Below, in pieces: positions 1 through 60,631 of a stretch of 60,631 nucleotides of DNA. A program made the position numbers and the translations under genes. Where the stretch lies: contig NZ_RQYW01000015.1 in NCBI RefSeq assembly GCF_003932895.1, positions 1 to 60,631 on the forward strand. Direction: 5' to 3'. How positions within the stretch are numbered: position 1 is the stretch's first letter; each line of letters opens with the position of its first letter. This DNA comes from Leptotrichia sp. OH3620_COT-345. Its GTDB lineage: Bacteria; Fusobacteriota; Fusobacteriia; Fusobacteriales; Leptotrichiaceae. The notes under the pieces were generated by a model. It had not been told where the DNA came from and ran no database searches. It worked only from the letters and a program-made list of their open reading frames with translations.

Positions 1-33
1 ACAGTATCGGCAACATTCTAAAAGGAGATAGAT

Positions 34-1908
34 ATGAAAAAAATAATAATGTTTTTAACCTTGTTACTGTTTGTATTAAGCTGTAACGATTCAGGTCTGA
101 ATAATGGAGACATAAATAAAGGAAAAGCTCATGGAGTTGAAGTGGAAGACTTACAGGTAATAGACGGAAAGCTTTATAAGTACGGAGAAGAAAAACCTTA
201 CAGCGGAAAAGTAATAACAAGAGATGAAAGAGGGAAAATAGCAGTAATAGAAACCTCAAAAGAAGGCTTAATAGAAGGAGAAGTAAAAACTTACTATGAA
301 ACTGGAAAATTAAAAGAAGAATACGGTGTAAAAGATGATAAAATAGAAGGGAAATATAAATGGTACGGAAAAGACCGAAGTATAGAAATAGAAGCAATAT
401 ACAAAAATAATGAAAGAGAAACGGAAAAAGCGGTATCAACAAAAGATAAAAAACCTTATACGGGGACATATACCGAAACATATGAAAGCGGAAATATAAG
501 TCAGGTAATAAAATTTGTCGAAGGAAAAAGAGAGGGCGAAACAATATATTATTATGAAAATGGGAAGATAAAGGAAAGAATACCGTATACACAGGGTTTA
601 AAAGAAGGCAATTACTTTTATTACAACACATCGGGCGAAGTAATAGGTAAGGGAGTCTTTGTAAATGACAGAAGAGAAGGACAATGGCTCGTATATGATG
701 AAGAAGAAAATACTCTTATAGAAAAAATATATTCAAACGGACTTGAAGAAGGTCCTTATAAAGTATATTATGAGGATGGAAAAATGAGAGCCGAAGGGAC
801 ATATAAGTCAGGAAAGCTTGAGGGAATATATAAGGCATATTATGCTAACGGCAATATAGAAACGGAAGTAAATTATGTAAACGGAAAAAGAGAGGGATCC
901 TATATAATAAATTATGAAAACGGTAAAGTAAGAGAAAAAGGAAACTATAAAGATGATAAACTTGTAGGAGATATATCGGTAGTGTATGATACGGGAGCAA
1001 AGATAGCAGATTTACATTATACACAGGATGGAAAGAAGACGGGGAAATGGATATATTTATATCCCGGTGGAAAAGTAGAACAGGAATTTACTTATGAAAA
1101 TGACAAGCCGGTAGGGAGATATAGAAAGTATTATGAAAGTGGAAAAGTAAGTGAGGAAGGTCAATATAAGAACGGACTTCTTGAAGGAGAAGTAAAATTG
1201 TATTATGAAAATGGACATGTATCTTCCAAAGTAAGATTTATAAGAAATTCCAAAGAAGGAGAAGCGGTATCTTATTATGAGAATGGAAAAGAGAAAGAGA
1301 AGGGGACATTCAAACATAATAAATACGAAGGAAAAGTAACGGTATATTATGATAATGGAGAAACGGCCGTAGAACAGACATATAAGAACGGAAAGATAGA
1401 CGGCAGTTATAAGGAGTATTATAAGGGTAATAAACCTAAGGTGACAGCAACGTATGTGAATGGAAAAGAAGAAGGGGAGTATACGGTATATTATGAAAAC
1501 GGACAGAAACAGATAATATCAAAATTTAAGGACGGTCTTGCAGAGGGAGAATGGTTATATTATTATCAGAATGGTAAGGAAAGTAAGAAGATGAACTTTG
1601 TTAAGGGCTTGAAAGAGGGGAAACAGACAGAATATTATGAGAACGGTAATAAGAAGCTTGAGTCGGAATTTAAGAATGACATGGAAAGCGGGATATGGAC
1701 TGTATATTTTGATAATGGGAAAATATCTACGACATTTTCATATTTGGAAGGACAGTTAAACGGTCCTGTAGTAATAAATGATGATAGAGGAATAAAGATA
1801 GTTGAGGGCTATTATAAGGGAGGCAAAGAAGACGGCAAGTGGATATTTTATGATGAAGGCGGCAAGGTGAAGAAAGAGGAGAATTATGTTTTGGGAAAGA
1901 AACAGTAG
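34..1908 (+). CDS. MORN-repeat surface lipoprotein (YwqK-like)
   Basis: This 624-residue protein has an N-terminal lipoprotein signal: a short basic start, a hydrophobic run (residues 5-16) and a lipobox ending in Cys17 (LSC), so it should be lipidated and membrane anchored. From about residue 75 to the end it is built of a 22-24-residue repeat with the core YYENGK..E...Y.NGK.EG, matching the MORN_2 type repeat; roughly twenty units are visible. Such proteins are annotated in fusobacteria as YwqK-like, often called an antitoxin homologue, but no toxin gene is adjacent and I infer no antitoxin role. The start follows an AAAGGAGAT ribosome binding site. The repeat could serve as a protein or membrane interaction scaffold. 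Any gene upstream lies outside the window. Confidence 0.85.
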   Translation: MKKIIMFLTLLLFVLSCNDSGLNNGDINKGKAHGVEVEDLQVIDGKLYKYGEEKPYSGKVITRDERGKIAVIETSKEGLIEGEVKTYYETGKLKEEYGVKDDKIEGKYKWYGKDRSIEIEAIYKNNERETEKAVSTKDKKPYTGTYTETYESGNISQVIKFVEGKREGETIYYYENGKIKERIPYTQGLKEGNYFYYNTSGEVIGKGVFVNDRREGQWLVYDEEENTLIEKIYSNGLEEGPYKVYYEDGKMRAEGTYKSGKLEGIYKAYYANGNIETEVNYVNGKREGSYIINYENGKVREKGNYKDDKLVGDISVVYDTGAKIADLHYTQDGKKTGKWIYLYPGGKVEQEFTYENDKPVGRYRKYYESGKVSEEGQYKNGLLEGEVKLYYENGHVSSKVRFIRNSKEGEAVSYYENGKEKEKGTFKHNKYEGKVTVYYDNGETAVEQTYKNGKIDGSYKEYYKGNKPKVTATYVNGKEEGEYTVYYENGQKQIISKFKDGLAEGEWLYYYQNGKESKKMNFVKGLKEGKQTEYYENGNKKLESEFKNDMESGIWTVYFDNGKISTTFSYLEGQLNGPVVINDDRGIKIVEGYYKGGKEDGKWIFYDEGGKVKKEENYVLGKKQ

Positions 1909-2019
1909 TTTAATTAATGTGGAAAATTTTGCTCTAACATTAAATCTTATTAATATGATTACTGGAGGAGTCCCTGTAACTGCAGCGTCGGGAGAAAATT
2001 TTAAAGTAGTTAATTTAGA

Positions 2020-2337
2020 ATGATAGCAGGAGGGATTATTTTCAATTTTATAAATAAAGTAACAAGAAATGATACATTATTTAATACATTGCCTGCGCCA
2101 ATACCGTCATCTTCTCCAACTCCAATACTGAGAAAATATACATTTAATAAAAAGTCTTATCATAGGGAAAAAGAATCTGCATCAAAATGAAAAGTAAAAG
2201 GACTTAATTATAGTGACGGATTAAATTTAGAGCTGGGTCTGAAATATAAATTTTTTAAATTTAATGTAACAATTACTTATGAATTGGGCAAGTCAAAAAA
2301 TGACGTATTTAAAGTAGGATTTGAAGCAGAGTTCTGA
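2020..2337 (+). pseudogene. decayed 3' end of an outer-membrane beta-barrel (autotransporter) gene
   Basis: One reading frame runs from 2020 to 2337 with a single in-frame TGA at 2188-2190. Its last part alternates hydrophobic and polar residues (GLNLELGLKYKFFKF, then ITYELGK) and ends VGFEAEF-stop. A terminal Phe after alternating residues is the usual C-terminal strand signal of outer-membrane barrels and autotransporters. A short open segment in another frame (1919-2023) sits immediately before it and may belong to the same ruined gene. No start with a convincing ribosome binding site is present. I infer a remnant of an autotransporter gene, the same class as the giant gene at the other end of the window. 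Confidence 0.55.
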
Positions 2338-2369
2338 TAAACTGTTAATAATCTTAATCAATTTTATAC

Positions 2370-2417
2370 AGACACTTTAATCACGGAAACGTATAAAAAG
2401 AAAAAGTGTCTTTTTAA
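2370..2417 (+). terminator. rho-independent terminator
   Basis: Inverted repeat AGACACTTT (2370-2378) and AAAGTGTCT (2403-2411), followed by a T-rich run. It lies downstream of the barrel-gene remnant, as expected for the end of a former transcription unit. Confidence 0.75.
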
Positions 2418-3030
2418 TTTTTTAGAAGTTTAATGAGTCAAAGTTATTCAAGTAATTTCATAAAAAATCAAACTGCATTTTAAGGTTTTATTAATAAAAA
2501 ATAATATTTTGATAACGTAATATTGTGAAAAAAATAAAAACAGGTAAAACTAAAGTTTAAAAAGAGTGCATAAAAAAAGGAATCATTATTTTTCAAAATA
2601 AGATATAGATACAAAATTTTTTTAATTTTAAACTTATATATTTTTTATTTTTTACTTCAATTTTAAAATTAATTTATGTAATTGCAAGTTTTAAAAAATA
2701 AATCATTATATTTAGAATTTTTTACTAAAATAATAAAAACCGTTGAAAGAATTATTTTTAAAAATATATTCATAAAATATTTATAATAAGTATATAAAAG
2801 TATATTATATAATAAAAAAACTTGAAAATAAAATAGTAATATATTCTAATATAAAAAAAAATTTGGTATAAATATAGTTTTGGATTTATAGATAAAAAAT
2901 ATTATGAAATTACAATCCTTGCTTCAATATTTTTTATATTGTAAAATTAAATATCAAAAAGAAATTTAAATTGACATTGTTTTTCTCATGATTATATTAT
3001 ATAATGTTATAATAAAGATGAGGTGATTTA
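2418..3030. other. non-coding AT-rich stretch with a promoter at its end
   Basis: About 600 bases of extremely AT-rich DNA in which I see no credible reading frame or RNA. The only recognisable signal is at its right end: TTGACA at 2971-2976 with possible -10 boxes TATATT (2993-2998, 16-base spacer) or TATAAT further on, then GAGGTG before the HAD gene. Confidence 0.5.
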
Positions 3031-3759
3031 ATGGTAAAAAACATAGCAGCTTTTTTTGATATAGACGGAACAATTTATAGAGATTCTCTACTAATAGAAC
3101 ATTTTAAAATGCTTGTAAAATATGAATATATAAATATGATGTCATGGGAAGGAAAAGTAAAGGAAAAATTTTCAAAATGGGAAACGAGAACCGGAAATTA
3201 TGATGACTATCTCGAAGAACTCGTGGAAACGTATGTAGAAGCATTGAAAAATTTTAGTAAGGAAGATATGGATTTTATTGCCAAAAGAGTAATTGAGCTA
3301 AAAGGAGATAAAGTATATAAATACACAAGAGAAAGACTTCTTTATCATATCAAAAAAGGACACAAAGTAATTATAATTTCAGGAAGTCCTGACTTTCTTG
3401 TAGGAAAAATGGCTGAAAAGTATGGAGTTAAAGATTACAGAGGGTCAAAATATATAGTTAATGATAAAGGAATATTCACAGGTGAAGTGATACCTATGTG
3501 GGATGCCAAAAGTAAGAAGAAAGCAATATCTCAATTTTGTACTGAGTATGATATTGATTTGAGTAAGTCTTACGCTTATGGAGACACTACAGGAGATCTG
3601 ACAATGTTTAAGCAGGCGGGAAATGCTATTGCTATAAATCCTGCGAAAAAATTGTTGATGAAGCTGAAAAAAGATAAGGAATTAAGAGAAAAAGTAAAAA
3701 TAATAGTTGAAAGAAAAGATGTAATATATAAAGTGACTCCTAATGTAGATATACTTTAA
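3031..3759 (+). CDS. HAD-superfamily phosphatase, subfamily IB (SerB-like)
   Basis: A 242-residue haloacid-dehalogenase-type hydrolase. Motif I is D10-I-D12-G-T with the nucleophile Asp10 and acid/base Asp12. Motif II is the Ser117 of IIISGS, and motif IV is the GDTTGD stretch at 184-189. The helical insert between motifs I and II and the SGS motif place it in subfamily IB, which includes phosphoserine phosphatase and related small-molecule phosphatases. The length suits the IB family. The substrate cannot be told from the sequence. It is followed 27 bases later by a hydroxyacid dehydrogenase with its own ribosome binding site, so the two are probably co-transcribed; together with SerB similarity this might hint at hydroxyacid or serine metabolism, but that is inference. 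Confidence 0.85.
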   Translation: MVKNIAAFFDIDGTIYRDSLLIEHFKMLVKYEYINMMSWEGKVKEKFSKWETRTGNYDDYLEELVETYVEALKNFSKEDMDFIAKRVIELKGDKVYKYTRERLLYHIKKGHKVIIISGSPDFLVGKMAEKYGVKDYRGSKYIVNDKGIFTGEVIPMWDAKSKKKAISQFCTEYDIDLSKSYAYGDTTGDLTMFKQAGNAIAINPAKKLLMKLKKDKELREKVKIIVERKDVIYKVTPNVDIL

Positions 3760-3786
3760 AATTATATAAAAATGTGAGGTTTTATT

Positions 3787-4746
3787 ATGAGTGAAAAAAT
3801 GAAAATAGTATTTCTTGACAGAAAAACTGCGGGTCCTATAGAATTGAAAGAAAAATTTTCAAAATATGGAGAGTACATAGAATATGAAGATACAGATGAA
3901 AATCTTCTGGAAGAAAGAATAAAAGATGTTGAAGTGATAATAACGAATAGGATAAGATTAAGAAAAGGAAATTTTGAAAAAGCTCCGAAGCTAAAACTTA
4001 TTTTGGTAACTGCTACGGGTTATAACCATATAGATATAAAAGCTGCAAATGAAATCGGAATAATTGTGGCGAATGTTTCCGATTATTCCACAGACTCGGT
4101 TACCCAGCTTACATTTACGTTTTTACTGAATGAGTTTACACCTGTATCTTATTATAATGATGAAGTGAAAAAAAATAACTGGGGAAATTATAAGATTCCT
4201 GAATATCAACTTTATCCTGTAAATGATGTTGATGGGAAAGTGATGGGAATAGTAGGTTATGGAAACATAGGGAAAAAAGTTGAAGAGATAGCAAAAATAT
4301 TTGGTATGAAAACTATGATTGCAAAAATTCCCGGAAGAAAATATGAAATTGAAAGTAATCGTTATGAACTGGATGAAGTACTTGAAAAATGTGATGTTTT
4401 GTCATTACATGCTCCATTGACTGATTTGACAAGAGGACTTATAAATCTTGAAAGAATGAAAAAAATGAAGAAAAGTTCGATTATTATTAATTTAGCAAGG
4501 GGCCCTATCATAAATGAAGAAGATCTGTATTATGCCCTTAAAAATAAAATAATAAAATCGGCAGCTATTGATGTTATGAGCATAGAACCTCCAAAGGAAA
4601 ATTCAAAACTTTTTGAACTGGATAATATTCTCATAACACCTCATATCGGCTGGAAATCTGAAAAAAGTATGAATAAATTAATTGATATTGTTGAAAATAA
4701 TCTGAAACTGTTTCTGGAAAACAGACTTTCAGGAATACAAGAATGA
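3787..4746 (+). CDS. D-isomer-specific 2-hydroxyacid dehydrogenase (NAD-dependent)
   Basis: A 319-residue protein of the usual family length. It has the Rossmann nucleotide-binding motif GYGNIG at 157-162, the catalytic Arg in NLARGP, a Glu in the following segment (SIEPP) and the catalytic His in TPHIGW, giving the complete Arg-Glu-His set of the family. Members reduce 2-ketoacids to D-2-hydroxyacids (glycerate/hydroxypyruvate, D-lactate and others) in the cytosol. The sequence resembles the glycerate dehydrogenase-like branch, but the substrate is not certain. It lies between the HAD phosphatase and the HIRAN gene with short gaps, so it is probably part of a three-gene operon. Confidence 0.9.
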   Translation: MSEKMKIVFLDRKTAGPIELKEKFSKYGEYIEYEDTDENLLEERIKDVEVIITNRIRLRKGNFEKAPKLKLILVTATGYNHIDIKAANEIGIIVANVSDYSTDSVTQLTFTFLLNEFTPVSYYNDEVKKNNWGNYKIPEYQLYPVNDVDGKVMGIVGYGNIGKKVEEIAKIFGMKTMIAKIPGRKYEIESNRYELDEVLEKCDVLSLHAPLTDLTRGLINLERMKKMKKSSIIINLARGPIINEEDLYYALKNKIIKSAAIDVMSIEPPKENSKLFELDNILITPHIGWKSEKSMNKLIDIVENNLKLFLENRLSGIQE

Positions 4747-4772
4747 AAATACTTAAAATAAGAGGTGATTAA

Positions 4773-5417
4773 ATGCTGTCAAATACTTTTAACGGTATAA
4801 AACTTGAATTTGAAGGATTATATTATGGTGGAAATTATGATATAGAAATTTTTTCTGATGGAAGATTTTATTATTCATATATCGAAAATGATTCTATAGA
4901 AATAAAAAAAGGTTCATTTCAGATAACACAGAAAGAAGTAATGATTTTTGAAGAAATGATGGATTATTTTGAGTTTCTTAAAAATCAGAGAAATTATATG
5001 ATAAATGAATACAGATTTGGTAATGGAATACTTGTAATACAAAAGAAAAACGGGCGTGAAGAAAAAATAAGATTGGGAAAAGAAATGATGTTTGAATATG
5101 CTAAAATACTCATAGATAAATATGTTTCAAAATCAAAGAGAGTTTTTTTGCTGGATACATATTTAGCAGAAACGAAATATATAAGAAATTTCAGCCTGAA
5201 AATAAAAGATGCGGGTATATTAGATTTATTTCGGGAATTTAACGGAGCTTCTTTAAATGCTGTTGCAGTTTTTAACATGGACAAGGAAAAAGTCGGATAC
5301 ATTCCTAAAGAACAAAATGAAGTTATAGCAAGATTAATAGATGCAGGTAAAAAATTAGTAGCTATACCTATTCCTTTTGATGGTGATGTAGCATTGAAAA
5401 TATATATGATAGATTAG
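4773..5417 (+). CDS. protein with C-terminal HIRAN-like domain
   Basis: A 214-residue protein. The first about 130 residues are a beta-rich region I do not recognise. The last about 80 residues contain the pattern SLNAVAVFN...KVGYIPKEQNEVIARLIDAGK, which matches the core of the HIRAN domain (an N-A-v-a-V run, then vGyiP, then a helix with lid.G). HIRAN domains bind DNA ends in helicases such as HLTF, but stand-alone bacterial versions have no settled function. There is no helicase or nuclease domain here. It starts after AGAGGTGATTAA and follows the dehydrogenase by 26 bases, so it is likely co-transcribed. Confidence 0.65.
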   Translation: MLSNTFNGIKLEFEGLYYGGNYDIEIFSDGRFYYSYIENDSIEIKKGSFQITQKEVMIFEEMMDYFEFLKNQRNYMINEYRFGNGILVIQKKNGREEKIRLGKEMMFEYAKILIDKYVSKSKRVFLLDTYLAETKYIRNFSLKIKDAGILDLFREFNGASLNAVAVFNMDKEKVGYIPKEQNEVIARLIDAGKKLVAIPIPFDGDVALKIYMID

Positions 5418-5548
5418 TAAAATTAAAAAAATAAATTATTTAATAAAACAGTTTTAAAATTAAAAGAAAATATATGAAAGTTGATTAATTATTCTTAAAT
5501 ACGGATAAATAAGATTTGAAGAGTATATTTTTATTCTATAATATCGAC

Positions 5549-5564
5549 TGTGATATATTTCACT
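5549..5564 (+). promoter_or_regulatory. CRP/FNR-type palindrome upstream of the FNT channel gene
   Basis: TGTGA, six bases, TCACT: one mismatch to the CRP-type inverted repeat TGTGA-N6-TCACA. It lies just downstream of a possible -10 (TATAAT at 5537-5542) and about 48 bases before the GTG start, a position that would suit repression, or activation of a weaker downstream promoter. No regulator of this family is seen in the window. Confidence 0.35.
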
Positions 5565-5611
5565 ATGATTTTAGAACTGTTTATATAAATTAAAAAAGGA
5601 GATAAAGAAAA

Positions 5612-6382
5612 GTGTATAATGAAACAATTGAACTGATATCAGGTGCAGCAGAAAAGAAAGTAAAATTTCTTAATAAAAGTAAAATGAAATATTTTATTGC
5701 GGCTTTTTTAGCGGGAATGTATATAGGATTAGCGATTATACTTATTTACACAATAGGAGGACTGACAAGTGATTTTCCTTATTATAAAGTGTTAATGGGA
5801 GTAAGTTTCGGAATAGCTTTGAGTCTTGTAATGCTTGTAGGTGCAGAGCTCTTTACAGGAAATAATATGGTAGGGGTAGGAGCAGTTTTAAACAAAAGGA
5901 TAAAAATAAAGGATGTTCTTTTATTATGGACGGTTTCTTATTTTGGAAATCTTGCAGGTTCAATAATGACGGCAGTAATATATGTGTTGTCTCATGCAGG
6001 GAATAAAGAAGTGACAGAATTTATGGTAAAATCTGCTGCTGCTAAAATTTCAGGTACTCCTGTCGAATTATTTTTTAGAGGATTATTATGTAATCTTCTT
6101 GTATGTTTAGCAGTACTTTCAGCAATTAAATTGAAAGAGGAAACTGCAAAACTCATAATGATATTTTGGTGTCTTTTTGCCTTTATAACATCAGGATATG
6201 AGCACAGTATAGCAAATATGACACTCCTAATGATAGGTATACTTGTAAGCGGAGCAGCAAAAATAACTATAGCAGGATATGTGTATAACCTTTTATTTGT
6301 TACTCTAGGTAATATAGCAGGAGGGGGACTTTTAGGTGTAGGATACTATTTATTAGGGAGAAATGATAAAAATGAGATATAA
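5612..6382 (+). CDS. formate/nitrite transporter (FNT) family channel
   Basis: A 256-residue integral membrane protein with six hydrophobic segments. It has hallmark FNT features: a G-x-E-L-F-T-G-N segment (AELFTGNNMVGVGAV) in the first half and the EHSIANM segment with the channel histidine in the second. FNT proteins (FocA, NirC, HSC) form pentameric inner-membrane channels for small monovalent anions such as formate, nitrite, lactate or hydrosulfide; which one is used here cannot be read. The start is GTG at 5612 after a strong AAAGGAGAT site. The preceding 190 bases contain a possible promoter and a CRP-like palindrome, suggesting it is regulated separately from the upstream genes. Confidence 0.9.
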   Translation: MYNETIELISGAAEKKVKFLNKSKMKYFIAAFLAGMYIGLAIILIYTIGGLTSDFPYYKVLMGVSFGIALSLVMLVGAELFTGNNMVGVGAVLNKRIKIKDVLLLWTVSYFGNLAGSIMTAVIYVLSHAGNKEVTEFMVKSAAAKISGTPVELFFRGLLCNLLVCLAVLSAIKLKEETAKLIMIFWCLFAFITSGYEHSIANMTLLMIGILVSGAAKITIAGYVYNLLFVTLGNIAGGGLLGVGYYLLGRNDKNEI

Positions 6383-6443
6383 TTAAAATTATGGAAGAAA
6401 ATTTAAAAATATAAATTTTAATAAATGAGGAGGAAAATATTGA

Positions 6444-6688
6444 GAAATAAATAAGGGTATTGAAGAGTATAAAAAAATTGAAGATAGAGCGAAAAATTCC
6501 TATACATTACTAAATGAAAATAAAAATATAGAAATGGTTAAAAAAGCTGTTTTCCCTGAAGAGAATATTCCAAAATTTATTATGAACCGGCTGAATTAGA
6601 AAATGAATCGAGAATTAAAGATTTTCATGAATTTATAAATATAAAATATGAAAAAGTACATAAATTCATAGAAAAGTATGTAATTTAA
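6444..6688 (+). pseudogene. small frameshifted gene remnant of unknown function
   Basis: Two reading frames abut. The first encodes a Lys/Glu-rich helical segment (IEEYKKIEDRAKNSYTLL, then KKAVFPEEN); near 6580 the frame shifts and continues as YYEPAELENESRIKDFHEF to a TAA at 6686-6688. Read together they give about 80 charged, helical residues with no interruption, suggesting a small gene broken by one frameshift. A Shine-Dalgarno-like GAGGAGG stands at 6427-6433 but the start codon nearby is followed at once by a stop. I do not recognise the protein. Confidence 0.4.
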
Positions 6689-6694
6689 AAAAAG

Positions 6695-6723
6695 TTGCAA
6701 AATACTTTGAAATGTGATATTAT
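6695..6723 (+). promoter_or_regulatory. promoter of the rimP-nusA-infB operon
   Basis: TTGCAA at 6695-6700, a 17-base spacer, and TATTAT at 6718-6723 preceded by TGA, giving an extended -10. Transcription would begin near 6730, leaving a leader of about 240 bases before rimP. Confidence 0.65.
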
Positions 6724-6750
6724 ATTTACAAGAACAAAATACTAAGACAG

Positions 6751-6781
6751 AAAGAGTGGGATATTCCCACTCTTTAGTTTT
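6751..6781 (+). promoter_or_regulatory. leader hairpin, possible rimP-leader attenuator
   Basis: A perfect 11-bp hairpin: AAAGAGTGGGA (6751-6761), loop TAT, TCCCACTCTTT (6765-6775), followed by AGTTTTG. It begins about 20 bases after the predicted transcript start and is far from any preceding intact gene, so it is better read as a leader attenuator than as an upstream gene's terminator. GAGUGGG/CCCACUC hairpins with a U-run ahead of rimP are, as I recall, described as rimP leaders in Firmicutes. The U tract here is weak. Confidence 0.5.
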
Positions 6782-6972
6782 GAATCAACTCTTTTTATGA
6801 GGAAAAACAGATCAAAATTTTGTATTTATATAGTTGAAACTTGATAGAGGTAACAAATTCTCATTGAAAGAAAGTTGAATTTAAAATAATTTATATCGAA
6901 AATTTTATTAAGCTTTAAATAATTAATAACATGGCAATGAATACTAACAGGAAGATAATAGAGGTGATAGTT

Positions 6973-7461
6973 GTGGAACAGATTTTAAGCAAATTTGAAA
7001 ATGAAATTCAGGAACATTTGGACAGTATGGAGTTGGAGCTTGCAGATCTGGAATATATTCAGGAAGGGGGATACAATTATTTAAGAATATATGTTGAAAA
7101 AAAGAATGGTTCGACAAGTCTTGATGATTGTATTGAATTTAGTGAAAAAATAGACGGACTGGCAGATAATCTGATAAATGATAAATTTTTTCTGGAAGTA
7201 TCTACGCCGGGAATTGAAAGAAAACTCAAAAAAGAAAGAGATTTTATAAGATTTTCAGGTGAAAAAATAAAAGTATATTCAAAAAGTCAGATTGAGGGAA
7301 AAAAGACTTTTGAAGGAAAACTTGAAAAATTTGAGGAAGGTATAATTTTTTTAACTGATATAAATATAGCAAAAACAGTGGAAATACCATTATCAAAATT
7401 GAAAAAAGCAAACTTAATATACGAATTACCGAATGACATATTAGAAAAAGAGGAGGAGTAA
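6973..7461 (+). CDS. rimP: ribosome maturation factor RimP
   Basis: A 162-residue protein when started at GTG 6973, which follows the AGAGGTGATAG ribosome binding site; an ATG at 6931 is in frame but has no such site and would add 14 unusual residues. The sequence has the RimP N-terminal alpha-beta domain with the motif FFLEVSTPGIERKL, and the C-terminal SH3-like barrel. RimP assists 30S subunit maturation. It is first in the operon rimP-nusA-ylxR-infB-rbfA, the standard bacterial arrangement, and its TAA overlaps the nusA ATG (TAATG at 7459-7463), indicating translational coupling. Confidence 0.93.
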   Translation: MEQILSKFENEIQEHLDSMELELADLEYIQEGGYNYLRIYVEKKNGSTSLDDCIEFSEKIDGLADNLINDKFFLEVSTPGIERKLKKERDFIRFSGEKIKVYSKSQIEGKKTFEGKLEKFEEGIIFLTDINIAKTVEIPLSKLKKANLIYELPNDILEKEEE

Positions 7462-8600
7462 TGAAATCAAAAGATCAAAGAATCTTTTTAGAAGCACTTG
7501 ATGAACTGGAAAAAGAAAAGGGAATAGTTAAAGAAGAGTTGCTGGAAGCAGTTGAAACAGCTCTTTTAGCAGCATATAAAAAAAATTACGGAGAAAAGGA
7601 TAATGCTGAAATTTCTATAAATCGTGAAACAGGAGAAGTTAAAGTATTTTCCAGAAGAAAAATAGTCGAAAAGGTTGAAAAACCTGAAGAGGAAATAAGC
7701 CTTGAAGATGCTCTGTCTATAAAAAAACGCTCAAAAATAGGTGACACAGTAGATTTTGAAATAAATGCAGAAAGTTTTAAAAGAAATGCTATTCAGAATG
7801 CTAAACAGATTGTTGTTCAGAAAGTTAGAGAATGTGAAAAGAAAAATATTTTTAACAGGTTCAAACAGATTGAAAAATCAATTGTATCGGCAATAGTAAG
7901 AAAAACTGATGAAAAAGGAAATTTATACATTGACATAAAAGGTTTGGAGGCGATTATACCTGAAAAAGAGCTGTCACCGGTTGATAAATTTATTCAAGGA
8001 GAAAGGCTGAAGTTATACGTAGGAAATGTAGAAGAGGCAACGAAATATACAAAATGTTTTCTTTCAAGAAAAGTGGAAGAACTCATGAAGGGACTTTTAA
8101 ATATAGAAATACCCGAAATAGAGGACGGTACTATAGAAATAAAACAGGTTGCAAGAGAAGCAGGAAGCAGAACAAAAGTGGCTGTTCATTCTGAAGATCC
8201 GAACCTTGATGTAAAAGGAGCGTGTATCGGTAAAAACGGTATGAGAATACAAAGTATTATTAATGAGCTTAAAGGTGAAAAAGTAGATATAGTCCTTTGG
8301 AATGAAGATATAAGACACTTCGTAAAAAATGCTTTGAATCCTGCTGAAGTAATTTCGGTTGAAATAATAGAACAGGACGGAGAACAGATAGCGAGAGTAG
8401 AAGTTGAAGAAGACCAACTTTCTCTTGCAATAGGTAAAAAAGGACAAAATTCCAGATTGGCTGCTAAACTGTGCGGAATAAAAATTGACATTCATATAGT
8501 GCAGGCTGAGGAAGCAGAAGGAGTTGTCGATGAAATTGAGGAAAATATGGAAACTCTGGAAATGGAAGAGATAGAGAAAGCTTCAGAAACAGAAGAATAA
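7461..8600 (+). CDS. nusA: transcription termination/antitermination factor NusA
   Basis: A 379-residue NusA of the short, Gram-positive-like length without the proteobacterial C-terminal acidic repeats. It has the N-terminal RNA polymerase-binding domain (about 1-125), an S1 domain (about 135-200), and two KH domains with their GxxG loops: IGKNGMRI in KH1 and IGKKGQNS in KH2. The tail is acidic (EEAEGVVDE...ETEE). NusA binds RNA polymerase and hairpin RNA and modulates pausing and intrinsic termination, which is of interest for the attenuators elsewhere in this window. Start and stop overlaps show coupling to rimP. Confidence 0.96.
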   Translation: MKSKDQRIFLEALDELEKEKGIVKEELLEAVETALLAAYKKNYGEKDNAEISINRETGEVKVFSRRKIVEKVEKPEEEISLEDALSIKKRSKIGDTVDFEINAESFKRNAIQNAKQIVVQKVRECEKKNIFNRFKQIEKSIVSAIVRKTDEKGNLYIDIKGLEAIIPEKELSPVDKFIQGERLKLYVGNVEEATKYTKCFLSRKVEELMKGLLNIEIPEIEDGTIEIKQVAREAGSRTKVAVHSEDPNLDVKGACIGKNGMRIQSIINELKGEKVDIVLWNEDIRHFVKNALNPAEVISVEIIEQDGEQIARVEVEEDQLSLAIGKKGQNSRLAAKLCGIKIDIHIVQAEEAEGVVDEIEENMETLEMEEIEKASETEE

Positions 8601-8636
8601 TTTAATTATTTAAGAAAATCGGAAAGTGGAAAATAT

Positions 8637-9191
8637 ATGCCGGAAAGAATGTGTGTATGTTGTCGTAACAAAGGAGAAAAAAAAGATTTTTTCAGAATAA
8701 GCCTTGTTGACAATAAGTATATTTTTGATGAAAATATGAAAGTACAAAATAGAGGAGCTTACATATGTAAAAATCCTCAATGTATTGATAAGTTATCAAA
8801 ACATAAAAAGTATAATATTGAAATAGCGGAATTGTTGAAAATGTTAAAAAAAATTCAAAAAACCGGGAAAAATATAATTGACATTTTACGACCGATGAAA
8901 AATTCCGAATATTTCATATTTGGAATTGATGAAAATATTGACGGAATTAAAAAAAATAAAATAAAGCTTTTAATAATGCCTGTAGATATTAATAAAAAAT
9001 ATATTGACGAATTTATAAAATTAAAAGAAAAATTCAATGTGAAAATCATTGAAATTGAAAGGAAAACTGATTTGAGAGATATTTTTCTGAAAGATGTAAA
9101 TGTAATAGGAGTTTTTGATAAAAAAGTTGTAAACGGGATATTAAATAAAGTGGAGGTGACAAATGAAAGTAAGGGTACACGAATTGGCTAA
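8637..9191 (+). CDS. ylxR: YlxR/RnpM domain fused to L7Ae-like (YlxQ) domain
   Basis: A 184-residue protein. Residues 1-70 are a YlxR (DUF448) domain: PERMCVCCR near the start, then RGAYIC and a second Cys (CIDKL). From about residue 85 on, the pattern NKIKLLIMPVDI...VKIIEI...VIGVFDKKVV resembles the L7Ae/YlxQ RNA-binding fold. In Bacillus these are two separate genes, ylxR and ylxQ, between nusA and infB; here they appear joined in one frame. YlxR (RnpM) has been reported to bind RNase P RNA, and YlxQ is an L7Ae-family RNA-binding protein. The 3' end overlaps infB by 29 bases. Confidence 0.8.
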   Translation: MPERMCVCCRNKGEKKDFFRISLVDNKYIFDENMKVQNRGAYICKNPQCIDKLSKHKKYNIEIAELLKMLKKIQKTGKNIIDILRPMKNSEYFIFGIDENIDGIKKNKIKLLIMPVDINKKYIDEFIKLKEKFNVKIIEIERKTDLRDIFLKDVNVIGVFDKKVVNGILNKVEVTNESKGTRIG

Positions 9192-12132
9192 AGAGCTGGG
9201 TTATGAAAAAAGCGGAAGTTTCATTGAAAAAATAAGTGAAATAGGAATTAAAGACAAAAAACCGATAAGCGGTTTAACCGATGAAGAAGTAAAACTGATA
9301 AAAGAAAAGCTTTCAAATAACAAAAGCAATAAAAAAAGTGAAGGAAAAGAAATAAAGATTTCGGAGCAAAGGGAACATGTTATAAAAGAAAAACTGGTTT
9401 TTAATACAAAAAACAGTCAAATGAAAAAACCTGAAGCTAAGCAGGAGAATATAAAAGAAATGCCAAAAAGTAAAGAGAACGAAAATACACTGACCGGAAA
9501 AGAAGGAAACCCTTTTAGAGTTGAAAATAGGGAAAAATCTCGTGATAATAGAGAAGAAAGGTTCAATAAGGATACTCGTCATGTAAATATAAGAGAAAAT
9601 AGGGAAAATAAAGAAAATAATGTTTCTGAAAAAGATAACTCAAGAAACGGTTTCAACAGAAATGAAAAAAGACATCATAATTCGTATAATGATAGAAGAA
9701 ATGACAATAATAGCAGATATAATAATGAAAATAGAAATAACGAAAGCAGAAACCGTGAAAGATTTGACAGAAATTCAGGAAAAAATTTTGATCGAAATGA
9801 TAATAAAAATTATCAAGGAAGAGACGGAAGACAACAGTATCAACCGAAAGATGAAAACAAAGAGCGTCAAGGACAGGGAGATAACAGATTCAATAGAAAC
9901 AATAGAGACGGTCAGGGACAGAATAACAGAAATTTTGATAAGTCAGATAAGGGAAATTATCAAAATAAAGGAAATTTCCAAAATCAAAGTAAAGATAATC
10001 AAGGAAATAAAGACAACAAAAGATTCGACAGAGATAAAAAAGATTTTAAAAGAAGAGACGGAAGAACTTCTTTTGATAACAAAGGTAAAGAAGATTTTAA
10101 AAATGACAAAGGATTTGGAAATAAAAATAAAAAAGAAATTTCAAAAAATGAAGCCTCAGGAGCTGCTTCTCCTATAGCTGAAAAGCCTAAGGGAAACATA
10201 AAAGGGAAAGCAAAATTTGACAAGAAGAAATACGAAAAGGAAAAGAAGCAGAAAGAAGAAGAAAAGAAATTAAGAGAATTAAGATCTGATTTCAGGAAAG
10301 ACGATAAAAAGAAAAAAGGCAGAAAAAAACAGGAAAAAATTATGAAAGATGAGATAATAAGGATAGAAGGCGAAAGTATAGGAATGATAACAATAAGAGA
10401 AGAGATTGTTATTAAAGATCTTGCGGAAAAATTAGGGATAAATGTTTCGGATATTATAAAGAAATTTTTTATGCAAGGAAAAATTTTGACTGCAAATGCT
10501 ATTCTATCCTTTGAAGAAGCTGAAGAAATAGCACTCGATTACGATGTTATTGTGGAAAAAGAAGAAGTACAGGAAATAAGTTATGGAGAAAAATATAATC
10601 TTGAAATAGAAGATAAAGAACAGGATCTTATAACAAGAGCTCCCGTTATTACTATTATGGGACATGTTGATCACGGTAAAACTTCACTTTTGGATGCTTT
10701 AAGACATACTAATGTAATTGAAGGTGAAGCGGGAGGTATAACTCAGAGAATAGGAGCTTATCAGGTAAATTGGAAAGGTCAGAAAATAACGTTTATAGAT
10801 ACTCCGGGTCACGAAGCGTTTACTGAAATGAGAGCGAGAGGTGCCAATATAACGGATATTTCAATATTGATAGTAGCTGCCGATGACGGGGTAAAACCTC
10901 AGACAGTAGAAGCCATTTCTCATGCTAAAGAAGCAGGAGTCCCTATTATTGTAGCAATAAATAAAATAGATAAACCGGGTGCAGATCCAATGAAAGTCAG
11001 AACAGAGCTTACAGAGTACGGATTGATGTCACTTGATTGGGGAGGAAATACTGAATTTGTGGAAATTTCCGCAAAACAGAAAATAAATTTGGAAGAACTT
11101 CTGGAAACAATACTTATTACTTCGGAACTTCTTGAATTGAAAGCAAATCCTAAGAAAAGAGCCAAAGCTGTAGTTGTAGAATCAAGACTTGATCCTAAAA
11201 TGGGAGCAGTTGCAGATATATTGATACAGGAAGGTGAACTTAAAATTGGAGATATATTTGTAGCAGGAGAAGCTCATGGAAGAGTCAGATCAATGGTTGA
11301 TGACAGAGGTAATAAAATTGAAAAGGCATTTTTATCACAACCTGTTGAAATAACAGGATTCAGTGATGTACCTAATGCAGGTGATATACTATATGGAGTA
11401 AATAATGATAAACAGGCTAAGAAAATAGTTGAAGATTTTGTAAAAGAAAAGAAAGTAAATGATCAGAATAAGAAAAAACATATTTCATTGGAAAGTCTGT
11501 CACAGGAGTTGGAAGAGCAACAGCTTAAAGAATTGAAATGCATTATAAGAGCTGATTCAAAAGGTTCTGTAGAAGCGTTGAAAGAATCATTACAAAAACT
11601 GTCAAATGATAAGGTAATGATAAATATTATTCAGGCGAGTGCCGGAGCTGTAACTGAAGGTGATGTAAAACTGGCTGAAGCTTCTAATGCGATAATTGTT
11701 GCATTTAATGTAAGACCTACTACTCCTGCAAGAAATGAAGCGGAAAAGTCCGGAGTGGAAATAAGAAACTATAATGTAATTTATCATGTGACAGAAGAAA
11801 TTGAAAAAGCGATGACGGGAATGCTCGATCCTGAATATAAGGAAGTTTATTTCGGAAGAATAGAAGTTAAACAAGTGTTCAAAATTTCCAATGTAGGAAA
11901 TATTGCCGGAGCTATAGTTGTTGACGGAAAAGTAAGCAGAACTTCGAAAATAAGAATTATAAGAGACGGAATAATTATTTTTGATGGAGAGCTTGAATCA
12001 CTGAAAAGATTTAAAGATGACGCAAAAGAAGTTGTTATGGGACAAGAATGCGGAATAGGAATTAAGGATTTCAATGATATAAAAGAAGGAGATATAATAG
12101 AATCTTATATTTTGGAAGAAATAACAAGATAA
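9163..12132 (+). CDS. infB: translation initiation factor IF-2
   Basis: A 989-residue IF-2. The first about 50 residues are a small IF2_N-type helical domain. Residues about 120-325 are extremely rich in Asn, Asp, Arg, Lys, Gln and Gly with many NRE, RFDRN and NKDN runs, and are certainly disordered. A Lys-rich helix and a second IF2_N domain follow (to about 470), then the GTPase domain with GHVDHGKT at 500-507, DTPGHE and NKIDK, and the beta-barrel/C-terminal domains that bind fMet-tRNA. IF-2 joins initiator tRNA to the 30S subunit and drives subunit joining. The start at 9163 has GGAGGTGAC ahead of it, inside the end of ylxR. The long polar linker makes it longer than many homologues. Confidence 0.96.
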   Translation: MKVRVHELAKELGYEKSGSFIEKISEIGIKDKKPISGLTDEEVKLIKEKLSNNKSNKKSEGKEIKISEQREHVIKEKLVFNTKNSQMKKPEAKQENIKEMPKSKENENTLTGKEGNPFRVENREKSRDNREERFNKDTRHVNIRENRENKENNVSEKDNSRNGFNRNEKRHHNSYNDRRNDNNSRYNNENRNNESRNRERFDRNSGKNFDRNDNKNYQGRDGRQQYQPKDENKERQGQGDNRFNRNNRDGQGQNNRNFDKSDKGNYQNKGNFQNQSKDNQGNKDNKRFDRDKKDFKRRDGRTSFDNKGKEDFKNDKGFGNKNKKEISKNEASGAASPIAEKPKGNIKGKAKFDKKKYEKEKKQKEEEKKLRELRSDFRKDDKKKKGRKKQEKIMKDEIIRIEGESIGMITIREEIVIKDLAEKLGINVSDIIKKFFMQGKILTANAILSFEEAEEIALDYDVIVEKEEVQEISYGEKYNLEIEDKEQDLITRAPVITIMGHVDHGKTSLLDALRHTNVIEGEAGGITQRIGAYQVNWKGQKITFIDTPGHEAFTEMRARGANITDISILIVAADDGVKPQTVEAISHAKEAGVPIIVAINKIDKPGADPMKVRTELTEYGLMSLDWGGNTEFVEISAKQKINLEELLETILITSELLELKANPKKRAKAVVVESRLDPKMGAVADILIQEGELKIGDIFVAGEAHGRVRSMVDDRGNKIEKAFLSQPVEITGFSDVPNAGDILYGVNNDKQAKKIVEDFVKEKKVNDQNKKKHISLESLSQELEEQQLKELKCIIRADSKGSVEALKESLQKLSNDKVMINIIQASAGAVTEGDVKLAEASNAIIVAFNVRPTTPARNEAEKSGVEIRNYNVIYHVTEEIEKAMTGMLDPEYKEVYFGRIEVKQVFKISNVGNIAGAIVVDGKVSRTSKIRIIRDGIIIFDGELESLKRFKDDAKEVVMGQECGIGIKDFNDIKEGDIIESYILEEITR

Positions 12133-12175
12133 TCTGGTCATTTTTAACGATAAAGTTAAATAATGAGGTGAAAAA

Positions 12176-12538
12176 ATGAATGATAGAAGAAAAAAAGGTC
12201 TTGAAAAGGAAATATCAAGGATAGTGGGAATGAGTCTTTTAACAGAAGTAAAAAATGAAAAAATAAAAAATTTACTTTCTGTGCATAAAGTTGAATTAAC
12301 AAAGGATGGAAGATATCTTGATTTGACGTTTTCAATTTTAGACTTGAAAAATAGTATAAACAAAGAAAAAATAATGGAAGATTTGGAAAAATTGAAAGGT
12401 TTTTTCAGAAAAATCATAGGTTCGCAACTGTCAATAAGATTTGTTCCTGAAGTGAGAGTACATCTTGATGACAGTGTAGAGCACGGAATTAAAATATCTT
12501 CAATACTGAATGAAATAAAACAGAAGGACAGTGAATAA
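12176..12538 (+). CDS. rbfA: 30S ribosome-binding factor RbfA
   Basis: A 120-residue RbfA of normal length, with the KH-like pattern: N-terminal helix (KGLEKEISRIVG), a beta-strand run around VHKVELTKDGRYLDLTFSI, and the signature near the end, IRFVPEVRVHLDDSVEHG, which corresponds to the conserved P.l.F..D.s...g element. It assists 16S rRNA 5'-end maturation and cold adaptation. It starts after AATGAGGTGAAAAA, 43 bases after infB, so is in the same operon. Confidence 0.92.
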   Translation: MNDRRKKGLEKEISRIVGMSLLTEVKNEKIKNLLSVHKVELTKDGRYLDLTFSILDLKNSINKEKIMEDLEKLKGFFRKIIGSQLSIRFVPEVRVHLDDSVEHGIKISSILNEIKQKDSE

Positions 12539-12541
12539 AAT

Positions 12542-14233
12542 TTGAAATGGGAAATAAAAAACTATGATAAAGATTATCTGAATTTTAAAAGTAACGAGTT
12601 TGGAGAAAGTGAACTTATAACCCGTTTACTTTTAAATAGAGGTATTTATTCAAAAAAAGAAGTGGAAAAATTTTTAAATCCCACTGAAAATGACTTGTTA
12701 AGTCCGTTTCTGTTTGAGCGTATGAATGAGGTTACTGAAAGAATACTGAAAGCAAAGAAAAATAAGGAAAAAGTAGTTATTTATGGAGATTATGATGTAG
12801 ATGGAATATCTGCTACTGCATATCTTGTAATTGTCTTAAGAAAATTAGGGATGAATGTAGATTATTATATTCCAAACAGAGTTCATGAAGGAGCGGGAGT
12901 AAATAAGAATCTTATAAATTTCTTGAATAAGAAGAATACAGGTCTGTTCATTACTGTAGATACGAGTATTAACAGTCCTGAAGAGATACTCACTCTTCAA
13001 AAGAATAATATAGATGTTATTATTACAGATCATCATAGGCAGATAGAGGAAATGAAAGAATGTGACATATTGATGGTAAATCCTAAAATAAGCAGTAATT
13101 ATCCCAATAAAAATTTATCAGGTTCGGGAGTAGCGTTTAAGCTTGCAGATGCTGTATACGAAAAAGCGGGGATAAATAAAAAAGTACTTTATGATTATCT
13201 GGATATTGTCATGATAGGTACGGTAGCGGATGTTGTTCCAATGACGGATGAAAACAGGTTTATTATAAAAAAAGGTCTTTATAATTTAAGAAAGACAAAA
13301 GTAAAAGGCTTGAAATACATATTGAATTATCTGAAAATTAATCCGAGAAATATAACTACAAGTGATGTAGGTTTTTATATAGCACCTATATTTAATGCCT
13401 TAGGACGAATAGATAATTCAAAAATGGTGGTCGAATTTTTTATTCAGGAAGATGATTATAAAATATTTGCTATAATAGAAGAAATGAAAAAAGCAAATAA
13501 AATACGACGTTATTTGGAAATAGAAATATATAATGAAATTGAAGAGAAAATACAGAAACTGAATAACCCGAAATATATTTTTATGAAAAGCAGAAAATGG
13601 CATTCAGGAGTTATAGGTGTAGTATGTTCAAGAATATCAATAAAATATAATATTCCTGTAATTTTAGTATCAATAAAAAACGGATATGGGAAAGCATCAT
13701 GTAGAAGCATTGAGGGGCTCAATATATTTGATATGCTGAAAGAAACATCGGATAAATTTGAAAGATTTGGAGGACATGATTTGGCAGCAGGATTTCTGGT
13801 TTCGGAAAAATATTTGAATCAGATAGAAACATATCTGAAAAAGCGTTTAGTTACTGTAAATAAGTCAAGTGTCGAAAAAATTTTAAATATAGATTCTGAA
13901 TTGAGCATTGAATATATAAATAAAAGTAAAGTTTTGAATATAAACAAACTATCTCCGTTTGGTTTAGATAATCAGGAACCGAATTTTATTGATAAAGGGA
14001 TAAAATTTGTAAGTTTTTCAAAATTTGGAGTGAGTAGCCGTCATTTTAAAGGATTTATAAAAAAGAATGACAGAATTATATCGGTAATAGGATATAATCT
14101 GGGACATAAACTTAAAATGAAAAATATTAATAAAAAATATGAAATAGTTTATACCCCTGCATTTAAATCAATAAGAACCGATTTATTTATTGAATTGAAA
14201 ATTAAAGATTTTAGAGAAAGTATAGGAGGATAG
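12542..14233 (+). CDS. recJ: single-stranded-DNA-specific exonuclease RecJ
   Basis: A 563-residue DHH-family exonuclease. The catalytic motifs are GDYDVDGISATAYL (motif I), FITVDTS (motif II) and IITDHHR (the DHH motif), with the DHHA1 nucleic-acid-binding region carrying a conserved GGH (RFGGHDLAAGF). RecJ degrades single-stranded DNA 5' to 3' in recombination and mismatch repair. The start is TTG at 12542, only three bases after the rbfA stop, with GAAGGA inside the end of rbfA as the likely ribosome binding site; no in-frame ATG fits better. Length suits the family. It ends three bases before the trigger-factor start. Confidence 0.93.
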   Translation: MKWEIKNYDKDYLNFKSNEFGESELITRLLLNRGIYSKKEVEKFLNPTENDLLSPFLFERMNEVTERILKAKKNKEKVVIYGDYDVDGISATAYLVIVLRKLGMNVDYYIPNRVHEGAGVNKNLINFLNKKNTGLFITVDTSINSPEEILTLQKNNIDVIITDHHRQIEEMKECDILMVNPKISSNYPNKNLSGSGVAFKLADAVYEKAGINKKVLYDYLDIVMIGTVADVVPMTDENRFIIKKGLYNLRKTKVKGLKYILNYLKINPRNITTSDVGFYIAPIFNALGRIDNSKMVVEFFIQEDDYKIFAIIEEMKKANKIRRYLEIEIYNEIEEKIQKLNNPKYIFMKSRKWHSGVIGVVCSRISIKYNIPVILVSIKNGYGKASCRSIEGLNIFDMLKETSDKFERFGGHDLAAGFLVSEKYLNQIETYLKKRLVTVNKSSVEKILNIDSELSIEYINKSKVLNINKLSPFGLDNQEPNFIDKGIKFVSFSKFGVSSRHFKGFIKKNDRIISVIGYNLGHKLKMKNINKKYEIVYTPAFKSIRTDLFIELKIKDFRESIGG

Positions 14234-14236
14234 AAA

Positions 14237-15520
14237 ATGGCAACAGTAAAAAAACTAAATGAAACAACTTATGAGGTAACTGTAACAAAAACAGATAATG
14301 AAGTAAAAAATATGAAAGAGCATGTACTTTCACATTTTAAGAATGCAAAAGTTTCGGGATTTAGACCCGGGCATGTTCCTAATGATGTATTGGAAAAAAA
14401 GTTTAAAAAAGAAATAAATGAGGAAATTTTAAATCATATAATTTCTGAAGAATATACAAAGGCGGTGTCTGAAAATAATTTAAAGCCTATAGCAAATATA
14501 AAACTGGAAAAATATGAGGTTGAAAATGATAAAATAGAAGTTGTATTCACAATCCCTGTATTACCTGAAATAAAATTGGGAGAATATAAAGGTATTGAAG
14601 TAGAAAAAGAAAAGCTTGAAGTAAATGATGAAAAAATAAATGAAGAAATGGAAAGATTAAGAGCAAACGCTGCAAAATTAAAAGAAGTGGAAGATAATGC
14701 AGAGGCTCAGCTAAACGATGTTACGAATATTAATTTTGAAGGATTTATGGATGGTCAACCTTTTGATGGAGGAAAAGCTGAAGGATTTGATTTGACATTA
14801 GGCTCAAAAAGTTTTATAGATACTTTTGAAGATCAGATAGTAGGACATAAAAAAGGTGATGAATTTGATGTAAATGTAACTTTCCCTGAAAATTACGGTG
14901 CAGAAAATCTGGCAGGAAAGCCTGCATTATTCAAAGTCAAGGTAAATTCAATTAAAAGAAAAGAAGAAGCTGAATTGAATGATGATCTTGCAAAAGAATT
15001 GGGATATGATTCAATAGAAGATATGAGAAATAAAACAAAAGAAAATATTATTAAAAGAGAAGAAAACAGAATTGAAAATGATTTTAGAAACAAAATAATT
15101 GAAAAAGTCACAAATGCTGTAGATTTAAAAGTTCCTGAAGAGCTGACTGAAAAAGAAATACAGTATAAGATAAATGAATTTTCTCAACAGTTGCAAATGC
15201 AAGGGATTTCATTGAATCAATATTTTGAAATGACAGGACAGAGTATGGAAAAGATGAAGGAAACAATGAAAGAAGGAGCAGAAAAATCAGTAAAAACTCA
15301 ATTAGTTTTAGATAAAATTGCAAATGTTGAAAAAATAACCGTAACTGATGAAGATGTAGATAAAGAAATAGAAAGAATGGCTGAAATTTACAGAGTGGAA
15401 AAAAATGTAATACTTGAAGATGTGAAAAAATCCGGAAATTATGCCAGATTTATTGATAATACAAAATATCAGATAGTAAGTAAGAAAACTGTTGATTTCC
15501 TTGTGAATGAAGCAAAGTAA
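14237..15520 (+). CDS. tig: trigger factor (ribosome-associated chaperone, PPIase)
   Basis: A 427-residue trigger factor. The N-terminal ribosome-binding domain contains the signature GFRPGHVPN (family: GFRkGkvP), the central FKBP-type prolyl isomerase domain runs about 150-240 (NDVTNINFEGF.DG.PFDGG and VTFPENYGAENLAGKPALFKVKV), and the rest is the helical C-terminal arms. It binds near the peptide exit tunnel and protects nascent chains. It starts at ATG after AGGAGGATAGAAA, which overlaps the recJ stop, and stands ahead of clpP-clpX-lon, the common protein-quality gene order. Confidence 0.96.
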   Translation: MATVKKLNETTYEVTVTKTDNEVKNMKEHVLSHFKNAKVSGFRPGHVPNDVLEKKFKKEINEEILNHIISEEYTKAVSENNLKPIANIKLEKYEVENDKIEVVFTIPVLPEIKLGEYKGIEVEKEKLEVNDEKINEEMERLRANAAKLKEVEDNAEAQLNDVTNINFEGFMDGQPFDGGKAEGFDLTLGSKSFIDTFEDQIVGHKKGDEFDVNVTFPENYGAENLAGKPALFKVKVNSIKRKEEAELNDDLAKELGYDSIEDMRNKTKENIIKREENRIENDFRNKIIEKVTNAVDLKVPEELTEKEIQYKINEFSQQLQMQGISLNQYFEMTGQSMEKMKETMKEGAEKSVKTQLVLDKIANVEKITVTDEDVDKEIERMAEIYRVEKNVILEDVKKSGNYARFIDNTKYQIVSKKTVDFLVNEAK

Positions 15521-15679
15521 AGTCATTTCAGATTTTTTAGAAATATATAAAAAATGGAAATATATTATAAACAGTAGCTTTGAAAAAATTTACTGATAGA
15601 AATGTAATAGGAATTGTTGTGTAGAAAAAATAGAAAGTGGCGATAGCCTGAAAACTCAATAATTAAACAAGGAGGCAAT

Positions 15680-16249
15680 ATGTACAGTCCGGTAGTTATT
15701 GAAAATGACGGTCGTGGTGAAAGAAGCTACGATATATATTCGAGATTACTTAAAGACAGAATAATTTTTTTAGGAGGAGAAATAGAAGATAATATGGCAA
15801 ATTCAATAGTTGCCCAACTTCTGTTTCTGGATGCTCAGGATAAAGAAAAAGATATAGTAATGTATATAAACAGTCCGGGTGGTGTAATTACTTCCGGATT
15901 GGCAATATATGATACAATGAGACATATAAAATGTGATGTTTCTACAGTCTGTGTGGGACAGGCTGCCAGTATGGGTGCTGTTCTTCTTGCAGCCGGAACT
16001 CCCGGAAAAAGATATACGCTTCCCAACTCGAGAGTCATGATACATCAACCATCAGGAGGAGCAAGAGGACAGGCTACGGATATACAGATACAAGCAAAAG
16101 AAATAGAAAAAATGAAAAAAGTACTGAATGAAATTTTATCTGAAGCTACCGGAAAATCAGTGGGAGAAATATACAATGACACTGAGCGAGATAACTTTAT
16201 GTCTGCTGAAGAAGCAATAGAATATGGTATCGTAGATAAAATATTGTAA
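15680..16249 (+). CDS. clpP: ATP-dependent Clp protease proteolytic subunit ClpP
   Basis: A 189-residue ClpP with a complete catalytic triad: Ser97 in GQAASMGA, His122 in [13 protein letters not shown], and Asp171 in [11 protein letters not shown]. No long propeptide is present; the start at ATG 15680 follows ACAAGGAGGCAAT. Fourteen subunits form the barrel that degrades substrates unfolded by ClpX, whose gene is 18 bases downstream. The 160-base gap from tig shows no clear terminator, so read-through from tig is possible. Confidence 0.97.
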
Positions 16250-16267
16250 TTTGACGAGGTGAAAAAA

Positions 16268-17497
16268 TTGGCAAAAAATAAACATACCTGTTCATTTTGC
16301 GGCAGGGGGGAAGAAGAAGTAGAAAATCTTATAGGAAGCCCTGATAATAATTCATTCATATGTGACAGATGTGTAGATGACTGCATGGAACTTATAGATA
16401 ATTATTATACAGGTGAAAAAAAAGACGGAATAGAAATTTTACTATTAAAACCTGCTGAAATAAAGGAAAAACTGGATGATTATATAATAGGACAGGAAAA
16501 AGCTAAAAAAATATTATCAGTTGCAGTTTATAATCATTTTAAAAGAATAACACACAAAATGAAAAATATAGATGATGTGGAATTACAAAAGTCCAATGTT
16601 CTTCTTGTAGGTCCTACAGGAAGCGGAAAAACTCTTCTTGCTCAGACATTGGCTAAAATATTAAATGTTCCTATTGCTATTGCTGATGCTACTACTCTGA
16701 CCGAAGCGGGATATGTAGGAGATGATGTGGAAAATGTTCTGCTGAAACTTATAAAAGCGGCTGATTACGATATAGAAGCTGCAGAACATGGAATAATATA
16801 CATAGATGAAATTGATAAAATTGCAAGAAAATCGGAAAATATGTCTATCACAAGAGATGTGTCAGGAGAGGGAGTTCAACAAGCATTACTGAAAATTATA
16901 GAAGGAACTGTAGCAAGTGTACCTCCTCAAGGAGGAAGAAAACATCCAAATCAGGAAATGATAGAAATAAATACAAAAGATATTCTATTTATTGTAGGCG
17001 GTGCATTTGAAGGATTGGAAGGAAAAGTAAAAAACAGGATAAATGAAAAAAAAGTAGGGTTCGGATTGGAAAATAACATTCAAAAACTTGATGATATGAC
17101 TTTATTTGAAAATGTTTTACCTGAAGACCTTATAAAATACGGACTTATTCCTGAATTAATAGGCCGACTACCTATAATTACAGCATTACACGGTTTAGAT
17201 GAAGATGCTATGATAAAAATATTGACAGAACCGAAAAATTCATTAGTAAAACAATATAAGAAATATTTTGAAATGGAAGATATTAGATTAAGCTTTGAAG
17301 ATGATGCAATAGTTGAAATAGCAAAATTGGCATTAAAGAGAAAAATAGGTGCCAGAGGATTAAGGTCAATTATTGAGAATGTAATGCTTGACTTAATGTA
17401 TGAAATTCCTTCAATGGAAAATGTAACTAAAGTAATTATTACAAAAGAAGCGGTTAATGATAAAAATAAAGTAATAATAAAGAAAAGTAAAAAGTAA
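16268..17497 (+). CDS. clpX: ATP-dependent Clp protease ATP-binding subunit ClpX
   Basis: A 409-residue ClpX. The N-terminal zinc-binding domain has two Cys pairs (CSFCG and CDRCVDDC). The AAA+ core has Walker A GPTGSGKT, Walker [12 protein letters not shown], sensor and arginine motifs including [11 protein letters not shown]-like [10 protein letters not shown], and the pore region GYVGDDVE. Start choice: GTG at 16259 is in frame, but the GAGGTG there is an ideal ribosome binding site for TTG at 16268, giving a protein beginning with the usual residues just before the zinc finger. ClpX unfolds tagged substrates and feeds ClpP. Confidence 0.95.
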
Positions 17498-17526
17498 AAT
17501 AACCGTTTTATAAGGAAAGGGGAACA

Positions 17527-19905
17527 ATGTCAAGAAAACCATTTATTGCGACGAGAGAACTTGTAGTATTTCCGAGTGTAGTTACTCCTATATTTATCGG
17601 AAGACAGTCAAGTCTAGCAAGCCTTGAAGAAGCTCTAGAAAAATTTGAAAATAAACTGATTCTTTCCACACAGAAAGACTCTAATGTGGAAGAACCTAAA
17701 TTACCTGAAGATGTTTATGAAACAGGTGTTCTAGTTCATGTAATACAGACTGTGAAAATGCCTAACGGTACTGTAAAAGTTTTAGTAGAGGCAAAACATA
17801 GAGTATTAATAGGAGAATTTAATGAAGTAAACGGAGTACAATTTGCAGATTATGCAGAAATATTTCCTAAACCTATAGAAGAAAGTAAGGCAGAAGCATT
17901 AAAAAGAAAAGTAATAGATGAATTTTCAAACTATGCAAAAACTACTCAAAAAATATTACCTGATGTGATATATAATTTGAAAGAAGTAAGAAACATAGAT
18001 AAAGTATTTGATTTAATTTGTACAAATCTTATGATTATGACAAAAACAAAACAGGAATTGCTTGAAATACTGGATGTGGAAGAGAGGGCATATAAAATTT
18101 TAGGTATTCTTGAAAAAGAAGTAGAGATATTTACCATTGAGAAAGATATAGAATCGAAAGTAAGAGAACAGATGTCCGAAGTTCAAAAAAACTATTATTT
18201 AAGAGAAAAAATAAAGGCAATGAGAGAAGAAATGGGGGAAGATGTAGATACTGACGATGAGATTGAAGAACTCGATCAGAGAGTCCATGAATCTCAAGTG
18301 CCTCATGAATTAAAAAATAAGCTTTTTAAAGAACTTTCCAGACTAAAAAAAATGCCTGATTTTTCAGCAGAATCTTCAGTAATAAGATCTTATGTAGAAA
18401 CTGTGCTGGAATTACCTTGGGAAGAAGCTACAAAAGATGAAATAAATATTAATAAAGCTGAAAAAATTTTGAATGAAGATCATTATGGTCTAAAAGAAGT
18501 AAAAGAAAGAATTTTGGAATTTCTGGCTGTTAAAAAGCTAAATAATACTCTTAAAGGTTCGATTATATGTTTAGTAGGACCTCCCGGTGTAGGTAAAACA
18601 TCATTGGCAAACTCAATAGCACGTTCTATGAATAGAAAATTTACAAGAATATCACTTGGCGGTCTTAGAGATGAAGCTGAAATACGAGGACACAGAAGAA
18701 CTTATATAGGTTCAATGCCCGGAAGAATAATAAATTCTCTGAAACAGACAGGAGTAAATAATCCTGTTATGCTGTTTGATGAAATAGATAAAATGGCTTC
18801 GGACTTTAGAGGCGATCCTGCTTCGGCAATGTTGGAAGTTCTGGATCCTGCTCAAAATCACACATTTGAAGATCATTATATAGATTATCCTTTTGATTTA
18901 TCTAAAGTATTTTTTATATGTACTGCAAATGATTTAGGGGGGATACCGGGTCCGTTGAGAGATAGAATGGAAATAATATCTATAGAATCTTATACGGAAT
19001 TTGAAAAACTCAATATAGCTAAAAAATATCTTATACCTCAAACCCAGGAAGAAAATGGACTTAAAAATTATAAAATTCCTTTTTCTGATGCTTCAATATT
19101 TAAAATAATAAATGAATATACAAGAGAAGCGGGAGTAAGAAATTTACGTAGAGAAATAAGTAAACTGTTCAGAAAAATGGCTAAGGAAGCTTTGACATCA
19201 AAAACAAAAAAATTATCTGTAACTGAGGCAAAAATAAAAAATTATCTTGGAAATCCTAAATACAGGGAAGATAAAGTAAAAGAAAAAACAGGGAAAATAG
19301 GAGTGGTAAACGGTCTTGCATGGACGGCGGTAGGCGGTACAATGCTTGAAGTTCAGGCTGTCAGAATGGAAGGAAAAGGAAACCTCCAGCTTACAGGGAA
19401 ATTAGGAAGTGTAATGCAGGAATCTGCGAAAGTTGCTTATTCATATGTAAGGCATATAAAAAATAAACTTGGAATAGAAGGTAAATTTAATGAAGATACC
19501 GATATACATCTTCACTTTCCTGAAGGAGCTGTACCTAAAGACGGACCGTCAGCAGGTATTACAATAACTACCGCTATAATATCAGTACTTACGGATAAAG
19601 AGGTAAGACAGGATATAGCAATGACGGGAGAAATAACTATAACAGGTGAAGTTCTTGCTATTGGAGGAGTAAAGGAAAAAGTAATAGCAGCTCATAGAGT
19701 AGGTATAAGGGAAGTTATACTTCCTATCGATAATAAAATTGATGTTGAAGAACTTCCGGAGGAAATAACTGAAGATATGAATTTTATATTTGCAGAAACT
19801 TACGAGGATGTAAAAAAAGCAGTTTTTGTAAAAGAAAAAAAGAAACAAAAAAGTAAAGTTTCAGAAAAAAAGAAAAAAACAAGAAAAAATAAAAAATTGG
19901 AATAA
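17527..19905 (+). CDS. lon: ATP-dependent protease Lon
   Basis: A 792-residue LonA. It has an N-terminal substrate-binding domain (about 1-200), a coiled-coil region, an AAA+ domain with Walker A GPPGVGKT at 351-358 and Walker B VMLFDEIDKM, and a C-terminal serine protease domain with the Ser675/Lys718 dyad (PSAGIT and KEKVIAAHR). A Lys-rich tail of about 25 residues (KEKKKQKSK...KKKKTRKNKK) follows the protease domain and is not typical; it may mediate nucleic-acid or polyanion contact, which is inference. Lon degrades misfolded and regulatory proteins. It follows clpX by 29 bases with AAGGAAAGGGGAAC as its ribosome binding site. Confidence 0.96.
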   Translation: MSRKPFIATRELVVFPSVVTPIFIGRQSSLASLEEALEKFENKLILSTQKDSNVEEPKLPEDVYETGVLVHVIQTVKMPNGTVKVLVEAKHRVLIGEFNEVNGVQFADYAEIFPKPIEESKAEALKRKVIDEFSNYAKTTQKILPDVIYNLKEVRNIDKVFDLICTNLMIMTKTKQELLEILDVEERAYKILGILEKEVEIFTIEKDIESKVREQMSEVQKNYYLREKIKAMREEMGEDVDTDDEIEELDQRVHESQVPHELKNKLFKELSRLKKMPDFSAESSVIRSYVETVLELPWEEATKDEININKAEKILNEDHYGLKEVKERILEFLAVKKLNNTLKGSIICLVGPPGVGKTSLANSIARSMNRKFTRISLGGLRDEAEIRGHRRTYIGSMPGRIINSLKQTGVNNPVMLFDEIDKMASDFRGDPASAMLEVLDPAQNHTFEDHYIDYPFDLSKVFFICTANDLGGIPGPLRDRMEIISIESYTEFEKLNIAKKYLIPQTQEENGLKNYKIPFSDASIFKIINEYTREAGVRNLRREISKLFRKMAKEALTSKTKKLSVTEAKIKNYLGNPKYREDKVKEKTGKIGVVNGLAWTAVGGTMLEVQAVRMEGKGNLQLTGKLGSVMQESAKVAYSYVRHIKNKLGIEGKFNEDTDIHLHFPEGAVPKDGPSAGITITTAIISVLTDKEVRQDIAMTGEITITGEVLAIGGVKEKVIAAHRVGIREVILPIDNKIDVEELPEEITEDMNFIFAETYEDVKKAVFVKEKKKQKSKVSEKKKKTRKNKKLE

Positions 19906-20133
19906 AAAATAGTTTAACCTAAATTTTCTATACTTAAAAATATTTTTATTCATAAATGCTAATTATCATCTTCACATTCGGTCTATTAGCTGCAAAATTG
20001 TTTAATCTTCAAAAATAAATATTATGCTTGGAAAACAAACAGTGAACTTAATTATGTTTAAACGACTGTTTTCCTGAACGGAATAATTTTTATTTCTTAG
20101 AAAACTTTGAGTGTTGAGAAAATAAGAAATAGG
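19906..20133. repeat. intergenic stretch with dispersed repeat copy A
   Basis: No gene. From about 20010 to 20130 it carries a decayed copy of the dispersed element also seen near 28.0, 32.9 and 35.7 kb: the block ATTATGCTTGGAAAA, an internal inverted repeat pairing GGAAAACA with TGTTTTCC, then a block like AAAACTTTGAGTGTTGAGAAAATA. Confidence 0.5.
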
Positions 20134-20208
20134 ATGGTTATAGCATATGATGTAAAAAATGGAGAGATTTTAAGTATAATGAGTGCTTTTGAATATAAAA
20201 TTTTATAG
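20134..20208 (+). pseudogene. possible remnant of a penicillin-binding-protein gene
   Basis: A 24-codon open frame reading MVIAYDVKNGEILSIMSA and then lost to a stop. The pattern a-v-x-D-v-k-N-G-e-I-L-a-m-v-S is the well-known strand-turn-strand segment of penicillin-binding protein transpeptidase domains. No flanking homology remains, there is no good ribosome binding site, and the fragment is too short to be functional. The match is by eye and could be chance. Confidence 0.35.
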
Positions 20209-20260
20209 TTGATAATAAAAAGAAATAATAGCAGTATAAGGTTAATTATAAAATTAATGA

Positions 20261-20304
20261 ATATGCAGAAATGTTTATAAACAGCTTTTCTGCATATTTT
20301 TATT
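20261..20304 (+). terminator. rho-independent terminator ahead of the inositol-phosphatase gene
   Basis: Perfect 11-bp inverted repeat ATATGCAGAAA (20261-20271) and TTTCTGCATAT (20287-20297), followed by a T-rich run. It would end transcription coming from lon or from the remnant before it. Confidence 0.75.
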
Positions 20305-20360
20305 TTATACTTTAATAAAATATGTTACAATACTATAAAAATAAAAACAGGAGATAAAAA

Positions 20361-21134
20361 ATGGAAAACTTGAATAATATCATGGAAAATTTAAATAATT
20401 GTCTTAATGAAGTTGCAAAATTTCAATTACAAAGCTTAGAAAATAGAACATTTAAAATTGAAGAAAAAAAAACAGAATTTGATATGGTAACTGAAATTGA
20501 CAAAAAATCCGAAAAAATGATAATGGAATTTATCAAAAATAATTATCCCGGTCATGCTATACTAACTGAAGAAACAGGATTTCATGTTGGAAACAAAGAA
20601 AATAAATATGAATGGGTTATAGACCCTATTGACGGTACAACAAATTTTATTCATGGTTTCCCTTTTCATTGTATTTCAGTAGGATTAAGATACAAAGGTA
20701 AAACAGTATTGGGAGTAGTAAATGCTCCTCAGCTGAATATAGTTTTTTCAACCATAAAAGGGAAAGGAGCATTTAGGAACAGCAAAAAAATATCTGTTTC
20801 AGAAATTGACACACTTCATAAAAGTATAGTAGTTACAGGTTTTCCATATGAAAGAGCTATTGAAAATCCTAATTTAAAATGTTTTAATAATGTGGTGAAT
20901 AAAGTCGCCGGAATAAGAAGAACAGGAGCTGCGGCACTTGATTTATGTTTTGTGGCATCAGGAAATTTTGATGCATACTGGGAATATAATGTAAAAGAAT
21001 GGGATATATGTGCAGGAGAACTTATATTAAAAGAAGCGGGGGGAACTTCTCAAAAATTTAGTCAAGGTCATAATGTTTTATTTTACTTTGGAAATGGAAA
21101 TATAGATAATACGATGTTAGAAATATTATTGTAA
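20361..21134 (+). CDS. suhB: inositol monophosphatase family protein
   Basis: A 257-residue phosphatase of the IMPase/FIG superfamily. It has the metal-binding motifs EETG (residues 70-75 region), DPIDGTTNFIHGFP and, near the C-terminus, EWDICAGELILKEAGG, the two signature patterns of the family. Length is typical. Members hydrolyse inositol phosphates and related sugar phosphates with Mg2+; the SuhB branch also acts in rRNA antitermination in E. coli. The gene symbol is by family similarity only. It starts at ATG after ACAGGAGATAAAAA. Confidence 0.85.
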   Translation: MENLNNIMENLNNCLNEVAKFQLQSLENRTFKIEEKKTEFDMVTEIDKKSEKMIMEFIKNNYPGHAILTEETGFHVGNKENKYEWVIDPIDGTTNFIHGFPFHCISVGLRYKGKTVLGVVNAPQLNIVFSTIKGKGAFRNSKKISVSEIDTLHKSIVVTGFPYERAIENPNLKCFNNVVNKVAGIRRTGAAALDLCFVASGNFDAYWEYNVKEWDICAGELILKEAGGTSQKFSQGHNVLFYFGNGNIDNTMLEILL

Positions 21135-21166
21135 AATTTATTATAAAAGATATTTAGGGAGTGAAT

Positions 21167-21727
21167 ATGGACGATTTATCTGAAGAAAAAAAAGGAAAGC
21201 TTGTAAAAAATATAAAAGAAGAAATAGAAAATGAAAAAAGAATACATAAACTTTTAGAAAAAAAATTTTCCGAAGTTACAGAAAAAAATGAAAAATTAAG
21301 TTTTTCGCGGAAACTTTCCGATATAGTTGTAAATTTTGTTGGAAGTTGGAAATTTATTATATTTTTCTGTTTATTTTTAGTTTTTTGGATTACAATAAAC
21401 ATATATCTTTTAGTTGGAAAAATTTTTGATCCTTATCCTTTCATATTACTGAATCTTATTTTATCAAGTTTGGGAGGATTACTGTCTATTCTGATATTAA
21501 TGAGCTTGAACAGAAAACAGGAAATTGACGGAAGGCAGACAGAAAATAATTGTAAAATAAATCTGAAAATGGAAATTTTAATGGAAGATATACATTATAA
21601 ACTTGATGAGCTTTTGGAAAGGCAAGAAGAAATAATTGAAAGGATAATTTATCTGGAAGGAAGAAAGTCTGATTTTAGCCAGAAAAAATATAAATTTATG
21701 AAAGATATTTTTGATAAAACCGAGTAA
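21167..21727 (+). CDS. DUF1003 family membrane protein
   Basis: A 186-residue protein with a charged, helical N-terminus (about 45 residues), two closely spaced hydrophobic segments (W-KFIIFFCLFLVFWITINIY and PFILLNLILSSLGGLLSILILMS) and a charged coiled-coil-like C-terminus (MEDIHYKLDELLERQEEIIERI). The G-S-W-x-F start of the first helix and the DPYPFILLNL motif between helices are the DUF1003 signature. No function is known; DUF1003 proteins are reported as inner-membrane proteins sometimes linked to CorA-like cation transport. The ATG at 21167 follows AGGGAG; the in-frame GTG at 21161 overlaps that site and is less likely. Confidence 0.85.
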   Translation: MDDLSEEKKGKLVKNIKEEIENEKRIHKLLEKKFSEVTEKNEKLSFSRKLSDIVVNFVGSWKFIIFFCLFLVFWITINIYLLVGKIFDPYPFILLNLILSSLGGLLSILILMSLNRKQEIDGRQTENNCKINLKMEILMEDIHYKLDELLERQEEIIERIIYLEGRKSDFSQKKYKFMKDIFDKTE

Positions 21728-21785
21728 TCACCACATAATAAAGAAAAAATTAACTTGAATACCTTCTCTTTTCTTTTTAAAATTA

Positions 21786-21796
21786 TATGATATAAT
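21786..21796 (+). promoter_or_regulatory. extended -10 promoter for the alcohol dehydrogenase
   Basis: TGA followed by TATAAT at 21791-21796. A convincing -35 is not visible, which is common when an extended -10 is present. It is about 65 bases before the start codon. Confidence 0.5.
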
Positions 21797-21859
21797 ATAT
21801 GTATGAACAAATGTTAATATATGTAAATATATCATATAAATATTTTAGGAGGTCATATT

Positions 21860-22947
21860 ATGGCGGAACAGATGAAAGGATTTGCAATGAAACGTATAGG
21901 AGAAGTAGGTTGGATTACAAAAGACAGACCTGAATGCGGACCTACAGATGTATAGTTAAACCTTTAGCATTAGCTCCATGTACTTCAGATATACACACAG
22001 TTTATGAAGGAGGAGTCGGAGAACGTTTTGACATGATTTTAGGGCATGAAGCTTGTGGAGAGGTAGTTGAAGTAGGTGCTCTTATCAGGGATTTCAAAGT
22101 AGGTGACAGAGTTCTTGTAACAGCTATAACACCTAACTGGAATTCAGTAGAAGCTCAGGGAGGTTATGCAATGCATTCGGGAGGAATGCTTGCAGGATGG
22201 AAGTTTTCAAATGTAAAAGATGGTGTTTTTGCTGAATATTTTCATGTAAATGATGCTGATGGAAATTTAGCATTAATACCTGAAGGTATGGATTACGGTA
22301 CAGCATGTATGCTTAGTGATATGGTTCCTACAGGGTTTCACAGTGCTGAACTTGCAGATATCCAGTTTGGAGATGTAGTTGCCGTATTTGGTCTTGGTTC
22401 TGTAGGACTTATGGGAGTTGCAGCAGCAGCATTGAAAGGAGCAGGGAGAATATTTGCAATTGATTCGAGAGAACAGGTAGTTCCTATTGCAAAAGCATAT
22501 GGAGCTACGGATATAATTGATTTTAAAGTTGCCCCGACAGAAGATCAGATTATGGAACTGACTGATGGAAAAGGTGTAAATAAAGTTATTATAGCAGGAG
22601 GAGATCAGAGATTATTTGCTACTGCAATGAAAATTTTTAAACCGGGCGGGCGTATCGGAAACGTAAATTATCTGGGAAGTGGAGACTATGTTCAGATTCC
22701 TAGAGTTGAATGGAGAACAGGAATGGCACACAAACAGATTTTTGGAGGATTAATGCCGGGCGGAAGATTAAGACTTGAAAAACTTGCAAGATTAATAGAA
22801 TTTGGAAAACTGGATCCGAGTTTAATTATAACTCATAGATTTGAAGGATTTGAAAATATTGAAAAAGCATTGGAACTTATGAGAACTAAGGCTGACGGAG
22901 TAATAAAACCTGTCGTATACATGACTTCACAAAAAGTGAATGAATAA
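21860..22947 (+). pseudogene. NADP-dependent secondary-alcohol dehydrogenase, frameshifted near its start
   Basis: The true start is ATG at 21860 after TAGGAGGTCAT. The frame reads MAEQMKGFAMKRIGEVGW and then meets a TAG at 21953-21955; the rest of the protein continues from the next frame as IVKPLALAPCTSDIHTV. One base is missing in the codon at 21950-21951, where homologues read D-A-I-V-x-P. From there to 22947 it closely resembles Clostridium beijerinckii type isopropanol dehydrogenase: the zinc ligands Cys of APCTSDIHT, His of LGHEA and Asp of SDMVPTGFH, and a Rossmann fold with GLGSVGLMG. All key residues are intact, so the break is recent, a sequencing error, or a programmed event. Without repair it would give only a 31-residue peptide. 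Confidence 0.85.
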
Positions 22948-22971
22948 TTATACTTTTAAATAAAAATTAAT

Positions 22972-23094
22972 AGGCTGTCTCAAATATGGATATAAAGTTA
23001 TCCTTATATTTTCTCTATAATTTCTATTATTTATTTGAAATAAATGGGAAAATATAAAAATAGAATTGCCAATTCTATTTCGGGACAGTCTTTT
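22972..23094 (+). terminator. branched inverted-repeat element / terminator
   Basis: Outer arms GGCTGTCTC and GGGACAGTC pair completely if G-U pairs are allowed, and enclose a perfect hairpin AAATAGAATT-gcc-AATTCTATTT (23058-23080); a TTTT run follows. It could terminate the alcohol dehydrogenase transcript. The ends GGCTGTCTC and GACTGTCCC also resemble insertion-sequence ends, so a small non-autonomous element is another reading. Confidence 0.5.
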
Positions 23095-23116
23095 AAGTTA
23101 GTAGGGGGACAATAAG

Positions 23117-24037
23117 ATGAAAGTATTTATCCTTTCAGGATTTTTAGGTGCAGGAAAAACAACATTTATTAAACAGATGATAAAAAGTACGGGAAGAGAA
23201 TATGTAATATTTGAAAATGAATTTGGAGATGTAAATATAGATGGCGAAATTTTAAAAACTGATGTGGAAAATGACAGTAAAAATATGGAAATAAAAGTTT
23301 GGGAAATGACAAGCGGTTGTGTATGTTGCAGTACAAGGGCCGACTTTCTTTCTTCACTTTTAGTAATTGACAATACTCTCAATCCTGATTTTTTAGTAGT
23401 GGAACCTTCGGGAATAGCTGTTTTAAGTAATATTTTAAACAATATAAATAAAATAAAATATGAATGTATAAAACTTCTTCCTCCACTGACAATAGTAGAT
23501 GTAAATACTTATTTTAAATATAAAAGTAAATACGGTGAAATATTTATCGATCAGATAAAAGAAGCGGCACGTATCCAGTTTTCGAAAATTGAAAATATAT
23601 CTGCTGAAGAAATTGAATTAATATGTAAAGATATAAAGTCCTTAAATACCAATGCAAAAATTTATAAAACTGATTACAAAAAACAAAAAATAGAATATTG
23701 GAATGAATTATTCGAGGGAGAGCTTATTAAATTTGAAAATAATGATATAATTGAAATTAAAGATAAAATGCAAAATATGTCTTATAAAAATGCTTATGTC
23801 AATAATATAGGTGAACTTGTCTTATTTCTTGATAAAATTGTATTTGGATATTTTGGAGATATAAACAGAGCAAAAGGAGTATTTAAGACTCATGGATATA
23901 ATTTACATTTTGATGTAGTTGATACGGAATATAACATATCTTTTTCAAATGGAAATGAAGAAAATAATACTGTATTTATCGGAAAATATATTGATAAGAA
24001 AAAATTAAAAAAAGAACTTGAAAGTTTTTTTCTCTAA
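23117..24037 (+). CDS. CobW/G3E family GTPase (metal chaperone-like)
   Basis: A 306-residue P-loop GTPase of the COG0523 family. Walker A is GFLGAGKTT at residues 7-15, the Glu-rich ENEFGDVNID segment follows, and the hallmark metal motif CVCC occurs in TSGCVCCSTRADF; DFLVVEPSGIA is Walker B. The C-terminal part shows a CobW_C-like fold, though weakly. Members insert or traffic Zn, Ni or Co to target enzymes. No obvious client gene is adjacent; the upstream gene is a zinc-dependent alcohol dehydrogenase, a possible but unproven partner. The start is ATG 23117 after a G-rich stretch (AGTAGGGGGACAATAAG). Confidence 0.85.
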   Translation: MKVFILSGFLGAGKTTFIKQMIKSTGREYVIFENEFGDVNIDGEILKTDVENDSKNMEIKVWEMTSGCVCCSTRADFLSSLLVIDNTLNPDFLVVEPSGIAVLSNILNNINKIKYECIKLLPPLTIVDVNTYFKYKSKYGEIFIDQIKEAARIQFSKIENISAEEIELICKDIKSLNTNAKIYKTDYKKQKIEYWNELFEGELIKFENNDIIEIKDKMQNMSYKNAYVNNIGELVLFLDKIVFGYFGDINRAKGVFKTHGYNLHFDVVDTEYNISFSNGNEENNTVFIGKYIDKKKLKKELESFFL

Positions 24038-24094
24038 AAATTTATTGTCAACTTTAAATTTTTACTGTTAACTGTAAATTTTTCTATAAAATTT

Positions 24095-24290
24095 TAATGT
24101 TAAGAAAAAATATAAAAGTGTATGTTATAAAATTGAAATTATAAAAAAATCTCATATTCAAATTATCTTAATAAAAAAATATGATATAAGAATGAGTGTA
24201 AAAAAATTACTGTTTGTGGAAAGAGAGTTTGTGATTTTTTTAGTGAATAAAATGTTTTTAAACGGAAAATAATTTGAGTTGGAAAAGAAT
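24095..24290. repeat. dispersed repeat copy E
   Basis: Shares with the stretch near 28.23-28.37 kb an ordered set of blocks: ATTCAAATTAT, AAAAAAATATGA, AGAATGAGT, ACTGT, GAAAG, AGTTTGT, AATTTTT-like, TGTTTTTAAA and AAAATAATTTGAGTTGG. Copies are diverged and indel-rich. It lies between the CobW gene and the cupin gene. Confidence 0.55.
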
Positions 24291-24326
24291 ATAAATAAAC
24301 ATCGGTACAAGTATAAAGGAGATATA

Positions 24327-24623
24327 ATGAATATATTTGAAATTGATAAAGTTCCTGAAAATGAAGAAATTATTACAATTCTTGAAAAAAGAGATAATAT
24401 AAAAATAGAAAGAATATTATCTAAAGGTCAGACTACAGAGTGGATGATACAGGATAAAAATGAGTTTGTTCTTTTAATTCAAGGAAGTGCAATAATTGAG
24501 TTTGAAGATAAAAAAATAAAAATGGAAAAAGGAGATATTGTTTTAATAAATAAAGGAGAAAAGCACAGAGTATCATTTACGAGTGAAAATCCTTACTGTA
24601 TATGGCTTTGTGTACATTTTTAG
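24327..24623 (+). CDS. small single-domain cupin protein
   Basis: A 98-residue protein starting at ATG 24327 behind AAAGGAGATATA; an in-frame upstream start at 24279 would lie inside the repeat and is unlikely. The cupin pattern is visible: LLIQGSAIIEFEDKKIKMEKGDIVLINKGEKHRVSFTSE, with G-D-i-v-l-I and the conserved H-R of motif 2. Function unknown; similar small cupins bind metals or sugars or act as isomerases. Confidence 0.75.
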   Translation: MNIFEIDKVPENEEIITILEKRDNIKIERILSKGQTTEWMIQDKNEFVLLIQGSAIIEFEDKKIKMEKGDIVLINKGEKHRVSFTSENPYCIWLCVHF

Positions 24624-24979
24624 AAAAAATTGTAAAATTAAATACAAAATTATTTGTAACATAGATATTTTTTAAGCCGGATTGACAATGATTTATTTAA
24701 ATTGTACAATATAAAAAATAAAATGATAAATACAATATATATAATTTATATATTATTAGAAATTATAATGGATATTTATAAAAAAGGATAAAAGATAAAA
24801 ATGTTTTAAAACTTAATATATGAAAGGAAGACATTTTTTTGAATATATGAAAGATAAAGAAATATTTTTAGAAAAGATTAAACATAGGCAAACGAAAATT
24901 TATAAATACAGAAGTTGAATTTTATTAATAGAAATATATTTTAAAAATTTATTTTGAAATTTGAAATTAAGAAAGGAGA
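24624..24979. other. gene-free stretch with a promoter
   Basis: No credible gene. A consensus promoter lies inside: TTGACA at 24682-24687, 17-base spacer, TACAAT at 24705-24710. Transcription would start near 24717 and run about 260 bases before the BMP-family gene, a long leader in which I see only a 22-codon open frame of doubtful reality. Confidence 0.5.
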
Positions 24980-25987
24980 ATGTCAAAAAAGGAAATTATG
25001 AAAAATAAGATGCTTGTAATAATTTTAATATTTCTGAGTATAGTAACATTTGGAACAACTGAAACTGATGCTAAGCTTAAAGTTGCAGTTATTTATTCAG
25101 TGAGAGGAAAAGGAGATAAATCATACAATGACTTTGCTTATGAAGGACTTATGAAATCGAAAAAAGATTTTGGAATAGAATTTAAAGAATTTATTCAGAA
25201 AATTTCTATTTTGGATATAGAAGATCAATTAAGAGCGATGGCAAAAAGTAAAAAATATGATTTAATAATAGGTATACCAAAAGCAATAAAACTTGGAATT
25301 GAAAAAATTGCAAAAGAATATCCTGAGCAGAAATTTGTAGTTGCTTATGAAGCTCCCGAAATTTCTTTATCTAATGTAGCAACGATTTTGTTTAAAGAAG
25401 AAGAAGGAGGGTTTCTTGCCGGAATTCTTGCCGGAATGATGACAAAAAGTTATTCTGTAGGATTTATGGGATCCACTGAAACTGAAAATGTGAAAAGATA
25501 TGAAAAGGGATTTAGGCAGGGAGTAAAATATGTAAATAAAAATACGATTATTTTTAGTTCGTATGTAGATGGTGAAAATCCTTATTTCGATATTCCGCTG
25601 GCTAAAAAGAAAACTGAAAATATGATTAAAAAGAATAGAATAGGAGTTATATTCCATAGTGCAGGAGGAAGCGGAATAGGTGTATTAAATGCGGCACAGG
25701 AAAATGGAATATTTGCAATTGCTTCAGAACAGAATGAAGATAAACTTGCACCGGGTACTGTATTGACATCTGTAATGACAGATTTAAGTATTCCTTTATA
25801 CTATATAATAAAAAATACCGTTAAAGGGAAATTTAAAGGAGAGGAATATTATTTCGGACTTTCGGATAATGCTATAAAAGTTACCGATTTTAAATATACG
25901 GTAAATATAATAGGAAAAGAAAAATTGAATAAATTTCAGGAAATAAGGGAAATGATAAGAGCAGGAAAAATAAAAGTTCAGTATTAA
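24980..25987 (+). CDS. BMP-family (PnrA-like) periplasmic substrate-binding protein
   Basis: A 335-residue protein with a signal peptide (hydrophobic residues about 10-24). After it the sequence has the Bmp/PnrA pattern: KVAVIYSVRGKGDKSYNDFAYEGL, where the DKSYND-type motif is the ligand-contact loop, then FVVAYEAPEISLSNVATILFKEEEGGFLAGILAGMMTKS and GGSGIGVLNAAQE. Homologues bind purine nucleosides or other small ligands and feed ABC transporters. No permease or ATPase gene is adjacent here, so it is an orphan binding protein in this window. Lipobox cysteine is not evident, so it is probably soluble in the periplasm. The start is ATG after GAAAGGAGA. Confidence 0.85.
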   Translation: MSKKEIMKNKMLVIILIFLSIVTFGTTETDAKLKVAVIYSVRGKGDKSYNDFAYEGLMKSKKDFGIEFKEFIQKISILDIEDQLRAMAKSKKYDLIIGIPKAIKLGIEKIAKEYPEQKFVVAYEAPEISLSNVATILFKEEEGGFLAGILAGMMTKSYSVGFMGSTETENVKRYEKGFRQGVKYVNKNTIIFSSYVDGENPYFDIPLAKKKTENMIKKNRIGVIFHSAGGSGIGVLNAAQENGIFAIASEQNEDKLAPGTVLTSVMTDLSIPLYYIIKNTVKGKFKGEEYYFGLSDNAIKVTDFKYTVNIIGKEKLNKFQEIREMIRAGKIKVQY

Positions 25988-26025
25988 AATTTTCGGAAAA
26001 CTTTTAATGTAGTTCCCCGAAAATT
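25988..26025. terminator. convergent inverted repeat, likely terminator
   Basis: AATTTTCGG (25988-25996) and CCGAAAATT (26017-26025) form a 9-bp stem between two convergent genes. The T run is poor on both strands, but the position fits a shared terminator. Confidence 0.5.
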
Positions 26026-26045
26026 ATAAAATGAATATTGAAATA

Positions 26046-26831
26046 TTATTTAATAATTTTTTGATTTTTGTCTGAATTATAAGAATGATTAAAAATAGGT
26101 TCCGTTAGTTTAAATGAAAAATCTTCACGATTTACAAATCCAAGTGTGGAATCACTTTCATATAATTGATATAAAAAATTTGCTATTTCATCACTTGTAT
26201 GGTACATACTGAAGTTTTTATCATAGTCGTAATCAGATATATTATTTGCGATATTTCCAAACTCTGTTTTTGTAGCTGCCGGAGCAAGAATTTTTGCTTT
26301 TAATTTTGAACCGTTGGAAATCAATTCTCTTGCCAGACCTTCAGTAAATGAACTTACATAAAATTTTGTAGCACAGTAAACTGTAGCATGGGGAACAATA
26401 GTATACCCTCCTGCTGAAGAAATGTTAATTAGCTGACTCCCCTCAATATTTTGATAATCTTTGACATATAAAATCGACAAAATCGTTAGAGTTTCTATAT
26501 TTAATTTTATCATATTTCGAACTTTTTCAAGAGGATATTTATCTATATTCTGATATAAACCGAAACCTGCATTGTTTATCCAAACTTCAATATCGTATTG
26601 TTTAAGAGATGAATACATTTTTTCAATGTTATCAGTATCTGTAAGATCAAAATTCTTAATAATAATATCTCTTTCGGGATGAGAGATAAGTATCTCATTT
26701 TTTAAATTTTCCATTAATTTTTTTCTTCTTGCAATTAAAATAAGATTTTTTTCTTTTTTTGCAAAGTATTTTGCCGCCGCTTTTCCAATTCCTGAGCTTG
26801 CACCGGTAATTACCATATATTTTTTAGACAT
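26046..26831 (-). CDS. short-chain dehydrogenase/reductase (SDR)
   Basis: A 261-residue classical SDR and the only minus-strand gene I support. The cofactor motif TGASSGIG lies at 9-16, with Arg after it (LIARR) suggesting NADP(H). NNAG follows, then the catalytic Ser of ISSAGG and the Tyr/Lys pair of YCATK. It resembles the DltE/YdfG-like group; the substrate is unknown. The start follows TGGAGGTCAAGTT in the minus orientation. It is divergent from a MerR-family gene and its promoter has the MerR-type 19-base spacer, so it is likely the regulator's target. Confidence 0.9.
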   Translation of the reverse strand: MSKKYMVITGASSGIGKAAAKYFAKKEKNLILIARRKKLMENLKNEILISHPERDIIIKNFDLTDTDNIEKMYSSLKQYDIEVWINNAGFGLYQNIDKYPLEKVRNMIKLNIETLTILSILYVKDYQNIEGSQLINISSAGGYTIVPHATVYCATKFYVSSFTEGLARELISNGSKLKAKILAPAATKTEFGNIANNISDYDYDKNFSMYHTSDEIANFLYQLYESDSTLGFVNREDFSFKLTEPIFNHSYNSDKNQKIIK

Positions 26832-26866
26832 AACTTGACCTCCATAATAAAAAAATTATTTAATAA

Positions 26867-26897
26867 AGTATAACAGTTAGAGTATAGTGTAAGTCAA
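26867..26897 (-). promoter_or_regulatory. MerR-type promoter/operator of the SDR gene
   Basis: Read on the minus strand: TTGACT, a 19-base spacer, TATACT. Spacers of 19 bases are the hallmark of promoters untwisted by MerR-family activators. Within the spacer lies an imperfect dyad (plus strand TTAGAGT-at-AGTGTAA, 26878-26893). The MerR gene is divergent, about 26 bases away. Confidence 0.65.
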
Positions 26898-26922
26898 TAA
26901 TTATTTATTTTCGGGAGATGAT

Positions 26923-27303
26923 ATGAATATAAGTGAATTTGGGAAAAAATCAGGTTTGACAGTATATACAATAAGATATTATGAAAAAAAAGGATTAATA
27001 AAGGTAAAAAGAGATGAAAAAAACAGAAGAATATATGATGAGAATGATATAGAATGGATTAAATTTGTAAAGAAACTGAAAGATACGGGAATGCTTCTAA
27101 GAGATATAAAAATTTATTCGGAATTAAGGTATAAAGGAGACAGTACAATAGAAAAAAGAATGGATATACTATATAGTCACAGAAAATATATAGAAAATGA
27201 AGTAAAAATTTTAAAAAATTATTTAGAAAATTTGGATAAAAAAATAGAAATATATAAAATAAAAATATTAAACGGAGAAAAAAATAAAAATGAAAAAATT
27301 TAA
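26923..27303 (+). CDS. MerR family transcriptional regulator
   Basis: A 126-residue regulator. The winged helix-turn-helix is at residues 1-70: NISEFGKKSGLTVYTIRYYEKKGLI is the MerR signature, then RRIYDENDIEWIKFVKKLKDTGM. A coiled-coil dimerisation helix (about 80-118, KILKNYLENLDKKIEIYK) follows. No C-terminal cysteine cluster or ligand domain is present, so it belongs to the short group that senses aldehydes, redox or similar stress; this is inference. It is divergent from the SDR gene and overlaps the next gene by 14 bases. Confidence 0.9.
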   Translation: MNISEFGKKSGLTVYTIRYYEKKGLIKVKRDEKNRRIYDENDIEWIKFVKKLKDTGMLLRDIKIYSELRYKGDSTIEKRMDILYSHRKYIENEVKILKNYLENLDKKIEIYKIKILNGEKNKNEKI

Positions 27304-27931
27304 TTATAAACCATTAGTTGACTATATTTTTTATCATAATATGAAGTATAAATCTCCTGAAAAAGCGGGAACAGATAAGGAGAAAATGGAAATTTTCAGG
27401 GAAAAAGGGCAGAAAGCAAGAAAAATATTTACTGAAATTGCTAAGAATTTTGAAGGCAAAATGCAAGGATTTAAATTACAAAAAGTAAGTGGATGGATGA
27501 ACCAGGCACAAATAGCCCGTTCTTATTTCTGGGTGTATTTAAAAAAGGAAAGTGAAAAGCGTGATGAATCAGGTCTAGCATTAAGACTTATAGAAGATAA
27601 AAAAGAGTTTGGAATTTCTCTGGAAGTAAGTTTTCTTGAAAGAGGAATAGGAGAAAATACACTTAAATTTCAAAATAGAGTTTTAGAGATTCCTATTTGC
27701 TCACCTCTTTACTATTATGTACAAATTAACGGAGAAAATTTAAGGATAGCTGGGAATGAAGAAAATCGCCAAAATCTGATAAAAGAAGTTAAAATAGAAA
27801 AAGTAAGAAAAGTTCTTGTCAAATATGACATAGATGAAATAGAAAAATTTCAGACTCATGATGAGCTAAGTGAAGAGTTGTTAAAAGGATATATTCTTTT
27901 GAAACCTTACTATGAAATAACGAAAAGATAA
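27290..27931 (+). CDS. conserved-looking protein of unknown function
   Basis: A 213-residue soluble protein I do not recognise. The first third is rich in Lys and aromatic residues (KPLVDYIFYHNMKYK), the middle has QIARSYFWVYLKKES and SGLALRLIEDKKEFGISLEVSFLERG, which look like beta-strands, and the C-terminus is helical (HDELSEELLKGYILLKPYYE). No signal peptide, no membrane segment, no metal motif. Its start lies inside the end of the merR gene with GGAGAAAAAAAT as ribosome binding site, so it is translationally coupled to the regulator and may act in the same response. Confidence 0.7.
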   Translation: MKKFNYKPLVDYIFYHNMKYKSPEKAGTDKEKMEIFREKGQKARKIFTEIAKNFEGKMQGFKLQKVSGWMNQAQIARSYFWVYLKKESEKRDESGLALRLIEDKKEFGISLEVSFLERGIGENTLKFQNRVLEIPICSPLYYYVQINGENLRIAGNEENRQNLIKEVKIEKVRKVLVKYDIDEIEKFQTHDELSEELLKGYILLKPYYEITKR

Positions 27932-28540
27932 ATTAAATTTTTTTGTAAAGATTTATTATTGCTTTAACATTTAACCTACTGATTATAAAGTTTTTTGATC
28001 CTTCAAAATACTTAATTGTGTTTGAAAAACTTGAAAATCATTTACTCAGATAGAAGATTTTTCGGTCAACATAGTTTCTTTTTTTAGAAAAATTTTGAAT
28101 ATTGGAAGCAGTTTTAAATATTAAATTAAAATAATAAAATACATATGAAATGGAGATTTTTATGTCAAAATATAAAAGTTTCCTTTTTTTTAATTTATAA
28201 TATAAATATAAAATTGAAATTTTAAAAGTTAAAATCCCGACATTCAAATTATTCAACAAAAAAATATGAGAATGAGTATTTAGAAAAATCACTGTCTGAG
28301 TAAAGAAAGTTTGTAATTTTTAGTGTATGAAGTGTTTTTAAATATAAAATAATTTGAGTTGGTAAGATTTTTGTCAAATTTTTTGCAAAAAAGTTTAGAG
28401 AAATTTGCTAGTTTTTCTAAAAAGTTCGAAAAAGAGTTTTGAGTATTTTTTTGTATTGTATATAAAAGTTAATAATCTATTATATATAGATTGTCTAAAC
28501 GAAAATAAAAAAAAATTAAAAAAATAAAGAATTTAAGGTA
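27932..28540. repeat. intergenic stretch with dispersed repeat copy D
   Basis: No gene. About 28010-28372 holds the most complete copy of the dispersed element: a left block TTCAAAATA...GTTTGAAAAA, the block AAAATTTTGAATATTGG, then TATAAAATTGAAATTTTAAAAG, and the right block ATTCAAATTATTC through AAAATAATTTGAGTTGG. The rest to 28540 is AT-rich with weak hairpins such as AATCTAT...ATAGATT at 28472-28490. Confidence 0.55.
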
Positions 28541-28569
28541 TTGAAAAATAATTTAAAATTTGATAGTAT
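28541..28569 (+). promoter_or_regulatory. promoter of the pyrBI leader
   Basis: TTGAAA at 28541-28546, 17-base spacer, TAGTAT at 28564-28569 with TGA directly upstream (extended -10). The transcript would start near 28576, about 37 bases ahead of the leader ORF. Confidence 0.65.
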
Positions 28570-28612
28570 ATTAAAAGTTTAGAATAATGAATTATAGAAT
28601 GGAGTTTAATTT

Positions 28613-28762
28613 ATGAATATACTGATTGATTACAATATTTACAATAGATTTAAATTATTAAATTTTGATTTTATATTTAAGTTTTTCCATAATAACATAA
28701 ATAAATTTATTACTTTTTATTATTTTAAAAACCGATATAATTTATACATTAATAGAGAATAA
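28613..28762 (+). CDS. pyrBI leader peptide, 49 codons
   Basis: A small ORF starting at ATG 28613 with GGAG eight bases upstream. The coding sequence is U-rich with many Phe, Tyr, Ile, Asn and Leu codons (for example FDFIFKFF and FITFYYF). Its TAA at 28760-28762 falls inside the 5' arm of the terminator hairpin that starts at 28756. In the enterobacterial pyrBI system a translated, U-rich leader ending near the attenuator lets a ribosome closely following a UTP-starved, paused polymerase block the terminator. The same layout is visible here. The peptide itself probably has no function. The call is inference from architecture; the ORF could be chance in AT-rich DNA. Confidence 0.6.
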   Translation: MNILIDYNIYNRFKLLNFDFIFKFFHNNINKFITFYYFKNRYNLYINRE

Positions 28763-28797
28763 TAATACTTTATTCAAGTATTTATTATTCTTTTTTT
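28756..28797 (+). terminator. pyrB attenuator (intrinsic terminator)
   Basis: AGAATAATAATACTT (28756-28770), loop TATTC, AAGTATTTATTATTCT (28776-28791): a 15-bp stem with one bulge, then seven T residues. It stands 30 bases before pyrB and downstream of the promoter, so it can only act as an attenuator of the operon. A second copy of AGAATAAT at 28581-28588 in the leader could compete for the 3' arm. Confidence 0.85.
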
Positions 28798-28826
28798 ATA
28801 AATAAAACTTACAGGAGGTAATAATA

Positions 28827-29774
28827 ATGAATCAAAAAGATATTATTTCAATGAATGACATGAGCAAAGAAGAAATTTTGAATATTTTGGGATTAGCACG
28901 AAGAATTGAAAATACTTCTGAAGAGGAAAAATTAAAGTTTTTACATGGAAAAATAGTTTCTACTTTATTTTTTGAGCCGAGTACGAGAACAAAAATGTCC
29001 TTTGAGTCGGCAGCCCAGAGATTGGGCGCAAGAATACTTCATTTTCCTCCACTAGATCAAACATCTATAAAAAAAGGGGAGTCATTTACAGATACCATAA
29101 AAATGGTAGAGTCATACTCGGATGTTATAATAGTCAGGCATCCTCATGACGGAGCGGCACGATTGGCGGCAAATACTTCAGAAAAACCTGTATTGAATGC
29201 CGGAGACGGTTCAAATCAGCATCCAAGTCAAACATTACTTGATTTATATACAATCATGGAAGAAAAAGGAACTTTGAAAAATATCTCCATTGCTTTTGTA
29301 GGTGATTTGAAATATGGAAGAACAGTGCATTCCCTTGTAAAAGCCTTTTCCCATTTTAATCCTGTAATTTATTTTGTTTCTCCTGAAATATTGAGAATGC
29401 CTCAATATTTACTTGATGATCTTGATAAAAATAATATAAAATATGAAGTTCTCGAAGATTTTAGAGAATGTCTGGAGAAAATAGATGTATTTTATATGAC
29501 GAGAATACAGAAAGAAAGATTTCCTGATGTAGAAGATTATGAAAAAGTAAAAGGTGTATATATTATAAATAGAGAAAATATAATTGGAAAATGCAAAGAA
29601 GATATGATTATACTTCATCCGTTACCGAGAGTAGATGAAATATCCACTGACTTGGATAATACAAAACATGCGCTATATTTTAAACAGGCAAAAAATGGAA
29701 TTCCTGTAAGACAAGCAATGTTAATGACTGTTTTAAACAAAATAGAAAATATATGTAAAATGGAGGTTCAGTAA
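28827..29774 (+). CDS. pyrB: aspartate carbamoyltransferase catalytic subunit
   Basis: A 315-residue catalytic subunit. The carbamoyl phosphate motif FFEPSTRTKMSFESA, the HPxxGAA-like HPHDGAARLAA, the DGSNQHPSQTLLD loop and the C-terminal HPLPRVDEI motif are all present. It condenses carbamoyl phosphate and aspartate, the first committed pyrimidine step. It starts after ACAGGAGGTAATAATA and overlaps pyrI by one base (TAATG). With pyrI it forms the class B, allosteric enzyme as in enterobacteria. Confidence 0.97.
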   Translation: MNQKDIISMNDMSKEEILNILGLARRIENTSEEEKLKFLHGKIVSTLFFEPSTRTKMSFESAAQRLGARILHFPPLDQTSIKKGESFTDTIKMVESYSDVIIVRHPHDGAARLAANTSEKPVLNAGDGSNQHPSQTLLDLYTIMEEKGTLKNISIAFVGDLKYGRTVHSLVKAFSHFNPVIYFVSPEILRMPQYLLDDLDKNNIKYEVLEDFRECLEKIDVFYMTRIQKERFPDVEDYEKVKGVYIINRENIIGKCKEDMIILHPLPRVDEISTDLDNTKHALYFKQAKNGIPVRQAMLMTVLNKIENICKMEVQ

Positions 29775-30229
29775 TGGAATTACAAATAACAGCTTTAAAA
29801 AACGGGATAGTTATTGATCATATTCCTATTGAAAAAACATTTCCTATTGTTGAAATATTACATTTAAGAGAATATGGAGAAATAGTAACAGTTGCTTGTA
29901 ATTTAAAAAGCAGTTCATTAGGAAAAAAAGGATTAATAAAAATAGAAGATAGAAGTTTGGGAGAAAATGAACTGGGAGAAATAGCGATTCTTGCTCCTGA
30001 TGTTACAATAAATATAATTGAAAATTTTAAAGTCGTAAAAAAAATTAAATTAGCAATACCGAATGAAATTACAGGATTAATAAAATGTAATAATAATAAG
30101 TGTATATCAAATCATGAAGAAATAGAATCAAAATTTATAAAAATAGTAGATGAAGATAAAATAAAATACAAATGCTTTTATTGTGAAAGAGTAATAGCAG
30201 AAAATGAAATAGAACTGAAACCTTTATAA
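29774..30229 (+). CDS. pyrI: aspartate carbamoyltransferase regulatory subunit
   Basis: A 151-residue regulatory chain. The N-terminal allosteric domain binds nucleotides (IVIDHI.. and later NVTIN-like TINIIENF), and the C-terminal zinc domain has the four Cys ligands: C-x4-C in CNNNKC and C-x2-C in CFYC. These hold the zinc that contacts the catalytic chain. Presence of PyrI implies feedback control by CTP/ATP. Start ATG overlaps the pyrB stop, giving coupled, equimolar synthesis. Confidence 0.96.
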   Translation: MELQITALKNGIVIDHIPIEKTFPIVEILHLREYGEIVTVACNLKSSSLGKKGLIKIEDRSLGENELGEIAILAPDVTINIIENFKVVKKIKLAIPNEITGLIKCNNNKCISNHEEIESKFIKIVDEDKIKYKCFYCERVIAENEIELKPL

Positions 30230-30251
30230 AAAGATCTGAAAGAGGTAATAT

Positions 30252-31121
30252 ATGTACAAAAGTGGTATTAATAACGGTAATTATAAATGTTCAGGAAAAA
30301 AGACGGGATTTCTGGAAGATGTTACTGTATCTGAAAATAAATATTTGGGAGCGGATAATTATTTAATGAAAGTTTTTTCTGAAAATGTAAAAAAACAAGT
30401 TACAAATCCGAAAGCAGGACAGTTTTATATGCTTAAACTGAGAAATCATATAAGAATATTGAGACGTCCTATAAGTTTACATAGTGTAAATTTTAAAACA
30501 GGGGAGTTGGAGTTTCTTTATAAAGTTATAGGAAAAGGAACAGAGGAGTTATCTATACTTCAAAAAGGAAGTATACTGAATATACAAGGTCCTCTCGGAA
30601 AAGGGTTTGATATATATAAAAAGTCTGAAAATATTATTGTTATTGGAGGAGGAATAGGACTTGCTCCTTTAAAGCAGTTAATAAAGGAACTTTTAAAATA
30701 TAAGGAAAATAAAAATATTATTTTTATTGCAGGAGGAAGAAACAAAGAAGCGATGAATATACTGGAAAACTTTCTTCTGGACAGCAAAAGAGTTTCCACC
30801 TTTATATGTACTGATGATGGAAGCTTAGGAGAAAAATTGAATATAGCGGAAATGTTGGAAAAAATACTGAAAAACAACAAAAATCCCGATATTATATATT
30901 CTTGCGGACCTGATAAAGCACTGAAAGCTGTAAATGACATTGTAAATAGAAAGAATATTTTGTCTCAGATATCTATGGAAGAAAGAATGGCATGTGGAGT
31001 AGGTGCGTGTGTAGGATGTTCTGTGGAAACGGTTTCAGGAATGAGAAAAGTATGTCATGACGGCCCTGTATTTTACAGTAGTATATTTTATGAAAATAGG
31101 GGTGAAATAAATGGAAATTGA
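30252..31121 (+). CDS. pyrK: dihydroorotate dehydrogenase B electron-transfer subunit
   Basis: A 289-residue iron-sulfur flavoprotein. It has an FAD-binding barrel (IRILRRPISLHSVN, RRPI being the flavin motif), an NAD-binding domain with GGGIGLAPLKQ, and a C-terminal 2Fe-2S cluster motif: CGVGACVGC and a fourth Cys in KVCHDGPVF. It passes electrons from PyrD to NAD+, so this organism uses class 1B dihydroorotate dehydrogenase, fitting an anaerobe. The first about 25 residues extend beyond the usual start, but no better start is seen. It overlaps pyrD by 11 bases. Confidence 0.93.
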   Translation: MYKSGINNGNYKCSGKKTGFLEDVTVSENKYLGADNYLMKVFSENVKKQVTNPKAGQFYMLKLRNHIRILRRPISLHSVNFKTGELEFLYKVIGKGTEELSILQKGSILNIQGPLGKGFDIYKKSENIIVIGGGIGLAPLKQLIKELLKYKENKNIIFIAGGRNKEAMNILENFLLDSKRVSTFICTDDGSLGEKLNIAEMLEKILKNNKNPDIIYSCGPDKALKAVNDIVNRKNILSQISMEERMACGVGACVGCSVETVSGMRKVCHDGPVFYSSIFYENRGEINGN

Positions 31122-32094
31122 TATAGAGAAAAAATGTAAAAGCAGGCTTGAAACAACATTTATGGGAGTAAAGCTTCAAAATCCCGTAATGACAGGAAGT
31201 GGATGCTTTGCTTTCGGGTTGGAATATATGGATTATTTTAATCCTAATAAACTGGGAGCCATAATAACTAAAGGACTGACACTGGAAATGAGAAAAGGAA
31301 ATAACGGAATCCGAATTGCAGAAACTCCGGCAGGAATACTGAACAGTGTCGGGCTGGAAAATCCGGGAATAGATTATTTTGAAAAACATATATTACCTGA
31401 AATGAATAAATATTTGAATATTCCCATTGTTGGAAATATTAACGGGAAATTTATTGAAGAATATGTAGAGCTGACGAAAAGACTTGATAAAATTGAGAAA
31501 ATAAAAATACTTGAATTGAATATTTCATGTCCTAATGTGAAAGATGGAGGAATGGCTTTCGGAGCAAATCCTGAAATAGCAAGAAAAGTAACCGGAGAAG
31601 TGAGAAAAGTTACCAAAAAACCATTAATGGTGAAACTTTCCCCTAATGTTACAAATATTGTAGAAATTGCAAAAATAGCTGAAAGTGAAGGAGCGGACGG
31701 AATTTCCATGATAAATACTTTACTTGGAATGTCAATAGATGTAAAAACAAGAAAAGCTGTTTTAGGGAATATATATGGAGGGCTGTCAGGTCCGGCAGTA
31801 AAACCGATAGCATTGAGAATGATTCATCAAGTATCACAGACTGTATCTATACCTATTCTTGGAATGGGAGGAATAAGTAATACTGAAGACGCAATAGAAT
31901 TTTTTTTGGCAGGAGCTTCTGCAATATCTTTAGGAACGGCTTTTTTTCCAAATCCTATGGTAGCCTTGGAAGTGATAGAAGGTTTAGAAGAGTATTGCAA
32001 AAACGAAAAGTTAAATAATATTTCAGAAATAATCGGTTACGCTCATTCGGATAATGGAATTGATTATAGAAAAAAATTAAAACTTAGAAAGTAA
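31111..32094 (+). CDS. pyrD: dihydroorotate dehydrogenase B catalytic subunit
   Basis: A 327-residue FMN enzyme of the 1B class. The FMN-binding barrel shows NPVMTGSGCFAFG near the start, LELNISCPNVKDGG with the catalytic Cys of class 1 enzymes, VKLSPNV, and GMGGISNTEDAIEFFLAGASAISLGTA for phosphate binding. It oxidises dihydroorotate to orotate and pairs with PyrK, whose gene overlaps it. The start is ATG 31111 after ATAGGGGTGAAATAA. Confidence 0.96.
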   Translation: MEIDIEKKCKSRLETTFMGVKLQNPVMTGSGCFAFGLEYMDYFNPNKLGAIITKGLTLEMRKGNNGIRIAETPAGILNSVGLENPGIDYFEKHILPEMNKYLNIPIVGNINGKFIEEYVELTKRLDKIEKIKILELNISCPNVKDGGMAFGANPEIARKVTGEVRKVTKKPLMVKLSPNVTNIVEIAKIAESEGADGISMINTLLGMSIDVKTRKAVLGNIYGGLSGPAVKPIALRMIHQVSQTVSIPILGMGGISNTEDAIEFFLAGASAISLGTAFFPNPMVALEVIEGLEEYCKNEKLNNISEIIGYAHSDNGIDYRKKLKLRK

Positions 32095-32125
32095 CAAAAA
32101 GTTATATAAAAGAGGAGGAAATTCT

Positions 32126-32854
32126 TTGAAAAAGATAAATTGTAAAGCTAAAGAAAAGTTAATAATCGCTCTTGATTATAATAATTTTGAAGAAGCAAAA
32201 AAATTAGTAGAAAGTTTAGGAGAAAATATTTCCATATATAAAGTGGGGCTTGAAATTTTTTTAAACACAGAGGGAAAAATAGTAGACTATTTACATAGTA
32301 AAAAGAAAAAAGTATTTCTTGATTTGAAATTTCATGATATCACAAATACAGTAAAAACAGCTTGTGAATATGCTATTAAAAAAAATGTATTTATGTTTAA
32401 TATACATTGTTCCAGTGGAATGAGTACTATGAAAGAAATATCAGAACTTTTAAAAAAATATAATTCCGCATCTATTTTAATAGGAGTTACGATTCTTACT
32501 AATCTGTCTGAAAATGATATTCAGGAAATGTTCGGCGGTAAAATAAAACTTGAAGAATTAGTTTTAAATATGGCGAGTTTGGCTAAAAAAAGCGGAATGA
32601 ATGGAATTGTGTGTTCTCCAAAAGAAGCCCGAACTGTGAAAGAAAAATTGGGAAAAGATTTTGTAACCGTATGTCCCGGAGTCAGACCTGAATTTACCTT
32701 AAATTGTAAAGATGATCAGAATAGGATAATGACACCTTATGAAGCAGTAAAAAATGGAGCTGATTTTCTTGTAGTTGGAAGACCTGTAACAAAAAATGAA
32801 AATCCTGAAAATGTTGTGAAAATTATATTAGAAGAAATTTCGGAGTGTATATAA
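32126..32854 (+). CDS. pyrF: orotidine 5'-phosphate decarboxylase
   Basis: A 242-residue decarboxylase. The catalytic motif is LDLKFHDITNTV (family D-x-K-x-x-D-I-x-N-T), with the N-terminal LIIALDY and the C-terminal VCPGVRPE and DFLVVGRPVT phosphate-binding motifs. Converts OMP to UMP. The start is TTG at 32126 behind a strong AGAGGAGGAAA site, 31 bases after pyrD. The gene is followed by a 331-base repeat-bearing gap before pyrC. Confidence 0.95.
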   Translation: MKKINCKAKEKLIIALDYNNFEEAKKLVESLGENISIYKVGLEIFLNTEGKIVDYLHSKKKKVFLDLKFHDITNTVKTACEYAIKKNVFMFNIHCSSGMSTMKEISELLKKYNSASILIGVTILTNLSENDIQEMFGGKIKLEELVLNMASLAKKSGMNGIVCSPKEARTVKEKLGKDFVTVCPGVRPEFTLNCKDDQNRIMTPYEAVKNGADFLVVGRPVTKNENPENVVKIILEEISECI

Positions 32855-32879
32855 TTTTTTATGAGTACTTATTGCAATC

Positions 32880-33170
32880 GTCCATTCTCGCTATAGAGTA
32901 CAAATAATAATTATGTTTGAAAATAGAAAATTTAATATATTCAAATATTTGATTTTCTGTTCGGTGTAATTTCATATTTTTTGACCAAAATTTGAATATC
33001 CAGGAAAAATTAGGAAATAATATAAAAAATTATAGTAAAAATATAAATTTGAAATGTTAAACTAAAACCGGATATTTAAGTTATTTCAACGAAAAAATAC
33101 AGAAATAAGCATAAAAAATACTGTCTACTTGAAATAAGTTTGTAATTTTTTATCTTTTATAAATAAATTA
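32880..33170. repeat. dispersed repeat copy C
   Basis: No gene. A diverged copy of the same dispersed element: TAATTATGTTTGAAAATAG, an internal arm ending TTTTCTGTTC, AAAATTTGAATATC, AGGAAAAATTAGGAAATAATA, and the right part AAGTTATTTCAACGAAAAAATA and AAGTTTGTAATTTTT. It splits pyrF from pyrC. Confidence 0.5.
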
Positions 33171-33185
33171 ATGAAAGGAGGAAAA

Positions 33186-34472
33186 ATGGATAATCGAGTA
33201 ATTTACCTTAAAAACGGAAAAGATGTGTATGGAAAGAAAACAGAGCTATTTATTTATGGTGAGAAAATTTATCAAATTAAGGAAGAAATAAAGTCGAGTG
33301 ATGTAGATAATTTAAAAAAAGATGTCGGTATTCAAACTATTAGAATAATTGATTTAAAAGAAAATACTGTAATGCCGGGAGTTATTGATATCCATACTCA
33401 TATGAGAGAACCCGGAATAACGTATAAGGAAGACTTTGAAACAGGTTCCCGTGCATGTGCCAAAGGAGGAATTACAACATTTTTTGACATGCCGAATACG
33501 CTCCCGCCAACTACTTCATTGAATGAGCTGATATTAAAAAAGGAAGCGGCAAAAAGAAAAGCTATTGTCAATTACGGGTTTCATTTTGGAGGAAGTAACA
33601 AGAACAATATCAATGAAATAAAGCAGGTATTGAAAAATAAGGAAGCAAATACTGTAAAAATATTCATGAATGTAACTACAGGGGAAATGCTTATAGAAAA
33701 TGAGAAAATATTGAAAGAAATATTTAAAAACTCAAAGTTAATACTTGTGCATGCTGAAAATGAAATGATAGACCAGGCTTTATTTTTGAATGAAAAATAC
33801 GGAAATGGATTATATATATGTCATATTCCTTCAAAAGAAGAATTAATAAAAGTTATAAAAGGAAAAAAAGATAAAAAAATAAATAATTATAAACACCCTG
33901 TTTATGTCGAGGTAACTCCTCATCATTTATTTTTAAATGAAAAAATAAGAGAAAGTTCTGAAAGAAATAAATTGCTTTTAAGAATGAAGCCCGAACTTAG
34001 GACTTCAATTGATAATGAGTTTTTATGGGAAGCTTTGAATAAAGGTGAAATTGATACTATAGGTACTGATCATGCACCTCATCTTATAAATGAAAAATTG
34101 GAGAAAGTAACATTCGGAATGCCGGGAGTGGAGACCTCTCTTGGACTTATGTTAAATGCTTTTAATGAAGGTAAAATAAAACTTGAAAAAATTCAGGAAT
34201 TAATGTGTGAAAATCCTGCAAAAATAATGAAAATAAAAGAAAGAGGATTTTTAAAAGAGGGATATTATGCAGATATTATAGTTGTAGACTTAACTAAAAA
34301 GTGGAAAGTGACTAATAAAGAATTGGAATCAAAATGTAGATGGAGTCCTTATGAAAATTGGGAATTACAAGGGAAAAATATTTTGACTATTGTAAATGGT
34401 AAAATTGTTTATGAAAATGGAAAAATTCAAGAAAATATAAAAAATGGAAAGGAAATAGAATTTTATGAATAA
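33186..34472 (+). CDS. pyrC: dihydroorotase
   Basis: A 428-residue class I dihydroorotase. The metal motif is DIHTHMREPG (family D-x-H-x-H-L-R-x-P-G), then GGITTFFDMPNT, the later metal histidines in VTPHHLFL, and the catalytic Asp in GTDHAPH. It cyclises carbamoyl-aspartate. Start choice: an ATG at 33171 is in frame but lies within the AAAGGAGG site that serves ATG 33186. It overlaps pyrE by 8 bases. Confidence 0.95.
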   Translation: MDNRVIYLKNGKDVYGKKTELFIYGEKIYQIKEEIKSSDVDNLKKDVGIQTIRIIDLKENTVMPGVIDIHTHMREPGITYKEDFETGSRACAKGGITTFFDMPNTLPPTTSLNELILKKEAAKRKAIVNYGFHFGGSNKNNINEIKQVLKNKEANTVKIFMNVTTGEMLIENEKILKEIFKNSKLILVHAENEMIDQALFLNEKYGNGLYICHIPSKEELIKVIKGKKDKKINNYKHPVYVEVTPHHLFLNEKIRESSERNKLLLRMKPELRTSIDNEFLWEALNKGEIDTIGTDHAPHLINEKLEKVTFGMPGVETSLGLMLNAFNEGKIKLEKIQELMCENPAKIMKIKERGFLKEGYYADIIVVDLTKKWKVTNKELESKCRWSPYENWELQGKNILTIVNGKIVYENGKIQENIKNGKEIEFYE

Positions 34473-35094
34473 TATGTTATTAAAAGATAAAGTGGCAAAA
34501 GTATTATTTGATGTCAAAGCGGTAAAAGTAAATATAAAAGAACCGTTTACATTCGCTTCGGGAATAAAAAGTCCTATATATTGTGATAACAGATATATTT
34601 TAGGATTTCCTCAGGAAAGAAATGTAATAGTGGACGGTTTTATTGAAAAAATAAATAAAGACATTGATATAATAGCGGGAGTAGCCACGGCAGGAATACC
34701 ATGGGCATCATTTATAGCAGATAGAATCGGGAAGCCGCTATGTTACATAAGAAATAAACCGAAAGAACACGGACGAGGAAAACAGATAGAAGGTGCTGAA
34801 GTAGAAGGAAAGAGAGTAATAGTGATCGAGGATCTTATTACTACAGGAAAAAGTAGTCTTATTGCAGTTGACGTTCTTCAGAAAGAAAATATTTCAGAAT
34901 TGGAAGTTATGTCAATATTTTCTTATGGGTTTCAGTCAGCGATAGATAATTACAAAAAATATAACTGTAAATTCAGTTCTCTTTCGGACTTTAATACATT
35001 AATAAAAATATTGAAAGAAATGGATTATCTCACGGAAAAAGAGGCAAAAACAGCTTCAGAGTGGATTCAAAATCCTGAAAAATGGGGGAAATAA
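34465..35094 (+). CDS. pyrE: orotate phosphoribosyltransferase
   Basis: A 209-residue PRTase with the PRPP motif VIVIEDLITTGKSS and the family patterns FTFASGIKSPIYCDNR and IAGVATAGIPWASFIAD, plus the flexible loop YIRNKPKEHGRGKQIEG. Converts orotate and PRPP to OMP. It closes the pyr cluster. CarAB, needed for carbamoyl phosphate, is not in the window. Confidence 0.96.
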   Translation: MNNMLLKDKVAKVLFDVKAVKVNIKEPFTFASGIKSPIYCDNRYILGFPQERNVIVDGFIEKINKDIDIIAGVATAGIPWASFIADRIGKPLCYIRNKPKEHGRGKQIEGAEVEGKRVIVIEDLITTGKSSLIAVDVLQKENISELEVMSIFSYGFQSAIDNYKKYNCKFSSLSDFNTLIKILKEMDYLTEKEAKTASEWIQNPEKWGK

Positions 35095-35125
35095 AGTTAA
35101 GTTGTATATGTTTAAATAATTTTTC

Positions 35126-35153
35126 TTGATTTCATCTGAATATAAGGTATAAT
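35126..35153 (+). promoter_or_regulatory. promoter of the small secreted-protein gene
   Basis: TTGATT at 35126-35131, 16-base spacer, TATAAT at 35148-35153. The start codon is 33 bases downstream of the -10. Confidence 0.55.
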
Positions 35154-35185
35154 AATATAAAATAAAACACTAAGGAGAACAGGAA

Positions 35186-35593
35186 ATGAAAAAAATTGTT
35201 ATGTTATTATTTATTTTAGGAAATATTCTATCTTTCAGTCAATTGAAAGATCCTTTTAAAAATGAAAAGTTTGATTATGTTTTTAAAAATGCACCTGAAA
35301 TATTCAGAGGAGATTATCGTTGTAAGTTTATAATTAAACAGATTTTACTAAGGTCTTTTCATATTGATAATAAAAATGAAGAAATGGTAAACAGTTTTGA
35401 TGAATCTCTGAAAACATACGGAAGAATAATTCAATTGGAAGGAGAATTTCAAGATGAGAAAAATCCTATAATAGTAACTGAAAAGTATTATGCAAAAAAT
35501 TGTAATATTCCTGAAAAAAAATGGCTAGACTATCTTGATTCACCCGCATTCAATGAATATTTTAAAAAAATTGGAAAGTATAAGAAAAATTAA
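35186..35593 (+). CDS. small secreted protein of unknown function
   Basis: A 135-residue protein with a Sec signal peptide (basic start, hydrophobic residues 4-16, likely cleavage after SFS near residue 18). The mature part is hydrophilic with two Cys (RCKF and KNCNI) that could form a disulfide in the periplasm, and no domain I recognise. The gene stands alone with its own promoter and a terminator after it. Confidence 0.7.
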   Translation: MKKIVMLLFILGNILSFSQLKDPFKNEKFDYVFKNAPEIFRGDYRCKFIIKQILLRSFHIDNKNEEMVNSFDESLKTYGRIIQLEGEFQDEKNPIIVTEKYYAKNCNIPEKKWLDYLDSPAFNEYFKKIGKYKKN

Positions 35594-35843
35594 ATGAATT
35601 TTTTTTGAAAATTTACACATTCGTTATCAACTATAATTTTTAGTTTTCAAAATAATCATTATGCTTGGAAAATAGCAAATTAACTATACTTATAATCATT
35701 GTTTTCCTCATTAGCATAATTTTGTATTTTTTCGGAAAATTTTGAATATTGGGGAAAAATTTAGAAAATAATAAAAAATTTCATATAAAAAATATATATA
35801 ATAGAAATATAAAATTAAAAGTTAAAAATGCAAATGAATTTTG
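35594..35843. repeat. dispersed repeat copy B
   Basis: No gene. The clearest copy of the left half of the dispersed element: ATTATGCT (35658-35665) pairs perfectly with AGCATAAT (35713-35720), and GGAAAA (35667-35672) with TTTTCC (35702-35707), so the unit can fold as a long hairpin. It is followed by TTTTGAATATTGGGGAAAAA and an AT-rich tail shared with copy D. Confidence 0.6.
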
Positions 35844-35880
35844 AAAAAAGAAAATATTTTAATTATTTTCTTTTTTTTTA
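35844..35880 (+). terminator. rho-independent terminator
   Basis: AAAAAAGAAAATA (35844-35856) pairs with TATTTTCTTTTTT (35864-35876), and the T run continues. It ends the small secreted-protein transcript. An extended -10 (TGA-TATTAT, 35891-35899) for the next gene follows at once. Confidence 0.65.
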
Positions 35881-35952
35881 ATATAATTTATGATATTATA
35901 GAATGAAAAAATTAAATATTAAATTTGATGTATAAAAAAATTGGAGGAGAAA

Positions 35953-37605
35953 ATGAAAAGTGATATAATGTTGAATACTATCAATTATCAACAAATAATT
36001 TTTACTTTTTTAGGGGGATTGGGGCTTTTCCTATTCAGTATAAAGTATATGGGTGATGGTCTGCAACTGGCGGCAGGGGACAGATTAAGACATATTTTGG
36101 ATAAATATACGACTTCCCCGTTTTTAGGAGTTCTTGTAGGAATATTTGTAACTGCTTTAATTCAGTCAAGTTCGGGAACTTCAGTTATAACTATAGGATT
36201 GGTAGGAGCAGGATTGCTTTCTTTACGACAGGCTATCGGAATTATAATGGGAGCAAATATAGGAACTACAATTACTACTTTTATAATAGGCTTTAACATT
36301 ACTCACTATGCTCTTCCTATTATATTTATAGGGGCGGCATGCTTATTTTTTACAAAAATAAAAGCTATTAATAATTTAGGACGTATATTATTCGGCTTTG
36401 GAGGAATATTTTTCGCCTTAACTCTTATGTCCGGTTCTATGCAACCCTTGAAGCATTTGCCTGAATTTAAAGAACTAATGGTAAAATTAAGTTACAGTCC
36501 ATTACTTGGTGTATTTATAGGGACTGCAGTAACTATGCTTGTACAGGCTTCAAGTGCTACAATCAGTATATTGCAAAATATTTATCAGGAAAACCTTGTT
36601 ACTCTGAAAGGAGCGTTACCGATACTTTTCGGAGATAATATAGGAACGACTATAACCGCTATTATAGCTATAATAGGTTCAAATACTGCTGCTAAAAGAC
36701 TTGCAGCATCCCATGTCCTGTTCAATGTAATAGGAACCATAATTTTTTTAATTTTCCTGACACCGTTTACTATATTTATTGAAAAAATGCAATATTTCCT
36801 TCATTTGAATCCTAAAATGACTATTGCTTTTGCACATGGGAGTTTTAATACCGCCACTACTATTCTTCTGTTTCCTTTTATAGGAATACTTGAATTTATA
36901 GTAGTCAAAATGATAAGAGGAAATGGAAAGGAAAAGGAATATAAGACAAAATATCTTGATAATGCACTCCTGAACACTCCTTCCATAGCATTAGGACAGG
37001 TTAAGCAGGAAATAATATTAATGACTGAGCTTGTACTTGAAAATTTAAATACTTCAGTAGAATATTTTCATACTCATAATGAAAAATTGGAAGAGGAAGT
37101 TGAAAAATCCGAAGAAGGTATAAATAGCATTGATCAGGAAATTTCGAATTATTTAACAGTTTTATCAACTAAAGAATCTTTGAGCTCAAAAGAGGGGGAA
37201 GAAATAGGACTTTATTTGGATATGTGCAGGGATGTAGAAAGAATAGGAGATCATGCTCATGGAATTATAAAAGATGTAAATTATGAAATAAAGAAAAAAA
37301 TGAAATTTTCTCAATTTGCTCATAATGAAGTAAACAGTCTATTAAGTATTTCACAAAAAATGATTGAAAATGCAATAGAAGCCCTGAAAACTTCCAATAA
37401 AGATAAAGCTATAGAAGTACTTGATTTACACAATAAATTATATGCAAAGGAGAAAAAAATAAGAAAAGATCACATAGAAAGAATGAGAAATCAGGAATGT
37501 GAACTTAGAGCAGGACTTTATTATATAGATTTAATTTCTCATTTTACGAGAATAGGAGATCATACAAGAAATATGGTAGAAAAAGTATTAGAAAATAGGA
37601 TATAA
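35953..37605 (+). CDS. Na/phosphate cotransporter family protein with PhoU-like tail
   Basis: A 550-residue protein beginning at ATG 35953 (an in-frame TTG at 35941 lies in the TTGGAGGAG ribosome binding site). It has the two inverted Na/Pi-cotransporter repeats, marked by QSSSGTSVITIG...GANIGTT and QASSATISILQ...GDNIGTTITA, in about nine hydrophobic segments, followed from about residue 335 by a cytosolic helical PhoU-like domain (EIGLYLDMCRDVERIGDHAHGI and LISHFTRIGDHTRNM). Family members import phosphate with sodium. It sits between the pyrimidine and purine clusters but has its own promoter and terminator surroundings, so its link to them is loose. Confidence 0.9.
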   Translation: MKSDIMLNTINYQQIIFTFLGGLGLFLFSIKYMGDGLQLAAGDRLRHILDKYTTSPFLGVLVGIFVTALIQSSSGTSVITIGLVGAGLLSLRQAIGIIMGANIGTTITTFIIGFNITHYALPIIFIGAACLFFTKIKAINNLGRILFGFGGIFFALTLMSGSMQPLKHLPEFKELMVKLSYSPLLGVFIGTAVTMLVQASSATISILQNIYQENLVTLKGALPILFGDNIGTTITAIIAIIGSNTAAKRLAASHVLFNVIGTIIFLIFLTPFTIFIEKMQYFLHLNPKMTIAFAHGSFNTATTILLFPFIGILEFIVVKMIRGNGKEKEYKTKYLDNALLNTPSIALGQVKQEIILMTELVLENLNTSVEYFHTHNEKLEEEVEKSEEGINSIDQEISNYLTVLSTKESLSSKEGEEIGLYLDMCRDVERIGDHAHGIIKDVNYEIKKKMKFSQFAHNEVNSLLSISQKMIENAIEALKTSNKDKAIEVLDLHNKLYAKEKKIRKDHIERMRNQECELRAGLYYIDLISHFTRIGDHTRNMVEKVLENRI

Positions 37606-37623
37606 AAAAAGTTAACAATTTTC

Positions 37624-37652
37624 TTGAAAAAAATTGAAAAGTTTGATATACT
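37624..37652 (+). promoter_or_regulatory. promoter of the purine operon
   Basis: TTGAAA at 37624-37629, 17-base spacer, TATACT at 37647-37652 with TGA directly upstream. Start would be near 37659, giving a leader of almost 390 bases ahead of purL. Confidence 0.65.
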
Positions 37653-37683
37653 TCTTTTATTAAAAAGTTTGTAAATAATATAT

Positions 37684-37751
37684 TACTTATATATTCTTTG
37701 AATAAGGCAAAGAGTTTCTACAAGCAACCGTGAATTGCTTACTATAAGTGA
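37684..37751 (+). ncRNA. purine riboswitch aptamer, guanine-type
   Basis: The fold is recognisable. P1 arms are ACTTATA (37685-37691) and TATAAGT (37743-37749). P2 is a CTTTG/CAAAG stem with loop AATAAGG. The core GTTTCTAC follows, P3 is AAGCAA/TTGCTT with loop CCGTGAA, and J3/1 is ACTAT. The loop GG and CC pairs can make the loop-loop contact. The C of ACTAT at the specificity position points to guanine or hypoxanthine rather than adenine. Loops differ from the textbook AUAUGG and CCGUAAA, so this is a divergent member. Confidence 0.75.
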
Positions 37752-37775
37752 AGTTTAATAAATGATATCCATACT

Positions 37776-37825
37776 ATCTATTTTATTACTTCATTTTGTA
37801 ATGCAGTTTAAAATAGATTTTTTAT
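37776..37825 (+). terminator. riboswitch terminator (expression platform)
   Basis: ATCTATTTTA (37776-37785) pairs with TAAAATAGAT (37809-37818); an inner TTAC/GTAA extends it; seven T residues end it. The 3' strand of P1 and following bases (GTGAAGTTTAATAAA) can instead pair with TTTATTACTTC in the 5' arm, giving a mutually exclusive antiterminator. Ligand binding should therefore turn the operon off. Confidence 0.75.
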
Positions 37826-37838
37826 TTGGAGGAAATCA

Positions 37839-37985
37839 ATGAAAAGAAAACAGTTTATTACATTACAGACAGTATATTTTAGACAAAAAAAGATGTCTAC
37901 TTTGTTTTATGGACTTTTAACAGGGAAAGTGTGTAAAAAATCAGAAATTCAAAATATCAATAAAATAAGTATGTCAAAAATCTAA
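37839..37985 (+). CDS. 48-codon leader ORF between riboswitch and purL
   Basis: A small ORF with an excellent TTTGGAGGAAATCA site before ATG 37839. The peptide starts MKRKQFITLQTVYFRQKK and is basic, with no signal or membrane segment. Its TAA (37983-37985) lies within the 5' arm of a second terminator that begins at 37978, the same design as the pyrB leader. About 58% of the 50 bases ahead of that hairpin are A by my count. It may be a leader whose translation controls the second terminator, or a small protein; coding is unproven. Confidence 0.55.
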   Translation: MKRKQFITLQTVYFRQKKMSTLFYGLLTGKVCKKSEIQNINKISMSKI

Positions 37986-38010
37986 GTATGTAATCTACTT
38001 AGATTTTTTA
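37978..38010 (+). terminator. second purL leader terminator
   Basis: AAATCTAAGTA (37978-37988) and TACTTAGATTT (37996-38006), a perfect 11-bp stem with a 7-base loop and six T residues. It lies downstream of the riboswitch terminator and 35 bases before purL, so it must be read through for purL to be transcribed. Confidence 0.8.
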
Positions 38011-38045
38011 TTATAAAAACGGATATATAAAATGGAGGAGAAGTA

Positions 38046-41000
38046 ATGGATTGTAGAATTTTTATTGAAAAAAAAGAAGATTTTAGAGTTGAAGCACAAA
38101 ATTTATTTGATGATTTAAAAGAAAACTTGAAAATTGAAAATCTTAAAAATGTAAGAATTTTAAATATTTATGATATATTCGGCATAAGTGAAAATGATTT
38201 GAAAAAAAGTGAAAAAACTGTTTTTTCTGAAATAAATGTCGATAATATATACTATTCTCTTGAAGAAGCATTGGAAGGAAATAATAGGGAAATTAAAAAT
38301 ATTTTGAAAAAAAACTTTTTCGGAACGGAATTTCTTCCCGGTCAGTATGATCAGAGGGCGGATTCTGCTATACAATGTCTAAATTTATTAGTTGATAATA
38401 GAAATAATATAGATATAAAAAGTGGAAAACTTATAATTTTATACGGAAATATTTCAGATGAAGAAATGAATAAAATAAAAAAATATCATGTAAATGAAAT
38501 AGAATCAAGAGAAAAAGATTTAATGATACTTAAACAACCTTCTGAAGAAAAGAATAATGAAAAAGTTCCTGTGTATGATAAATTTATTGAAAAATCACCG
38601 GAACAAATAGAGAATTTCAAAAAAAAATTGGAACTTGCAATGACAACAGATGATTTATTATTTGTTCAAAAATATTTCAAAAATGAAGAAAAAAGGAATC
38701 CTACAGAAACTGAAATAAAAGTCCTTGATACATACTGGTCGGATCATTGCAGACATACAACTTTCGAAACGGTAATAACTGATATAAAAGTGGGAGAAGG
38801 AAAATATAAAAAAATTATAGAAAATACAATAAATGAATATATAAAAAGTAGAGAATATATTCATTCAGACAGAATAGACAAAAAGCCTGTAACATTGATG
38901 GATCTGGCAACTATATCAGGAAAGGAAGGAAGAAAAAATGGAACACTTTCCGATTTAGAAATTTCCGATGAAATAAATGCATGCTCAGTTTATATTGATG
39001 TTCCGATAAATGGTAAAAATCAAAAATGGATATTACAGTTTAAAAATGAAACTCATAATCATCCTACAGAAATAGAACCTTTTGGAGGAGCATCCACATG
39101 TATAGGAGGAGCAATAAGAGATCCTCTTTCAGGCAGGACATTTGTGTATCAGGCTGTAAGGATAACCGGAGCGGGAAATCCTAATGAAAAAGTCGAAGAT
39201 ACAATTCAGGGAAAACTTCCTCAAAAAGTTATCACTCAAAAAGCTGCACACGGTTTTTCTTCTTATGGAAATCAGATAGGTCTTGCAACTACATATGTAA
39301 ACGAAATATATGATGAGGGTTATAAAGCTAAAAGAATGGAACTGGGACTTGTAGTAGGAGCGGCTCCTGCAGAAAATATAATAAGGGAGAAACCTGAAAG
39401 AGGGGATATTGTAGTTTTACTCGGAGGAAGAACGGGAAGAGACGGAATAGGTGGAGCGACAGGTTCTTCAAAAGAACACACTTCGGAATCTTCTGAAAAG
39501 TGCAGTGCTGAAGTGCAAAAAGGGAATGCGGTAATTGAAAGAAAAATGCAAAGACTGTTCAGAAATAAAGATGTTACGAAATTAATAAAAAAATGTAATG
39601 ATTTTGGAGCGGGGGGAGTTTCAGTGGCTATCGGTGAACTTGCTGACGGATTGGAAATTGATTTAAATAAAGTGAGAGTAAAATATGAAGGATTAAATGG
39701 AACCGAACTGGCAATTTCCGAATCTCAAGAAAGAATGGCGGTAGTTATTTCAAAAAAAAATCTGGAAAAATTTATTGAATATGCTCAAAAAGAAAATTTG
39801 GAAGCATATGAAGTCGGTCAAATAACAGATACCGACAGACTTGTAATGAAGTATAATAATGAAGTTATAGTCAATATTTCAAGGGAATTTTTAAATACAA
39901 ACGGTGCAAAATCTTTTATAAGTGCAGAAATAGAAAATTTATACATTCTAGATCTGAAAAGAGAAATAAACGGAAATTCTCTCAAGGAAAAGTTTATAAA
40001 TAATATGAAAGAACTGAATATATGTTCTCAAAGAGGGTTAATGGAAACATTTGATTCTACAATAGGTTCAACTACAGTTTTAATGCCTTATGGAGGAAAA
40101 TATCAGTTAACTCCGTCTGATGTTTCCGTACAGAAAATTTCTGTAGAAAACGGAGAAACATCGTTAGCCTCCATGGTAGGTTACGGTTACAATCCTTTTA
40201 TAGCAAAACAGATACCCTTTCATGGAGGTGCTTTTGCAGTAATTGAATCAATGTCAAGAATAGTGGCTGCAGGAGGAAATTATAAAAACATAAAATTTAC
40301 TTTTCAGGAATATTTTGAAAAACTTGGAAATGATCCTAAAAAATGGGGAAAACCCTTGTCTGCATTATTGGGAGCATTGTATATTCAGAAAAAATTTGGA
40401 CTGGCTTCAATAGGAGGAAAAGATTCCATGAGCGGGACTTTCCATGAAATATCTGTTCCGCCTACGCTAGTTTCTTTTGCAGTAAATACAGTTAATTCTG
40501 AAAATGTTATTTCAAATGAGTTTAAAAAAGAAGGAAGTAGAATATATTTAATAAAAACACCATTAGATGAAAATGATTTACCTCATTTAAAAGAACTGAA
40601 AGATAATTTTGACTTTATTACTGAAAATATAGAGAATAAAAAAATAATATCTGCAAGTGTTGTAAAACATGGTGGAATAGCTGAAGCTCTGGCAAAAATG
40701 TCTTTTGGAAATAAAATAGGAATAAATATAAACATAGATAATATTTTTTCAGAATCAAGCAGCTGTGAAATCTTAATAGATGAGCTGTTTATGCCTTATT
40801 ACGGTACAATCATAATTGAAACTGATGAAAAATTTGACTATAAAAATGCTTTATTAATAGGAAATACCGTGAATAATGAAAAAATAACATTAAATACAAA
40901 GAACGGAATGGAAGAAATTATACTGGAAGAATTAATTTCTGAATGGGAAAAACCTTTGGAAAATATATTCCCTACAAGGAAAAAAATAACTACGAGAAAT

Positions 41001-41885
41001 AAAGTGACTCACTGTAATAAAGCCGAATATAAAAGGCTGAAATGTATAGAACATGAAAATCTTATAAGCAGAATCTCTAATAATTACGCTAAACCGAGAG
41101 TGTTTATCCCCATATTTCCCGGTACAAACTGTGAATATGACTTGGAAAGAGTATTTAATAAAGAAGGGGGGATAGCAAAAACACAAGTATTCAATAATCT
41201 TTCCTACAATAGTATACTCAGCTCCATTGATAATTTTGTTAAAGAAATTGATAATTCTCAAATACTTATGTTTCCCGGGGGGTTCAGTGCGGGAGATGAA
41301 CCTGACGGTTCGGCAAAATTTATTGTTGCAGTTTTGAAAAATGAAAAGATAAAAGAAGCTATTGAGAGATTTTTAAGAAGAGACGGACTGATTTTAGGGA
41401 TATGTAACGGGTTTCAGGCATTAATAAAATCAGGACTTTTACCGTACGGTGAAATAAGAGAATTGGATGAAACTTCTCCGACACTTACGTTTAATGCTAT
41501 AAATAAACATATGTCAAAAATGGTAATGACGAAGGTTATAACGAATAATTCTCCATGGCTTGCAGAAATTAAAGAAAACGAAATACATACAATTCCTCTT
41601 TCACATGGAGAAGGAAGAGTTATAATAAGTGAGGAAGATTACAGAACATTATATATAAATAACCAGATAGCAACAAAATATGTAGATTTTGAAGGAAATC
41701 CGAGTATGGAAATAGAATTTAATCCTAACGGTTCGTATTATGCGATTGAAGGAATGCTGGCATATAAGGGAAGAATATTCGGAAAAATGACACATTCTGA
41801 AAGAACTGGGAAAAATCTTTATAAAAATATAATAGGAAACACAGAGCAGAATATATTTAGAAACGGGATAAAATTTTTTAAATAA
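38046..41885 (+). CDS. purL: phosphoribosylformylglycinamidine synthase, large single-chain form
   Basis: A 1,279-residue single-chain FGAM synthase with synthetase and glutaminase fused. An N-terminal domain is followed by the two AIR-synthase-like halves (HNHPTEIEPFGGASTC.GG, GRTGRDGIGGATGSS), with a second half from about residue 680, and a C-terminal class I amidotransferase domain from about residue 1,015. That domain has PGTNCEYDLE, the nucleophile in LGICNGFQAL and the His of PLSHGEGR. It makes FGAM from FGAR, glutamine and ATP. It starts at ATG behind TGGAGGAGAAGTA, after the two-terminator leader, and heads the purine operon. Confidence 0.96.
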   Translation: MDCRIFIEKKEDFRVEAQNLFDDLKENLKIENLKNVRILNIYDIFGISENDLKKSEKTVFSEINVDNIYYSLEEALEGNNREIKNILKKNFFGTEFLPGQYDQRADSAIQCLNLLVDNRNNIDIKSGKLIILYGNISDEEMNKIKKYHVNEIESREKDLMILKQPSEEKNNEKVPVYDKFIEKSPEQIENFKKKLELAMTTDDLLFVQKYFKNEEKRNPTETEIKVLDTYWSDHCRHTTFETVITDIKVGEGKYKKIIENTINEYIKSREYIHSDRIDKKPVTLMDLATISGKEGRKNGTLSDLEISDEINACSVYIDVPINGKNQKWILQFKNETHNHPTEIEPFGGASTCIGGAIRDPLSGRTFVYQAVRITGAGNPNEKVEDTIQGKLPQKVITQKAAHGFSSYGNQIGLATTYVNEIYDEGYKAKRMELGLVVGAAPAENIIREKPERGDIVVLLGGRTGRDGIGGATGSSKEHTSESSEKCSAEVQKGNAVIERKMQRLFRNKDVTKLIKKCNDFGAGGVSVAIGELADGLEIDLNKVRVKYEGLNGTELAISESQERMAVVISKKNLEKFIEYAQKENLEAYEVGQITDTDRLVMKYNNEVIVNISREFLNTNGAKSFISAEIENLYILDLKREINGNSLKEKFINNMKELNICSQRGLMETFDSTIGSTTVLMPYGGKYQLTPSDVSVQKISVENGETSLASMVGYGYNPFIAKQIPFHGGAFAVIESMSRIVAAGGNYKNIKFTFQEYFEKLGNDPKKWGKPLSALLGALYIQKKFGLASIGGKDSMSGTFHEISVPPTLVSFAVNTVNSENVISNEFKKEGSRIYLIKTPLDENDLPHLKELKDNFDFITENIENKKIISASVVKHGGIAEALAKMSFGNKIGININIDNIFSESSSCEILIDELFMPYYGTIIIETDEKFDYKNALLIGNTVNNEKITLNTKNGMEEIILEELISEWEKPLENIFPTRKKITTRNKVTHCNKAEYKRLKCIEHENLISRISNNYAKPRVFIPIFPGTNCEYDLERVFNKEGGIAKTQVFNNLSYNSILSSIDNFVKEIDNSQILMFPGGFSAGDEPDGSAKFIVAVLKNEKIKEAIERFLRRDGLILGICNGFQALIKSGLLPYGEIRELDETSPTLTFNAINKHMSKMVMTKVITNNSPWLAEIKENEIHTIPLSHGEGRVIISEEDYRTLYINNQIATKYVDFEGNPSMEIEFNPNGSYYAIEGMLAYKGRIFGKMTHSERTGKNLYKNIIGNTEQNIFRNGIKFFK

Positions 41886-41925
41886 ATAATTTTAAATTTT
41901 GAATAATGAAAGGAGAAAATCAGAG

Positions 41926-42405
41926 ATGAAAGTAGCAATATTTTTTGGAAGTAAATCTGATATAGAAAAAATGAAAGGGACGGCAAATTGTCTTAAAGAA
42001 TTCGGAATAGAATACGAAGCTTATATTTTATCGGCTCATCGTGTTCCTGAAAGACTGGAAGAAGTATTAGAGGAGGTTCAAAAAAAAGGAGCTGAAATAA
42101 TTGTAGCAGGAGCAGGATTGGCAGCACATCTGCCGGGAGTAATAGCTTCAAAAACAGTATTACCTGTTATAGGAGTACCTTTAAATGGAGCAATTGGTGG
42201 ACTTGATGCACTTTATTCCATTGTACAGATGCCGAAGTCAATTCCTGTAGCAACTGTAGGAATTGATAATTCATATAATGGAGGAATGCTGGCAGTACAG
42301 ATACTTTCATTAAAATATAATGATATAAGAGAAAAACTGATTAATTTTAGAAAAGAAATGAAAGAAAAATTTATAAAAGAAAATAATATTCAACCTTTTT
42401 TGTAA
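41926..42405 (+). CDS. purE: N5-carboxyaminoimidazole ribonucleotide mutase
   Basis: A 159-residue PurE started at ATG 41926 after AAAGGAGAAAATCAG; the upstream in-frame TTG at 41899 would add residues across that site. The motifs GSKSDIEKM, SAHRVPERL and AGAGLAAHLPGVIAS are class I PurE signatures. It interconverts N5-CAIR and CAIR. PurK, which normally supplies N5-CAIR to class I enzymes, is not seen in this window. Confidence 0.94.
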   Translation: MKVAIFFGSKSDIEKMKGTANCLKEFGIEYEAYILSAHRVPERLEEVLEEVQKKGAEIIVAGAGLAAHLPGVIASKTVLPVIGVPLNGAIGGLDALYSIVQMPKSIPVATVGIDNSYNGGMLAVQILSLKYNDIREKLINFRKEMKEKFIKENNIQPFL

Positions 42406-42414
42406 AAAGGTTTT
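42392..42414 (+). terminator. short hairpin between purE and purC
   Basis: AACCTTTTT (42392-42400), loop TGT, AAAAAGGTT (42404-42412), overlapping the purE stop codon, then TT and A-rich DNA. The U run is short, so it may be a partial terminator or an RNA-processing or stability element that tunes downstream genes. Confidence 0.4.
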
Positions 42415-42440
42415 AAAAAGATGGAATGGAGGATAAAAAA

Positions 42441-43148
42441 ATGCAGAAAAAAGATTTTATTTATGAGGGAAAAGCAAAACAGGTATATTCTACTGATGAT
42501 GAAAATTTGGTAATTATACATTATAAAGATAATGCCACGGCGGGAAACGGTGAAAAAAAAGGAATAATCAAAGATAAAGGAATTATAAACAATAAAATTA
42601 CCTCAAAGTTATTTTCCGTTTTAGAAAAAAAAGGAATAAAAACTCATTTTAAGAAAATGCTTAATGAAAGAGACCAGTTATGTGAAAAGCTGTCCATAAT
42701 TCCCCTTGAAGTTATAGTAAGAAATGTAATAACAGGGTCAATGGCCAAAAGAACGGGAGTAGCAGACGGCACAATACCCAAAATACCGATATTTGAAATA
42801 TGCTATAAAAATGACGAGTACGGTGATCCGTTAATAAATGATTATCATGCGGTTGCAATGGAATTAACTACATTTGAAGAATTGGCACATATATATAAAA
42901 TAACTTCAAAAATTAATGAACTTCTGAAAAAAGTATTTGATGAAGAAGGAATTGTACTTGTTGATTTTAAAATTGAGTTTGGAAAAAACAGTAAAGGAGA
43001 AATACTTCTTGCAGATGAAATAACTCCCGATACATGTAGACTATGGGATAAATTTACAAGTAAAAAGCTTGATAAGGATAGATTCCGACAGGATTTAGGA
43101 GGAATAGAAGAAGCATATCTGGAAATTTTGAACAGATTGGAAAAATAG
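42441..43148 (+). CDS. purC: phosphoribosylaminoimidazole-succinocarboxamide synthase
   Basis: A 235-residue SAICAR synthetase starting at ATG 42441 behind TGGAGGATAAAAAA. It has the N-terminal [12 protein letters not shown], the [13 protein letters not shown] and [10 protein letters not shown] motifs, and the [12 protein letters not shown] signature. It ligates CAIR and aspartate. purB, the next enzyme in the pathway, is not in the window. Confidence 0.95.
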
Positions 43149-43160
43149 AAAGGAGTAGAA

Positions 43161-44540
43161 ATGGGAAGTGTCAAAAGTGCAGATAAAATTGAAGAAGGAG
43201 GAATATTTGCTTTATACTCAAAAGAAGTAAGAAATGATCTTGTAGGACTGGCATATTACGGAATGTATGCTCTTCAACATAGAGGACAGGAAAGTGCAGG
43301 CTTTAGCATATTTGACACTGTATCAGACAACAGAATAAGACAGAAGACAGTCAAAAATAAAGGTCTTGTAGCAGATGTCTTTTCTTTAGAAGAACTGCAA
43401 AATTACAAAGGAAACATACTTGTAGGGCATTTAAAATATTCTACTGAAGGAGGAGCATCAAGACACAGTTACCAGCCTTTGAGAGGAGAATCTCTTTTAG
43501 GAAAAGTGTCTATAGTTCATAACGGAAATTTACTGAATACTGAAATGTTAAAACGGGAACTTATGGAAAACGGCTCATTGTTTCAAACTAAGACCGATAC
43601 TGAAATTATATTGAAACTGTTGGGAAAAAATGCAAAATACGGGTATAAGAAAGCAATTTTAAATGCACTGAAAAAGCTTGAAGGAGCATTTGCCTTAGCA
43701 ATAATAATAAATAATAAATTAATAGGTATACGCGATCCTTTAGGTATAAGACCTCTCTGCCTTGGAAAAACAGGTGACGGAATTTATGTCCTTTCATCCG
43801 AATCATGTGCATTGGATGCAATTGGTGCAAATTTTGTCAGAGATATAGAACCGGGAGAACTTGTAATAATGGATGAAAACGGTTTAGACTCTATAAAATA
43901 TGATAATAGAGATAAAAAATATTATTCATCTTTTGAATATATTTATTTTGCAAGACCTGACAGTGTAATTGACGGTTTAAGTGTTTATAATGTGAGACAT
44001 GAATCCGGCAGACTTTTATATGAACAGAATCCCATAGAAGCGGATTTGGTTATAGGAGTTCCTGATTCAGGAGTGCCTGCGGCAATAGGATATTCGGAAG
44101 CAAGCGGTATACCTTACGGATCTGCACTTATAAAAAATAAATATATAGGAAGAACATTTATACTTCCTACTCAGGAATTGAGGGAAAAAGCGGTGAGAGT
44201 AAAATTAAATCCGATGAAAAGTCTTATAGAAGGTAAAAAAGTGGTAGTAGTAGATGATTCACTTGTGAGGGGAACAACATCAAAAATTCTTATTAAAATA
44301 CTTTTTGATGCAGGAGCAAAAGAAGTACATTTCAGGTCGGCTTCTCCTGTAGTAATAAATGAATCTTACTTTGGAGTAAATATTGCGGGTAAAGAGCTCA
44401 TAGGAAACAGACTTTCAGTTGAAGGAATAAGAAATGAAATAGGAGCAACTTCACTGGATTATCTTTCATATAGAAATATGAAAAAGGCTCTTCAAAATAG
44501 AGATGTGAACTTAGACAGTTTTAAAAAAGATGAAGAATAA
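43161..44540 (+). CDS. purF: amidophosphoribosyltransferase, glutaminase Cys missing
   Basis: A 459-residue PurF. The phosphoribosyltransferase half is intact, with VVVVDDSLVRGTTSKI for PRPP, IGVPDSGVPAAIGYSEASGIP and KNKYIGRTFI. The class II glutaminase half has HRGQESAG, HNGNL and KTDTEII, but where homologues read E-E-C-G-V-F the protein reads E-E-G-G-I-F (Gly13 in place of the catalytic Cys), and GHVRYST is GHLKYST (Lys92 for the glutamine-binding Arg). The enzyme may therefore use ammonia or a partner glutaminase, or the gene may be partly dead. Its place among otherwise normal pur genes argues for use. Confidence 0.9.
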   Translation: MGSVKSADKIEEGGIFALYSKEVRNDLVGLAYYGMYALQHRGQESAGFSIFDTVSDNRIRQKTVKNKGLVADVFSLEELQNYKGNILVGHLKYSTEGGASRHSYQPLRGESLLGKVSIVHNGNLLNTEMLKRELMENGSLFQTKTDTEIILKLLGKNAKYGYKKAILNALKKLEGAFALAIIINNKLIGIRDPLGIRPLCLGKTGDGIYVLSSESCALDAIGANFVRDIEPGELVIMDENGLDSIKYDNRDKKYYSSFEYIYFARPDSVIDGLSVYNVRHESGRLLYEQNPIEADLVIGVPDSGVPAAIGYSEASGIPYGSALIKNKYIGRTFILPTQELREKAVRVKLNPMKSLIEGKKVVVVDDSLVRGTTSKILIKILFDAGAKEVHFRSASPVVINESYFGVNIAGKELIGNRLSVEGIRNEIGATSLDYLSYRNMKKALQNRDVNLDSFKKDEE

Positions 44541-44637
44541 TTCTAAATTATAAAAATCAAATATTATTTATTTGAATGAAATAGAAAAATAATATTTTGA
44601 AAAGATAAATAATTTTAGATAAGAAAGGAGAATAAAA

Positions 44638-45636
44638 ATGTCTATATCATATAAAGATGCGGGTGTCAGCAAAGAAGAAGGGTATAAGACAGTGGAAAAA
44701 ATAAAAGACAAAGTCAGAAGTACATACAACAGTAATGTTATGAATGAACTTGGCAGTTTCGGAGCATTGTATAAATTAGGAGAATATAAAAAGCCGGTAC
44801 TTGTTTCAGGAACTGACGGAGTGGGAACAAAACTGAAAGTTGCATTTGAAATGGGGAAATACGATACTGTAGGAATAGATTGTGTCGCAATGTGTGTAAA
44901 TGATATTCTATGTCATGGAGCAAAGCCGCTTTTTTTTCTTGACTATCTTGCATGTGGAAAATTGGATTCCGACATATCTTCTGAAATAATCAAGGGAGTT
45001 GTAGATGGTTGTTTACAGGCAGGGGCTGCACTTATAGGAGGAGAAACTGCTGAAATGCCGGGGTTTTATTCTGACGGAGAATACGATATTGCAGGATTTT
45101 CAGTGGGTGTAGTAGAAGAGGAGAGAATAGTGAACAGTTCAGATGTAAAAGACGGAGATATTATCATAGCCCTTTCTTCAAACGGAGCTCACAGTAACGG
45201 TTTTTCTCTCCTTAGAAAACTGTTTACTGATTTTAATGCTGAATATGAAGGAAAATCAATAGGAGAATGGCTGTTGGCACCTACAAGAATATATGTGAAA
45301 TCCGTTCAAAAAGTAATGAAAAAGGTCAAAATTAAAGGAATGGCACACATTACAGGTGGAGGAATTATTGAAAATATTCCGAGAACAATTCCTGATGGAT
45401 TATGTGCAAATATAGAAAAGAAAAAAATTAATATACATAAATTATTCAGACATGAAATATTTAAAAAAATAGTGGAAGATGAAATGTGGGGGACATTTAA
45501 TATGGGTGTGGGATTTATAGTAATAGTTGATAGAAATGATGTCGGAACGGTTATCAATATTCTTTCTGATAGTGGAGAAAACGCTTATGAAGTAGGATAT
45601 ATAAGTAAGGGAGAACAAAAGTTATGTTTGAAATAA
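44638..45636 (+). CDS. purM: phosphoribosylformylglycinamidine cyclo-ligase
   Basis: A 332-residue AIR synthetase. Motifs include SGTDGVGTKLK near the N-terminus, ALIGGETAEMPG, SNGAHSNGFSLLRKL, ITGGGIIENIPR and NMGVGFIVIV. It closes the imidazole ring of AIR. It starts at ATG after AAAGGAGAATAAAA and ends overlapping purN by 13 bases. Confidence 0.96.
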   Translation: MSISYKDAGVSKEEGYKTVEKIKDKVRSTYNSNVMNELGSFGALYKLGEYKKPVLVSGTDGVGTKLKVAFEMGKYDTVGIDCVAMCVNDILCHGAKPLFFLDYLACGKLDSDISSEIIKGVVDGCLQAGAALIGGETAEMPGFYSDGEYDIAGFSVGVVEEERIVNSSDVKDGDIIIALSSNGAHSNGFSLLRKLFTDFNAEYEGKSIGEWLLAPTRIYVKSVQKVMKKVKIKGMAHITGGGIIENIPRTIPDGLCANIEKKKINIHKLFRHEIFKKIVEDEMWGTFNMGVGFIVIVDRNDVGTVINILSDSGENAYEVGYISKGEQKLCLK

Positions 45637-46214
45637 AAACAAAAATTGCAGTCCTTGTATCAGGTTCAGGATCGAATTTGCAGGCAATTATTGAAAATAT
45701 TGAAAACAGAAGTTTAAATTGTGAAATTTCTTATGTAATAGCGGATAGAGACTGTTATGCCATAGAAAGAGCTAAAAATTATAAAATAAGGACAGTCGTA
45801 CTTGAAAGAAAAATATTCGGAAAAAGACTTTCAGAAGAAATAAATCTGCTTCTAAAAAATACTGATGAAGAAATTTCATATATTATCCTGGCAGGGTATT
45901 TATCCATATTGTCGAAAGAATTTATTCAAGACTGGAATAAGAAAATAATTAATATTCATCCGTCTTTACTTCCTAAATACGGAGGAAGAGGAATGTACGG
46001 ATTAAAAGTTCATAAAGCTGTTTTGGAAAATGGTGAAAAGAAAAGCGGCTGTACTATTCATTATGTAGACAGCGGGATAGATACAGGAAAACCTATAATG
46101 AAAATGGAAGTTCCTGTTTTGAAAAATGATACTCCTGAAACGCTTCAAAAAAGAGTTCTTGAAAAAGAACATATATTACTTATAGAAGGAATTAAAAAAC
46201 TGATTTCGCGATAA
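45624..46214 (+). CDS. purN: phosphoribosylglycinamide formyltransferase
   Basis: A 196-residue GAR transformylase. The pattern VLVSGSGSNLQAI near the start, LAGYLSILS, IINIHPSLLPKYGGRGMYG (with the catalytic His) and the C-terminal GCTIHYVDSGIDTGKPI are typical. It uses 10-formyl-THF. The start ATG overlaps the purM end, giving translational coupling. Confidence 0.95.
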   Translation: MFEIKTKIAVLVSGSGSNLQAIIENIENRSLNCEISYVIADRDCYAIERAKNYKIRTVVLERKIFGKRLSEEINLLLKNTDEEISYIILAGYLSILSKEFIQDWNKKIINIHPSLLPKYGGRGMYGLKVHKAVLENGEKKSGCTIHYVDSGIDTGKPIMKMEVPVLKNDTPETLQKRVLEKEHILLIEGIKKLISR

Positions 46215-46576
46215 ATAAGGAAGAGCAATAAAAATAAATTTTCAACATATTCAGATGTAGTAAAATTTAAAAAATAACAGATAAAAGTGAATAAAAATAT
46301 GTAAGAAGTTTAAAAAACGGGGACAGGACTGTTTAATAAATTGAAAATGACTTTTAGGTATACTGCTAAATCAGATGAAGATAAAATAGATGTTTAATAT
46401 ATATCAGGAATATTTAAAATTAAATTATATTCTATTTGATAAAATTATATTATTAAAAAATATTATAAATATCAGTTTTGAAGTGCAGAAATAGATTATA
46501 GAAAAATTAATAAATATAAAAAGTCTGTAATTTATGAAACAGTCCCGAATAAAATAATTGACTGAAAGGAAATAAA
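46215..46576. other. gene-free stretch holding an inverted-repeat element
   Basis: No gene is supported here. GGACTGTTTAATAAATT (46326-46342) and AATTTATGAAACAGTCC (46529-46545) are inverted repeats with a single mismatch, bounding 220 bases. The arms resemble those of the element after purD. The DNA inside holds only short open fragments and no recognisable transposase, so it could be a miniature non-autonomous element inserted in the purine operon, or an insertion-sequence relic. Confidence 0.5.
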
Positions 46577-48097
46577 ATGAAAAAAAGAGCTCTAATAAGT
46601 GTATTTGATAAAACGGGAATACTTGAATTTGCACAATTTTTAATCAAAAAAGATGTGGAAATAATTTCTACAGGGGGAACTTATAAATTTTTAAAGGAAA
46701 ACGGACTTGATGCAATAGAAATTTCTGAAATTACAAATTTTAAGGAAATACTCGATGGTAGGGTAAAAACTTTACATCCGAATATTCATGGAGGAATATT
46801 GGCAATAAGAAAAAATAAAGAGCATATGGATACTATAAAAGCTGAAGGAATAGGTATTATTGATTTTGTCGTAGTAAATTTGTATCCTTTTTTTAAAGAA
46901 GTTCAAACAGATAAATCTTTTGATGAAAAAGTGGAATTTATAGATATAGGCGGTCCTACAATGCTGAGATCCGCTGCAAAATCTTTCAAAGATGTAACTG
47001 TAATCTGTAATGTGGAAGATTATGAAACAGTAATAAAGGAAATGAAAAGCAACGGTGAAGTTTCTTTTGAAACTAAAAAAAGACTGGCAGGGAAAGTATT
47101 TAATTTAACATCTGCTTATGATGCTGCAATTTCAAATTTCTTAATGGAAAAAGAATATCCTGAATATCTGAATGTTTCATATAAGAAAAAATTTGATTTG
47201 AGGTATGGAGAAAATCCTCATCAAAGTTCGGCATATTATATTTCTACAACAGAGAACGGAAGTATGAAAGATTTTACCCAACTGAACGGTAAGGAACTTT
47301 CTTTTAATAATATACGGGATATGGATATAGCTTGGAAAGTAGTAGGAGAATTTGAAGAAACGGCATGCTGTGCGGTAAAACACTCTACACCTTGCGGAGT
47401 GGCAGTGGGAAATGATACATTTACAGCATATATTAAAGCTCACGACTGTGATCCTGTTTCAATATTTGGAGGAATTGTGGCAATAAACAGAGAAATTGAT
47501 AAAAAAACCGCCGAAGAATTGAATAAAATATTTCTCGAAATAGTAATAGCACCATCTTTTTCAGATGAAGCACTTGAAATATTGAAAAATAAGAAAAATT
47601 TAAGAGTTATACAATGCGGAATTATAAAACCTCAAGATAAAATTGAATATGTAAAAGTAGATGGAGGTATACTTGTTCAGGAAACAAATACTGAAATGAT
47701 CAAAGAAATGAAAATAGTAACTGAAAAGCAGCCAACAGAACAGGAAAGAAACGATATGCTGTTAGGAATGAAAGTTGTAAAGCATGTAAAATCCAATGCG
47801 ATAGTCATAGTAAAAGACGGAACTGTTAAGGGTGTAGGAACAGGACAGACTAATAGAATATGGGCGACGGAACATGCACTGAAGCATTCGATAGAAAAAC
47901 TCGGTACGTTAGAAGGAGCAATACTTGCATCCGATGCATTTTTCCCGTTTAGAGATTGTGTGGATGAAGCCGCTAAATACGGTATTAAAGCTATTATACA
48001 ACCGGGAGGCTCTTTAAGGGATTCGGAATCAATAGAGGCATGTAATGAACATGGGATAAGTATGATATTTACAGGGATAAGACATTTTAAACACTAA
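46577..48097 (+). CDS. purH: bifunctional AICAR transformylase/IMP cyclohydrolase
   Basis: A 506-residue PurH. The N-terminal IMP cyclohydrolase part has [25 protein letters not shown] and [15 protein letters not shown]; the C-terminal transformylase part has [24 protein letters not shown] and [28 protein letters not shown]. It performs the last two steps to IMP. It starts after CTGAAAGGAAATAAA and follows the inverted-repeat gap. Confidence 0.96.
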
Positions 48098-48117
48098 AGT
48101 GTTTTTAACTTTTTTCT
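48087..48117 (+). terminator. weak terminator at the end of purH
   Basis: TTAAACAC/GTGTTTTTAA stem overlapping the purH stop, followed by a broken T tract. A second hairpin (AAGTTTGAGT at 48206-48215 with ACTCAAATTT at 48229-48238) follows in the 287-base purH-purD gap, which is otherwise empty apart from a motif CAAAATTTGAATGTTG like the dispersed repeat. Confidence 0.45.
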
Positions 48118-48384
48118 AAAAAAGACTGCACCTAAAAATACTTTAATTGTTTTCTATGTTTTTTTGTAAAAAATTTAGTGAGGTACTATCAACCTTTTTT
48201 GAAAAAAGTTTGAGTCAAAAACCGTTCAACTCAAATTTTACAAGTACTTAAAAATGCTCCTTCACTGTAAAAACAAAAAAGATATTTTTATGACGGCTTA
48301 CTTTAACATTTTTCATGTTGCAAAATTTGAATGTTGAAGATCAAATTATGAAAAGTTTTCATAGAAAAACTGAGAGGAGGAAAA

Positions 48385-49653
48385 ATGAAAATTTTAATAG
48401 TAGGTTCAGGGGGAAGAGAACATGCTATTGCATGGAAATTGAAGGAAAATAAGAATATAGAAAAAATATTTATTGCTCCGGGAAATGCAGGAATTGATTT
48501 ATTGCCTAATACGGAAAGTTTAAGTCTTAATAATAATATAAAGGAATATGCGGATTTTGCCGAAAAAAATAAAATAGATTTGACAATTGTAGGGAGTGAA
48601 GAATTACTTGTTCAAGGAATAGTCGACGAATTTAAAAACAAAGGGTTAAAAATATTTGGTCCTGATAAAAAAGCCGCAATCCTTGAAGGAAGTAAAGCAT
48701 ATTCAAAAGATTTTATGAAAAAATATGGAATTAAAACTGCCAAATATGAAATATTTGATAATTATGAAAAAGCTCAAAAATATCTGGATAGTTACAGAAA
48801 TGATAATTTTCCTGTAGTCATTAAGACAAGCGGACTTGCAGCAGGAAAAGGTGTTATAATAGTAAAAAATTTGAAGGAAGCTAAAGATGCCGTTACTGAT
48901 ATCATGATAAATAAAAAATTTGGCACATCAGGAGAAAAAATAGTAATAGAAGAGTATTTGGAAGGTATCGAAGCATCCATTCTTTCTTTTACCGATTGTA
49001 AAACTATTGTTCCGCTTATTTCAGCAAAAGATCATAAGAAAATAGGTGAAAGTGAGACAGGACTTAATACCGGGGGAATGGGAGCTATAAGTCCGAATCC
49101 TTATGTTACCGAAAGTATATTTAAAGAATTTACCGAAAAAATTATGAAACCTACTTTAAAAGGGATACAAAATGAAGATATGGATTTTGCAGGTGTAATA
49201 TTTTTCGGACTTATGATTACAAAAAAAGGAGTGTATCTTCTTGAATACAACATGAGAATGGGTGATCCTGAAACTCAGGCCGTGCTGCCTTTACTTGAAA
49301 CAAATCTTTATCAAATAATAGAAAAATCTTTTGAAAAAAAGTTAAATGAAGTGAATATAAAATGGAAATCTTTACATTCCTGCTGTGTAGTTGCAACTGC
49401 CGAAGGATATCCTGAGCAATACCGTAAAGGTGATGAAATATCAGGTATATTAAAAGAAAAAAATAATGATGAATTGTTATTTATATGTGGAGTAAAGAAA
49501 GAAAATAGCAAATTTGTTACTTCAGGGGGTAGAGTTCTTAATATTACGTGCTTAGGAAATACTCTGGAAGAAGCACGAAAAAAAGCATATAATGCAATGA
49601 AAAATATAAATTTTAAAGGGATGTATTATAGAAAAGACATAGGAAAAATATAA
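48385..49653 (+). CDS. purD: phosphoribosylamine-glycine ligase
   Basis: A 422-residue ATP-grasp enzyme. The N-terminal VGSGGREHAIAWKL, the ATP-grasp elements VVIKTSGLAAGKGVIIV and GLNTGGMGAISPNP, and EYNMRMGDPETQAVLP are classic GAR synthetase motifs. It joins phosphoribosylamine and glycine. It starts after GAGAGGAGGAAAA. It is the last gene of the purine cluster. Confidence 0.96.
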   Translation: MKILIVGSGGREHAIAWKLKENKNIEKIFIAPGNAGIDLLPNTESLSLNNNIKEYADFAEKNKIDLTIVGSEELLVQGIVDEFKNKGLKIFGPDKKAAILEGSKAYSKDFMKKYGIKTAKYEIFDNYEKAQKYLDSYRNDNFPVVIKTSGLAAGKGVIIVKNLKEAKDAVTDIMINKKFGTSGEKIVIEEYLEGIEASILSFTDCKTIVPLISAKDHKKIGESETGLNTGGMGAISPNPYVTESIFKEFTEKIMKPTLKGIQNEDMDFAGVIFFGLMITKKGVYLLEYNMRMGDPETQAVLPLLETNLYQIIEKSFEKKLNEVNIKWKSLHSCCVVATAEGYPEQYRKGDEISGILKEKNNDELLFICGVKKENSKFVTSGGRVLNITCLGNTLEEARKKAYNAMKNINFKGMYYRKDIGKI

Positions 49654-49658
49654 ATAAG

Positions 49659-49758
49659 AACTGTTTCATAAGTCAAAAATAATTTTTATATATAATAATT
49701 TTGTTTATTTTGTAAAAATAGTAAAAGGTATAATTAAAACTTATGAAACAGTTTTTTT
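49659..49758 (+). terminator. long-loop inverted repeat after purD
   Basis: AACTGTTTCATAAGT (49659-49673) and ACTTATGAAACAGTT (49739-49753) form a perfect 15-bp inverted repeat around a 65-base AT-rich core, followed by seven T residues. It can act as a terminator for the purine operon. Because the same arm sequence bounds the element at 46326-46545, it may also be a 95-base member of a small mobile-element family. Confidence 0.55.
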
Positions 49759-50201
49759 ATTTGGAATATTAGAATATTTAATTTTTATTGATTTTAATAA
49801 AATATATGAAAAGAAAATTTTAGTTCAAAAAATAATTTTTATTTTATTTTGTGAGCAAAAATAAATTTATGGGATATTTTTTATGAATTTTTTAGAATTT
49901 TAATTTTATTAATAATAAATTTTATATTAAAAGCAATAAGAATTAAAATGATTTTATTTTTTAAAATTGTTTAATTAAAAAATCAGATATTACATATGAA
50001 AAAATTTGAAAATCAGTAGAAAAAACTTAAAAAAATGTTTGAAAACTAAGTGAAAAATGATATACTAATTTGTAATATTTTATATATAATTTAAAACAGA
50101 TAAGATTAAAAAATTGTAAACAATACATTTTAAAATTCTTTTCAGTTTGTAATTTATATAAATAATAACAAGTATATTATGATATGTAAAGGAGAAAAAA
50201 A
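49759..50201. other. gene-free stretch with autotransporter promoter
   Basis: No gene seen; very AT-rich. A promoter lies at 50039-50066: TTGAAA, 16-base spacer, TATACT with TGA upstream. This would give a leader of roughly 130 bases ending in TAAAGGAGAAAAAAA before the TTG start of the autotransporter. Confidence 0.5.
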
Positions 50202-53200
50202 TTGAGTAATGATTTAAAAAAAATAGAAAAAGAATTAAGAGCGTTAGCTAAAAGATATAAAGACATCAAATATACTAAAAGTCTGTTATTTACTTTCCTG
50301 CTGACAGGAATGTTGTCATTTTCAACCGGTTTAACATCTTTAGAAACAGAAAACAGTAAAAATATATTAAGTCAGGAAGAAAAGGACTTTAATGTATCAA
50401 TAAATAATATAAAAGATTTATTCAGGAAAACAAAAAAAGAAAATAACAAATTGCTAAAAAATGCAAATTTAGAGCTCATTCAATTAATGGAGCAAGGAGA
50501 TCAGGTAATAAAATCTCCTTGGAATTCATGGCAGTTCGGAATGAACTATTTTTATAATAACCAGAGAGGGATGTACAAAGGTTTTGGAGATAAAAAAGAA
50601 AAATATCCTTTTAAAGGAATATATACCAGAGCTTCATGGATGGAAAGAAGTACTCTTGTAACAGAAGACCGTTCATTGAATGAAATATTATCTCAAAGAC
50701 ATATATCCGGCAGTGGTCCATATTCTACAAATAAAAATCTGAATTATGGTTTTATTTCTTTAAAAGATGTTTTTGAACCTGAAGTGGAAATACAGGTTTT
50801 GGCAAATGTAAATCCTAAATCAATTAATAAAGAAGAAATAATCATAAATCATCAAATCGACAGTCCTGCAAATGTTGTAAAACCTGATGTGCAGATAAGT
50901 GTAAATACTCCTGTCGAAGCACCGGGAATAACATTTCCTCTTGTAAAGCCTGTGAGTATAAATGTTCAGAATCCGGCTAATCCTGAAACACCGGCATTGG
51001 CTTCCGCACCTGTTGTGAATATCAATTTGAATGCACCTGCAATTGCAATGAACATAATACCTCCACAGCTTGAAATGGAAGTTACGGCACCTGTTTCTCC
51101 GAATATCGGGATAAATATAACAGCACCTTCAGTGCCTTCAGTAAATGCTTTAACAGTAAGTTCACCATCTACAGTAATTGCACCGAATATTGTTTTTGAA
51201 ACAGTAACTCCTGTAGACTTTATACTGACACCTGCCGGATTGAGTAAAACTTACAGTTTAAGAGGTAATGCGGATTATAAAAGCAGAATAACTTTGCCTA
51301 CTATTAATGTTACCGATGCAGGTACAGGTTCAGGTTTTGGAAGAAAAGGAAACTATATTTCCACTTGGGGAAGAGTACTAGGTTTGGATGGAGTAACTAC
51401 AAATGTTAATGTTGATGTGGAAGATACCAGAGCATTTATGATTGATGAAGGAATAGATGATAATGACACCAGCGTAAAACCTTTCAGATATATAGGGACT
51501 ATAAATTTAAATAGAAGTAGAAATGTGGGAATAGATGTTCAGGGAACACATACAGGGAGAGGCAGTCAAAATCCTTCATTTGATATGACAAGTACAGATG
51601 AAAATAGAAGAGTTGCCAATATAAAAGTAATAAATGAAGGAACGGTAAACGGTAATGGCGGTGTAATAAACGGAGATATAATAAAAAATCAGGTGGCATT
51701 CGGATTTAATAACTTTGATGCTTCAACAAATAACACAAGAAATGAAATGATAAATAACGGAAATATAAATTTATTTGCTCCTGAAAGTGCAGGAATACAG
51801 TTAAGACCTGAAAATCCTAATGCTTCAGGACCAAATCAAAATTTAGGTTTAAACATGATGGCAGGTTTAAATGATGTCACAGGAAAAATCGAATTAAAAA
51901 GTCACGGAAGTTTCGGAATTCTTACAGTAGCTAATAAAGCTTCAAACGGTACTTTGGCTGCATCTAAAACATACAGTAATTACGGTACTGTTACTACTTT
52001 AGGAGGACAGATAGCAAGTTTTCATACAAAACAGTATGAAAGTAAAATAGAAAACAAAGGAAATATTAATGTTTCAGGTGACAGCTCTATTGGAATAGGA
52101 CTTCTTCATAATATACAGGGAGTATATGCGGGAGGAACTATAAATATCGGAAAAGAAGACCCTACAGCTCTTTCTTATGCAAACAGTACAGGAGGAGATG
52201 CAGGAAAAGTTGAAAAGGCTGTAGGAGTATATACAGAAGTGGAAACAAGACCTGTAAAATCTAATGAACTTGATGATTTTGGCCAAAGAAATTCCACAGG
52301 ACAAATTATAGGAACTGAAGGTATAGAACTTACAGGAACGGTGAACATAGGAAGATTTGCTACAAAAAGTACAGGTGCAAGAATAAAAGATAAAGGAGAA
52401 ATAACGGTAAGCGGAACCGTTAATATAGAAGCCGGAAGTCAGGAAAACTATGGAGTTGTAGTTAACGGTATTAATTATATAAGAAATTTTAGAACACAAA
52501 CATCAGCAGGAGGGGTCGTAACAAACGGAACTGAACAGAGAACAGGACAAATAAATATTACATCAACAGGAAATGTAAATGTTTTAGGAAATAATTCGGT
52601 AGGATATATGCTTGTTATGGGAAAAGGAAGTAATGCAGGCAACATCACTGTAAATTCATCAAATTCTATAGGACTTTATGCTCAGCAAGGAGAATTTTCG
52701 AATACGGGAACTATTTCATCAACAGGAATTGGAAGTAATGCAGTAGTCCTAGATAAAAAATCGACATCCCTTACATTTAATAACACAGGAAACTTGATTG
52801 CGAATAATGAAGGTACAGTTGCTCTATATGTCCAGAATGGAGCTGTATTTTCTCATGCTACAGGAAGCGGAAATAAAATAAAAGCTGGAAACGGAGCAGT
52901 TGCAATATATAATACAGGAGCAAGCTCGAGAGGAACGGTTTCGGCTCCTATTGAAGTAACAGGTTCAACGGGAAATAAAACAGGGATAGGAGTATATTCC
53001 GACGGACAGTCAACTCTTACTTTCAATGCAGGTTCGACATTGACATTAGGAAATGGAACTGTAGGGTTATTTTCTGCAAAAACCGACAGATTTAATAATA
53101 CATTTGTAATAAACAACTTAGCGGCAAGTCTTGATGACAATGCGGTACTGGTATATTTTAAAGGCGATTCCCCTACGTCTACAGATAATGAAGTGACAAT

Positions 53201-56200
53201 ATCGGGAAATAACATCAACAACCTGGTTATTACAAAAATGGGGAGAAATTCCGCATTATTTTATGGTGCGGAAGGTTCAACTGTAACATTAGGAGAAAAT
53301 ATTGATCTTACAAACAATTCAAAATTTTTAAATATAAATGAAACTGCTCAGCTTTTAGTAACTAAAGACGGAAAAGCTGTTATAGATACAGGAAAAACGG
53401 TAACATCAAACCTTAAAACAACATTGTCGGCATTAGGAACGCCAGGTGGAACAAGAGGAAATACAGAAAATAAAGGAAGTCTCATTTTAAGCGGGAAAGT
53501 TGGTGCAATAGGAATTTATCTTTCCGAAGCAATAGGAAGAAATATTGCAGGAGGAGTTATAACCGCTAATGAAGATTCTTCAATAGGTATATTTGGAAAA
53601 GAAAATTCAACTATTGAAAACAGCGGAACTGTAAATACAAAAAAACAGAAATCAGTAGGACTGCTTGGAGAAACTTCTTTAATTTCAAATAAACAAGGAG
53701 GTATAATTGCTGTTGAAGGAACAGGTTCAGCAGGAATTTACGGCTCAAAAAATTCTAATATAACAAATGAAGGAAATATTACAGGAAAAGAAACAGGTTC
53801 GGCAGGAATTTATTCAGATAACAGTAATGCAACAAATAAAATTGGAAGCAGTATAACAATTGAAAAAGGAAGTTCGGCAGGAATTTATGCTAAAGTAATT
53901 GATACAAAAAACATAATAAATGAAGGAAATATAAAAGTAGGAACAACTTCAAATGTAACAGATACCCAAAGTGCAGGAATGTATGGAGAGCTTCTTGCTT
54001 CAGGAACGGGACCGTTAATTTTAAGTAATAAATTAAATATAAATACCGATTTGAAAGAATCTGTAGGAATTTTGAGCAAGAACGGTACAGGAAATGTGGA
54101 AAATGTGATAGCTGAAAATACAGGAACAATAGTTGCGGAAAAAGAAAAAACAGTAGGTATATTATCTGAGAAATCTACTGTAAAAAATACAAACGGAACT
54201 ATAAGCATGAAAGGGAAAATATCAGTAGGTATATTTGGTAAAAGTTCTTCAGAAATAATGAATACCGGAGTTATAAGCATTGAAAATACTGCTGCAGATT
54301 CAAAATCTGTAGGAATTATATCAGATACAGGAACAACTTTAAATAGTGGAACAATAACAATATCCGGAGGGGGTTCTGCAGGTATACTGGGACAGAACAA
54401 TGCACTTATAACAAACGGCAGTGCAGGAACTATAACTGCCAATGGTGAAAAATCTGCAGGAATATATACTGAAAACAGTACATCAGTAAATAATGGAACT
54501 ATAACAGCAGTAGCCGGAAAATCTGCAGGAATGTTTGCAAAAAATTCTTCAGGAAATAATTACACAATAACAAATACAGGAGATATAAATATAACAACAA
54601 CTACAGGAACACCTGATAACAGTGTAGGAATGTATGCTGAAATAAATGTAGGAACTACAGGAATAACAACATTAAAAAACTCAAAAAATATAACTGTGGA
54701 TCAGAATAATTCAGTAGGAATGTATGTATTGAATAATTCAGGAGACAAAACAAAAGGAATAGTTTTAAATGAAATAGGAGCCAAAATAGAGACACTGAAA
54801 CAGAATTCGGTAGGAATACTTGTGGATAAAGGAATTGTTACAAACTTTGGAACAGTTAATATCGCAAATATAGGTTCTGCAGGTATATATGGAAAAAATG
54901 ATTCTGAAATAACAAATTCAAAAAATATAAATATTTCAGAAACGAGTTCAGCAGGAATTTATGCTGAAAACAGCAATGCTTTAAATGATGCTGGCGGAAT
55001 TATTACTGTATCAAAAGGAAGTTCAGCAGGAATTTTCAGTAAAGTAGATGGAAATGCAGGAAAAGATTATAAACTTTCAAATACAGGAGCCATAAATCTT
55101 ACAGGAGGATCGGTATTTGATCAGAGTGTTGGAATGTATGGAGAACTGGTTACAAATGCTACAAGAAAACTTACTCTTGAAAATGATGGAAATATTAATA
55201 TAGGAACTAAAAAATCTGTAGGAATATATGGAAAAAACAATACTTCTACTCTAGAAAATCTTATTTTGAATAATACAGGTACAGTTACAGGAACAGAAAT
55301 AGAATCTGTAGGGATACTCGGAGATAAAGGAAATGTTATAAATAATGGAACCATAAATATGAATGGAAATTCATCAGCGGGGATATTTGCCAAAATAGGT
55401 TCGGAAGTTACAAATAACAGTCTGATAACGATGTCGGGAAGAAGCTCAGCAGGAATTTATGCTGAAAACAGTAATGTAACTAATGCTGCAACAGGTACAG
55501 TTACTATTACTAAAGGAAGTTCGGCAGCAGTTTTCGGTCAATTTACTGATAATGGAAATTATATTTTGAATAATAATGGAAATATTTCCTTAACATCAGC
55601 AGTAACAACTGAAACTCAAAGTGTAGGAATATATGGAGAAGTATCAGGAACAGGAAGAATTACAATAAACAATAACAAGAATATAGATGCCGATATGCTT
55701 AATTCAGTGGGGATATATGCTAAAAATAATACGACTGATAAAACAAGACTGACAGCTATAAATAATGATACAATCACAATGAAAAAAGCAAATTCGGTAG
55801 GGATATTTTCTGATAAATCTGTAGGAGAAAATAGAAAAAATATAAATATACTTGAAAAAGAATCAACAGGTATTTTCGGTAAAAACGGAGCAAAAATAAG
55901 TAATGCTTCGTCAGGAGTTATAATTTTAAGCGATGTTCCAGGGGGAATAGGAAGTAAATCTGCAGGAATGTATGTTGACGGAGCGACAAGTAAAGCTGTA
56001 AATGAAGGAAATATTCTACTTAATGGAAAATCTACTACAGGAATGTCTGCAACAGACGGAGCTTCGGTGTTGAACTCAAAAACTATAATCGGAAATGCGG
56101 ATTCGGCAATAGGAATATACGGAAATAAAAGTACAACTGAAAATGATGCTAACGGTATAATAACTCTTAACGGAAACAATTCCACAGGAATATTTGCTAA

Positions 56201-59200
56201 AAACAGTACAACTGCTAAAAATACAGGAGTTATAAACCTTGAAAGTGTGGGCGGAAGTAAAAAATCTGTAGGAATGTACGGAATAACAGACAATGCTGCA
56301 GATACGATAAATCTTTCAAATACAGGTACAATAAACCTTAATTCAGGAGAGTCCGTAGGCATATTTGCTCAAAATGGAAACAGTACAAATGTAAACTCCA
56401 CTATATCAAATACGGGAAATATCAATTTAAACAAAGCACAAACAGTGGGAATATTTACTCCAAAATCAAAAATTACAAGTGTAGGAAATATAATATTATC
56501 CAATGATGCAGATTCTTCAGTAGCAGTGTATCTCACAGATTTAGCTGAAGCGGATGCTTCTACAGGAAATATAAATCTAAATACAATTTCCCAAAATCAG
56601 GTTGCTTATTATATAAAGGATACAGGAAAAATTATAGGTACAAACGTAGGAAATATAACAGGCTACGGAGTGGGAGTATACCTTGACGGAGGTACTTTGA
56701 ATTCTACAAGTCCTATACTTGACTACACTCTTAACGGAAACAACGGAAACGGTATTATCGGATTACTCCTGAAAGGAAATACCAATATAACAGGATATAC
56801 AAAAAAGGTAAAAGTAGGGGACACTACCGGTTCAAATTATGCGATTGCAATGTATAGTGACGGACAGGGAAGTCCAGGAAATACTAAAAATATAGATACA
56901 GCTCTTGAAACAGGAGAAAACGGAGTAGGTCTTTTTGCTGAAAATGGAAGTAATATAAGCTATAAAGGACAAATAGCTATAGGAAATGGCACAAAGGCAG
57001 GAACTGCGATTTATATAGGAAACGGGAATGGGACAACTCCTTCAACTGTAACTATTGATACGGGTGCAAATATAACATTAAAAGGAGAAAATGGAGTAGG
57101 AGCAATAGTAACAAAAGGAGCTACTGTAAATTTTAATGCAGGTGCAACGATTGAACTTCAGGGAGCAGGAGTCGGATTATTCGGTCAAAAAGGTGCCGTT
57201 ATAAATGATAACGGAGGAACATTTAACAATAACGGACATTCTGCCGAAAGAATAAGAATTACAGGCGGTATTTCAAGAACGACTGCAAATACTACACTAA
57301 CAACAGGAAATGTGCTTACTCACGTAATAAACGGAGAAGCGGTAGTAGAAAACGGTGTTACTGTAGATGCAGCACCTAATTCAAAAAATATAATAGGATT
57401 ACTTGCCGAAGGAAACAGAGATGACAATGATCCTACCGTGAACTGGCTTTATAAAGATACTGCCAATCCTGATAATAACTATGATACAATAAATCTTGGA
57501 AATATCAATTTTACAAATGCAACATCTGCAACAGGAATGTATCTTGAATCTGCAAGAGGAAAAAATACCGGAATAATAAAAGTAGGAGATTCCTCTACGG
57601 CAATTTATGGAGTATACAAGGACGGAACTCCGAAATTTGACGGAGTGACACCCAATAAATCTGTAATTTTAAATGATACAGGTGCTAGTGTAGAAATAGG
57701 AAACTCTTCAGCAGGAATATATTCTGTAGGATTTGAAAAAGTTCAAAATAAAGGAAATCTATCAGGAAAAAATAATTCTGTAGGAATCTATGCAGTAAAT
57801 TTTAAAATTGATAACGGGGTAAAAACTGTAAGAGATATTTCCATGAACATTAAAAATTTAGGAAATATAACACTCGGAAACGGAACAGCAGGAATATATG
57901 TAAAACAGGATACGGCTTCAGTAAACAGATCAAATATCGAGCATAGCGGAAGTATTACTGTAGGAGATGCAATACTTGATGCATCAGGAAATGTAAAAAA
58001 TTCGGCAGTAGGAATTTATGCTGAGAAAACAAATATAACTTCCACAGGAAATATAACAGTAGGTAAAAAAGGAATAGCTTTATTTGGAAACAATTCTATT
58101 ATAAATATTAACAGAGGAAATATTGATTATTCTAAAGGAGGCAGTCTTGCTTATCTGGAAAATTCAGTATTAAATTATAATACTATAGGAACTTTACAGA
58201 CTTATACAGAACCGTTATTATTTATAAATAACAGTATTGCTACTATGGCTCAAAATGATATTAACATATCTCCTAATGAATTAGGTGCGTATATGAGTGG
58301 AACTTCTCAATTTAACAATTGGAACAAAATAGCTCTTGGAATAAATTCGACAGGAATTTACGCAGACAACGCCGATATAGTATTGGGAGGAAATTTGATT
58401 GAAAGTTCTTCTGCAAAGTCAAAAGGTATAGTTTCACTGAATTCAAACTTAAAAAACAGTACAGAAATAAAATTAAGCGGAGACGAATCATTGGGAATAT
58501 ATTCCAAAAATACCGGAGGATTGATCAGAACTTTAGAAAATTCAGGAAATATAGAAATATCCGGTAAAAAGACTGTAGGTGCATATCTGGAAGGAACTTC
58601 GGATCAGATATTTACTAACAAAGGAAATATAACTGTAGGTGATTCTTCTGATCCTGACAGAAACAATACGACAATAGGAATATATGCAAAAGACGGTGCG
58701 GCCATAGATATAATTAATGAAGGACAAATCAATACAGGAAAAAAATCTGTGGGTATTTATTCTATAAGTAACGGGAATATTATTACTACCAATACATCAT
58801 CTTTAAATGTATTTGATGAAGGGATAGGAATATATAAAAAAGGAGGAAGTATAAATCTGGCAGGAACTGTAAAAGTTGCCGATCATACTTCAACTGTTAA
58901 AGATAGTGAACCTGTAGGAATTTATGGAACAGGAGGAGTTAATATAATAAATAATGCTTCAAGTGTAACCGTGGGAAATAAATCATACGGAGTAATATTA
59001 GGTAATTCGGGAGCAAATATAAATAAATATGCTAATTCTGTCAATACAGTAATTACATTAGGTAATGATTCCACTTATTTGTATTCTGATGGAAAATCTG
59101 AAATAGAAAATAACGGAACAATAACTTCCCCTCATAACAGAATAATAGCAATTTATGCTAAAAATAAAGGCCAAGTAAATAATAAAGGGAATATCGATTT

Positions 59201-60631
59201 AAGTCAGGGAATTGGAAATCTTGGAATTTATGCAACAGGTACAGGTTCAAAAGCAGTAAACAGCGGAAAAATTAAAGTAGGAAAAACAGACAGTTCGGAT
59301 AAAGATAACATTATTTATGGAATAGGGATGGCTGCAGATAAAGGAGCTGTATTGGAAAACAAAGGAGATATTTACGTATCGGGAAACTTGAGTATCGGAA
59401 TGTACGCAAAAGGTGCAGGAACTGAAATCAGAAATTCCGGAAACGTGTATCTTGATGCTTCTTCAGCAACCGTTTCTGATAAAATAGCTACTATGACAGG
59501 AGTATTTGTAGATGATAAGGCTAAATTTATAAATACGGGAACAATAAAATCCGGTTCCTATTCCGGAAACGATAATGTAAACGGATTAATAGGAGTAGCT
59601 GTTCTGAATGGAAGTACCCTTGAGAATTACGGTACAATAGATATTGATGCAGACAGAAGTTATGGAGTGCTCATAGTAGGTACGGAAAGTAATAAATCTG
59701 TTATAAAAAATTATGGAACAATAACAATTAAAGGTAAAAAATCATATGGTGTGAAATACAAAAACACTGTCGGTGTAAACGGTCAATCATTGCCTGAAAA
59801 AGAAGATAACAATAATATTCTGAACATGCTGAACGGACCCGGAGGGGTTATTAATGCTTCAAATGGAGGAAAAGAGTTTAACAGTGGAGCAAGCATTAAT
59901 AAATCAATAGGAGATACTGAAATTGTTGAACTGCCTAACGGAAAAATCGTAATAAAAAGAAACGGAACAATAATTGAAGATGCTAATATGGAAATAATAA
60001 ATCATGTTGTAACTCCTAATATAGGATTATCCAACTTTGGAATATATGTAGATACATTAGGAAGAACTAAGCCTATATCAATAGAAGGAATTACTACTCC
60101 GAACATTGACAGTGACTTAATTATAGGTACTGAATTTTCAGAAAACACAAATTCTAAAAATGTCATAATAGGAGAGAAAATTTTAAAACCTTTCCTTGAT
60201 CAGACAAATATCGGAATATTTAACTTTACTCCATATTCAGGATCACTGACATGGATGGCGACTCCACAAGTTAATTTACGTACAGGAAAAATTGAAAAAA
60301 TTATAATGGCAAAAATACCTTATACTGCTTTTGTTCCTAAAAATGATAATTCATTTAACTTTGCAGACGGACTTGAGCAGAGATACGATATGAATGAAAT
60401 AGGTTCAAGAGAAAAAGCATTATTTGATAAACTGAACAGTATAGGAAATAATGAACAGATTCTTCTTTCTCAAGCTTATGACGAAATGATGGGACATCAG
60501 TATGCAAATGTACAACAGAGAATAAACAGAACTGGTACATTACTTGATAAAGAGTTTACTCATCTTAAAAAAGAATGGGATAATAAATCCAAGCAGTCGA
60601 ATAAAATAAAGGCATTCGGAATGAGAGATGA
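50202..60631 (+). CDS. giant autotransporter adhesin, open at the window edge
   Basis: The frame is open from TTG 50202, behind AAAGGAGAAAAAAA, to the window edge: at least 3,476 codons. The N-terminus (MSNDLKKIEKELRALAKRY then LLFTFLLTGMLSFS) is an extended signal peptide of the type annotated in fusobacteria as autotransporter-associated. Next come a helical region, NSWQFGMNYF, and a Pro/Val-rich stalk (about residues 225-350). The passenger is made of dozens of roughly 20-25-residue units around (S)VGIYG/SAGIFA...N.G.I, expected to form a beta-helix. Near the edge, MGHQYANVQQRI and a linker lead into the beta-barrel, which lies beyond. It should be secreted by type V export and displayed as an adhesin. 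Codons switch to more G/C at third positions in parts, but no clear transfer sign is seen. Confidence 0.9.
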   Translation, partial: MSNDLKKIEKELRALAKRYKDIKYTKSLLFTFLLTGMLSFSTGLTSLETENSKNILSQEEKDFNVSINNIKDLFRKTKKENNKLLKNANLELIQLMEQGDQVIKSPWNSWQFGMNYFYNNQRGMYKGFGDKKEKYPFKGIYTRASWMERSTLVTEDRSLNEILSQRHISGSGPYSTNKNLNYGFISLKDVFEPEVEIQVLANVNPKSINKEEIIINHQIDSPANVVKPDVQISVNTPVEAPGITFPLVKPVSINVQNPANPETPALASAPVVNINLNAPAIAMNIIPPQLEMEVTAPVSPNIGINITAPSVPSVNALTVSSPSTVIAPNIVFETVTPVDFILTPAGLSKTYSLRGNADYKSRITLPTINVTDAGTGSGFGRKGNYISTWGRVLGLDGVTTNVNVDVEDTRAFMIDEGIDDNDTSVKPFRYIGTINLNRSRNVGIDVQGTHTGRGSQNPSFDMTSTDENRRVANIKVINEGTVNGNGGVINGDIIKNQVAFGFNNFDASTNNTRNEMINNGNINLFAPESAGIQLRPENPNASGPNQNLGLNMMAGLNDVTGKIELKSHGSFGILTVANKASNGTLAASKTYSNYGTVTTLGGQIASFHTKQYESKIENKGNINVSGDSSIGIGLLHNIQGVYAGGTINIGKEDPTALSYANSTGGDAGKVEKAVGVYTEVETRPVKSNELDDFGQRNSTGQIIGTEGIELTGTVNIGRFATKSTGARIKDKGEITVSGTVNIEAGSQENYGVVVNGINYIRNFRTQTSAGGVVTNGTEQRTGQINITSTGNVNVLGNNSVGYMLVMGKGSNAGNITVNSSNSIGLYAQQGEFSNTGTISSTGIGSNAVVLDKKSTSLTFNNTGNLIANNEGTVALYVQNGAVFSHATGSGNKIKAGNGAVAIYNTGASSRGTVSAPIEVTGSTGNKTGIGVYSDGQSTLTFNAGSTLTLGNGTVGLFSAKTDRFNNTFVINNLAASLDDNAVLVYFKGDSPTSTDNEVTISGNNINNLVITKMGRNSALFYGAEGSTVTLGENIDLTNNSKFLNINETAQLLVTKDGKAVIDTGKTVTSNLKTTLSALGTPGGTRGNTENKGSLILSGKVGAIGIYLSEAIGRNIAGGVITANEDSSIGIFGKENSTIENSGTVNTKKQKSVGLLGETSLISNKQGGIIAVEGTGSAGIYGSKNSNITNEGNITGKETGSAGIYSDNSNATNKIGSSITIEKGSSAGIYAKVIDTKNIINEGNIKVGTTSNVTDTQSAGMYGELLASGTGPLILSNKLNINTDLKESVGILSKNGTGNVENVIAENTGTIVAEKEKTVGILSEKSTVKNTNGTISMKGKISVGIFGKSSSEIMNTGVISIENTAADSKSVGIISDTGTTLNSGTITISGGGSAGILGQNNALITNGSAGTITANGEKSAGIYTENSTSVNNGTITAVAGKSAGMFAKNSSGNNYTITNTGDINITTTTGTPDNSVGMYAEINVGTTGITTLKNSKNITVDQNNSVGMYVLNNSGDKTKGIVLNEIGAKIETLKQNSVGILVDKGIVTNFGTVNIANIGSAGIYGKNDSEITNSKNINISETSSAGIYAENSNALNDAGGIITVSKGSSAGIFSKVDGNAGKDYKLSNTGAINLTGGSVFDQSVGMYGELVTNATRKLTLENDGNINIGTKKSVGIYGKNNTSTLENLILNNTGTVTGTEIESVGILGDKGNVINNGTINMNGNSSAGIFAKIGSEVTNNSLITMSGRSSAGIYAENSNVTNAATGTVTITKGSSAAVFGQFTDNGNYILNNNGNISLTSAVTTETQSVGIYGEVSGTGRITINNNKNIDADMLNSVGIYAKNNTTDKTRLTAINNDTITMKKANSVGIFSDKSVGENRKNINILEKESTGIFGKNGAKISNASSGVIILSDVPGGIGSKSAGMYVDGATSKAVNEGNILLNGKSTTGMSATDGASVLNSKTIIGNADSAIGIYGNKSTTENDANGIITLNGNNSTGIFAKNSTTAKNTGVINLESVGGSKKSVGMYGITDNAADTINLSNTGTINLNSGESVGIFAQNGNSTNVNSTISNTGNINLNKAQTVGIFTPKSKITSVGNIILSNDADSSVAVYLTDLAEADASTGNINLNTISQNQVAYYIKDTGKIIGTNVGNITGYGVGVYLDGGTLNSTSPILDYTLNGNNGNGIIGLLLKGNTNITGYTKKVKVGDTTGSNYAIAMYSDGQGSPGNTKNIDTALETGENGVGLFAENGSNISYKGQIAIGNGTKAGTAIYIGNGNGTTPSTVTIDTGANITLKGENGVGAIVTKGATVNFNAGATIELQGAGVGLFGQKGAVINDNGGTFNNNGHSAERIRITGGISRTTANTTLTTGNVLTHVINGEAVVENGVTVDAAPNSKNIIGLLAEGNRDDNDPTVNWLYKDTANPDNNYDTINLGNINFTNATSATGMYLESARGKNTGIIKVGDSSTAIYGVYKDGTPKFDGVTPNKSVILNDTGASVEIGNSSAGIYSVGFEKVQNKGNLSGKNNSVGIYAVNFKIDNGVKTVRDISMNIKNLGNITLGNGTAGIYVKQDTASVNRSNIEHSGSITVGDAILDASGNVKNSAVGIYAEKTNITSTGNITVGKKGIALFGNNSIININRGNIDYSKGGSLAYLENSVLNYNTIGTLQTYTEPLLFINNSIATMAQNDINISPNELGAYMSGTSQFNNWNKIALGINSTGIYADNADIVLGGNLIESSSAKSKGIVSLNSNLKNSTEIKLSGDESLGIYSKNTGGLIRTLENSGNIEISGKKTVGAYLEGTSDQIFTNKGNITVGDSSDPDRNNTTIGIYAKDGAAIDIINEGQINTGKKSVGIYSISNGNIITTNTSSLNVFDEGIGIYKKGGSINLAGTVKVADHTSTVKDSEPVGIYGTGGVNIINNASSVTVGNKSYGVILGNSGANINKYANSVNTVITLGNDSTYLYSDGKSEIENNGTITSPHNRIIAIYAKNKGQVNNKGNIDLSQGIGNLGIYATGTGSKAVNSGKIKVGKTDSSDKDNIIYGIGMAADKGAVLENKGDIYVSGNLSIGMYAKGAGTEIRNSGNVYLDASSATVSDKIATMTGVFVDDKAKFINTGTIKSGSYSGNDNVNGLIGVAVLNGSTLENYGTIDIDADRSYGVLIVGTESNKSVIKNYGTITIKGKKSYGVKYKNTVGVNGQSLPEKEDNNNILNMLNGPGGVINASNGGKEFNSGASINKSIGDTEIVELPNGKIVIKRNGTIIEDANMEIINHVVTPNIGLSNFGIYVDTLGRTKPISIEGITTPNIDSDLIIGTEFSENTNSKNVIIGEKILKPFLDQTNIGIFNFTPYSGSLTWMATPQVNLRTGKIEKIIMAKIPYTAFVPKNDNSFNFADGLEQRYDMNEIGSREKALFDKLNSIGNNEQILLSQAYDEMMGHQYANVQQRINRTGTLLDKEFTHLKKEWDNKSKQSNKIKAFGMRD

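Follow-up and report, generated by a model that had tools for sequence, protein, structure and literature searches.

The purL leader of Leptotrichia sp. OH3620_COT-345 raises the question why a purine operon that already stands behind a riboswitch with a terminator of its own carries a short open reading frame (ORF) and a second terminator before its first structural gene. Within the window, i.e., the whole stretch of 60,631 nucleotides that was analysed, this leader sits between a Na/Pi-cotransporter gene and purL, the first gene of purL-E-C-F-M-N-H-D, with the names of what we take to be purE-C-F-M-N-H-D having been read off the ORFs. It consists, in this order, of a promoter, a riboswitch aptamer, a terminator (T1), a GGAGG motif, an ORF of 48 codons and another terminator (T2), as listed in Table 1. 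An earlier note, made without database searches, had claimed this tandem of riboswitch terminator, ORF and second terminator, a near-perfect ribosome binding site, and a layout for which its author knew of no described purine leader. The anatomy was confirmed, the ribosome binding site held in the form of GGAGG six bases before the ATG, and no published description of a tandem of riboswitch, ORF and T2 was found in the open-access literature searched. A pair of T1- and T2-like hairpins with T tails did not occur in dinucleotide shuffles of the region (0/200), and one such hairpin occurred once (1/200). A terminator scan based on G+C content is blind to T1 and T2, because both hairpins are A+U-rich, whereas a fold-based scan detects both. 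The layout is real, and the second terminator is conserved across the order and not a local oddity.

Table 1. Positions of the features of the purL and pyrB leaders in the window.
Feature	Position	Strand	Basis or remark
Promoter TTGAAA-17 bp-TATACT with extended TG	37624-37652	+	Consensus scan, 10/12 matches
Guanine-type purine riboswitch aptamer (type inferred)	37667-37764	+	Rfam RF00167, 69.8 bits, E 2e-12
Predicted antiterminator, exclusive with P1 and T1	37746-37796	+	Folding, -10.0 kcal/mol
Terminator T1, hairpin 37776-37818 and T tail	37776-37826	+	Folding, -11.0 kcal/mol
Shine-Dalgarno sequence GGAGG of the leader ORF	37828-37832	+	Sequence
Leader ORF, 48 codons, peptide MKRKQFITLQTVYFRQKKMSTLFYGLLTGKVCKKSEIQNINKISMSKI	37839-37985	+	Sequence; 39 further leaders share the layout
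Possible RNA polymerase pause element in the ORF	37880-37911	+	Recurs in f1 purL leaders; function inferred
Terminator T2, hairpin 37978-38006 and T tail	37978-38014	+	-9.0 kcal/mol; covariation across 16 leaders
purL, first gene of the operon	38046-41885	+	Pfam
pyrB leader ORF, 49 codons, U-rich	28613-28762	+	Shine-Dalgarno sequence of 4 bases, GGAG
pyrB leader terminator hairpin, holds the ORF stop codon	28756-28791	+	-9.7 kcal/mol, tail TTTTTTAT

The aptamer scored 69.8 bits against an RF00167 cut-off of 37 bits, and it is the single purine riboswitch found in this genome by Rfam search. Its P1 strands lie at 37684-37691 and 37743-37750, and J3/1 reads ACUAU, with a C at the C74 position that is required for guanine; the riboswitch was therefore inferred from its sequence to be of the guanine type, guanine binding itself likewise being an inference. 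According to folding, the antiterminator recruits the 3' strand of P1 and pairs it with the 5' part of T1, which gives an expression platform exclusive with P1 (antiterminator -10.0 vs. T1 -11.0 kcal/mol). The T1 hairpin is followed by the T-tail sequence TTTTTATT and contains almost only A-U pairs, its strength in vivo not being known; it is found at the same place in L006, with a compensatory pair change. The aptamer, the C in J3/1, the mutual exclusivity of P1, antiterminator and terminator, and the association with purine genes are shared with the guanine riboswitches (RF00167) of xpt and purE in Bacillus subtilis, whereas in the window a second, putatively translation-linked attenuator comes after the riboswitch. 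Tandem guanine-PRPP riboswitches (PMC5912903) also bring two inputs, one of them guanine, to bear on purine genes, but there two aptamers share one terminator, while the window has two terminators and no second aptamer was found. An Rfam search at relaxed threshold gave only chance matches for a second aptamer between T1 and purL; no PRPP aptamer was found beside the guanine aptamer, and Rfam gave no other credible family for this leader.

Behind T1, the TAA stop codon of the leader ORF (37983-37985) falls within the 5' arm of T2, a hairpin of 11 bp followed by the tail TTTATTAT. The probability of a stop inside T2 by chance is 0.018 for the window leader alone. A window-wide scan for similar ORFs returned only the purL leader, which is not evidence of uniqueness; the scan missed the pyrB leader because it demanded a Shine-Dalgarno (SD) sequence of 5 bases. 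It might be argued that the leader ORF loads ribosomes which re-initiate at purL, as leader genes near structural genes may feed re-initiation (PMC4833913). Against this very unlikely explanation, 60 nt separate the stop codon from the purL start, a terminator lies between them, and purL carries a strong SD sequence of its own. A trp-like 2:3 antiterminator, formed by UCUACUUUG with the 5' arm of T2, was likewise rejected, as it is not kept in L006 and L013, although this was judged by eye only.

According to the earlier note, absence of the ORF and the second hairpin in close relatives would have refuted its reading. This was checked and does not apply, and the main line of the note's reading is supported: six further genomes of the same family (G021, G003, G002, G018, G004, G019) have ORF and T2 in their riboswitch purL leaders. 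In the following, f1 is the family of the window and f2 another family of the same order, and numbers with g, G and L denote genera, genomes and loci. The leader set comprised 40 leaders of purL, fhs or purE in 15 genus-by-gene groups of the order, with fhs and purE being what we take these genes to be from their translated starts. A guanine riboswitch followed by an SD-led ORF and T2 was found in purL leaders of the f1 genera g1, g3, g4, g5, g7, and g8 and the f2 genera g14 and g17, in fhs leaders of g9, g15, and g23, and in purE leaders of g12, g13, and g16. In the riboswitch leaders of all three genes, T2 stands directly upstream of the structural gene. Additionally, a contig search yielded a Leptotrichiaceae MAG with 92% identity over the end of PurL, the locus being partial. 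The exception within f1 is g9, which features purL with one ordinary terminator and the ORF with T2 in its fhs leader. A single ordinary terminator also characterizes the other guanine riboswitch leaders of the order, i.e., those of permeases, guaA-like and guaB-like genes and some purL genes including that of g9. Automatic screening of 84 riboswitch loci served as a lead only, several true cases having escaped it on account of the pattern used for the aptamer core. Under thin sampling, six purine-riboswitch loci outside the known families of the order (L162-L167) provided one weak match, L165, which was rejected as a tandem case, being an ordinary permease leader on reading. As a separate observation, several hundred bases lie between T2 and purL in L085, L086, L088, L090, L093, and L095, as if by insertion, and the link between leader and purL may differ in these loci.

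In genus g6 (G005-G017), a purine riboswitch is absent in all 13 genomes, while the neighbouring genera retain one, and no other Rfam family was found in the two g6 purL leaders tested. Despite the missing riboswitch, 12 of the 13 genomes retain ORF and T2 of the purL leader, i.e., g6 lost the riboswitch yet kept the second layer. T1, in turn, is present in f1 purL leaders of g1, g4, g7, and probably g3, as well as in purE leaders; the fhs leaders and the purL leaders of g5, g8, g14, and g17 were counted as being without it, with weaker hairpins in L018 and L144 that might be a T1. The full tandem of T1, ORF and T2 behind a guanine riboswitch was also observed in purE leaders of other genera, namely L063, L065, L071, L074, L079, L077, L078, and L057.

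What is kept across these leaders is the reading frame, the SD sequence and the position of the stop codon. The latter overlaps T2 in 36 of the 40 leaders and lies at most 12 nt away in the other four, i.e., 12 nt before the hairpin in L087 and 6-12 nt past it in L097, L098, and L077. Under a null model in which the ORF body was shuffled and T2 was kept, the leaders with the stop inside T2 had probabilities of 0.005-0.10 each, which are not independent, because the leaders share ancestry. The hairpin itself covaries: in 16 leaders, 99.4% of cells were paired, seven of ten pairs had changed on both sides, and the covariation score of 0.50 was not reached by any of 500 shuffles (0.33 ± 0.03). 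Within g6, the genus with only the ORF/T2 layer, pN is about equal to pS in the leader ORF, and therefore translation, not the peptide, is kept. Moreover, leader peptides do not align between most genera, and the stop inside T2 is read in one frame in L157 and in another in L158. Taken together with the g6 result, this means that a ribosome arriving at T2 is retained and not a particular peptide. These data show that selection acts on the frame and on where the stop codon lies, not on the peptide, and that T2 covaries; the translation coupling of the second attenuator, although an inference, is well supported by sequence. The same evidence bears on the explanation that a functional small protein is made from the ORF, which would have a terminator to itself and lie upstream of purL by chance. 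In favour of it are the good SD sequence and a central RQxxxLSTLxY stretch that recurs in f1 purL leaders. Nevertheless, this is very unlikely, considering that pN is about equal to pS, that peptides are unalignable between most genera, that the ORF has no Pfam match, and that the first operon gene varies (purL, fhs, purE) while the layout and the place of the stop codon stay the same; furthermore, the recurring stretch is conserved at the nucleotide level, where it forms a hairpin.

The reading proposed here is that of two attenuators in series. Guanine would close the aptamer, free T1 and stop transcription, whereas without guanine the antiterminator would form and RNA polymerase would continue into the short ORF with its strong ribosome site and its stop codon inside T2. 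A ribosome close behind would cover the 5' arm of T2 as the latter emerges, so that the hairpin is blocked and the operon is read; if the polymerase outruns the ribosome, or if the ORF remains untranslated, T2 would close and transcription would end. Such a translation-coupled attenuator of the pyrBI type in series with a guanine riboswitch is likely, even though neither transcript nor ribosome data exist, and the suppression of T2 by the ribosome is likewise probable, with ribosome occupancy of the ORF and suppression both being inferred. Coupling of transcription and translation is assumed for this order. In Escherichia coli, pyrBI (Roland, 1988, via PMC4824070) likewise features a short leader ORF with a terminator inside near its 3' end, where a ribosome close behind the polymerase blocks termination, and the same logic is proposed for the purL leader. 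Both leaders precede nucleotide-synthesis operons, with a leader gene of 135 bp in E. coli and 147 bp here. However, pyrBI is a pyrimidine operon with a U-rich leader, while the window leader is A-rich and belongs to a purine operon in another phylum, its NTP dependence being inferred; unlike pyrBI, it follows a guanine riboswitch that has a terminator of its own. When a stop codon was moved in E. coli to a site 5 bp ahead of a terminator, termination fell from ~90% to <10%, and uncoupled translation abolished this repression of the terminator by the ribosome (Li et al., PMC4824070). Ribosomes are thought to catch the polymerase within about 100-200 nt (PMC4824070); the leader ORFs of the set measure roughly 75-180 nt, i.e., catching up would be uncertain and regulation therefore possible.

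The position of the stop codon also bears on the explanation that the ORF senses the charging of one tRNA in the style of trp or his leaders. The leader does have a peptide and a terminator, and f1 purL ORFs commonly contain one Gln codon. Still, amino-acid attenuators of the trp/his type feature a run of codons for a single amino acid and a distance of over 20 bp from the stop to the terminator (PMC4824070), and the window leader meets neither property. No common run of control codons exists in the 40 leaders, and with the stop inside the terminator, translating to the end would favour readthrough. Hence, tRNA sensing is very unlikely.

Under the preferred reading of a pyrBI-type attenuator, the second stage would likely respond to the speed of the polymerase and hence to the supply of purine NTPs, in view of the A-rich stretches and a pause-like hairpin in the ORF. 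In the window, this hairpin (UAGACA/UGUCUA, 37880-37899) is followed after 11 nt by U37910|G37911. The f1 purL ORFs share a hairpin (A/G)GACAA/UUGUCU at a near-constant place (ORF nt 42-54), with U|G or U|A after 10-12 nt, and known hairpin-stabilised pauses have a spacing of 10-13 nt (PMC12288461). A pause-like hairpin with the right spacing is limited to f1 purL ORFs. Pausing in these ORFs is possible, as inferred from geometry without any pausing data.

With respect to A-richness, the earlier note had pointed to the bases before the second hairpin and to ATP-dependent pausing if the mechanism mirrors pyrBI. The window ORF indeed has A 0.46 and T 0.30 (A-T +0.16), with A-T +0.30 in its last 60 nt. 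The claim held, but roughly one in ten ordinary coding windows has an A content as high, and A-richness was dropped as a window-only argument; therefore, the claim rests on the contrast between pur and pyr leaders. A leader ORF with its stop in a terminator occurs upstream of pyrB in 23 genomes of the order, i.e., the window and 22 others. The pyr leader ORFs have T 0.46 and A 0.38, whereas the pur leader ORFs have A 0.48 and T 0.33. Paired in the 15 genomes with both, mean A-T was +0.19 for pur vs. -0.085 for pyr (Wilcoxon p = 4e-4), pur exceeding pyr in 13 of them and the order being reversed in G021 and G018. This contrast is the expected look of a pair of gauges for ATP and UTP, but it is not proof. 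The pyrBI analogy is strengthened because of the stop inside the terminator and the U-rich pyr and A-rich pur leaders in the same genomes, while ATP sensing remains an inference. For the purL leaders of f1 as a group, A-T was +0.056 and not above the coding background of +0.08. Purine-NTP sensing by the second stage is plausible, at about even odds, with a weaker case for f1 purL. Ahead of pyrB in the window, a hairpin followed by eight T at 28152-28183 (-11.7 kcal/mol) overlaps an ORF of 12 codons that comes after the gene ending at 27931; it is likely an ordinary terminator.

The leaders without T1 suggest another arrangement, in which the guanine riboswitch gates translation of the leader ORF and this translation decides on T2. 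If this converter also applied to the window, guanine would be the sole input and T1 an added fail-safe. In support of it, the mean cost of opening the SD sequence with a closed aptamer was 1.35 kcal/mol above that of shuffles in the 15 leaders counted as being without T1, vs. -0.4 kcal/mol in T1 leaders (p = 0.0025, ignoring shared ancestry and based on thermodynamic folding only). Freeing the P1 strand lowered the opening cost from 5.0 to 0.2 kcal/mol in L157 and from 4.5 to 1.7 kcal/mol in L151, and in L020 the SD sequence directly follows P1. In the window, however, masking of the SD sequence by the closed aptamer was not seen in folding, the sequence being equally open in both states (3.1 vs. 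2.9 kcal/mol); guanine control is already given by T1, and g6 has ORF and T2 without any riboswitch. For the window, the converter is therefore unlikely and two attenuators in series remain the preferred reading, whereas in the T1-less relatives the riboswitch may gate ORF translation, with T2 converting it to transcription control, as predicted by folding. Accordingly, the two independent layers of the earlier note represent one of two versions. The T1-less version resembles the synthetic tnaC adaptor (Liu, 2012, via PMC4244866), which turns translational into transcriptional control via a leader peptide but is engineered, Rho-dependent and in need of the TnaC peptide. Likewise, B12 riboswitches with uORFs in Mycobacterium tuberculosis (PMC11260477) combine a riboswitch leader with a translated upstream ORF, translation of the window ORF being inferred; they act by termination-reinitiation or possibly in a Rho-linked manner, whereas the window features an intrinsic terminator holding the stop codon.

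A bolder reading, against which the balance still tips slightly, would be that purine synthesis in the whole order is governed by a mirror image of pyrBI that senses ATP. It would act by itself, downstream of a guanine riboswitch terminator, or in the form of a natural converter (the riboswitch gating ORF translation and the ORF deciding on the terminator), and the pyr operons of the same genomes would use a U-rich twin. For pyrimidines in enteric bacteria, attenuation of the pyrBI type is the textbook example. If the reading is true, transcription-translation coupling would be used more widely as a nucleotide gauge, tight coupling would be implied in an order of anaerobes where it has hardly been studied, and a natural model for converting translational into transcriptional control would be at hand.

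Two further observations concern the ORF/T2 stretches of the leader set. The word AGUGUG was found in 13 of the 40 stretches, e.g., in L150, L063, and L071, vs. 1.6 expected from shuffles, and AAGUGU in 15 of the 40 vs. 3.7 expected, with a word of the AGUGUG type at 37928-37933 in the window. This word is unexplained; the modules may have inherited it from a common ancestor, or it may be a binding site. Besides, the leader peptides of purL, fhs and purE are enriched in Lys and Arg compared to ordinary coding windows, which may stem from A-rich codons or may slow the ribosome.
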